From contig OZ007579.1 in NCBI GenBank assembly GCA_963931925.1, positions 37,741,566 to 37,805,565 on the forward strand: 64,000 bases of DNA, given 5' to 3'. The position numbers were made by a program, and so were the translations under genes. Shown here one piece after another: positions 1-64,000 of this stretch. Source of the DNA: Onchidella celtica (taxonomy: Eukaryota > Mollusca > Gastropoda > Systellommatophora > Onchidiidae). Below the pieces are notes generated by a model. The model had not been told where the DNA came from. It was given only the letters and a program-made list of their open reading frames with translations, and searched no databases. The stretch's first letter is position 1. Each line of letters begins with the position of its first letter.

Positions 1-1
1 C

Positions 2-3000
2 GTATGGGGATCGCATGATTTTGAGGAGGCAGGATTTTCTGTGAAGGACCTCCACCCATCGACCCTGAAGATTCGCGCAGCAAAAGCGAATCCCATGAGT
101 ATAATTGGACAATTTAGGGGACTGTTTAGGGGTCACTCTCCCAGCGGCGATGAGATAACTTGCCAAGCCATGGTGTTTATTTCTGGTTCTGTTAGAGGCT
201 TCTACCTGTCATGTGACACCATGATGGACCTTCTTATTATTGATAAACAATTTCCTATTATTGGTAGTTGTGCCAATGGTTCAAATGTTGACATACCTAA
301 AGATACTTGTGTGAGAGCTTTATCCTCAGGTTGTGGGCACCCTCATGATGACCTCATTACATGCGACTGTCCGCAGAGAACATCTTTCCCCGGGAGACCC
401 CAACCCCTCCCTTTTAATCCTATCCCTGAAAACAATGCCAAAATGCGACAATGGTTGCTTGATCGGTACGCGAGCTCAACGTTCAATACATGTCCCCACC
501 GCGCCCTACCTTGCATGTCTGGGCCACCAATGGAGATCCACATCGATGAATCTGCCACTCCCAGAGTATGCAACAAACCTGCCCCCGTGCCATTGCATTG
601 GCAGCAGCGCGTATACGAGGACCTCCTCAGAGATGAAGCGTTGGGCGTAATTGAAAGAGTGCCCCACGGAGTCCCGGCGACCTGGTGCCACCACATGGTG
701 GTGACTCGCAAACACGATGGGAGCCCAAGGCGGACAGTCGACCTGTCACCCCAAAACAAATTCTGTAAACGAGAGACATTCCCAGCAGAAACGCCCTTCC
801 ATCTTGCCCGTCGGGTACCTGGGAAGACATGGAAGTCGGTGACCGATGCGTGGATCGGGTACCATAGTGTGCCCCTTAGGAAGTCCGATAGACACCTCAC
901 GACATTCATCACACCATTCGGTCGATGGCGGTATACACGTGCCCCCCAAGGGTTTCTCTCATCTGGCGATGGCTTCAATCGACGATTCAATGCCATCTCG
1001 TCTGATTTCCCAAGGAAGGAAAGATGTGTGGATGACACCATCCATTACAATAAAGATCTGGAAACCCATTGGTGGAGAACCATAGACTTATTGTACACAA
1101 TGGGCACTGCCGGCGCTGTCATGAATCCAGACAAATTCCAGTTTGCGGAGCGCGAGGTAGATTTTGCTGGATTTTGCATTACCGAGACCAGCATCGAACC
1201 ATTGTCCAAGTACATAGATGCCATCAGGACATTCCCTACCCCAAAGTGCACAAAGGACATTCGGAGCTGGTTCGGGCTTGTAAACCAAGTGTCCAATTAC
1301 GCTCGGCTTAGGGACTTCATGACAATCTTCCGTCCCTTCCTTAGTCCAAAGTACAAATTCTTTTGGAGCCAGGTCCCGGACAAGGCATTTGAGGAATCCA
1401 AAGAGTTCATAATCCAATCCATTCGTGAGGGGATCGAGATTTTTGACATGTCAAAACTCACATGCCTTCGACCTGATTGGTCTTCACGTGGTATAGGATA
1501 CTTCCTCCTCCAAAAGCACTGCCCCTCCACTACATGTCTACCCGATTGCTGCCCTAACAGGTGGAGAGTTACCCTGGCGGGATCTCGTTTCCTGTCAGGC
1601 GCCGAAAAACGGTATGCCACGATTGAGGGTGAAGCATTGGCGATAGCCTGGGGGCTAGAACAAACTAGGTATTTCATACAGGGCTGTCAGGACCTTGTGG
1701 TCGTCACAGACCATAAGCCTCTGACTAAAATTTTCGGCGATCGCACCCTCGATGAAATACACAACACCAGACTCTTCCGCCTAAAACAACGTACCCTTCC
1801 GTTGCACTTTCGCATAGAACACCTACCGGGAAAGGCCAATCTCGCAGCTGATGCTGCATCCCGGTACCCCGCATCGGACACAGAAGTGTCGAGACCGACA
1901 GTCGCTGACCAATCAGAGTTCCTTATCGCAGCCTCAATAAGCAAAGAAGCAGAAGAGATTATCACAATCTCCTGGTCGCTCTTAGCAGGGGAGACGAAGA
2001 AGGATCGTATCCTATCTGTGCTCATGACAGCCATTGCTGAAGGCTTCTCACAAGAATATCCTTCTTTATCAGACTACATGAGGTATCAAGACTCGCTTTA
2101 TGTCACCGATGGAGTGGTGCTATATGGAGACCGGGTGGTTGTTCCTTCATCACTACGCCACACGGTTCTTGAGAACCTGCATTTAGCCCATCAGGGCGTT
2201 TCGTCTATGCAGCTATTAGCACAATCGATTGTCTTTTGGCCTGGCATGACTGTAAGTATTCAGGAGACATGGTCAAGGTGTCGGGATTGCAACCGCAACG
2301 CACCTTCTCAGGCCCCTGTACCATCTGAATCAGCCACTCCACCTTCCACCCCCTTCGAGCAAATATTCGCTGACTTTTTTTAGTTTGGAGGTCACCATTA
2401 TATCGTGGCTGGGGACCGGCTATCAGGCTGGTCAGAAATCTTTTCAACCCCTACTGGGAGCGCATGGTCAGGGGCACGTGGCCTGATCGCCTGCTTACGC
2501 TCCCTCTTCGCCACATTTGGCATCCCTGAGGAGGTGTCAATTGATGGTGGACCGGAGTTTACTGCAAGCCTCACAAAATATTTCCTGAAAAAATGGGGCG
2601 TCAAACCACGTGTGTCATCGGCATACAACCCCCAATCGAACGGGCGGGCAGAGGTTGCTGTGAAATCTGCGAAGAGGTTATTACGATCAAACATTGGCCC
2701 CAGTGGCTCTCTTGATAACGATAAATTTCTCAGAGCCCTACTACAGTTGCGCAACACCCCTGACCCAGACTATAATCTTTCACCAGCCCAGATCATCTTT
2801 GGCCGACCCATTCGGGATATTCCCTTTCGTTCATAAATCGTTTGGAAAAATTTTCAAACCCTCATGTACGTCCGATGTGGCGTGAAGCATGGGCCAACAA
2901 AGAAGAAGCACTTCGCACACGTTTCACTAAGTCATCTGAGGCCCTAAACGAGCACGCCAAATCACTACCACCTCTCAATGTGGGGGACAAATGTTTCATC

Positions 3001-3510
3001 CAGAATCAGACTGGGAAAAACCCCACCAAGTGGCACCGCACTGGTTCCATGGTAGAGGCACGTGAGCATGACCAGTATATCATTAAGGTCGATGGGTCTG
3101 GACGTGTAACGAAGAGAAACCGACGTTTCCTTTGGGTGTTCAAACCAGCATCAATGTCTATGAATAGCCCCCCTCCTCCTAAACTTCATGAGGATGTTAT
3201 GAACGATGCCCTTCCCGATGTTAACCGGAGTTGGGAAGACTCGTTCAAACCTACTTCATCTGTCATACATGAGCAACCAGAAATCCCTACTGGTACTTTG
3301 GACGAAGTAGATGATTACCCGTCAGGTGCATCTGAACCAGAGGCTATTCCACCCCACACCGCCAAAGCGCAAGAAGAGCAGCCTCCTGCGAACCATAGGG
3401 TCCCTGCGATGCTGAAGCGTCTTTTCCCATTCAACTCGACGGGGAAGTCAGAAACTATTTTAGCGCCAGAGCACGGTGGAAGGCCTCGACGGCGGGCATT
3501 AGACACATAA
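2..3510 (+). pseudogene. pol: Gypsy pol polyprotein (RT, RNase H, integrase), interrupted
   Basis: The frame is open from the window edge, so the start is not visible. RT spans about nt 580-1150: a DA motif (VTDAWIGYHSV) at the first catalytic Asp, then RAPQGF and CVDD. RNase H spans about nt 1370-1870, with YATIEGEALA and TDHKPL. The integrase zinc finger (HLAHQG ... CRDC) starts near nt 2160. A TAG at 2381-2383 interrupts the integrase just after its first catalytic Asp, and the same frame then resumes with IDGGPEF and the NGRAE Glu. A second break, a 1-nt frameshift near 2830-2841, moves the C-terminal GPY/F-like part (about 2842-3510) to another frame. The tail after about 3150 is Pro/Glu-rich and of no known function. 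Many antisense frames across it are shadows. Confidence 0.92.
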
Positions 3511-3514
3511 ACAT

Positions 3515-3523
3515 GGGGGGGGG
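3515..3523 (+). promoter_or_regulatory. Polypurine tract of the Gypsy element
   Basis: A run of nine G directly upstream of the LTR start at 3525, in the place of the plus-strand primer. Confidence 0.6.
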
Positions 3524-3524
3524 T

Positions 3525-3709
3525 TGTAGGGTTATATGTGTATGTACGTAGTTGTCTGTATGTTTATGCGTTTAATTAGTTTATTCTTATGTAACAGTGT
3601 TTTATATTTCTTTTCATCGTCAGATGTCCATCTTGTCTTTTACATCATGTGTTGATGCTCAGAGCTCAATAAACATCTTATGAACATGATAAGTCCTTCA
3701 TTACCCACA
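3525..3709 (+). repeat. 3' LTR of the Gypsy element (~185 bp)
   Basis: It starts TGTAGGGTTAT just after the G tract and ends ATTACCCACA, so the ends are imperfect inverted repeats with TG...CA termini. An AATAAA signal is at 3668-3673. The borders are inferred without the 5' LTR. Confidence 0.65.
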
Positions 3710-6700
3710 GTTTGCAGCATTTTTATAGTATCCTCTTACATCACCATAAGACGAGTTATAGGCGATGAGAATGCTTCCAGAGTTTTGGAGCCCTCCCACA
3801 GAGGGCCTTTGAGGGCAGAACTTTCACCCTTAGCTTCAGTATAGTATGATAAGCCATTGCTAAACAGTGAACACCACTCACGCACTCAGTCTATTTGGCT
3901 TTGTACTTAGACCAAGAGCCCCTGACAACATTCATGTACAAAGTAAGCAAAGTGGTACAGTTATGTGTGAATAATTATGTAAAACAGACATGGAATGGCA
4001 CTTTTTTCCCTTCTATCTAAGTTTCAATAAAAGCATTTGGTGCAGCTGATTTATATTTAGCTAGATTGTCACAGAAAAATAAACAAATGGGTGTACGCAG
4101 CCACTACCATTTCTCAGCAAGATCACTACATCCTTGTCATCTGGACAAGTTACATGAAATCTGACAGTAATAAAATAAACTCACAGGAAAGCCAGTTTAT
4201 TAAAAAGATATATTTCAGCTCATTGCCGCCATATATTCTACTTTTCTTACTGTCAAAAAGCAGTTTCCTAAAACTTTCAAGAACTGTGTGTAAATGAAGT
4301 ACACCTGCGAAGTCTCTTTGTCTTCACATTTTATTAGTAACAGTTGATGGAACCAGAATTTATTACAATGACTGCATCCAATGTTTAGATAAGATAGTGA
4401 AAACAATAGTTCTCTATATATATATTCACATAAAAGGAAATTACAGTATTACTAGTTGATGTTTTGGTTTCATTGCACACAGACTTTGGCTCCTTATTAT
4501 AGCTTCATCTTTATATGATTTAATTCATTCTCCATGGCACAAGAAATATATATAAATTCCATTTAATGTGTAATTTTCCCTTCTGACCTAAAATAAAAGG
4601 TTAAGTTTTAGTTTACTTTTGACAAATGAATGGTTAACTCACTAATAAAACTAGTACGATAAGAAGCCATTAAGTTCTTTGTCCCAACATAACAAGTGAA
4701 GGCCACTTGTCTAATAGGAAAATTGCAATGAATTTGGGAAGAAACGTGCTCAGGGTAACATTAGATGATAACTTTGTGTATTATTTTACAAGGATTAGCT
4801 CACCACAGCACTTTCCATGAGCCCCCTATAGGCCTATTCCTGCTGATATTTAACTTGTTACATCTTTATCTGAAATTTGGCTCTCATTAATTTTTCCATG
4901 AAATATAAGTTTACAGCCAGGATTAGTCCAGCTCCGGCAGAAGAGCTGCCATCAACACCATGAATATGAATAGGAGGAGTGAAGAATAAATGTTGAATCT
5001 GATCTGGAGTAGATCTAGACTCTAGATCTAAATCAATTTGCTGGCCTAAATCACATTAATAGTTGATTCCTGTGAATGCAGTCATAAAATTTCTGAAAGT
5101 AGTAAACATTCGACACCAGCAGTAATATTTTCCTGGGTCTGAGACAGCAAAAGCGACACCGAAGAGAAATACAAAGAAACGTGCGTAACCAGGGACGCTT
5201 GAAACAGAACCTAGTGATGTGCAGTTGGTGTAACTGTAATTGTGATGTCTCACTGTCTAAATGTCTCCACAAAGAGAGACTGGTACCTCCGTTTGTTGCC
5301 CTACAACAAAGAGTTTCACATAATTACCTTACAACATCAAGTATATCGAATAATCACATTTCAACCCCCTACGGAAAGTATGTCATTCATGCCTGTCTAT
5401 GAAAGGCAACCCATCACGTAGACTTGTAAACAGCAGCCATCTTGGTATCCCATGAGCGCAGCAGTGCCTTTTCTCAAATTTAACACGGATGATAAGCGAA
5501 ACAAAACCACTTAGATCTAAGTTCTGATTAGCAAATTATCGTTAATTTTTATAAAGTGAGTCAGTTTTGAATTTTCCCCACAAGCTCGTCTTTATTTCTA
5601 TCCCATTTTTGTCTAAACCTGTTTTACGTTCATTTGATCTCACTCTTTATCCCACTGAGATTGCCAGAATAAGCAAACAAACAAAAAATGAAGTAGAGAT
5701 CCAGTGTTATAAAATGACTGTTCATATATAAGCCCTCTTGCACAATGCGAACTGAGATTAAAGTTCAGTTATCACATGTCCCCATCGCCTGTTAGCATGA
5801 TTAACACTGACTCCAGTGATATATGGACGACACACAATGCCCAGCCATCGATGCTGTTGCCATTCTAGTGGGCATTCACATGGATTATATTTAACCCACA
5901 AAAGTGTTGGGGGGGGGGGGGTACGATCCTAAAGAAGCCAGTACAATAAGGGTGGGGAACCCTTTGGTAAAGTCTTGGTATGGGAATCAAAGGGGACCCT
6001 TCAGCACAAGATATTATTTTAAAGGAAATTCTTAAAAGATTAGAATAGATATATAGATTTTAAAAAAATATAAAAAAAATTAGCGCAGACACAGCCACAG
6101 AAATCAACTTATGGGTCTATTCCAAATCGTCACCATTCCGTAAGACTGTTAAGTTAAAATTTGGCATAGAGAAAAAGTTGTATGTAGCAAAGCCTCGCGT
6201 AAGAAATAATATCCAAACGATACAATGAAACGCAAACTAAAAGAGAAGACAGAAAATGGCCGATATTTCGGCAACAGCCTTTTTCAAGGAAAAAAAAACA
6301 ACAGAAAAAAAAAATTAGAAAATTGAACACATAAAACAATCGAACAATAAAAGATTTGAATATGAAATATATTGAATCTAAATAGGATATTTCGTCAATC
6401 CCCTAAAACTGTGGCAACTCAATAATTCGAACAATATAATTATTTTTAATATTCGACTATATTCAAAGCCGAATATAACGATCTTATAATATCTCTTTAT
6501 TGAATGAAAACTAAAATACTTATTAAGCAGTTTGAAATGGGGAGTGGGGGAGGGGCGTCCTAAGGTTTCCATCTGTCCCGATGCCTATTACTTATGTACC
6601 GTACCCGCAAGGCCGGATTAAGACCTTTGGAGCCCCCCAAGCACTTAAAAATTTTGCTGCCCCTAAAAACTGTATGTATGTAATTCAAAATGTAAATAAA

Positions 6701-8689
6701 AATTAACTATAAGATACATTGATACATAAAAAAAAAAAAGGGAAAAAAGTGAGCCTTATATGCAAATACAAGTGCTTTCATTTTTCATTTATTGTGGGGA
6801 TCCTTTGTCGTGGACCCTGATACAGCTGCACCTTGCAGTTTTGCATTACAACTGCTTTTCAATTATAGCAATCTGTCATGTCAGAGAGAAGCAAAAAAAA
6901 AAAAAAACACCAAGGGTTTGAACATCTTGAATAGTTTCCTCCCGTCTCCCCTTCCTTCTTTCTGGTTCTGTGCTTTCACAGTGAAATATCTCTCGCATTG
7001 TTCAATTTTGTATTCCCTTGCGAATTTAATATATAATTATAATATTAACCATTACTTTTGGAATCCAGCGAAAGCTGCCTTCATTATCATTACTGTGTGC
7101 GTCATAATCACCATTTCTCATGACTGGAACCAAAGAATTAAGAGTTGCTGGCAGTTGAGGGAGAGTCATACTAAGCCCGGAACGGCATAGTCTGCTGCTA
7201 AGAAGTGCACACCAAAAGTTCCTATATTTTCGTAGCAAATCCGAGAAGGGCCTTTCATACTAAGCCCGGTCAGACACAGTCAGCTTCTTATTACTTGGGT
7301 GTACATTTTGCTGACGGCAACTGGCAAGATAGGCATTATACCTTATGGTTGGCTCGCTGGTCGGCAGGGTAGTAGACTAGTACACTGTAGCAGGTTGTTA
7401 GGTAAATACATGTGTAGGCAGAGAGGTAGATTAGAACATGGCTGACGTGGGATAGCAGTGGGTACACAATGATAGTCTAGGAAATAAATCAATAAACGCC
7501 GAGAACGAACTATAGCAATCACTTTATTTGTCAGCCAAACTTATCAACTATCAACTAATGTACCACTACATTCACATCCAGTATTGCATCCCAAAATTAT
7601 AATGCCGTTGGCCATCTAATAACCAACTGACCACCGCAAATCAAACACACAAAATCAACAAGAAAAAGATAACATCCTCTAAGTTTCAGATGAGCTCAGA
7701 GTCTCTGAGCCCCAAATTCAACTGATTTATTCATCCCTCGCCTACGCTACAAAGGCAGACGAAGTATACATTTACAATGTCAAGAACCAACGCAATAAAG
7801 GGACACCAGCGCAATGTCTGGACATAAATACATGTAGTAATTACAATAACAGTGGTTCGTTGAAAACCTCCCTATACAAGCTGGGTTGAGAAAGAGCTTA
7901 TGTAATATATATTTAAACTGTTGACGACGGCCATATTGTTTAAACTTTCGGTACCGGTAACAGTCTGTAAAATTACATCTAGTGTTGATAAGCAATAGAA
8001 AAAATGCCCATCACATCACAGTGTTTTACAAAGCTCTTTCCAGTTGAACTACCGTAGGCCTGCTAATAAAACTCCAAATGTGTATATATATATATATTAT
8101 ACATGTACTAAGAATGTGCAAAATTTGCAGCTACTTCTAAATTTCTAGAGATGTGTATTGTACCAATTTTCTTTCCTTTTAACAGTCCATCCTGTACATG
8201 TATAAAATTTGATATTGATTCAATGATTGTATGTGAATCTTACATTCATTGGGTTTTGCTAAATATCTTTTTATATGTACACTGCCATTTTATGTACATT
8301 ACCATTATTATATTGTAAAACACCTTGTCACAAACAAAAATTTTTAATCTAGTACAATAATCATTCTCTCGTGTCTGCCTCTCACTTTACATAAGTCTTC
8401 TTAGTTCTATCGGCACTAAAGTATAACTAATTTTCACATGCCCCACACCAAATTACACAAAAGACAAACGGAGATTGGCCACGCTACAAACATTTCTACA
8501 TAAATTGGATAAAATATATTTGTGTGTAAAGTGAAAAAATTTAATATGATAAAATGCAGTATAAAACAAACTGCAGCTAATATCTCACGCCTAAGATCCA
8601 CACAAGTGTAAAACATCATCATTTGTTGTTTAGACTAAAATTTGACACAACCACATTAATACAAAGTCAGGCATGTCAGCGCAATGTCG
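3710..8689. other. Intergenic DNA, no recognisable gene
   Basis: AT-rich sequence with only short uninformative frames. A G run lies at about 5909. The segment 6601-6670 reads like the end of a hAT-type element (GGCCGGATTAAGACC), but no partner end was found. A minus-strand frame at 5051-5253 is rich in aromatic residues but unrecognised. A short direct repeat (CATACTAAGCCCGG) occurs near 7168 and 7256. Confidence 0.6.
6150..6340 (-). repeat. Possible Penelope-like element 3' tail remnant
   Basis: On the minus strand the stretch around 6258-6290 reads as a Lys-Lys-Ala-Val-Ala-Glu-Ile-Ser-type tail (CTGTTGCCGAAATATCGGCC) like those seen after Penelope-like elements. No RT or GIY-YIG domain is present, and the assignment rests on memory of the motif. 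Confidence 0.25.
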
Positions 8690-9365
8690 AAAAAAAAAAA
8701 TGTCACAATTGAAACAAGAATTCACAATACACGAACCACTGGAAGATGTAGAGTCCTTCTGCTATCTTGGTAGTATCATTGACAATAAGGGAGGAACAGA
8801 GGCAGAAGTCAAAGCACGAATTGGAAAGGCACAGGCAGCTTTCACGTCCTTAAGCAAGATTTGGAGAACCAAGGATATATCTCTAAAAACAAAGCTGAGG
8901 ATATTCAACTCGAACGTGAAGTCAGTCCTGTTGTATGGATGTGAGACTTGGAATGCGTCCCAGGCCTGCATAAAGAGAATCCAAGTTTTCATCAACAGAT
9001 GTTTGAGGAAGCTACTTAAGATCAGATGGACAGACAAGGTCAGCAATGAAATTGTTTGGAAAAGAACAAGACAGAGCCCAGTCAGAGAGGAAATTGGTAG
9101 GAGGCGATGGAGATGGATCGGCCACACTCTCAGGAGGCCAGGAAACAGCATCGCGAAGAAGGTATTGGATTGGAATCCCCAGGGCAAGAGATCAAGAGGA
9201 AGGCCGCGCGGAACGTGGAGAAGAGCCAGAGAAAATGATGTGCAACGAAGCGGAAAGACTTGGAATAATGTAAAGAGGCTGGCCCATGATAGAGAGGGAT
9301 GGAAAGTGTTTGTTGGTGGCCTATACCCTGATCCAGGGTGAGAAAGGCAATGATGATGATGATGA
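8690..9365 (+). mobile_element. Non-LTR retrotransposon (LINE) 3' fragment, copy 1
   Basis: A 5'-truncated LINE with an open frame to 9341. It has the C-terminal RT landmarks FCYLGS, RIGKAQAAF, LLYGCETW and RRRWRWIGH, ends in GGLYPDPG and a stop, and finishes in a GATGAT microsatellite tail. The endonuclease and RT core are missing. The clade is uncertain (RTE- or CR1-like). The left border is set near the A-run at 8690, where similarity to a LINE frame begins. Confidence 0.85.
8697..9341 (+). pseudogene. C-terminal part of LINE reverse transcriptase
   Basis: About 215 residues remain with no internal stop, covering the thumb/connection and C-terminal region of an endonuclease-RT protein. 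The YxDD-containing catalytic part was lost by 5' truncation, so it cannot be active. Confidence 0.8.
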
Positions 9366-9659
9366 ACCACATGACAATGCTAAGTTAATTACATGTATTA
9401 ACAAATTGCAAACAGGCCGATTTTTTTCTTTCTGTTTCCCAGAGTTTGACCCCTAGGCCCATGCTGTATGTCCGGTCAAACATGCTGGAAATTCCACAGA
9501 TTTAATAGATTCTATTACAATGTATAACAGTACTCCAGCGGTAGAAATAAGCTTTAATGATATAAATTCATTGTTTGAATTTTTTTGTTTTTGTTTACAC
9601 AACTCTGCATAGATCTAAGTGTTTATAGCCTATGAAGACAATTTTAGATCTGTACACAT

Positions 9660-10055
9660 TCCCAGCCGCCATCTCAGCAGTACCATAAAGTGACCTTTCA
9701 ATCTCAGCAGTATATATATGCTTCACTTGTCCATCAGTCTCAGCAATATAACACATTTTATCCTCCATGAATTCAGTGGCTTCAGTCTCAACTATCTAAC
9801 CCATTTAATATTCAGTCTCAACCAGATCACCCGCTTTCAACAATGAGATCCGCATATCCTTCAATCTCCATAATCTGGCCCAGTTAATCTTCAATCGCAA
9901 CAACGATAACTCCCACTTTTTTGTTGTTTTTTTATCAACAGTTATGGGGACACACTTACCATTCAATGTCAAGAATATATGCCCTGATACGGCCAGCGTC
10001 CCCTACAATCTCAAACAATCTGATCCTTGCAATCCCAACCATTAATATCCACTGA
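9660..10055 (+). repeat. Degenerate minisatellite, unit around TTCAATCTCAGCAATATA
   Basis: A core of the form (T)CARTCTCARCMRTMTA recurs about ten times with irregular 28-45-bp spacing, for example near 9673, 9700, 9735, 9785, 9818, 9865, 9892, 9965, 10005 and 10035. The copies have diverged strongly. Confidence 0.55.
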
Positions 10056-13000
10056 TCAGCCTGAACTACAGTACTTACATAGGAGTGCATGTGATGGAGT
10101 GCATGTGATATGAAGTGGATATCCGAAAGCCTATACAACACATGTTTATAAAACTATTTTTGCACTGTGATTACATAATGTTACTATTTGGTATCTGTGG
10201 CATTTCGGCATGACTTTCTGTTGGCTTCGAGAAGTTTGATGACCTTCTTACCTGTGGTACCAGTAGAATATACCTTTGGCAATTGAACAAATCAGAACTG
10301 ATAACAGGATTTCCCCAAACCATCTAGAATACATGACATACATTGTACATGACTCTTATTCAAACTGCTTACAAGTGGCACATTTCGCGCGCTCCATACA
10401 CTCTGAAATAATACAGAGGGAAAAAAATCTTTAAATAATTTGTAAAAATAAAAGTTTGAATTTGTGACTGTAAATGTAAACCATCCATGATAATTAATGT
10501 ATTGACAAGGGCCATATTTGTATAAAATCTGGGGACTTGAAGTCAGAGGAATAACAAAAAAAAAGTTCCTACTGAACCAACAACATTATAAAAATAATTG
10601 TGTATATAATATATATGAAAGCATGACCAACTCTGAGGAATAAAGAACAGGAAAGGGATTAAAATCACAAAATGAACATGACAAACTAAATATGTAAATA
10701 TTTTCATACAACACAATTAACACTGAAGAAATAAAACAACTGAGAATTCATGCTAATGAAGCCACTGGAAATGAATGAGTTAACAACTTTTAATATATAA
10801 TATTAAGTATAAAATTTGTGTGAACATATCAATATCAATAGTACAAAGTCAAGTTTGTAAAATGTTAACAGTATAATAAATCCTTTTAACTATAAAAACT
10901 ACCAATCTATATATACTGGCATCCAAAGGAAAACTAGTGTAACATTTCCTCCCATAATGGAAAACGCTGACTCAACAATGTCTCGTTTATGACATACCCA
11001 AGTAAATGGAGACAACTTGACTGTGACATCCACGGTAGACCCAACCTCTCATTATATAGCCACATCATTTGACAGAGGCATTTTGTTCACCTTGGCTGAT
11101 TACAGGAACTGGAACTTAGAAATCTGATTTATAGTGTAATTAGGTCTGATTTTGGAGGATTTTGTTGTCATTCTCTACTTTTGTTGATATGCAAACTTTA
11201 TTTTTGTTTTATCACAAGTGGGTTTTAAAAATGAAGGAATATTTCTATGTCTCACAATAGTGTTGGCGAATACTTATTGTTACTCTTTTTTTTATCCATT
11301 GTACATACTGCAATCTTAATTGTTAACTCATTTATACCGACCAAGAACGAAAACTTTTCATCAACTATGAATTCAGTGAATGAAATGCCTAAGGAAATAC
11401 CTTCAGTGTTGAGGGTAGAAAATTGTCATTACTCTGGCATGCAGTGGATAGCAGTCTGAGTCATCAGGAAACTATCGCATGAATTCACCATAGCTGTTTA
11501 AGTATGTTTTAAGGTCATTAACAGTGATGAACAGTGACTAAATGATTTTAAAGAAGTTTTACCATGTAGTGTGACAGAACATTTTGAGCCAGTCACATGA
11601 ATGCAAGAAAGGTCTTGTCAAAGTGCATACATTTTCTGTATTTTGAGAGAAAAACATGAAAATTGTATAAACATAAATTTAAATTATATATTTCTGGTTG
11701 AAATAAAACAAGCTTGCCTTTTCCTTCATTTTTGCAGAAATTTGAGGTAAACTTGAGGTAAAATTTAATTCTTCACTTTGTTGGTAATGGAAGGCAATGA
11801 TATGTAAAATATCATTTGCGTTTTGAAAAAAAAAAAGAAAAAGAAAATAAAAACATGAATAATACAGCAACATATCTCTGCTAAAAAAAATCTTTATTTT
11901 GTAAGCCTCTGTTGATACAAAATATTCAGGCAAAATAACAAAGCCAACATCTCTGTATCACATACTGTCAAAAAAATTTTTTTCCTGTTTTTACAGTCAT
12001 ATATATATTATATGTCTAAGATTGATGTCTTAGCAAACTCAGACATAATATTATGTTCTGTGCATGTTGATGACCTGACAATGAATATTTTATTATGAAT
12101 AAAGTTTTGGCAATGCAATGAATGCAAGATGTATCTAAAACTGAACTAAGGTTTGTGCAGTTGCATGTATTAGTCTTCAAGTTTGTCACTACATTTGGTA
12201 TTGGTGCCATTGTAATGATGGAACTTTACCACTTCCCATTATGTGTTACATGTACAAGTGGAACAGAGGAAAATGTAGCCAGATAAATGCACTGTGGAAT
12301 GTAATCTACTAAATGTAATTATATTGTGCTGATAAAATGGTATTGGTGCCTGAAATGATGTTTGTGTCTCCTGACAAAATTCGAAGCATCTTTATGTTAT
12401 GGCTGAAAATGTCACTACGCAATTATGGACATGTATCTTGTTCAGTCATGCTGTTGTTAACATTCACAAAACTGGGCCCAGAAACAACTTTGGAAAAAAA
12501 AAAATCACAACCTCATCTTGCTCATTTCACTGTGTACTAAGTCACAATAGGTTCTGTAAAATATATCTGTCATATTGCATGCTTGTTGAAATCATGTGTG
12601 GAAAATAATAGAACAGCCCACCACAAGCAAAACCCAGCTTGGCATTTCTGATTTAAAAAAAAAAAAAAAATAGACAAGATGAAGAAAGAATTAGAAAGCT
12701 TCACATTGATAAAGTTTGAAATAAAGCACATAACTGGATTCGAGAAGTTTGAGAATTTCCTCATAAAAGGAAAGAGAGTAGGCCTACATCGTTAAATTTC
12801 TGTCTTCATTCTAACACCTACTTGAGCATGATTAGCATAGGCTATTTTAGTATTTGTAACATCACTTTCTGTACCCAAATCCTTTCACATTGCAGCGTCT
12901 CTGTTTGATCATCGCAGAAGTTAAAAGAAACCTTGGTATTTCTCTTAATTCCATCCATCAATACAGGTTTTACTGTTGAAAATGTCAGTGTTCTCAATAT

Positions 13001-14510
13001 ACAGTTAACTGATTGAAGTCTCTCAAACCAGAAATGTTTTGACTGAGTGTAAAAATGGCAGGTCAACCACCATCAGTTCGTTTGGGTACCAATATCATAG
13101 TGTGTATATGAAATAATGTACAAACTGTCATTCAAAAAGACACATTCCTGTAAATGAAGACTTATAAAACAAGAGTGCTTTGAACTTCAGAATTGCCATT
13201 CATAAATCAATGCCCTTCCTGCTACAGAAAAGTGATGACTAAAATCCTTTAAAATTCATTGTTCTCTAGAAATTATTATTATCATTATTGTGTTCTCAGA
13301 TCATTTAAAGATTTTGTTTAACTGCAAAAACCCTGTAGGTGTAAGAGATCTCTCATGAAATCACAACTTATTATCTCAAACAAGCAAGCTGTCTATATGC
13401 AACATACCTTTGATGATGGCTGACTGACACAGCACTTTCCACTATCTACAAAATAATAATCTCACTCTCCACATCATGCACAACTATACAGGAGGTCAAC
13501 TGCTGGAGAAATACAGCCTCAATCTGGTCACGGTGTTAGGTAAAAATCTCAAGAATCTAGAAAGGTGAGTGTGTGGCTAATAATTCCTGCTACAGCCATT
13601 TCTGCCTTGACTGTCACTGAACTGTAATGAAAGTGTCCTTATGCAGCAGTTGCCTTTCAATACAACCTACATTGCATATCTGGTACAAAATCACAACTGA
13701 TCAATTATGCCACACAAAGGCAGAGCAACGTAACTGACAGCATGGCTTTTTCCTACTTTATTGTTTTTATGAACTTGTCTCATACATAATTCTTTTACGT
13801 CAAAGGCAGATGGATGTATCTGCTAACGATACAGTAGTTTCTAGTGTAGCCAAACTCATAAACAAAAGCATTTATATATGGCTATGCCACACGCTTTTTT
13901 GTGTTTTTCTCAAAAGTATGAAATTGAGCACATACGTCACTCTGCCTCTGCACGGCCGAATTGTAAGAAATCTGCACCATAATCATAGTCGTATTGAAGG
14001 GGGTAGTAAGTATTGAAAGTGCACTTTGTCAACGACAATAGGACAAAATTATACGACTGTCGTCCATTTTCCAAACCTTATGGTTATTTATGTTTCTCAC
14101 TGCCCTCACAATCAAACATCCAAGTTCGTTTCGTCATATCTCATTCAGTGAGACAATTCAACATAACTGAGCCACTCTTGCAGGGACCATTCATTATGTC
14201 AAAAATAATCCTACAACCAAATGGCTGCAGTGAGTCACCATCAATCTTTCATATTGCACCTTTTCAGTCCAGTCTATGTATCCGGGACTGAAATAAAGAC
14301 AAGGAACCAACCATTACTCTGGAAAAAAAAAATACTTTCTTTCACAAATGCACTATTCCCCGGATACAAAAAATAAAACAGGGTTTCAGGAGACCAAAGT
14401 TGAGCATTTGTTGGTAACGCTGAAAAAAAATAATCTTTTTTTCGTGTGTACATTTGTCATGTAACACTTAAAGTTTTGAACAATACCAAACTAACAAAAT
14501 CAAATCATCT
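10056..14510. other. Intergenic DNA, no recognisable gene
   Basis: AT-rich sequence with A/T homopolymers and short frames on both strands, none resembling a known protein or flanked by convincing splice sites. Confidence 0.55.
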
Positions 14511-14511
14511 A

Positions 14512-14517
14512 TTTATT
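14512..14517 (-). promoter_or_regulatory. Candidate polyadenylation signal of TBCEL
   Basis: TTTATT on the plus strand is AATAAA on the minus strand, about 113 bp past the TBCEL stop codon. Confidence 0.5.
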
Positions 14518-14629
14518 ATTTTATAATGGTAAACACTGAATGTCTGGTGTCCATCCACCACTTACGGCCATGGGGTTTTCGGAGGCAATTTATACATAAA
14601 CAATAAGAAAATGAATCACTATCAGTGAA

Positions 14630-14801
14630 TTATGACATGAAATTGTCCTTCAGGTAGTAGTCTCGGACATCCACATGAATCTCATCTCCATCAGCAAAGT
14701 CAAATCTGGACATAGGCAGGGACTCGCAGCGTAACTCTATCAGTTCCCTCTCGTACTCGGGGTGGGAGGGCCCACATGAATGATGGTACATGACGAAACA
14801 C
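14630..14801 (-). CDS. TBCEL: TBCEL exon 9, ubiquitin-like domain C-terminal half and stop
   Basis: It starts after GCAG and encodes CFVMYHHSCGPS, then FDFADGDEIHVDVRD, and ends at TAA 14630-14632. Confidence 0.85.
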
Positions 14802-17800
14802 CTGCGGAAAGGGAAACCACAATTAAAATTGAATTTCCACAAATTAAACCACATTTAAAGCAACCAGTTGACCTGCTATATCCACTGAGGCTCTCAGTTA
14901 CATCAACTCCAACAAACAATATCTAAGGTGCCATTCTCTGTCGTACACCAATGCAACAATCATGTCATCACTGCTTTGTGATAATGGCATATGTCAGACT
15001 TCTGCCAAAGGCAACTGATGGTCCACTGCATTCCTGTACTTGAAGCCTATCAGATAATACTAAAGAAAAAGAAATGCACCAATAGGAAAATTAACCATCA
15101 AATAAAATCATAATTGCATAAGTCACTAAATGACATGAAAGTTTTTTCTTAACCCATACCCCCCGCGCTACCCGTAAAGCCCACTGCCCGGTCAGTGACC
15201 TTACTCACGGAGAATCTTATCTGGGGTCACTGACCCGTGCCGCTAGACGATGACCACATACGCTGTCCACGTGGTTCGGTTTCTATTGATCGGTATGAAA
15301 ACATTCACTGCTATGCCTTATCACGCTTGATAATGAATTAACCAGCAAAACCTTAGTCTGTCAGTCTCTAACCAATGATCTGACTTATGATTCCAAGCTG
15401 ATAGCTGTAGTTTTCGTGAGAACGCAGCGTAATAACAAGCCACGCCCTCCCAAGCCCTACACAAATGGTTTCATCCTGATTGACACATACTAATAAACCA
15501 ATGTGGGCATTTGGGGCAAAGACTATTTCAGAGCTTGGTTCTGATTGGTTCTTAGATACAGACAACTCCAGATGGTGGTCAGCTTGTGAGAAAATGAGAT
15601 AATATTGCATATTTGTTGAGCAACAGTTCGCATGTCGAAGTTACATCTTTTGAAAGTGTGGGGAGAGCCTTTGAAAGCTTAGTCTTTGTGATTCCGACCA
15701 GTGGTTCACTGGTTAACATGTCGATGTCACAATGCGTTTGATTTAGAAGAGATACAGTGAACAATAACACGGTGGTTACGTCTCAAAAAGGTCAGTGACC
15801 CGACGCGTGAACATACGGCTTGCGCGTGGTGCGGTCAGCTTGACCTGGGCGACTTTTGCCGCCCGTGCGGCGTGAGCGCTTGCAAGTCAATACCGACTAT
15901 TGCCACCCCACGCAAGGTGAGGGTTAATATCCCAATGGTGTCAAAAATGAGTTAGGCCTTTTGCGTAGAGCAGTGATGATGTGGAGCTTGACTGATGGAA
16001 TACAAGGACATCTGATTTTGCATCCATTTATCTATTCTCTGATCATGTGCTCAGGTGTTCAAACCCAATGCAAACTGATTAAAGAAGAAAATATTTAACT
16101 GCCAAGACGCAATACTTGACATTTATTACCAAATTACAATTGAGTTCAATTTTTGCGTCCATACCTTCAGTGCACTATTCAAAATAAATAGATATGAATT
16201 AATAATAAAAACAAATATTAACAAGCCATGACTACTAGCTCAAATGGTCTGCTTTGTTGTTCCTTTTTCCAATGTGTCAAAATCTGAAGCTTGAATAATT
16301 TTACTCATTTAAAAACAACAAATTTATTTTAAACAAAAAAAATTGCTTCATTACATGCATATCTAATGTACAGCCAAGGAACTCAAAAAATTTCATTTTA
16401 GGTGCATAATCAAGCATTTCATCACTTTATTCTTCTGTTTCAACCACCATCACTCACCTCTGAGGCAATCCCAAGGTCTGAGAGATCAAGATCCTCAGTT
16501 TCCCAACAGGCTCCACCAGATGAATTTTACGGGTGAATTTTTCCACACCTTTACATAAAAACTTTAGGTCGGCCCATTCCTGGTAACCTGCCCTTAGATC
16601 AATGTCTACCAGTTTGACAGGAGGACCTGTACACAAACAATAGAAACCACAAGTTACAGCCCAGAACGAAAGGATTTGCTGAGACATGGTGAGGGTTTCA
16701 AGGACAATACTGAATATCAGAGTGGTTTGAGAAATAAAATGCACCTGGAATATGTTATAATTAGGTATTCTTATTGCTAGCTTTGGAATCCAGCATCATA
16801 CAATACAAAGCTTAAAGCCACACCCTGACCACTGCACCACCCATCATTTTCTACCCTCTATACATGGTATTCCCCGAGAAACAGAATACTCAAGTATTCC
16901 TTCTTCTAATTTTAGCTGCGAGCACGGTGAACAGTGAGTCTCGGGTTCAAGTCAGCTGACAGTAAGGGCCTGCATACAACAAGAAGTGTTCACACCACAG
17001 GTCATGTGCTTGTGAAAAAAAGGGATCGGAGGTGAGCAGTCAGTGGCACAAAGCAAAAACTAAAAAAAATGGAGTCCAGCACTATAGGCCTATAATACAA
17101 GCTGAAAAGTCACACCCTGCATGGACACCCCAGACCAACCACTGCCCCGCCCGTCACTTTGTACCCTCTCTACACGGTATTCCTGTGGTCTAATTTTAGC
17201 CGCAAGCACTGTGAATAGCATATATCAGCTGACAGCAGTGGCCTACATACATCAGGAAGTGTTCACATCATGGGTCATGTACTCGTGAAAAAAGGGGTCG
17301 GTAGCGAGCAGACACCAACATAAAGTAAACTAAAAAAAATTGAAAAAACATTAGCAATAAAAAAATCTAAACTTTGGTGCACCCTCCACGGTATTTGAAA
17401 CTTACATGCAAAATTCGGTTTGCCTAATTGGTGGCTTAATAAAAAAACCTTTCGTGTTCAAAGGTCAAGAATTTGTGGGTTACATATATATTAGATAGAT
17501 ACAGATCTTTCTTTGGATGTGACCAGTTTTATTAGCTGATAAAGAAAAAAATGAACATGAACAAGATGTTAGGGGACTGACCGTGTTTCTTCACCAGTGA
17601 ATGATAGAATTCTGGCTTCTCCTCCTTATCCATGAAATGTCTGAGATAAAAGTTTTCTGCTTTGTCTCTCTCCATGCTAGACACTTCGCTCCCATTCAAC
17701 ACACTGACTTCAGGAAGACTGAAATATCAAAGTTAGGAATCAGTATTTATCTATATTAATATCATGTTTATTACATATTTGAGTTTCCTCATAAATGCAG

Positions 17801-20800
17801 ATAATTTTGGCTTCTCTTCATTCAAGCCTGGCTATGAGAAAAATTAAGAGCAAAATAATGGAGCCAGTGGCAACAAATCTATTTGTCTTAACCAAGCGAA
17901 TCCACTCTTATCTACAAGTTGCATCTTGCTGATTTGAGAACAATCAAAGCCCTCTGAATGAGATACACTGTACAAACAAATACCAAACTGTCACAAGGGT
18001 CCTTCCATAGAGTATATACACTTGAGGAGGGGAGGGGGGAAGGAAGTGTACATAAGCTTTTCAGATATGGTAATGAATTAAAACTGAGCAGGAAAAAAGG
18101 CAAGGAGGGGGTGAAAAAAGAAGAGGAATGCATATGTTACACAATGAATTTGTGGGGAAAAGGAAATGTTTCTGATGTAACAGACCAAGCAAAATGAGCT
18201 TTTTTTTTGTCTTAAAATCATTAAAATGAAGTGTACACACTTTAAGATGGGCCCCTAATTCATTTCAATCAGCTATAAATCTGCGTGCATCACTGAAACA
18301 ACAGGACATTTACAAACTCTGCCAAACTCAAGATATTCCGGCCCGGTAAGGTTATACATGTCTTACCTGGCAATGTACAGCTTCCTTCTGTCATCTGAGT
18401 TCACACTGGAATACAATGGATTGTTCTGGAACGTGAAGAGAAAAGAAGTCCAGAAGCAGAGAAATTTAGAAAGCAGTGGACATGTCCAGTGTATTCCTAC
18501 TGGTATTTAACAAAATTCGGTACCAAGTCTGTCATTATGACTGAATCTAATTACAATTTGCACAATCAAAATATGTATGGCCATATCCCACATAAGATCA
18601 TTTCACTGGCTTTTCCAGATAAAATCATACAAGCTGAAGCACAACTGATCCCACATACTTGTGTAGAATCATGTTCTGACCCAAATTCAAGAAAGAGTCC
18701 TGGATGAGTTTAACCACGTGCTGACTCAGGGAATGAATGAGATACATGTCTGCCCATTTTTCAGCTACCCTTTCATGGAAAATCCGAACGAACATTACTC
18801 TTTTGGACAGAAAATATGTTCTGGTGCTACCTAACTATTGTAGCACATATGCATATAACGGTAGAATGCGCATATCCGCCATCTTTAGTGTCCGGACCCA
18901 CCCACCACCATGGCGATTATGGCACTGGTTTTGATTCGTTGGCTGATTTTCACTGCGAGGCACAGGAGGCGCCATGAACCAACTGGCGGCAAGCTAAAAG
19001 TAGGTCGCTACAGTGAACAATGCCACGTGTGTACATGTTCAATGGGAAACATTCAGTCAATTCTTTCACTTGTTTACATGGATGGTAGGGAATCTGATCA
19101 GCTTGGATCCATCCTTTCCACCCCTGTCACAGCAATCAACTAAAATGCACCTAACAGGCATTTTAACCGCTTAGACATATCTCGAAGTTACACTAATCAG
19201 CTGATCCACCAGCCATCTTTAGCGGTAGAAGAACAAAACAAAAACACTCAGTGACATCGTGCGCATTCTACCTATATACTTCTTCAACATTTCAAAATCT
19301 AGATGCTCTGAATACAGAACATGAACAGAGTACCCAAAGAGACCGTGAAGGGCACAATGTGGCCGTTGACGTGCCATAAAACTCAACTCAAACATGAAAT
19401 ATTTCAGTGCTCTGTCATCCATGCAGACTTCTACAACTGATATATACTGATATTTAGCTAAGTGAGTAAGCCAGAGACTGAGTCAGTTGGGGAGGAAAGG
19501 AGGGTGGCTCTACTAGATCCCAGATCTTGTTACCTTCAGTCTCAGGTTGGTCAGCTTGGGGAATAATGAAAATGCTTTCAGGTGTGTCCAGTGGTTCAAG
19601 TTGGCACTGCTGAGACACAGCATCTGGAGGTGCTGGAATGGTTCGGCAGCTTTCTCCTGTGCTGTATCCGTTGACACTGGATGATGATGATGATGGTGGT
19701 GATGGTGCTGGTGGTTGTGGTGGTGCTTGTCTTGATGATGGTCAGTATCACATTTGTTCTGTACACCAAACAGGGTTTTATTGTCATGTGGACGACAGTG
19801 TAACAGTGTTGTATCTGTGTTACTTGTCCCATCTTTCTTGTCTGCCAACTGATTGTTGTCATGTCCACCAGCTAGAGTCCCTGAAATGGCATTTTGTGAC
19901 ATTGTGGAATTGTCTGTCTTGTTTAATTTGCTACTTTGTACACAGGAATGTAAAGATGAACTATTATCTAGTCTGACCATGTCCCGACTTGAAGCATTTG
20001 ACTCCTCATTACTCACACCATGAGGACTTCTCTGCTGTTCAGTCTCACAGCCTGTACATGTGTCACTCTCAGGTTTACAAGTATCAGATGTGAAGTCAGT
20101 CCCTTCCAACATTCCATTGTTGTTATTCGTATTGAGATTTGACTGTGGAAACCGCTGGTCCTGAGTGTGGGATGCCAGCACAGCTGAATCACTTGTGGAC
20201 TGGACAGGGGTCAGATCTAATTCATCAAACATCATGACCGCACGAGGAGTGTAATCTGCACCACCGTTAAGGAAAGTACAAAGGAAAGGGCCATCATCCA
20301 ATTCCTCTGATTGTGAAATGTGATTTGCGCAACTTTTCTCTTCCGCTTTCAATGCTGATGTGCTGTGCCATTGATGTGCCTCATTCATTGTTTCTGTGTG
20401 GACATCTGATGTCCGAACATCAGAATTGTGGGAACTGACGACAGTGACATGTGCAGAACCTGAATGTGAAAGTGTTGGCTGGGAGGAAAAGGTTGTAGGT
20501 CCAGGGGGTTCCTCATCAAAGTTGATGCTGCTGATGATGTCATATAAAAATGCTTCAGCAGCTATTCTATGCCAGTCCTCTGACTCATCGTCTGTGTCTT
20601 CATTGTTATTGTCACCATTCACACTTTCATCATCCAGAAATGTATCACTAAATGGACCCAAAAATGCAAAAGTGTTACAGTCTGGGTTGTCAAAAGCTGC
20701 CCTGTTAGTTTCTCTTTTGTGGCTGTTGTTGAAATTTTTATTGGACACACCATCATCACAGTGACCTGTGGACATGTTGAGAGAATCATCTGCTTCAGGA

Positions 20801-23800
20801 GTTGTAGCACCATCACTCTCTCCATCACTGCCACTCGAATAATCTGACTCTGTATGGCGACCAAATCTACTGACAGGTCTATCATCATCCTCATTGTCAC
20901 CATCATCATATACGTCCAATTCCTCTTCATCATCTGAATTCTGCAGATCATCAGGCACCATGTGATCGTCGTAGTCACCAATAATGTCTATGCCATCCAG
21001 GTGATCAACATTACACCTGTTATCTGCCTTGTCTAAAATTGCATCATTGTCTGACTCTGGAACTGAGGTCAATTGTTCTGACATCTGGAACTCCTTCGTG
21101 CTTTGGGCATTGACTGGGATTTCTGTGCCATGTTTTTCCACATCATCACCATCTTGATCGTAGAAAACATTGCTGACTGGATTCCCAGACAGAATTAAGT
21201 ACTTCAGATGGGGCAGATGACGTAGTTTCCATACTTCAGACCACCTGTTTAAATAAAACCAGTTAGGTCTTCGGTCACTAAAAAGACTGACCAACAACAC
21301 TATGGTCTAGAAATGGAAAGAAAACAAACAGATGTGCAAAAAATAGGGACAGAAAACAAATCACTGGCAAAGCTCACCAAAAATAATCAAATAAAATGTT
21401 TTTCATTACAGGGCTTGGTCATGGCAGAAATGAAAATCATACAATCAGTAAAATTCTAATGAAGAAAAAGGACTAATTCAAACTTTCAAAGAATGTTTTC
21501 ATAAACTTCTGGCATTACAAATCCATGAAAGCTCTTTAACTCATGCAATAATCAGTATAACCATATTATTAAAAAATTCTGAAAGCGAAAGGGTGCTTTC
21601 CTGTGAATAGATCTAGAACACACAGACAAACAGGCTGCACAGCCAAGACAAATTCAAAAACACCAATAATAACCAAATACACATATACATCAATACTCAT
21701 ACTCATACATACTTTCTAACATAAACAAAATCTTCAAATTTTTAATATTCAAACCACTGATGTATGTACAATTTACCAACTCACTGAGATATTTCATTGT
21801 TGTTCAGCCTCAGACACTCCAGGCATGAAAATGCACCATCTCTGATACTGTGCTCTACACTGGACAACTCCGCATAACCTGATTAGACAAACAAAAACAA
21901 AAAGTTATGACATAAAAATCCACTGCTCTAGACTCAAAAGGATTTCTTACTGCTAAATAAGTCTAAATCTCGACCCAAATTTGGATGATAGATCCCTCTC
22001 AAACTCAAGAACATAAATCTAGTGATAATTAAACCTGCATGTCTTAGTGGCCAATTGGTCGGAGAGCTGCGTAAAAGTCTGACTATTATAATATTAGGAT
22101 TTATTCAGAAAATAATGATAAGGGATCAAGACTTTTAAACTTACTTAGGATGAGACTATATATCAAAGTCTGTGTTTGAGAAAGTGGCGAATGCAGGGAC
22201 TGCATTTGAAATGGACAGATTTCACTGACCTATGACATGAGACAGGGCACAAAGAAACATAAAGGTTTTGGGAGGGTTTGTTTATATACTGTATTTTTGA
22301 CTGCTGGTGGTTCTTTATGTTCTCCACCTTGCAAACAAGACACAAGTTGAGACTTCTAGAAATGTCACTGAACATTTGGTCCAAAGTAAACATATAAAAG
22401 CAAGTGTTATTCTTTACTTATAAGAAGCTGTGAAAAAGACACATACTGTACTGCAAAAGTGCCATTAGATGGTGGCACTAAATCAATCATGACAGTTTGT
22501 TACCAGCAGGAAGCTACACAGATTAAGAATCTGACCCAGGCAGATTCCCCATCCAGGCCAAATGACTGCATCAAAGATCTGCCAAGCTGTAAAATGCTAT
22601 GGCACAATGACAAAGATAAAAAAAAAAGGTACAGAAATTCACAACAGTCCTGAACTCACTGTTGCCACATAAGTGAAGTTCTTTCAATGCAGGCATAATC
22701 TGTGACAGTCTCACCATCTCTTCAATTTTTACACCAGTGTAATTGAGAGCTAAATTCTCCACTGACAGTTCTGCATCTGGTAATGTGTCAGCCTGATATT
22801 GAAAAAAAAATCCATGACAATGATAAGATGAAGGATTGTTATCAGCAGCATCATGACATTCATCTATGTTATATTACTAAAACAATAATTCTGCTGCTAT
22901 CCATCTCGTTCATGTGTACATAAGAAACTTCTTTGCTTTGTTTCTACATTTTCCGTGACGTAATACATAAAAATTCAGTTCTTCTTATAAGATGTTAAAA
23001 ATTAACTGACACCATGTCAAATATTATGGAAAAGATATTTGTGTTTGAAATCATACAAGCAGAAAGACGCCTGACTTTCACTGGAAAAATCCACATCCTG
23101 GATTCCAGGGCAAGGCAATGGAATTGGTAATTCAGTTGTCTTGTAACTTTTTATCAACAAAGCAATACTTTCCTATACAGAAACCACATTATAAATTCGG
23201 CAAAAATACACTTAATATTACAACTACCTTTATGCATTTCAGCATGACACCGCAAGCCCTATGTTACATTCAAGTTGACATCTGAAATTTCACCTAAGAT
23301 ATTACATAAATTATATATTAATGCAGAAAATTAGCCTAAAAATTGCCTCACATTATAAAAAACTAAAATAAAAATCTATAAAAATTTTAAAAGTTCAGCC
23401 CACACAATTATGCTCCTGTGTCCAGGCAAAGGACAATTCTGGAACTTTGAGAGACCAATCTAAAGGATCCCTTGGCTTCCATACTGTCATGACTTACTGG
23501 ATTTAAACGTAATTTGTTCAGGCTGACATTGACAAACTTGACTCTGGGCAAGTGACTCAGAATGTCCAGAAGCTCTGACCAGTTTTCTAGAAGGTTGTTG
23601 GCTAGGTCAAGGTCCACGACATTTGGACACAAAGAGGTCAAGCCTTGATGGGGGATGTCAGCTCGGGTCACATTCATCTCATTCAGAACCTGGGCAATGG
23701 CAAAAAAAAAAAACAGAACATGTTGACACAGTGTTTGACAACAGAAAAAGCATCAACTAACTAAGGTGTGATGGGTTGATGGGGCAGAACCCCTGACAAG

Positions 23801-26800
23801 AGCAGGGTGAACTTCAAATTTTCTGAAGGTCATCAGATACAGGGTCTCTGTCTCTTGATTAGTCTCCATCTCTCTTCTTCTCCTCAAAGATGTTTCTCAA
23901 CTGTTTTTTTTTAAAAATGAATAAATTAAAAATTCATGTCTGAGCGGGTATTATACAGGGCAAAGACTGTTACATTCATGGTGAAAAGAGATAAATCAGT
24001 CTCCATACACAGACGTATATTCAACTAATAGCCAACCTATATTCCAACTACTACATGTATTACACCAAACCACTCATGATCCCCCACATCAATATCAGTC
24101 AGTATTGGTTCATTTCTTTATCTCCTCACTCTGCATCCCCCCTGCCCTGTCTGATCATGTCTTTCTGTGCAGAACTCCTAGGTTTAATTGCACTCATTTA
24201 CACCCCACCCCCCACTCCCCCCCCCCCCCCCCCCCCCCACGACAGATATGACAAAGAAAGAACATGGCTATCCTGTAAGCCAGCCTTTATTTTCATTGTC
24301 ACACACTAATAAGTCTGAACTGAGAATCAGTAATCAAATCATCCACTCTATTCCAACAACAGAACATGATAAATATTCAATTTCTGATGTCATGGTCCAT
24401 TAATGATCAGATAACAACAGGCATGGCCTAGACACTGTAGTTTGGAACTGTTTTGTTATGTAATAATAGACAGATAAGAAGTCAAATCTATCAAGTAGAA
24501 ACACCACATCTAAAATTCTACATTTAAAATGAAAATGGACATGTCAGAGGTGAACAATCTGGAGTTATCAAAACTCTTAGAAGAATGGCCTTGAAGATTA
24601 AACCGAAGTTACCCATAGCTTTATGTCAAGGAAAAACGGTCGAGCTACAGGTAAGACCAAAAGTCTCTCCCTCTACCACCATATGCAGCATTAATGACAT
24701 AGGGTCTGTCTGTTCCTCTTTGTGAGCTATTTATGTGAGTCCAAGTAGCTCAGTTCACCAAAAAAAAAGTGATAAAACATTTTTTTAAATAAATGTTTTC
24801 ATGAAGTATCAAAACCAGATTCAAGTTTATTCAAATTACTGAGTCATTTGGTGACAGTTTTAGAATAGATTACAATATTTTCTACACATACAGGGTGTTC
24901 AAAAAACGCAGGGGAAAATCATCAGGTCTGAATTTCTTTACACAAAGATCAGATTTATTTGAAAGACACTTAAATAACCAAGATTAATTCTGAATGACCT
25001 CAAAAGCCATTAATTTTTATTCAAACCAGAAAATGTGTATATATATTTGCAATTAGTTTTCTTTTTCACTGTTTGCCATCAGTACCACTTAAACAACAAC
25101 TTAGGTGTTCTGTCCTATTATCAAGGAATCTACGCTTTGCCCGACACCATTAACTTTATCACCAAGCCTGAAGCATGACACTGTTCTATATTTAGTAATC
25201 CACAAAGATCTTGTGGTGACAAAGACAAGCCAATGAACTGGAACAGTGCCAGACTACCTAGAAAGATCATGTTATGACTCATGGTTTAAAGGGACTGGGT
25301 CTAGCTTGACTGGTTATTGGCTTGCCCTTTGTGGATAAATACACCTAACCTAATCTGGCCTTGAGTCATATTGCCTAAAATGTGGCTATACCAGGGGTTG
25401 CAAAAGTTGGAGCAGAAAAACTCATACATTACTAAGTCACTCCTACTAGTCATAACTCTGGCAGACTGCTTGTTTCTTTGACAGACAAGTGTTATATTAT
25501 GTCGTCTACAAATCGCTTTGTGATTTTGATTTTTCCTGCGCATGTACTTTCAAGTTTCCTGGGACATCTCTCTGCAGTTTAGAAAATGTTACAGACATTG
25601 CAGAAAACTTTTGAAATAAAACAGAAATACATGTACTTTACTTTTTATTTGTAGGATTATATACATAATTGAATCTCAATTGTCCTGAGATCTAATTCTG
25701 AGATAATATTAGTAGTAACTATTACTGTCTTATATTAGTTGTAAACAAAAATTCCACCACTGGAGTAGAAAACTACTTTATATCCAGTTTGTTCGTAACA
25801 CCAAATTGCAGGCAAGCTGACCTCTGAAGACCCTGAAATTTCTTTTCTGAATTGACATCACAGCCTGCTACAACAGCCCTGGTGAACATTTATCTAAACT
25901 AGACATAGGCAACCTAGAGCCTGCGGGGCTAATCCAGCCTGCCAAGCTATTTTGGCAGGTCCCTGGCATTGATTGAAAATTACACAGTGATCACTGTGCC
26001 ATTAAGAGATGTAAAACACACATACCCACTCCATCTCCCATCCAAATCAAAAAAGAAATTTTCTTTAAGAATCAACATCCAAATAAATAACATGTCATTA
26101 AAAGACAGACTTGAATATGAGATGAAATAATCCAGCACTCTGCATCCTTATATATTTTAAGTCTGGCTGTTCCTATGAAAATTTGCCCATGTCTGATCTA
26201 TTCATCCAGAATAAAAGTGATGGAGTTCCATCCAACATAGTGCTGTAACCCCTGGAGAATACAGAGATTCAAACTACCTAGTGATCCCTGCTGGTGGTCA
26301 GTCACAGAAACCAGTTAAAAGGTGCAATTGTAATCCTTCATGAAAAACAATTAGTCAGCAAAATACTGTGTGGAAAATAATTTTGAAAAACAAGCAGGGA
26401 TTCATAGTGCACATTCAAGAAACTGAGTTACTAGCTTGCACACTGACCACTGCAGTCAAATTCAGCTGTGGATGTAAATACTTCAACCAGTCAAAAGTCA
26501 AGAAAACAAATCATTGGGAACCCCAAAACAAGACAGGCTACATAGAAAGAATATTTCCTGAAAGTATTTAAGGCAAAAGAGTGACTTGAACAGATACCTT
26601 TGTATCAAGATTAAAATGTGACGACAATTACATAATATGGCAAGACAGTGAAAGGCCTAGACTTAGAAGAATTTTATTTTTCCCAATTTTGCTTTTATAG
26701 CCCAAATCTTCTGGGCCCAGACTTCAGCTGCAGTCAGTCTGCTGACACGGGGAAAACGTACCAGTTCATCATGATGATTTTACATAATATATCACTTAAA

Positions 26801-28835
26801 TCTATACTGAGTGCAGACTTTCTCATTCTTCCTTCCTCACTTTTTCATATTTTTGTTTTTTTTTTAAAGATGACCAAATCAGGTTATCCCCAGTTGCCAG
26901 ACAGAAGCAAATCTTACTCTTAGAGAAGGGTCGAGTTCCATTCTGAGGTTAATTTCATATGTCATGTTGTGAATGTTAATCGCTGAGCCATGCATGAATG
27001 AATAGGCATCCACTGAGCACAAATTTGCCATGAGCCTGCCCTCTATCCCCTCCCGCACATAAACACACAAACACTCCTAAAGTTGCATCCTAGTATTGAG
27101 TTGCCATGAGAATAATCTGATCTTGTTACCTTCCTTTATCTTGGAAAGATTTCCAATATGCATGTCATGTCAAATTGATCTTTTTGAACCTCTTTGCTGG
27201 CCCAGCCTGTGAAATACCTAATAATTATGCCATGTGCCAATGGGATCACTGAAGGGCTTATGACTAGCATAATAGAATGGGAATCACACAGTAAATCCTT
27301 TTCCAATTATTATATTTGAGTAAAGCATCACCTCTAGGCCTAATGTTTACAATTACAGTGAATTTTTTTCAAAGTGATATGATTTCAACCAAGAATTTTC
27401 ACCATGGCTGACACACAACCAACTTAATGATCCACTCCATCTGCAATTGAGGCACTTGAAGAGATAATGAATGATTCTGACATCTTGATCAAGATCTATC
27501 CCGATCTAGTTCAAGCAATAGGTAAAGAGCAGCTGGAGGTGGAGTCTCGGTTGGACCTAGGGCAAGAGCAGGGAGAGGGGTTTTGCAGAGGCACTAGATC
27601 TAGAGGTATTTCTGTACTTTTGTTCTTAAGTTGAAGAAATTATATTTTCCTTCCTCCAAAATGAATTTGTGATGAAAGGATGAAAGGACAGTGTCATCAT
27701 GCGAAAACTGCCTGACAATATTCTTGTTAATAATTATGGGTATTATAATTGGGAGGTCTTCCCCCCGTCCGCGCCACTTGCCAAAAACAAACATAATATG
27801 ATTAAGATTTAAACAACCTGCATTGGAATGGTCAGATGGACCTGGGGGCGTGAGGGTCTAGTCAGTTTGTATCAATGGGCGGTAGTCAGATTGACTAATC
27901 AGGCAAAAAGGGGCTGGGGTAGTTGTGTTTTCTTGACTGGCGCGGACGGGCGGAAGACCTTCCTTATAATTATATAACCTTAGTGTGGACCATACCAATT
28001 CTAATATTCCCTGACACATCTAGGTAATGCACCAGCAGTGGTGCATGGGGTTAATGCTCTCAACAGTTAGCTGCTGAACCATACATTAACTATGAAAAAC
28101 ATTCTGGAGGTCTAACTCGAAGGATATTATAGCTCCTCAAGTCACATTCTCGTGGCGGTCCATACCCCCCCCCCCTTCCTTTTTCCCAGTTTGGAATATT
28201 TCATTGCGATAAAAGAAAAATCTGGTCATGAGATCTACTAGGATGCCCCCCCCCCCCACCTCCCGAGATCCATTAGGAGCCCCCCCCCCCCCATTTTATT
28301 TTTACACCATTATCATCATAATCATGATTTTGTGTGGTAGATCTAGATCTAGTCTAGTTGTTTCATTAGAAATGCGAGCATTCCATTCATTGATGGGTGA
28401 ATCCAAGAAAGAGGTCCATTGGCCTAGTGGCGGTCTAATGAGTTTCAAAGTAATCAAAGAGTAAAATCCATCCAATTCCAATGATAATAAATTGGACAGT
28501 TTGAAACCTTTTGCTTTTTTTTTTTCATTTTGAATTTACTTTTCAAATTCGTTATAACTTTATAATTACTGCATAATTTGGAGAAAAGAAAACTGAAACA
28601 TACTGTGTGATGACCACGGACTGACAGAGAGAATAACATAAAAATTTAGATCTACACTTACGACTGTCTGCAAATGGGCCAGCTCAGCTGAGTTGCTCTT
28701 CCGTTTCGGACTGACGATGATAAAATCAAAACTTTGTTCATCTTCCACACAATATTTTTCCTTCAAAGCTTCTGTAAATGATTTCTTCCACTTTCTTGCT
28801 CGCTTCTCATTGACCCTGCTCTTCTTGCATTCCAT
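14630..28835 (-). CDS. TBCEL: Tubulin-specific chaperone cofactor E-like protein, nine exons, with large insertion
   Basis: Tubulin cofactor E-like proteins have leucine-rich repeats and a C-terminal ubiquitin-like domain and destabilise tubulin (known of the family). Nine exons join in phase to 946 codons plus stop: 28662-28835, 23498-23689, 22660-22792, 21785-21878, 19534-21244, 18367-18425, 17582-17718, 16458-16626, 14630-14801. The protein order is SFTEALKEKY N-terminus, LRRs (LDLANNLLENWSEL, LKELHLCGN, LRLNNNEIS, LKYLILSGNP), insertion, last LRR (LKAFSLFPKLTNLRLK), DDRRKLYIARLPEVSVLNG cap, then a ubiquitin-like domain ending in DGDEIHV. There is no CAP-Gly domain, and a stop lies in frame 36 bp upstream of the ATG, which favours TBCEL over TBCE. 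The ATG at 28835 has A at -3 and G at +4. The usual family length is about 420 residues; the excess comes from exon 5. Confidence 0.88.
15149..15927. mobile_element. TTAA-flanked (piggyBac-like) non-autonomous element, copy A
   Basis: It lies in the last TBCEL intron. Ends are TTAACCCATACC and, inverted, TTAACCCTCACC, with TTAA at both borders. Subterminal palindromes of the form GGTCAGTGACC / GGTCACTGACC occur near both ends. It is about 780 bp with no transposase frame and is similar along its length to 56602-57538. Confidence 0.75.
16458..16626 (-). CDS. TBCEL: TBCEL exon 8, ubiquitin-like domain N-terminal half
   Basis: Contains PVKLVDIDLRAG and KFTRKIHLVEPVGKLRILI, the first strands and helix of the ubiquitin-like fold. 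Acceptor CAG, donor GTGAGT. Confidence 0.87.
16786..17340. repeat. Diverged tandem duplication, two ~275-bp units
   Basis: Units 16786-17069 and 17070-17340 share TCCAGCA..., CCACACCCTG..., TACCCTCT..., TCAGCTGACAG... and GAAGTGTTCACA... in the same order and both end CTAAAAAAAAT. They lie in a TBCEL intron. Confidence 0.7.
17370..17485 (+). repeat. Dispersed repeat, copy 1 of 2 in the window
   Basis: Similar to 44275-44400: both carry GTGCACCCTCC, GTATTTGAAA, TAATAAAAAAA and GTTCAAAGGT in the same order. Family not recognised. Confidence 0.55.
17582..17718 (-). CDS. TBCEL: TBCEL exon 7
   Basis: Contains LPEVSVLNGSEVSSMERDKA and FYLRHFMDKEEKPEFYHSL, matching the linker between the LRR cap and the ubiquitin-like domain. 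Donor GTCAGT. Confidence 0.87.
18367..18425 (-). CDS. TBCEL: TBCEL exon 6
   Basis: 59 bp encoding NNPLYSSVNSDDRRKLYIA, the segment after the last LRR. Acceptor CAG, donor GTAAGA, ends phase 2. Confidence 0.87.
18860..19272. mobile_element. Candidate MITE with 13-bp terminal inverted repeats
   Basis: GGTAGAATGCGCA at 18860-18872 is perfectly inverted at 19260-19272. Flanks are TATA-rich (TATAAC / TATATA) with no clean target duplication. It lies in a TBCEL intron. Confidence 0.5.
19534..21244 (-). CDS. TBCEL: TBCEL exon 5, split LRR with ~500-residue acidic/His-rich insertion
   Basis: A 1711-bp uninterrupted exon. It opens with WSEVWKLRHLPHLKYLILSG (LRR) and closes with LQMLCLSSANLNHWTHLKAF and FPKLTNLRLK (next LRR); both halves align with TBCEL. 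Between them, about 19645-21140, lie some 500 residues with no domain I recognise. They include Asp/Glu clusters (SDDEEELDVYDDGDNEDDD; DDESVNGDNNNEDTDDESED), Ser/Thr/Asn-rich stretches, and a His-rich tract at about 19680-19745. Hydrophobic islands such as FAFLGPFSDTF, RIAAEAFLYDIIS and AVMMFDELDLTPV sit within the acidic matrix and look like linear binding motifs (inference). In relatives this loop is about a dozen residues. Confidence 0.85.
21785..21878 (-). CDS. TBCEL: TBCEL exon 4, LRR
   Basis: 94 bp between CAG and GTGAGT. Contains FSCLECLRLNNNEISQ, completing an LRR with exon 3. Confidence 0.87.
21879..22659. other. TBCEL intron
   Basis: No supported feature apart from a weak tRNA-A-box-like string near 22036-22070 that is too degenerate to call. 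Confidence 0.5.
22660..22792 (-). CDS. TBCEL: TBCEL exon 3, LRR
   Basis: Acceptor CAG, donor GTGAGT, ends phase 1. Contains VENLALNYTGVKIEEMVRL and LKELHLCGN. Confidence 0.88.
22793..23497. other. TBCEL intron
   Basis: AT-rich, with nothing recognisable. Confidence 0.55.
23498..23689 (-). CDS. TBCEL: TBCEL exon 2, first LRRs
   Basis: 64 codons, acceptor CAG, donor GTAAGT, phase 0 at both ends. It reads VLNEMNVTRADI then LDLANNLLENWSELLDILSHLP, the typical cofactor E LRR spacing. Confidence 0.88.
24217..24238 (+). repeat. Poly-C tract
   Basis: 22 consecutive C within a C-rich stretch. Two further C runs lie at about 28166-28290. Confidence 0.9.
25899..26195. mobile_element. Candidate hAT-like MITE
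   Basis: CTAGACATAGGCAACCT on the left pairs imperfectly with the inverted CAGACATGGGCAAAT on the right. The interior has the GCCTGCGGGGCTAATCC signature seen near the ends of many hAT elements. Flanks ATCTAAA / ATCTATT are a poor target duplication. Confidence 0.4.
27751..27963. mobile_element. MITE with perfect 8-bp target duplication, copy 1
   Basis: Ends GGGAGGTCTTCC and, inverted, GGAAGGTCTTCC continue into a shared CCCGTCCGCGCCA. The flanks are TTATAATT on both sides (27743-27750 and 27964-27971). There is no coding capacity. The 8-bp duplication suggests hAT, P or Merlin mobilisation; the superfamily is unresolved. Confidence 0.8.
28020..28230 (+). repeat. Diverged dispersed repeat, related to 34420-34590
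   Basis: Both stretches share, in order, GAGGTCTAA, a TAAAGTTGCATCC/CAAGTCACATTC segment, CCAGTTTGGAATAT-type sequence and AAAATCTGG. Confidence 0.45.
28662..28835 (-). CDS. TBCEL: TBCEL exon 1 (start codon)
   Basis: It encodes 58 residues including SFTEALKEKYCVEDE, equivalent to the short N-terminal segment before the LRRs. Donor GTAAGT, phase 0 after LQTV. Confidence 0.8.
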
Positions 28836-29821
28836 GCTTGCGAAATCCCAGACAGTTTTGTCTGACTTCTACTTCAACCGTTTCGCTTGGTATGTTTACG
28901 TATGGGGTAATGTTGCTAATTTTAGTAACTGTGTCGCGTCGGTTTGTTGTGATCGCGATGCACTCCGAAAAGTTCGTTATAGTATTCCGCAGCTAATATG
29001 TAATAAAACTGTCAGAAATAATATCAAGATACATTATATCCTAATTACAACTAAATGTTCAACAAACTTATATATAATATACATATATATATATTTTTTA
29101 AATACATAGGTTATTCCTTGTGATGGTAAATTAGTCCCAAGTTATTCCCACACATCCCGGCATAATTCAGGAAAACTACTCCTAAGCCCAATCATAAATT
29201 TTAAACAAATTCCAACTGGAGAATATGTTATAAATCAGTTATCATTTTAAATCTTAATTGCAAAATGAAGCTGACCAGAGACGAGGCGGTTTACCACAAA
29301 CTAACCAATTATTATTTAGTGTCTGGGTCAATAACTTTCAATAATATCTTCAACATTATTGAATACGAATGATGTAGAAGGAGAACAAATTTGCAGGCTA
29401 CGACTTAAATAAAACTTTGGTGAACACAAGGACACTAATTAAAAGACATAGATTAATCAAAATGTAACATAGGTCTACTTGGAAATTGTGCTATTCCATG
29501 AAAGTCTTCATGTTATCATTGGGCAGTGACTCAAAGAATTGCTCAGGCACACTGAGGAAGAGGAAGACGTGAAATTCTACAAATCCCACCAGAAACAAAA
29601 TAGGTAGGCTGTTATTCAGTTGCCCCACCCATCTTCACTATTTGTATTTCTATAATCATTTTCAAGCATCAGAGAGCCTCTAGAAATGATACCACTGCAT
29701 TAAGTTTAAATAGCCTGTCGGGCGGACAAATATATATAAGTGAATGGAACCACGCCTAATAATACTCTTTCTGCAGGACAGTCAATTTGTCATTTCCGTT
29801 AATGACGAACGTGAAAGAAAG
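28836..29821. promoter_or_regulatory. Divergent intergenic region between TBCEL and clathrin light chain
   Basis: Only about 990 bp separate the two start codons, which point away from each other, so both promoters must lie here or in unseen 5' UTR exons. A TATATATAAG string at 29731-29740 is 91 bp before the clathrin ATG and could be a TATA box. Alternatively, a pyrimidine tract and CAG at about 29765-29776 could be an acceptor for an upstream non-coding exon. Confidence 0.45.
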
Positions 29822-29960
29822 ATGGCAGACTTTGATGCTTTCGAATCGGCACCTAGTGGGGAAGTGGATCCTGCTGCTGACTTTCTTGCCCGGGAGCAGT
29901 CAGAGCTAGCTGGCTTGGAAGATGATAATTTCTGTGAAGCTCCACAAGACAGTAATCAAG
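29822..29960 (+). CDS. Clc: Clathrin light chain exon 1
   Basis: 46 codons plus one base, from MADFDAFES through the EVDPAADFLAREQSELAG block to EAPQDSNQ. Donor GTTGGT. Confidence 0.93.
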
Positions 29961-32900
29961 GTTGGTACTTTCGGCAATGAAATTCCAGTCCCCGCTTATA
30001 GATCGACTGGAACAATGTTACGACACGCCCACTCCCTCTTTTAGCCCCTCCGCTGATGAAGTCATCAGTTGTGTTAAAAATTAAGAGCTAATCGTTCAGT
30101 TCCGTGCATAGCACCCAGTTCTCTATTATTGTTTCAGATTAGGAAGGAATACGAGTTACACAACTTTGGACAGGCACATATTTCCTTTGCCAAGCCCTGC
30201 GTTCACAAAAAAAAGCAGGCGACCCATCTAGAGGAGTAGAGGACTAGATTAACTCACTAGGGGAGGTGCTGCCCCCTGTGACTCAAGTGACTGCCTGCTT
30301 AAACGGACGCTCCTGAATTCACGTCCTTGTAATAGCCTTATTGTGTGACCCAAAGGGAACTAACTACTTTGAGGAGTAGTTCCATTGGAGTTAGCCTATA
30401 GTATTAGTAGGGATAATTACAACTACAAGGACACGACTTTAGGAACGTCCATGAGTGGGGGAGTTGCAGGAGGGCAGCACCCCTGGCAAGTTGTCCTTTA
30501 GATGGATGTTTTTACAGTAAATGGTGATTCAGAACATGACATATAATATGTGTGGTGGTCTGGGCAAAGCAGGGAATTGTCGCAATTCAGCTTGCAGAGA
30601 TTATAGGCAAAATAAGTAGATTTTGGGGTTGGAGGTCGAATTTGAGATATTGGTTGTTTTCTGTTTTTAAGCCATTTATCTAATGATCTGTAAAATATCA
30701 ACTTGCAACACTAACTGTAAATGTGTTTAATTTGAACTGAAGATTTCCGAGGCCTATTGATTATCTGGATTTCTGATTTGATGTGTGGACATTGCACCAC
30801 AATTTTGCAATGAAAAGAACCCACACAAATCGACATGTTGCACATCAATCGGTCGGAAATTTCATCGCTATTCTAACTGGCACACGTGCGCATGAATCCA
30901 GTACACACTGATTCACTGCGCATTCAAAAACCGAAGGTGGAAGATCGACTTCCGCTTCAAAAAAAATTCGAAAGTTTTGTTCAATTTTCGTCAATAAATC
31001 ATTATTATTGTAATTGAATATCAAATGTATAATTTTAGTAAAAATTATTCTTTTCAAATCCAAAAAGAAATCAAAAAGTACTCTACTAAAGTTTGAAATT
31101 ATAAAAAACATGGCTCTATTTTGGTCACTACTTTTCATTTGTTTACATTCTTCAAAATGGCGACCGGAGAGAGAGAAGAATTGTTCATTGCCGGTCTTCT
31201 CAATCAAAACCTAAATACATCCAATAGAAATGGCATGCTTGATGTTATTGCCACTATTATAGTATTAAATAGTAACTTTTGCTTCATGTTTGTATACTAA
31301 ATTGTTATGTATTCATAGCTGCCAACCAGTACGTAAAATACGTTTTTACGTTTTTTTGGTTCAAGTACGTTACGTTTTTGTGGTGAAAATTACGTTTTTG
31401 AAGAATTTCCCCATTTATACGGAGAAAACATATAGACTCGAGAGGAGAAAACAAAACCATAACTTTTGTATCTAGGCCTACCGCTAATAGTGCTGGACCT
31501 AGCGATTCAATGGGCACAACCGTAATCACAGTCCTACCGTACTGTGTCCTGGCCGTACTGCGTAATCCTGAACTCGCGATAACTTCTGTATCCCCGCCAC
31601 GGCCCCGCTCAACCAAGCAACAGTAATGTTGCATAATAAGTTATCACTGCATATATCTTCGCCAGTGTCCACGCGCTTCGGTCGTCCATCGAGCTCGAGT
31701 ACGTAAGCACATCGTGTAGGTCATGCGTATTGTATCGTAAACGATGGCGGTCAGTGAGTAAGAACAGTGGACACATTTTGTAAAGAGGTTACGTTTTATT
31801 TCGCTGTTACATCTTTTTTGGTGGTTTTTTTTTTTTTTCACTTTTACATAGCTTACAATCATCTTTGGCGGTGGTAACTCCCGGTGGATCTAGATCTAGA
31901 TCGGCCATCTTTTAAAATTTTGAACGTAATTGGCGATCACGGATAAACTAGGCCTAGGCCGTTCACTAGTGTATATCTATGGCATAGGCTCAGCCGTACG
32001 GGTGTTTCAGCGACGTAAGAAATTGAAGTCTAGAGCCCGTGGGCTGGTAAAACAATAGAAAAAGTTCTAGAACTAGAACAATATGGACATGGCTTGTGAA
32101 GTGGCTTCAGTTCTAGATCTATTACGTCTGTCATCTTTTATGCCTAACATGATTTGCGATAATGGATAAATTTATTTTATTTTTAACCGGAAGTCTTTTC
32201 TATCCAACTCGTGAGTCATGAAGCCGTGAGTCGACATTTAGTGCAAAATATTCAAAGGAATTTCCTTTTGCATCAACATCAAACTTGTCCAATAAATGCA
32301 TTGTGAATCATAAGTCACGTTATCGTGACTTCCAATTTCACCAGTTTCACAAGTCACATGGAGGCAAGTCTGACATTGTTCAATACTGCCAGAACAAGTT
32401 AGTATGAAAGAGTTATACAATTATGAGGACAGCTCATATCATAATAATCAGTTCTTTCTTTAGAAACAGAAACTGGTGATAACAACACATGTATTAGCAT
32501 TTGAAGCAAAATGTTTGTTTTCTGCTTCTTAAAATCTTATGCTGTATTACACTGGGCCTATGTAAATGGAATAATATTCCATAATGTAACAAAGTGAGGA
32601 AATGATGATTTTTCAGTGTTTTTTTTTGGGGGGGGAGGGGGGTGTCGGTGTCTGGTCCGATATCAGGAGTCTGTTTTTAGGTTTTTGAAAGTTGGCAGCT
32701 ATGTGTATTGTTGATTTTTTGCTAGTTTAGCAAAATAAATAGTTTGCACAATCTTTGAAGTCCGTTTTCTCAGTTTTTATGTTCTGTGGCCTGGCATCTT
32801 AAAAAATTCATTTTAAAAAAATAGACAAGATAAATAAAAAATTTAAAAACCACAGTCTTCAGAAAAAGATCTAGTTTCAGAAACCACAAAAAACTAACAA

Positions 32901-35900
32901 AGTGAAATTTGTGACAATTGCGTGCTTTTCCCAGACCACCACACATATGTGCCAGACTAAAGTCCCTCCCTAGATTTTTGCTGTTATGACCTAATTACTG
33001 TGGAGAACGGTTGAACCGAAGATGGTTAAACCGAAAGTAGCGCTAAACCGAAGGAAATTAAGAATCTCCGAATTTTTTCCTCTTCATCTTAGTTAACAAA
33101 CTAGCACTAAGCCGAAATAACCCTATGGTTAAACCGGAAAAAGAAAAATTGCTGGATACAGTGGCCAGTCCACTGGATTTGCCATAGATCGAGTCAAGTC
33201 ACTGTATTACCCCACTACACCCCCCCCCCCCCACCCACCCCAATTAAAGCACAGCATGCTCTGCTCTGCCCTGTAGTATAGGCCTACATGGAAGCAGCAG
33301 CACTACAAGGATAGAGGAGAGGGAGGGAGGCCTATAACCGCACGGGTCCGAAATCAGATGGCAGCAGGCGTTATGTTTGCCGCATCATGACTGAACTTTC
33401 ATGTAAAATGTGTGACATCAGAGAGACAACACTAGTTATCGCAAACAGCGCATACCATGGCATCGCGTACGGTAACGGGTAACGAGATCAGCGGGATGGC
33501 GGTTCTGTACTGTCCGCCAAAATGCATGCCTCCCTGTTCTGAGAGTTAGTCCACATTCGCCCACATATCCATGCTTCAAGTGTGCCTAGGCTTGAACAAT
33601 CACCCATCCTCGGGAGGTCCTCCGCCCGTCTGCACCAGTCAAGAAAACACACTAAAGAGGGGACTTTTGAGCAGGCTTATCAAAAGGTTGGGTTTAGTAT
33701 TTCTATGGGACACAGAAAGAAGAAAGAAAGCGCGGGTTAGGGGAGGTCTTCATCATATTATGTTTTTTTTTTTTTTTTTGGTAAGTGGCACGGACGGGGG
33801 GGAAGACCTTCCTCATCCTCATTCTCAGTCAAAAACACAGAGCAAGCAAGGAGTTAGGACGTATTGAGTCTGTTTAGCCTGTGCGCTTACATTATTTTGT
33901 CCTCTATGACAGTGATTTGGGCTACCTCTCTTGAAACTGGCATTTTCAAGCCTCCTATCGCTAAACCAAAACTCAGTCTAAACCAAAGACAAACCCGTGG
34001 TCCCGCCGATTTCGGTTTAACGGTTGTCCACTGTATATTATTTACGTATTTTCTCTTGTCATGTATGCCCAGATTGTGCTGGTTTTTTTCATGCTAAGGT
34101 GAATACTGTATGAGTGTGATAATAAAGAACAAGCGTCACAGGATATGCCTTTTTGTGAGAAAAAGAAAGTCACCTGACAAAGGTTGACAGGTAAAAATAG
34201 GCAGCATTACTCACCGGGTTGGATTCCCCTTTGATAGGTAAATACTGATAGCATGCCAAAAGCATGTGATGAAGAGACACAAGGAAACGAAAATAAACAT
34301 CTGAATTGATTGGGCTTAGTCCACTCGGATTAATTTTGATTTAGTGTCATCTTATGTCCCCGAAGAGGGAAAGACTTCTGAATGAGTCGCATGTCAGTAT
34401 TGCCAGGTTGCATTATATTTTAGTGTACTCAGCAGTTAATTGCTGGCTATAGAGGTCTAATTCGCCATTAACCCCCTCCCTTCACGACTGCTCCTAAAGT
34501 TGCATCCTTGTGGGGATCTCTATATTATCCCCCAATTTGGAATATATCGTTTCAATGGAGTAAGAAAATCTGGCTTTGAAATGCATGTGGAAATCCTCCC
34601 CCAAAATGTCACAGAGACCTCATTTATTATTCATTGGCCTATAGGTTTTCTTGTCATTGATCCAGTTCTTCAGAGCATTTCACTGTTTTGAATTTGCAGG
34701 TATTGATGGATTTGAACAACCCACTGAAAGTGCTGAGCCAGTCCAGCAGGTAAATAATGATTTGTGAGAGAGAGCCTGGTGGTCCAAAGTGAATGTGTAA
34801 AAATGTTGAAAGTGTAATATTAACTGAATGGTGAAATCTTATGTGGTAGGAATTGTGTTATTGCAGAATCATTGTGTGATATAAAGTCCCCACTGCTTTT
34901 ATTGCAGATGCATTTAAGGTATAAGGAAAAAAATTGGGGAAAACACAATAGGAAACACTATAATGAAACTAGGATACCCTTATAAAAGTACATAGTGCAG
35001 TTGTATTAACAGAGGGCTTGATATTGTGTCTCAGTGATCACTGTGCAATAATTGTTTGTCTAAACATTTAAGCCCTTGTATGCTTGACACTGCAGTGACA
35101 AAGCTAACTTAATCAGTGTGCAGTTTGTGTAACCTTTGTGATTCCGTAATGTGAACATGAGTTTAAATTGCATTTTCACTGAGAAGAAATGACGTTTTTA
35201 GTGATTTTTTTTATGTTCATGTGTCACTCTCCTCTCTAAATGTTTGGAGTAATGTCCCTTGCACAGTAACATTTTCATTTTGAGTGTATTTTGCTTCCGC
35301 GTTCTTCACTACAAGACAATTTCATTTGTATTTCAGGATGCTCATAATTCTCTCTCCCTTCGTTTTCTGTCCTGAATGTCAAGGGCATTATATTAAAATG
35401 ATTCCATCCAACAACTTAAAAAACTGAAAATGATAATTAATATGACTGATTCTTAACTTTCTTTCTGTGTTTAAAATTTTTGTTTTTTTCTGCTGTCACT
35501 CGACAGTTTCTCTATACCCTTTAATTTCTTGCCCTATGATTATTGAAGCTTAGCATAATCATATGCATGCTGAATGCATATCGTTTTATTCAACTGATAT
35601 TGCTCTTAGCATTATTTGTTAAATTTGACCTGTTAAGATGTTAATTCAAAATACTAGACAATACTTCGCATTTTAAATACCATGACAAACTGGGATAGTT
35701 CAGTAGATAAAAAACGAGCATCCACTTTCTTGGGTTGCTGCAAATTGAAGTTTGTCTGAAGCTAATATTCAATCACCTGATTTGTTAAGTCCAAATTGCA
35801 AACCCACATTTCATAAATCGCATAACTGGTTTACAAACTGGAGGTGTTGATGTTTATTCCTACACACAGCTCTGTACATGTCAAAGTGCCTATGAATTTT

Positions 35901-38900
35901 GTGTCTATTTTCTCAGTCTCTGTGACCTCAAACATCTCTTTATTGTTGTATTTTCTTCCTGTACGAAAAAGATCTCTCATAGCACATCAGGTTTTGTTAT
36001 GGATAACATATACATACATAAGCTGACTTCTAACTTTGCAGAAAGCTTGGTTGGACATAGAAAGCAGGAAGGCAGATGTCCAACTAAAACCCCCGACTGA
36101 ATTGGTTGATTTGGAAATAGGATTTTATATTAATAAGTGACTTATATGATTGATGGTATGGAGAAGTTTAAAATAGATGTATCACAATGTTTAGATAAGC
36201 ACAGGCTTTTTTCTGCCTTTTGTGCAGGTGCTGTCAAAATTTTTTGCAGGCCTGAATTTAAAGCAAAATGAAATTGGAATGAGAGAATATGAAGATCTAT
36301 ATTTTAACCTAACGTCTCTCGGGGGGACTTGTCTCATTGAGACTTCTATAGTTTATTGCATACCACTGATCATTTTCCAACTCCAAGCAAAATTTGTATA
36401 GATGTGTTCATGCATTGCAGTAAAGGGGGACCAGTTTCACTAGAGTATATTATAATATAGGAAACGATGTCTGACAGTATCACACAAGCTTCGCCCTAAA
36501 TCATTTATTACGCCAAGCAGAGTTCATGGCAGGTTCAGGCATTCATTGTTGAGCTCACGACCAACCATTATACTTCAGAACACTTCAGATAGAGGATTGG
36601 CAGACTCTGAAATGTTAGGCAGTGGTAATGATGACTTTGGTGGAAATGATGGGGGGCTGCTGGGTGGGGGCTTCAGCCAGCCCCCTGAAGAAAGCAAGCC
36701 TGCTGTGAGATTTACTTTCTATCTTTTTGAGTTTTCCTCGCTTTTCTCTAATTCAGCCCCCTTATATTTAGATTATGCATTGCAGTTTTATAGATTATTT
36801 CTTCACACATTGCATTAAAATAAGATATATTTCATTGGAGTATGTTATAGAAGGAATATTTGAGAGTGTCACACAAGTTTCACACTAAATTATATGTCAA
36901 GTAAGAGTTCAGGGCACACTGGCATTGTTGTGCTTAATCGTTGTGTTACACTCACGACCAACCATTGTACTTCAGAACGCTTCAGATGGTGGAATGGCAG
37001 ACTTTGAAATGTTAGGCGGTGGTAATGATGACTTCGGTGGAAATGATGGGGGGCTGCTGGATGGGGGCTTCAGCCAGCCCCCTGAAGAAAGCAAGCCTGC
37101 TGTGAGACTTACTTTTTATCCTTTTGAGTTTTCCCCGCTTTTCTTTCATTCACCCGCTTCTATTTTAGTTCATGCATCGCAGGTTTATTGACTATTTCAC
37201 ACATCACATTAAAATAGGACACATTTCATTGGAGTATGTTATAGAAAAGAATGTTTGAAAGTGTCTCACAAGCTTCACCCTGAATCATATATCAAGTAGA
37301 GTTCAAGGCACACTCTGGCATTGTTGTGCTTAATCGTTGTGTTACACTCACGACCAACCATTGTACTTCAGAACGCTTCAGATGGTGGAATGGCAGACTT
37401 TGAAATGTTAGGCGGTGGTAATGATGACTTCGGTGGAAATGATGGGGGGCTGCTGGATGGGGGCGAAAGCCAGCCCCCTGAAGAAAGCGAACCTTCTGTG
37501 AGATTTACCTTTTATTTATCTCCTTTTTGGTTTTCCTCCCTTTTCTCTCACTCACCCCCGTATATTCTGCACCTTTTTACCTTATTTTTTCTCCACTGCT
37601 TTCTATGTAATTAGTTTTTTTTTAAACTTACAGAAAGTAGCAAAACATTTTTCAATTTGATCTTTTATTACAGTACAAATTATTTGATTTATGAATGCCA
37701 TATGGCAGTGTCAAAATAGAAAAATATATTTTCTCAAGAGTGTGAGTTTGTTTCATGTGAAAAAATGATTTATTTTGGTCTATTGCTTGGTTGGCCTACA
37801 TTAGTGATGGAGTTGGAATTTTAGAATATAAATAGACCCTGCACCCAACCAATAAGGTTTATGTGAGAGGTGTACCAAATCCTGACCCTCTCAACTGAAA
37901 AAAAAACAACAACAGATTTTCATTAGAATTTGAGGTTATTAAACTTTGAAGATCCAGTGAATTTTATACTTCATTCTGGAACACTTAGTTGCCTTGGAAT
38001 AAAACGCATTGTACAAAGCAACAATCTTTTTTAGTCTCAGGCTTTATTAGAATTAACCAGTTGCTTGTTGCTTTTTCTTTTTTGTTTTGTCTCTTCAAGA
38101 AAGAACTTTAAAGAATGTTGATATTAAAAATATTGTAGTTTGCCTGAAAACAATTAATTCTGTTTCACTTTCATACACCCTAGTGCAGTCCTTCTTCTTA
38201 TACATTAGTCTCAGCCCTATGTATGTCAAGATATTTATATGTATTATCCTATTATGATGTTTTGTCAATGAGGTTAGAATGTAGACATAGATTTAAGAAT
38301 ATGATTGTATGGGATCTTGTGTATACATATATGATATACTCTTGTATGGGATCACACAAAGTTGTAGAATTGCCTCACTAGAGCAGTGGAAGTGTCTTAA
38401 GTGTAAGACTGTTTGAGAGAGTGGTACAGTGGGGAAATTCATTTGTTGTTGATGCACTTTTACTGCTTAAAATTATTGCTGTTTTAAGCATAGAATTTCA
38501 CAATGCCCTCTACTGTACTCCCCTTAACTGTTAAAATATGACCTGGTCAAGAATTTGAACTAAAACTATGTAAGATCTTCCCATTTCACCTCTTAAATAA
38601 CATCGCAGTTGTGTCTCTCTTTTTCTAAAAAATAACCTTTCATGTTTCAAGACATTATTCCACTTCCTTCGTTTTGTTGTCGTTACAAATATAGGCTTTT
38701 AATTTCTGATTTCCCTAACAAATGGTTTTTGAAATAATGCGAACATGCCACTTTCATATTTCAGATTATCGTATTTCATAATTAATCTGTTAGCTAGATT
38801 CTCATTTTTGATATACATGTATAATAATATTGTGGGAGATGAAAAAACTATCATACTTATCAGAAAATTTGGATAATGTATGTTATATAGGCTCAGTCAC

Positions 38901-41900
38901 ACTGGAATCATCCCTTGTAAGTTTATATGGTACTCTTAGCTTATACTCTCCACAACCAAAGAAAGGGGTTCTTGTGCAGCAGTGCAGATTTGTTCATCCT
39001 ATGCAAAAGGAGAAGGGATGAACAATTTTACATGTGGGTCTTATTTGTCATTGACTATTTTTAAGACATGGCTTAGTCTCTGTATTGAATCCAGGGCTTG
39101 TTTTGTGTCTGTAAAGGTGAGCTCGTTGAATGGTGATAGGTCATGTATGATTTGTTAATGTTCTGTCACCATGATTTTCGTAGCAGAACAGCAGGTGAAA
39201 CTATCACTTCTCCCATACTATGTTATATGTGTGTCAAATATCTTGCTCCCAACCAACATTATCCATGCCTGTGAACCAAAAATAATTTCTCCTGGTGTTT
39301 CTAATTACCTTGACAACTGCAGACCTGCCAACTACCCCTTATTTTACAGGAGTGTATTTGGGGTGTTGAGAAGAACTTGAGAAATGTTTTTTCTCCATAA
39401 TGACAATTCCTGCCATTTATTTTTTATATAAAGGCCAGTCTGGTAAAGTGAAAGACAGTAATGACATTGTGATCTGAGAAGTATATTACTGTGTTGTTGT
39501 TTTTTTAAAATTTGTTTTCCTTTCTGTTGAAATCATAACAAACTGATGAATTCAGTTTGCCTTTATAGGTCATGGCTATGGTGTATGGTGTCCCTTATTG
39601 AAGAAGTCATTCAGTTGGTAGGTCTGCGACTGTCAGCTGTTTGAAGCAGGAACCTTGACATAACATTTAAAGTTCTTAATTTAATGACAGTTATGAGATG
39701 TTGTGCTGTCAACTGGGAAAATTAAACAAAAATTGTCAGTTTATGATATGTTAGGGAATTTCCAGTGTCTATCTTGAGAAGTCCATTAGGTACTTAGTGA
39801 CCTCTGATGGTGTGAACTCTCAACAGTATTCTCATCCTCTTGTACAACAAAAGTCTGGCCTGAGTAAGTTAGAAATACGAGTAAATAATATACTAGATCA
39901 GAAGATTCTGCAGTCTGTATCCACATTTGTTCTTTAAAAAAAAAAAAAAAAAAAAAATTTTTTTTGTCCATTGACTTGATTGTGCTTTTTTTAACATAAG
40001 GCCAAATAGTGAGTTTAGTTAGCAGAAATGAAAATAAAGTGAACCATTTATAGTTCTTAAGATTTGAATCGATAGAAAGCACACAAAAATTTTGCAAGTC
40101 ATGGCGTTGTAGCATATCATTGCTATTAATGTGGAATAGGGATGTAGTCATAGACTCTCTTTTATTAATATTGGCAGAGAGCCCTTTTTGAGATTACTTA
40201 CATTAGGGTAATTTTAAAAAAAATATGCATGACCGCAGTAAGTATCAGACTGTACTTTTTCATCTTTTCTTACATTATTGTTTTATCTTTATTTGGTAGA
40301 GATTGAGGAGAGTAGATGAGGAGACTATTTATATATTTTCATCATGACTTCAGTCGTTTGCCGCCTGCAGAGAATCGGAGAGAAACTTGGCAAACATTTG
40401 GCAAAAATATTTGTAAAATGTAGCTCTCTTTCTAGAACTGAAACACAGTCATGGTATTCACCCATGTAATTCTTCACTTTCAGTAAAAGTCTTGGTTGGT
40501 AGGCCATTACTGTTCTTATGTTAGCACATCAAGTAATGTTGTTTATATATTGTAGTTTCCTGTTCAACGAGACCAAAGCTTCTAATATTCATATTCTACA
40601 CTAACATGCCAACAACAAGTGTTCTAACTAGTTTCAAGTACAATTTTAGTGCTTAGATTGGTGGCAGCTTTGCCTGGCCAATGTAACCTAAAGGGTGAAA
40701 TATGTTGGCTTTTGTTGCTTCTTTGTTTTCTTTTTGGTGATTGTGATGGTATCAGCAGGACTGGTTTAAACTGGACTGGATCTTTAACTATAACTTTTAG
40801 ATCAAGAATATATGTTTTATTCTTAATCACGGAAATGAATAAGTTTTTTTTCTCTGTTTCAAAATCTTGATTATAAACTAAACCTTTCTATATTGTGATA
40901 TTTTTTTTTCCCCTTTTTACGTCTCATCTGCCATCAGTTATCTGTCCATAATGAATTTTGATTTAGTCTTCCTTAAGTCCTTTCCATGCATTGGTGTGTT
41001 TTGTTTATGAGAGCATAATATTCGGTGTAGATGGAAATCTTGTGTGCACTTTCAGACATATCACATTTTTATATGGTGCAATTTTGTCTTCTCCAGACTA
41101 ACGGACCAAGCAATATCTACGAAGCAGTTATGCAGCAAGATACTGCCAGAGCGGTGCCAGAGAAAATCAAAATTTGGCGAGAGGAACAGGAGGCGAGACT
41201 GGAGAAAAAAGGTCAGATGTTCTTAAAATCCTGCGCCGAATTCAACTCACACTAAGTGACACACCTAACATTCTAGTTGAAATGAATGCTTGTATCATAT
41301 TTTTACACACTCAGATATAACAACAGTAGACCGCACTGTGAAAAAGAAAAGAACTATGGTTAGATTTAAATACCTGTGGTGTGAAAGGCATAAGAAATGA
41401 AACAATCAGAAATAGTGAAATGCAGATTTGCAGATGCACTGGTTGAGGAGATTGCTAATTTGTAATACAGTATAGGAGCATATTAGAATTATACACTGTC
41501 ACTGTATTCTTACAATGGAATCTGGGACACAGTGAGAACAAACTGTTATGGCTACCTAGGACCTAGTTAAGTAAGGTACCATCACTGTCAGTGAGCTGAT
41601 ATATTGTAACGCACAAACTCAGAAGCTCATTCCTAGCCAGGATTAATTTTTATCAAACTAACTGCCGAGAAAGACACAGCAAGTTGTATTTGATGAATAA
41701 AAACCCATCATCTAGTGATGCCTTCCCATTTTTTTCATTGCATCTATTTGTTACATGCAGATGCTGAGGAAGAGTCTCGCAAGAAAGAGCTGAAGGAAAA
41801 GGCCAAGAAAGAGTTGGATGATTGGTACAAACATCATGCTGAACAGTTAGAGAAGACCAAGGAGAACAACAGGTAATCAAAGGATAGTTAGATTGAGGGG

Positions 41901-44900
41901 TTATTAGATCACATATTGTGTGCTCTGCTGGAAACTATGGAAACCATATGTTATAAAAGATATTTAAAAGCTTTGGATGAAATCAAGAGGTAAGCATGAA
42001 CACAAGAAGGGACTGTGGTGCTGAAAATTGTTTTCCCATGAAAAATCTGTCTACACCAGATAAAGCGTACTTTTAAAGTTTCCCCATTTGATTGGCACAG
42101 AGAGTAGAATAAGATTTACAGGTGCAGATAAAACAAATGAGGTACAGGGAAGGAGGTTTCCATGCTGATCAGGTTTGGATTAGTCACTAGAATTATCTGA
42201 ATTGGATTTATAATACGGACAACAAAAGCAGTATTCTTTTTTTCCCCTGTAATAAAACTTAAACATTTGTTAAAGGCAATTAGTCCAAGATACTATCATG
42301 AGAAGAAAGCTCATAAAGCATCACACACTAATCTGTATAAGTTTATGAGTGATTCCTAGAATTAAAGTGCTGTGAGCATGATAAAGCATGCCTCACTAAG
42401 CTCTTAACTCTTGGTATCCGCCGGCCCATTCTACATTTCTATGTAAGCCATTTGGGGTTGATGGGTAGACGCTGCAAATATGTGGGTGTAACTTCCTTAT
42501 TTATCAAGATCAAGAATAAAAATAAATCTACTTTCTGGTGGCAATTCATTCAAAAAGTCAGATTGGAAGATCATGGATATTGTCATAAAAATATGGTTTC
42601 AAACTGAGTACATACAAATGCCAGTTGAACTGATGTGCCAAACATTAGGAGTTAAAGAAGGAATCGTTTTTGATGAGTTATGTGGTCAAACTGGATCAGC
42701 TGCCACACATGAGGTGGGGTTGGAATGCCTAAGGCTGCGATACCCCCTTGAAAAAAAAGATTTCTGCACTTGCTACACCAAGAGGATCTCTGATAGGCAA
42801 CAATACAGAAGTAAAAGACAGACATTTTTGTGTGACAGGGGTTCATTTCTCCTGAAGTTGTCTTGTAGACCTACTTGAGCTCTCCCTAGAGTTTCAACTT
42901 TTTCAAAATAGAACATAGAGCAGAAAAGCTACATCAAAATAATCACAGTATTGCAATCAATTGTTGGATTAGGAGGGGGGATGGGTCAGCGTTATTAGAA
43001 TTCAGCTTGAAGAAATTGTCAAAACACTCTCTCCGAAGGTGTACAAAGTACGAGTTCCAAGGAACATTTCCTACATTGTTCCTGACCTCACATTTACTTT
43101 CTCAGGAAACACAATGATGTTACTGAATCTCAGGGGTATGATTTTTTTTTTCTGCTTTTAATTTCCGTGTTTTTGTTGTTTATTTTTGTTCATCTTTAGC
43201 TGAAAACCCTGGTCCACCTGCAGACAGTGGTGTAGATGTAGTTGTATTATTATCGTTAATATGTTGTTTTGTGGTGATACATGTGTTGATGTGATTTTGT
43301 ATCTATTATTGATGAATGAAATTGGGATTACTATTCCAGTGAATGTGAAAGTAGGAAAGGAGTGATCCTACACATTATGAAATAAATCCTTCTTCAGCAA
43401 CATTATACATATTCCATATAGCCTTATGCTTGAGTTCATCTGTGTCTGTGGCATGCACCCCAGTTACAGTGTAGCTGTTGGAAAATGAGGCAAATGTTTG
43501 TAACTGTTGTCGTTTGTGAGAGAGAACGTCTTGGCTAGAAGTGGCCAATTGTAAAATACATCCGTTGTCATTTGATACCAAAACGTGAAGATGATTGTGC
43601 TGCATCAATGCATTTTTTTCCCCCTTGCCAAGTGGCTGTAGTGTGTACCAGTTCACCATTTTGGACAGAGTAGGCCGTGGGACCAAACTTGTAGCTTGTC
43701 ATTCCATTACGCACCTCAGGGGATAAGCTGATTTTTTGCATGCAAGCTCTTATGCATCTCCCCTTCACAAAAAACCAATGTTGTCATTTCAAGTCTTGCA
43801 CATTTTTGTACAATTTGTATGTAAAGTGTGCCAATAAATAATAATTAATGATGCGAATTGAGTTTACCATTTAAACAATGCTATTCTAATCAACCAATAG
43901 AATTGAGCCTTTCGCCGCGAAATCCAAAATGGCTGCCTCCATGATGGAATGCTGTATGCACACTAAGAAAGATGTAAATAACAATATAATTCAGTTTTTT
44001 TTGAAAAGTTGGATGAAATTTCGAGAATCATTAGGTTTGTGGTCATCTTTAGACACTACAGAAGGTTCATTAGCAAGGGTTTTCATTAAGAAGCATGATC
44101 TAGATCTAGAACTCATGCGCGCCAGGACACTGCGCAGCAAGCTTGATATGGTTACTTTTTATGACCTGCACGGTACTATAACAGAATGGAGGCAAGATGG
44201 AGAATGAAAATGGCAGCACGATGAAACAGTGCATTTTCTATAAATTCATGAACCAAACTAATCAAAATAATAAAAACTTCTGTGCACCCTCCGCCGTATT
44301 TGAAATGAACATGTAAAATTGGGTTAGTATAGGTGGTCTAATAAAAAAATCCTTTTGCCAGTTTTGCGTTCAAAGGTGGAGATTTTGTGAAATATATAAT
44401 TATGTAAAACGAAACAAAAATGCAAAAATACAGATGTTACATAGCAATAAACATTGTTATTTTTTAAGAATAAGTTATTAATGTGCACAGTTACGGATGA
44501 CAACATTTGATTTTTAGTCAAAGATGGTTACTGGAAACATATTAAAACCATACCTAGATTTTCCCTAGGGGGTGCGTAACGAACTTTACTTTAGAGACTA
44601 GCTAGGATTTTGGTCCCGCGGCCTAGAGGGTTTCTTTTGGACCAGTAGTGGGAGGGAAACCTGTTTTCATCTTTCTGTACACAGGGCCAAAAGAGTCTTA
44701 AATCCATGAAATAATCTAAAAAAAAATTTCTGGACTGGCCAGTCGGTGCAAAGGCTTGGAACCCATTAGACACTAGAAGAAGACTGCATTATATTTAAGG
44801 AATTTAGGTCAAAACCACATGTTTCTCAGTTTTGTTGTTGTCTGGGAGCTCTCCGCCACATAAATTTTGTAACTCGCTGTCAGGGGTGAAACAGGCCAAG

Positions 44901-47462
44901 GCTGGTGTGGGTGCAAGACCGGTGGCTTGCCGCCCCAAAAATTTGCATTGCACTAGCACAGTAGGCACTGTCCGCTACATCCTGCTGAGTCAGGTGTGGA
45001 CAGTGCCTGTTGTGTTAGGGTGAAGCAAAATTTGTGGGGCTTTGAGAGACCGGCCTGGCACCTACCCCAGTCTTGGTGTGTTTCACCCCTCACTTTGATA
45101 AACTATCATCCAGAGTGCAGTAGGTTTACTTCACTATTTGCCTGCAGTTGTTAAGACATTTGGTGCCCTTATTATAAAGGATAACCACAGTTGCCCCTAG
45201 AAATGAAGCCTTGTTTTGCAGGATAAAGTTTGAGTTGTGAAATAATGAAATTTCCAGTAGACCTTTTTATTTGGCTACGCATAGAAACTGATGGGGTATC
45301 TACCGGTGGTTTGTTTGTGGATGGTAGCTTGACAGATGTTCCCTTTCATGCCTTTCAGTTATTTTGTTCTCATACTCATACTGTAGTTGTTGGTGTTTTG
45401 TGTTGTGGAAGTGATTTGCAAACTTGTACATAATGGCAAAGTATTGATGGTGAAGACAGCCCAAGCATTGCACATCATGTATTATCATCCATAGTTCATG
45501 TAGGCTGCAAAATTGTAACATTCCTAGTATTAATTAATATACATGCAGTGTGATATCAGTCATGGCACAAATGTGGAAGTCAATGGCTACTGTTAATAAA
45601 AGGAAGAATAATATCTGTAATAAAGGGAATACATAAATTTGAGCATAAATTTTTGATCAGCCAGTGTTTCGTATTCTATCTCTTTAAAGGTAAGTGTCAG
45701 GTGGCTGTCATTCTGTTCTTCAAACATTGTGTTTGTATGCATATTTGTAATGCCCCTTGTTTTATTGTTTTGTCTGTGTCAATCAATATCCACCCTATAC
45801 CCCAGAAATACATTATATAGGCTGCACATATGAATACGTGACCAGTTGACAACTGATCTGAAATAAAGACTGTGTCACTGGGCAGTATCAGCTCAGTGGA
45901 GAGTAGCAGGTAGAACAAGAATACCTTTCCCGCAACAGGAAATTACCTTCTGAACATTTTAATCATGATCAGTGATTTTGTTATATTTGTGATTTAACCT
46001 TTTCACATCGAACGGTTTGTTTTTCACCTTCCGCCTGAAAGCGTTTTATTTCATAGTAATTGTTCCTCGTAGATATACAGATTTGGGGTATGTTTGAAGA
46101 GAATGCACCAAAATCAGATCTCCCAATAAACTCACAATATGGTTGGAGTGTCAGGGTGTAGTAGAAGATAGAAATAAGTACATGTATCTTTTGTATGCAA
46201 ACATTTGTTGGACAATGTTTAACTTAAAACTTTGCTTAATCTGGGTTTGAGCGGTGCGGTGTGAAAGGTTGGGCAAACCCGCAAGGAGTCCTGTGTTCCT
46301 CGTAGATATACAGATTTGGGGTATGTTTGAAGAGAATGCACCAAAATCAGATCTCCCAATAAACTCACAATATGGTTGGAGTGTCAGGGTGTAGTAGAAG
46401 ATAGAAATAAGTACATGTATCTTTTGTATGCAAACATTTGTTGGACAGTGTTTAACTGGAAACTTTGCTTAATCTGGGTTTGAGCGGTGCGGTGTGAAAG
46501 GTTGGGCAAACCGGCAAGGAGTCCTGCAACAGTAGTGTGTAGGATATCAGTCGTTATAGCCTGTGTTGCTCAGGCGTTGTAGGGAATGATGTGAAAAGGT
46601 TAAATTGACAACTTGTTTATGAGTTATTCATCTTCTTTTTGGAAACTACACGAGAATTCTGATATGTTGAATTTCTTTAGTCGTGATTTTCTTTCAACCA
46701 GTCACGTAGATAATATGGAAGGTGATGGGTGGCTTCCTGTATTGTCCTGTAGATATATGCACTGCACTGTGAATGTTGTAAGTTTATGTATGTGAGTAGT
46801 TGTAGCCAAGATGATGTCAAGTGTTTGTACCAAGTAAAAGTTTATATTTTCCTGTATGATGTCCAAGCTGCCTGATGTGTACAAATATGAGACTTTGTTC
46901 TTGACATTTAATGTGGTGAACATCTTGTGAAAAGTCTATTTAAATAATATGTACTTTAATAAATCGAAGAGATCAGAGACAAAATCACTCTGGTGGTCCA
47001 TGTGAGGTTTGTAACTGTCTGTTATCGCATGTAAAAATTAGTGAATGCCCAAATGATATGAAGACAGATCCATGGATGCACTTTATTGTTGGACAAAAAT
47101 TGTTCAGCATATTCAGTGAACAACCAGGCAGTCGTAACTTTGTCTTTAGGACAAAACAGCAGTAACTGAGTGAACGGAATTTCATACTAACCTTTCCGTT
47201 ATCTTTGTCAGATACAATTGGGGATAGGTTTATGTTTGAAATTGTTCAAAAATTCTTTGGTAATGATTAATTCAATTTTCTATTTCTCAGAGCGGCAGAA
47301 AATGCCTTCATCAAGGACCGAGATGAAACTGTACCTGGCCAATCATGGGAAAAAATTGCACGCTTGTGTGAATTCAACCCTAAAAATTCAAAATGCACGA
47401 AAGATGTGACTCGTTATCGCTCCATCCTTCTGCAGCTCAAGCAAACACCTTTGGTGCGCTAG
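29822..47462 (+). CDS. Clc: Clathrin light chain, complete, with triplicated cassette exon
   Basis: Clathrin light chain binds the heavy-chain hub of the triskelion and regulates coat assembly and Hip1-family/actin contacts (family knowledge). Exons: 29822-29960, 34700-34749, three 126-bp copies (36579-36704, 36976-37101, 37372-37497), 41097-41211, 41761-41872, 47291-47462. All junctions are GT-AG and in phase. Without the cassette the protein is 195 residues; each copy adds 42 (237, 279 or 321). Landmarks: MADFDAF start; the conserved EVDPAADFLAREQSELAGLEDD block (Hip1-binding region in relatives); a charged heavy-chain-binding helix (IKIWREEQEARLEKK ... KELDDWYKHHAEQLEKTK); and C-terminal ARLCEFNPKNSK ... 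LLQLKQTPLV. No vertebrate neuronal-insert exons are seen. The ATG has A at -3 and G at +4. Confidence 0.95.
30240..30505. mobile_element. Candidate fold-back (inverted-repeat) element
   Basis: Imperfect arms: GGTGCTGCCC near 30268 and its inverse near 30470; GGACGCTCCTGA..CACGTCCTTGTA (about 30305-30332) and its inverse (about 30421-30450); centre GGAACTA...AGTAGTTCC (30356-30384). No clear target duplication. Confidence 0.45.
31314..32703. mobile_element. TIR element with 6-bp target duplication, 1390 bp
   Basis: CATAGCTGCCAAC at the left end is inverted as GTTGGCAGCTATG at the right. Both flanks are TGTATT (31308-31313 and 32704-32709). No long open frame. Termini resemble those at 39320, 49229 and 57064. 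Confidence 0.75.
32998..34033. mobile_element. TA-flanked pogo/Tigger-like non-autonomous element
   Basis: The right end inverted reads CAGTGGACAACCGTTAAACC; the left end reads CTGTGGAGAACGGTTGAACC, each next to TA. Subterminal (T)TAAACCGAA motifs repeat several times at 33020-33135. It carries a nested MITE at 33612-33812. Confidence 0.72.
33612..33812. mobile_element. MITE copy 2 of the 27751 family, nested in a Tigger-like element
   Basis: Ends GGGAGGTCCTCCGCCCGTC and, inverted, GGAAGGTCTTCCCCCCCGTC match 27751-27963. Flanks are CCATCCTC and TCATCCTC (7 of 8 identical). A 17-base T run is internal. Confidence 0.75.
34420..34590 (+). repeat. Diverged dispersed repeat, related to 28020-28230
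   Basis: Shares GAGGTCTAA, AAAGTTGCATCC, CCCAATTTGGAATAT and AAAATCTGG in order with the TBCEL-intron copy. Confidence 0.45.
34700..34749 (+). CDS. Clc: Clathrin light chain exon 2
   Basis: 50 bp encoding GIDGFEQPTESAEPVQQ between TTTGCAG and GTAAAT. Ends phase 0. Confidence 0.85.
34750..36578. other. Clathrin light chain intron 2
   Basis: AT-rich. It holds one possible tRNA-derived repeat (35685-35770) and the start of the tandem array; nothing else is recognisable. Confidence 0.5.
35685..35770 (+). repeat. Possible tRNA-derived SINE fragment
   Basis: GGGATAGTTCAGTAGATAAA resembles a tRNA 5' end and A box. About 40 bp on, TTGCTGCAAATTGAAGTTTG is a degenerate B box. No A-tail or target duplication was identified. 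Confidence 0.4.
36579..36704 (+). CDS. Clc: Clathrin light chain cassette exon, copy 1
   Basis: 42 codons, symmetric phase 0, acceptor ACTTCAG, donor GTGAGA. Encodes GNDDFGGNDGGLLGGGF and QPPEESKPA. It is the most diverged of the three copies (NTSDRGLADSEML at its start) but fully open. Confidence 0.85.
36976..37101 (+). CDS. Clc: Clathrin light chain cassette exon, copy 2
   Basis: 42 codons, same splice signals as copy 1. Reads NASDGGMADFEMLGGGNDDF then GGNDGGLLDGGF and QPPEESKPA. Confidence 0.87.
37372..37497 (+). CDS. Clc: Clathrin light chain cassette exon, copy 3
   Basis: Nearly identical to copy 2 over the first 31 residues. Differences are clustered at the end: Phe to Glu (two-base-plus change TTC to GAA), Lys to Glu and Ala to Ser. 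Open, with intact splice sites. Confidence 0.87.
37591..41096. other. Clathrin light chain intron
   Basis: It holds a small 6-bp-TSD element (39320-39626) and a long A run followed by T run (about 39935-39965). The rest is AT-rich with nothing recognisable. Confidence 0.55.
39320..39626. mobile_element. TIR element of the 6-bp target-duplication group, 307 bp
   Basis: CAGACCTGCCAAC at the left end and the inverted CAGACCTACCAAC at the right end. Flanks CAACTG and CGACTG match at 5 of 6 bases. Confidence 0.62.
41097..41211 (+). CDS. Clc: Clathrin light chain exon, start of heavy-chain-binding helix
   Basis: Acceptor CTCCAG, donor GTCAGA. Encodes TNGPSNIYEAVMQQ and IWREEQEARLEKK. Confidence 0.95.
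41761..41872 (+). CDS. Clc: Clathrin light chain exon, coiled-coil continuation
   Basis: Acceptor ATGCAG, donor GTAATC. Encodes KKELKEKAKKELDDWY and EQLEKTKENN. Confidence 0.95.
43375..43768 (-). pseudogene. Unrecognised coding remnant with a homopolymer frameshift
   Basis: Two overlapping minus-strand frames (43568-43768 and 43375-43686) read as one continuous protein-like sequence if the frame changes at a G5-A7 run near 43611-43625. Residues before it include ISLSPEVRNGMTSYKFGPTA; after it come NHLHVLVSNDNGCILQLATS and HKRQQLQTFASFSNSYTVTG. The composition looks genuinely coding, but I do not recognise the family. It lies antisense in a clathrin intron and could be a transposon gene fragment or a decayed gene. 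Confidence 0.4.
44275..44400 (+). repeat. Dispersed repeat, copy 2 (see 17370-17485)
   Basis: Same orientation and motif order as the TBCEL-intron copy, with substitutions and small indels. Confidence 0.55.
44881..45092. mobile_element. Fold-back MITE, near full-length hairpin
   Basis: The left arm (CAGGGGTGAAACA..CCAAG.CTGG, GGTGC.AG.CCGGT, GCACTGTCC) pairs with an inverse right arm (GGACAGTGC ... CCAG.CTTGG ... TGTTTCACCCCT) over about 95 bp each, with a short centre near 44980-44995. No clean target duplication and no open frame of note. Confidence 0.65.
45994..46603. mobile_element. TTAA-flanked element with perfect 16-bp ends and internal duplication
   Basis: TTAACCTTTTCACATC at the left is exactly inverted at the right (GATGTGAAAAGGTTAA). 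The TTAA borders and CCTT start fit piggyBac-type mobilisation. The interior is mostly a 233-bp tandem duplication. No transposase. Confidence 0.8.
46061..46526 (+). repeat. 233-bp tandem duplication inside the TTAA element
   Basis: 46061-46293 and 46294-46526 are almost identical by eye, with a handful of substitutions. Each starts TGTTCCTCGTAGATATAC and ends GGCAAGGAGTCCTG or similar (CCCGCAAGG in the first copy). Confidence 0.93.
47291..47462 (+). CDS. Clc: Clathrin light chain last exon and stop
   Basis: Acceptor TCTCAG. Encodes AAENAFIKDRDE, WEKIARLCEFNPKNSK and LLQLKQTPLVR, then TAG at 47460-47462. Confidence 0.96.
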
Positions 47463-48156
47463 TTTGTTGGATTTCCTCTTTAGCATTACAGATTTCATAC
47501 TGAAATACTCCAAAATTTAATGTCCTTGTAACATCTAACGTACACACATCAAGGAATAGTGATTTCTGATATGGGAAGGACTTGAAACCATGTGAGAACA
47601 TCCACATCTGATTAATATCTACCTGAATGCATCAGTCTGTCAACTGGTATTTTCAAATTTTATGTAAAGCAGACAGTTGTGTTAAAAATACATTCCTTAA
47701 TATCTCTTTCTTTGTAAAATATTTTAGACTTGAGGAACATGAATTAATGTATTGACAATGTCCACAGAAACAAAATGGTGTGTACGTTAAACAGAGTAAT
47801 GAATATGTGAAGCTATCTAAACCAAGCGAAACTGCCTAGCATGGAGATTATATACTTTATATTATGATGTTAATTTATACATATTAACTGTTCAAAGCGT
47901 TGTTCTGTTCATTCTGTATTTCAGTTCATGCCATTTCATATGTTTCTGTGAGACTAAATGTGATTAACTCAGAATGTGGATAGATTCAACGTGACTCAAG
48001 CGATGTAAAGAGAGAGGGAGAAACAATTAAAAAATCACACAGAGAAGCCTCTGGATCACAGTTGGGCTCGGTGCATAGTTGAAATGTGGGAAGACAAGCT
48101 TGTAAATTTTGATTTTGTAAAGCAAATAATTTGTAACAATCACAAGAAAACCATAC

Positions 48157-48236
48157 AATAAATTCTAAAACACCATTGAGTTTCGAAATATTTGTTTCAA
48201 AGCATGATAGTTCAATTTATAACCCAGACAAATAAA
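48157..48236 (+). promoter_or_regulatory. Candidate polyadenylation signals of clathrin light chain
   Basis: AATAAA at 48157-48162 and 48231-48236, giving a 3' UTR of about 0.7-0.8 kb. Confidence 0.4.
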
Positions 48237-49228
48237 GCAGTCACACTTCATACATGTATGTTAATAGATCATTATCACTATCGGAAACCGCCAAGTATCA
48301 TTGTAGAATGTCGTTTAATATTCATTCTCTGTTGGTTTTTTTTTTTTTAATGAAATTGTCATCTCTGTCATTATTTTCTCTATCTGGTTTACATGCAAGC
48401 AGGACAAGGCAGAGGCGTGAGTTGGATTTGTTTGAACTGAGTGCAATGGTTGGTGTTATGTAGTCACAAATATTCATTCAGTTTCATGGTGTAGATTCTT
48501 TTCTTTTTTTTTTTAATCCCATAGACTAGACATTTCTGGTGGTAAGGAAATCTTACTCAGTGTAATCTGAAATTATGAAACAAAGCCTGACGTCATTCCT
48601 ACAATTATCTTTGGATGGACAGATAGTAAATAGTATACAGTTTAGACAATATTGGACTGTAGAATTCAATGTGGTAACCATGGCTTCATTTTTTTTGTTC
48701 TTATTTTGAATTTCTTCTTGACATGATTGGACCTTGCACGCTTTACAAACTTTTTCTTTCTTTTTTGTTTTTTTATTTACATTTTCAATTGACTCCTTTC
48801 ATGCAAAATGGATAACGTCATTGATGTCATTTTTCCCATAATCAGCTGCATATGACGAACAAGCATGTGACATGTACAAAAGGTGCAATTTCATTTTGTT
48901 AAATTGATTTTTCTATAGAAAATACTTATTTCCTGAGTATAAAAAAGATACATTTGTAATCCAGATAGTTGATGAAGAGAATAGGTGATCTCATACTGAT
49001 ACATGGTGTGTTTCTAAAAATTTTATGTGTGGCTGTAGTGGTAAGTTGACGTTCAACTTTCAGTTTCATCCCACTTATTGGTGTATTTTGTCTGTAAATC
49101 TAGATATGTGGGCAGAATTTACCTCATGTTATTGAAAGCAGGTCAAATCTTATTGTAAGCAGATAATAACCTTTGCACATCTGAGTTCAGTAGAAAGCAG
49201 GGAAACTTTCTCCATATTTAGTCAGTCC

Positions 49229-49601
49229 CAGAGTTGCCAACCTCTTAAAAAATTTTGGGGGGAGATTTTTCATTTTACCGTCAATGTACACAAAACCACA
49301 TAAGAGTATTAATAGTGATGAATTAATAAGGCGTGGGCGGAAGTAGGCCTTGATAATCAGTTTCCACATTCGGCTTTTCGACAAATTAAATTTGGTCAAC
49401 TTTTTATCGTATCTGATAAGGCCACTCCTAAAACCGGTGTAAAGTTAAAATTGTATCACACCAGAATAATTTTTCCCGATTTTTACTCAATTTACGTCAA
49501 AATCACAGAAATGCGTGAGATTTCTCGAATTTTCGGGAGAGCGTGAGATTCACCGAATTTGCGGGAGTCTCCCGCAAAATGCGTGAGAGTTGGCAACTCT
49601 G
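49229..49601. mobile_element. TIR element with 6-bp target duplication, 373 bp
   Basis: CAGAGTTGCCAAC at the left and GTTGGCAACTCTG at the right are exact inverses, flanked by CAGTCC on both sides (49223-49228, 49602-49607). The right half has GTGAGAT and GCGGGAGTCTCCCGC motifs. Confidence 0.8.
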
Positions 49602-51511
49602 CAGTCCCAGTGTTACTGTTACTGAATTTTTATTCCCATGCACGACATTTCATGGAAGTAGAATTGATTGATTTGAGACAACAGAAGATAAGATGTAGAT
49701 TACACACTGTGTAGTAAATGTGAAGATTTTGTTTGGAAGTATATATGGATCATAAAGAAACATTTGATTTTCATCATTTTGTGTGTTCTGTTGTTCTTTT
49801 ATTCACTGCTGTACCAGCTCTTGCTTCTTCGTGTTGTTCATGTGTGGCGAGATGGAACAACAGATACATGCATATTCCATCTTTTCCAACACAGAACTTA
49901 AGCATCACATCGCAAACACTGCTCAGGGCTCTTCTTGACTCCCTAAGTAGCATAAACGAAATTATCATTTCTCTAACCTTCAATAATACACACACACTAT
50001 TTTTATAGAATAAAACCTATCGCTGGAGTTTCCAAATGAAACTTTCTGGTGTGCATATTTCCAATCTTACTGTCTTGATGGAGACATAAAATGGTCTACA
50101 TTAGTGGAAATTTACTCAAGTCATTCTAAAATTTACTCCTAGTTTACATGTAGGCTACCTGTATTTCAGGCAATGGGATTTTGAATTGATGTTCATCCTG
50201 AAGTCTGTAAAACAATAATTGTCATATACCTGAACATCTTCTGTGCTACAGTAAAACATCTAATTTGGCATAGATTCTAAAGTACAAGCAACTGTTTTTT
50301 TACACATAGATTTGGTAGTTCTTTGAGAGAACTACATATGAGCAAAAGACTGGCTCTTAAAAAGGAGTGTGCTCTCACACACAAATCTTTTGGAGGAGAT
50401 TAGCGCCATAGAATGGCAGATTTTGATGAACTGACTAATTGATTCTTTGCACGGTAACGCCATAATGTAAATTGTATTTCAATCGTTTTTATATAGTCAC
50501 AAGAATAGACCTCCAAGGACAGCACTTTACTACACATATATTATATGCCAAGCGCGATGAACACAAGATGACAAGGGCGATCACTGTACACATGATGCAA
50601 TCATGAAGAAAAAAAAGACAATTTTTTTCCTTAAAATACAGCAATAAAAAGAGTCCATTGCGAGTCGTTCGGTCAATTTTGATATGCTGATTCCAAATTT
50701 GATATTTTTACAACAGGACGTAATTTTCATTAAGTTTGTAAATGGACATTTTATCGCCAGCAGGGAAAACTTCAAAGTCATGTCACCCGTCAACCACTTC
50801 CTGTTTCCGTCAGACAGTCTGGGTGCAAAAACTGCCTGATTTTCGGGGTGCGAGTACAGACGTAAGGACTGATTGACGATTTCAGCCAATTTTCTTATTA
50901 CGCGATAAGGATGGGCTGAAGTCAAAAATTTGTCCATACCAACTGTACAAAGTAAGCAAGTAAAAAACAGACAAGAAGAGTGAGGTGTAAATGCCAGGGC
51001 AACGATCCTCCTTAAATAAAGATCTACAATTAATTACACAATAACAATCACACCCATCATTCAAACAAAAGTATTACAATGACATAAATGTTCGCTAAAT
51101 TAATCTTTAATAAATTGTTTCCATTCAACTTAACAAAAATTTTAGAACTCCAGCAGAACTTACAAAAGTGTGACCAACATTACTTTAGAATTTTTTTTTT
51201 TTACATAAAACCTAATAACGGTTGATTCACAAAGGGCAACTCTGGCTGCTGATCTACATCTAAAACACCATACAAACCGATGGCACCACCAGTAAATACA
51301 GAAATACCAACTTCAGCATCATACTTTTTTTTGTTTTTTTTTTTTAAAACAATGTAATCCAATGGCTAAAAATACATGTTCATACATCAATCACAGTATG
51401 GAATGGGTATTTGATTTATCTACACAAACTGGAATGTTGCTGGTAAGTTGGATTCTACATCATAAGTTTTTAACAAAATTGAAAGGAATCCTCTGCCATA
51501 ACCTCAAATTT

Positions 51512-52094
51512 GTGAGCGAGTCCCACTAACCTCAACGGAAGCCGCACTAGACCAAACGAAGAAAATCACGATGAAACACAGACTTTTTGACGATTCAACC
51601 ATTTTTCTGTAAAAATATTATGTCTCAAATCAGTCACTAAATATGATAAATATTGCTTTTAATGCCTTTAATTTTGCCTTTCACACCACAGCAATAATGG
51701 GATTCATTGAACTCCCGACAACTTCAAAATTAATAAACCTATTGTCACAAAATTTTGACACTGCGTGTATCATTTACATTGGCATAAACATGCAAAATTG
51801 CAAAGCTGTAAGTTAATTACAAGTACCCAATGCTAGGGAGATAGTAAGGCCACCCATCTCACCGAGAGCAAAAATCACTCCTCCATCTTTAATGGTATTT
51901 TCTCGGAAGTGTGTTTCCGGTTTTGACCGGGGGTGTGTGTGTGTGTCTTCAAAAAGGCATAACTTTGCAATAAAAAGGAGCACTGCAATAATTTTTACAC
52001 CAAATTAAAGATGAGATTGCATACTTTATGATGATATTCATAATTCAAAACTGAAAAAATGCAACTTCCGTTGAGGCTAGTGAGGCTCGCTCAC
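51512..52094. mobile_element. Candidate TIR element with ~32-bp ends
   Basis: GTGAGCGAG.C.CACTA.CCTC and the following AACGGAAG at 51512-51544 are inverted at 52062-52094. ATTT flanks both sides, a possible 4-bp duplication. A GT microsatellite lies inside. Confidence 0.6.
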
Positions 52095-52793
52095 ATTTCT
52101 GGCCTTTTTAATAGATCCAATTCAAAATTTTAAAAAAACATTTTAAAAAACATTGGTTCCACCAACCGAAAGAAATGCAGAATGATGTTAAAACAAAAAA
52201 TTCTTAAAATCTGTAGAGAAACTTATGATTCAAAACAGTGGATTGTTTACTGATAGAATTGGTTTGGGTGTTAGCTGTTCATCAACCAGAGGGACTGCAA
52301 CAGTAACAGTGGCAGCAATGTTAACCAAGTTACTTTGACTTTCTTGCTAGTCCTTCCTGACATCTGTACATCACAGGGATTAGAAAACAAGGCGCAAAAA
52401 GAAAACAAGGTGTTTAAAAAAGATTCATGACTGTCTGAGCCGCAGATTATTCTTGTTCTGTGCAAATACATGTCGAAAGTTCGAATACTGGCACTAATAC
52501 TGGAATGTCTCGTAAAAATATCTATCACAAAACTGTTCATTAAAACATGTGAATTTGATCAAAAATTCAAATTACCATTCTGGGATTCTGTGCAAATACT
52601 CATCAGAAGTTTGAATTTTGGGAATGACTTGTAAAAATTTAAATCACAAAACTGTTCATTAAAACATATCAGAAACTCAAATTAACATGCTGCGATTAAA
52701 AATTTTAACAAAACACAATAAACAGTACTGCTATTTAGATCTTAAATTTGTTCAGTTTCTGTTGTGCCTAGGTCAAGTGATTGGTGCAGAGTA

Positions 52794-61282
<8,489 letters not shown>

Positions 61283-62019
61283 TTAATAACTAATTTAATA
61301 GAAACCTTAATTCATACTGACATCATCAAATTTCTTTTCGAATACATTGGAACCTGCTTAAAACAAAAGTGGATAGTAAATTTTTTTATCCGAAAAATTT
61401 TTACAGTCCTGTTGTTTTCCTTCTTTATTCTTTCGAATTTCGTCTGTTTACATAAAGAAAATCATGTCGATCCCTTCTAATCTTAACCAAAAGATTCTCT
61501 TTCATTTACTTGGTCAAATGAGGGTGCAGTCTTGCAACTGTATTGCCTCTGAAGTGAAAGCAAAAAGTCTGACCATGTCAATTTTATTTTATGCCCAACT
61601 ACTTGGTGGGGTTGCCGGGGAGTGGGGGAGACGACAGTGTCATTTAACTAGCCCATAAGGATCCAAGACAATACCGCAACACCCACTGGAGAGCAGCATT
61701 ACCATTTTTTTTTTCTACCAGTCATCCTTTCATCTTCACATACATACACCCTTCCGTGGGCTGTTATGAATGAGTTATAAGTCCCCATTACATTCATTAC
61801 TTCCAGTACTTGTCGGGCAGTTTAAGTACATATTACTCCATACAATCAGTCAATCACCATCCACCGTTTTGGCAGATCTTTCCTATTACCTACATAAGGG
61901 GGCATCTCACTCAATTGACACACACATGCACACATAAATGGAAAAAGAAATGGGGTTATAGTTACTGGATTCAGCACATCAAGGGAGATAAAAGTAAAAT
62001 TACCACAAATTGCTTCTTT

Positions 62020-63624
62020 TTAACCCTCGTCCCGCGTTGAGTGAACTCGTCCACGTAACGCCCCGTGCGAGGATAGCCAGAGGCCAGTCAGCCGATCGTT
62101 CGCGTGTTGCCGATAACCTCGGCGGTCGGGTCAATCGGGTCCTGGTGAACACGTGTATTGCGTATATTTCAGGACGCAATAACAACAATAGTGGCGGATA
62201 AAATTCATCGTAAGGGACCCCTATGATATTAATTTTTGGATAAAGTACTTGTGATGATATGCAGTAGGTTTTAATGTGAAATGGAAGGCCCAAATCAAGA
62301 ATTTTCTGCATTTACATGTCGTTTAACACACGTTTTATATATCTCTAAAAACAAAGCTGAGGATATTCAACTCGAACGTGAAGTCAGTCCTGTTGTATGG
62401 ATGTGAGACTTGGAATGCGTCCCAGGCCTGCATAAAGAGAATCCAAGTTTTCATCAACAGATGTTTGAGGAAGCTACTTAAGATCAGATGGACAGACAAG
62501 GTCAGCAATGAAATTGTTTGGAAAAGAACAAGACAGAGCCCAGTCAGAGAGGAAATTGGTAGGAGGCGATGGAGATGGATCGGCCACACTCTCAGGAGGC
62601 CAGGAAACAGCATCGCGAAGAAGGTATTGGATTGGAATCCCCAGGGCAGGAGATCAAGAGGAAGGCCGCGCGGAACGTGGAGAAGAGCCAGAGAAAATGA
62701 TGTGCAACGAAGCGGAAAGACTTGGAATAATGTAAAGAGGCTGGCCCATGATAGAGAGGGATGGAAAGCGTTTGTTGGTGGCCTATACCCTGATCCAGGG
62801 TGAGAAAGGCAATGATGATGATGATGATGATGAAGTCAGGCCATTCAGGTGAACAAATTATTTTTTAAGCCATTCGCTAAATTTACTAACCACATGTATT
62901 GTGACATTGCCTTCTCCCTCCTCTACTATGTAAAGCGTCCACTCACTATAATGTTAGTTTTAGCGAGAGATTTGATTTCCAGCTCCAGGTCGTAGAGCAC
63001 ATACATGTACTGAAAAGCGGTTTAACCAAAGGAGCACAACAATATTTCTCGAATTACCACATCAAATAAAGACAACGACCAACAACAAAGTCGGTCATTT
63101 TCTCCCAGTTTTCCCTGATGAAAAACCTACTGACAGACGCCCCTATGCAGCATGCCCTAATATTACCTCGGAATTCATAATTACAGACGTAGAACGGCGT
63201 CTCAAATACGCACATGGCCCCTTTCTTCTCATTTCACATGTAGACGACAACCAGCATCAAAGTAAAAGTTTCCTCAAAATTTTCCCCAGTTCAAACTTCA
63301 GACCGTCAGTACGATTACACGAGTATGACAAATAGTTGCGAATAGTTGCATCATAATAAACGTAATCGGACGATACCATTTTGTTAGATATAGTAGGGGT
63401 GACAGGATAGATAAACACGCGAAAATAGTGTGGAAAAAAAATACGTGAAAAAAAACAAACAACGACAGCCTTGGCAACCGAATAAACAAAGCGCGAGGCG
63501 CACCGTTGCTATACAAAAATGTGGCCTCCCGCAGGACCCGCGGTTATGCGTGTCGGACAAAATAATGGCCTCCCGTGCCTCGCAGGGAGGCCAATAAAGT
63601 GGTCTCCCGCAGGACTAGGGTTAA
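62020..63624. mobile_element. TTAA-flanked element, 1.6 kb, interrupted by a LINE
   Basis: TTAACCCTCGTCCCGCG at the left and inverted TTAACCCTAGTCCTGCG at the right (two differences in 17). A GC-rich inverted motif (CTCCCGCAGGAC) is repeated near the right end. About 1.1 kb without the LINE. Confidence 0.6.
62337..62833 (+). mobile_element. LINE 3' fragment, copy 2
   Basis: 5'-truncated copy matching 8875-9365 with only two substitutions seen by eye over about 480 bp, open to 62803, and with a longer GAT tail. It is antisense to alpha-tubulin. Confidence 0.9.
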
Positions 63625-64000
63625 GAGACTGAAACTGGTGGAAAATTGTGATTTTAAGCCAACAGTGCCAACTGTTCTTTACTTAAAATACTATTTATAC
63701 AAATTACAATTGTGGCTCTCCTGAATTTCTGCTTAAGCAGATTTCACTGTATTTCTGTTTCTAGATTAAACTCAGAGTAATTCTGACTTTTAATACACAA
63801 CTCAAATTGAGTTTCTGAGTTTGAGTTTGTAGAAAGCACATCAATACGATAACACTAACAGTCACACTGTGATACGAAAAAGCAAGATGTACATTAGACA
63901 GAATATAACAGATCCATACGGACAGGAAGTGACCCTCCCCCTCCCCCTAAAACACCCACCTGAAATGAGATGGGCTGATACTTAATTTTGGTATTGTACA

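Follow-up and report, generated by a model that had tools for sequence, protein, structure and literature searches.

The clathrin light chain gene of Onchidella celtica carries three tandem copies of a 126-nt exon, exon 3 (E3), which are best read as a triplicated cassette exon that would encode an acidic linker, rich in glycine, joining the N-terminal patch to the heavy-chain-binding helix. The gene lies in the window that we analysed, a stretch of 64,000 nt (contig positions 37741566-37805565) within a 1.14-Gb assembly of 43 contigs. The molluscan origin of the assembly shows in the haemocyanin beta-sandwich family PF14830, a marker of molluscs, which had 33 matches, every one on a single contig, and was found in 0 of 14 control genomes. 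In the explanation that we favour, and in which we have moderate confidence, exon 3 of the sole clathrin light chain gene found would have gone through two tandem duplications that included flanking intron. Each copy adds 42 residues and leaves the frame intact, and would act as a standard GT-AG cassette whose splice sites are weak and whose inclusion does not depend on the others, so that transcripts would carry some or all of the copies. The N-terminal tether of the resulting light chain would gain in length and in negative charge, and the mosaic of differences among the copies would stem mostly from recombination or conversion between them.

Structure of the gene and of the exon 3 array

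The features of the gene are as follows (coordinates are those of the window).

29822-29960, + strand: E1, containing the start codon and coding for the conserved N-terminal DPAADFLAREQSELAG region (frame and donor read; PDB light chain alignment; whole-genome match)
34700-34749, + strand: E2, 50 nt, phase 0 at its end (splice sites; genome match weak only, E 0.16)
36405-37594, + strand: array of three tandem units of ~395 bp (Tandem Repeats Finder, repeat finder, unit alignment)
36579-36704, + strand: E3a, copy 1, 126 nt, phase 0/0 (alignment, splice sites, gene model, genome match)
36976-37101, + strand: E3b, copy 2, 126 nt, phase 0/0 (alignment, splice sites, gene model, genome match)
37372-37497, + strand: E3c, copy 3, 126 nt, phase 0/0 (alignment, splice sites, gene model, genome match)
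41097-41211, + strand: E4, in which the heavy-chain-binding region begins (PDB alignment, gene model, genome match)
41761-41872, + strand: E5, heavy-chain-binding helix (PDB alignment, gene model, genome match)
47291-47462, + strand: E6, C-terminal exon including the stop codon (splice sites, gene model, genome match)

Two repeat tools recovered the array: Tandem Repeats Finder reported a period of 397 with 2.4 copies, and the repeat finder reported three repeat families, each present in three copies spaced 389-397 bp apart (396-397 bp in the longest family). None of the three 42-codon exons contains a stop codon, and all have the acceptor TACTTCAG and the donor GTGAGA. As every copy measures 126 nt with phase 0 at both ends, none disturbs the frame, which was kept in 8 out of 8 inclusion patterns: 0 to 3 copies yield 195, 237, 279 or 321 aa. 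On these points the analysis agrees with an earlier note on this DNA, which had described a tandemly triplicated unit of ~395 bp in a clathrin light chain gene, with three open 42-codon exons that have intact splice sites, are phase 0 at both ends and can be included in any number. The spacers measure 271 nt (E3a-E3b) and 270 nt (E3b-E3c), and a DNA search of the assembly found the array at a single place. With adjacent homologous exons that have splice sites and belong to one gene, the array is a tandem exon duplication.

Identity and copy number of the gene

The identification as a clathrin light chain gene is firm, judging from profile and structure matches. The PF01086 profile matched the 195-aa form, without E3, over positions 4-220 of 222 (1.6e-48); its match to the 321-aa form (6.5e-48) was split into two stretches. 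Since the E3-less form already covers the profile in this way, E3 would be dispensable for the protein core. Two parts of the gene product aligned with PDB light chains: its N-terminal region and its predicted heavy-chain-binding region. The same alignment placed EVD in O. celtica at the position of the vertebrate acidic triplet EED, and the N-terminal contact may accordingly differ from the mammalian one.

The whole-assembly protein search scored 11 candidates, none of them a retrocopy, and gave 8 matches, which are the 8 exons of this gene. The PF01086 search of the assembly gave 5 candidates and 4 matches, all at the same locus. Beside the gene in the window, these searches found no second clathrin light chain gene in the assembly.

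Divergence and probable conversion between the copies

Between copies 1 and 2 the intron parts of the units differ by 22-24%, compared with 13-17% for copies 2 and 3 and 23-29% for copies 1 and 3 (ranges over three alignment settings), and the larger divergence of copy 1 suggests that its split is the older one. The exons differ at 8, 6 and 14 of the 126 positions (copies 1 v 2, 2 v 3 and 1 v 3, respectively). Divergence in the exon was lower than in the flanks for all copy pairs (p from 4e-5 to 0.012), e.g. 8/126 vs 57/254 for copies 1 and 2 (p = 4e-5) and 14/126 vs 57/246 for copies 1 and 3 (p = 0.005).

The NG86 estimates of dN and dS were 0.070 and 0.055, 0.051 and 0.043, and 0.126 and 0.101 for the three copy pairs, that is, dN/dS of 1.17-1.26, given here without a significance test. 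These ratios do not point to constraint on the E3 protein sequence, and the slower change of the exon would thus not come from protein constraint; conversion or a splicing constraint would suffice, and conversion alone could be the source of the low exon divergence. The indel-free state of the three exons was not significant (P 0.09-0.21). Diversifying selection on the copies was also considered and was rejected, dN not being clearly higher than dS.

The identity between copies is distributed as a mosaic, in which we identified one putative conversion tract.

36919-37068, + strand: copy 2 side of the 150-nt run over which copies 2 and 3 are identical, a putative conversion tract that ends at codon 31 within the exon (permutation test for run length; ends from alignments)

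The run starts in the intron and stops within the exon, and none of 20,000 shuffles of the differences between copies 2 and 3 gave a run as long as 150 nt. Past its end, the last 33 nt of the exon contain 6 sites that differ between copies 2 and 3 (18%), and the adjacent intron differs by 18.5%; over those same 33 nt copies 1 and 2 are identical. Copies 1 and 2 also share a 46-nt identical run (p = 0.008). The residue changes from copy 2 to copy 3 are F32E, K40E and A42S. The earlier note had seen that these Phe to Glu, Lys to Glu and Ala to Ser changes are clustered, as indeed they are, and had taken them as a mark of diversification, a reading that the 150-nt run and the dN/dS values do not support: a conversion tract that ends within the exon would produce the clustering, and selection is unnecessary. 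The two spacers of the array differ at 38 of 275 alignment columns, with 0 differences in the last 57. Pure unequal crossing-over between two ancestral copies, which predicts uniformly alike spacers, was rejected on these counts, since identity so unevenly spread calls for a later conversion tract. From the identity pattern we infer that the mosaic arose mainly by recombination or conversion between copies.

Splice sites and alternative explanations

The E3 splice sites are the lowest-scoring ones of the gene, both as donors and as acceptors. The E3 donors scored 3.6-4.3 bits vs 5.2-8.7 bits for the four other donors, under a matrix built on textbook primate values and not on O. celtica, and the pyrimidine fraction of the E3 acceptors was 0.56 vs 0.69-0.81 in the four other acceptors. 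The E3 donor scores were above those of 87-91% of 1060 intronic GT sites; the acceptor pyrimidine fraction was above only 65% of 945 intronic AG sites. The E3 acceptors are thus scarcely distinct from intronic AG sites, and their sequence alone is no proof of use. Splice sites of such low score fit optional cassettes, although the fit proves nothing.

Constitutive inclusion of all three copies, which would give a longer, fixed linker of 126 residues and no choice of isoform, is the less probable reading, though it keeps a real share of the probability: the acceptor and donor core does not vary among the copies, neighbours 270-271 nt apart can be joined without steric hindrance, and the frame is kept. 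Against it stand the E3 splice sites, which are weaker than those of all the other exons in the gene and favour partial skipping. Somewhat less likely still is a single working copy, the others being non-functional, usually skipped and kept similar by conversion. E3a is the most diverged copy, with six amino-acid differences from copy 2, and both the dN/dS of ~1.2 and the lack of significance of the indel-free state go with this reading; however, E3a retains its frame and both splice sites, and copies 1 and 2 differ by 6% in the exon vs 22% in the introns. Mutually exclusive exons, with one copy picked per transcript, had been proposed as a possibility in the earlier note, and we now consider them improbable. 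Neither loss of frame on double inclusion nor spacers too short to splice, either of which would mark such a cluster, is seen here: double and triple inclusion stay in frame, as do all 8 patterns, and the spacers of 271 and 270 nt are long enough. We also searched for a docking-selector arrangement, i.e. one site beside the array able to pair with each of the three repeats, in intron 2 up to the array and in the first 1655 of the 3497 nt of intron 3. Pairing energies were -21.0 to -23.2 kcal/mol vs shuffle means of -18.5 to -24.8 kcal/mol, and two of the four tests were stronger than the mean. The downstream intron pieces do pair somewhat more strongly than their shuffle means (-21.0 vs -19.1 and -21.7 vs -18.5 kcal/mol), but in none of the four tests, over these parts of introns 2 and 3, was a common pairing site better than the best of 12 shuffles.

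Two further explanations have very little probability. E3b and E3c could be alternative first exons of a light chain without the N-terminal patch: both contain ATG GCA GAC TTT GA, the sequence with which E1 starts (14-nt identity, p = 0.003 in codon shuffles, copy 3), with G at -3 and +4 by eye. Copy 1, however, has TTG, the E1 peptide is weakly similar to the three copies (p 0.22, 0.04 and 0.19), and the 14-nt match may be due to chance over several tests; we thus regard this reading as very unlikely. A false duplication of the array in the assembly is the least likely of all. Near-identical repeats do occur here, as with the tandem duplicate at 98% within intron 5, but the introns of the copies differ by 13-29%, far above what alleles or read error would give, which makes collapse or false duplication unlikely, and the DNA search of the assembly found one locus only. 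Independently included cassettes remain our preferred reading, and a variable light chain length through inclusion of different numbers of copies is plausible.

The encoded segment and its possible function

Alignment places the segment encoded by E3 after the N-terminal patch and before the heavy-chain-binding helix. The net charge of the copies is -6, -8 and -11, and 25% of the array is glycine; with this Gly/Asp-rich acidic composition the segment is probably disordered, and the likely effect of E3 would be a light chain tether of greater length and negative charge. E3 alone had no PDB match and no Pfam match up to E 10. Our search for relatives gave 9 pattern stretches in viral contigs and 59 in genome contigs, 0 of which were confirmed, as expected for an animal gene.

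In mammals, according to the sections of PMC9911608 used here, the N-terminal patch contacts the heavy-chain knee and HIP proteins and moves as the lattice curves, and movement of the N-terminal tether regulates lattice structure and endocytosis in cells. The peptide LLDGG is present in E3b and E3c, and in E3a G replaces D. In the parts of PMC6823378 consulted, residues A51, I54, L55 and D56 of CLCa are critical for myosin VI binding. Like the myosin VI-binding peptide of CLCa (46-61), E3 lies N-terminal to the heavy-chain-binding helix, and the LLD of E3b and E3c resembles the last three of those critical residues (I54, L55, D56); the resemblance covers a few residues only, was seen without an alignment test, and may be chance. 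A more speculative proposal, to which we give a low probability, is that 0-3 copies of the 42-residue acidic module serve as a dial of length and valency: they would change the reach of the patch that binds the heavy-chain knee and HIP, and possibly the number of myosin VI-like LLDGG peptides (copies 2 and 3), and hence the coupling of pits to actin.

Possible older duplications and other observations in the window

E2 encodes GFEQPTESAEP, which is similar to GFSQPPEESKP, the last part of the E3 peptide (p = 0.0008 for copies 1 and 2 and 0.004 for copy 3, by shuffles). At the DNA level, E2 showed no similarity to E3 (p = 0.46, copy 3 only), and E1 shared a 14-nt match with E3 (p = 0.003, copy 3 only). 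These p values come from six peptide and two DNA tests and are uncorrected; they give a hint that E3 could be an older duplicate of E1 or E2. Elsewhere in the window, E3 matched best on the reverse strand of the E1 region, at chance level (E 0.49). The sequence ATGGCAGACTTTGA, at 36994 and 37390 (copies 2 and 3), is identical to the E1 start at 29822-29835, and copy 1 has TTG there.

An unrelated second tandem duplication was found in intron 5 (46061-46526), with two 233-bp copies that differ by 4 mismatches; it is probably much younger than the exon array. Outside the gene, we found pieces of a tubulin gene on the minus strand (56262-60657; PF03953 and PF00091), and two open stretches that are nearly alike in translation (8646-9338 and 62327-62800), of which the first matches PF20049 (DUF6451) and which we take to be, probably, the tail of a non-LTR retroelement. 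Finally, an open frame at 2-2380 contains reverse transcriptase, RNase H and integrase zinc-binding families and is, presumably, a Ty3/gypsy-like retroelement, by its domain order.

Comparison with known systems and significance

In vertebrate light chains the inserts are located close to the C terminus and comprise 18 and 12 residues (exons 5 and 6 of CLTA) and 18 residues (exon 5 of CLTB), as given in the parts of PMC7519287 consulted, and the neuronal inserts alter lattice curvature in vitro (parts of PMC7519287 and PMC8712872). Like these inserts, the E3 copies would be in-frame, potentially optional exons that alter light chain length; in contrast to them, the E3 segment has 42 residues, lies N-terminal to the heavy-chain-binding helix and is triplicated. 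The consulted parts of those two papers do not describe the vertebrate inserts as tandem copies of one exon. Invertebrates have a single light chain gene, according to the part of PMC8712872 used here.

Tandemly duplicated exons occur in ~10% of animal genes (a 2002 study cited in PMC9013439, itself used in part), and the E3 copies resemble such duplications in being adjacent, homologous, accompanied by flanking intron and within one gene. Their degree of likeness is rarer: in PMC9013439, an 80% identity cut-off gave homologs within the gene for ~2% of human, 0.08% of fly and 0.06% of worm exonic nucleotides. The examples of tandem duplication in the introduction of that paper are mutually exclusive, whereas exclusion is not indicated for E3. 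Among molluscs, the oyster alternative oxidase gene has a duplicated, alternatively spliced exon that gives two mRNAs, with the transcripts identified (PMC5589949, in the part consulted); E3 is likewise a duplicated exon in a molluscan gene, although the gene is a different one and the splicing of E3 is predicted from DNA. No paper that joins the clathrin light chain with exon duplication or tandem exon duplication was found in the open-licence literature. Tandem exon duplication as such is known; the position of E3 within the light chain is not described in the literature consulted, part of it as excerpts.

If all copies are always included, E3 would amount to a longer linker, of modest interest. 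The dial, if true, would create light chain diversity through exon copy number; vertebrates have two genes and C-terminal inserts for this purpose. If E3 is variably spliced, a mollusc with a single light chain gene would diversify its light chains in a way of its own, by changes in the flexible N-terminal tether, and would offer a natural length series with which to test the role of tether length.
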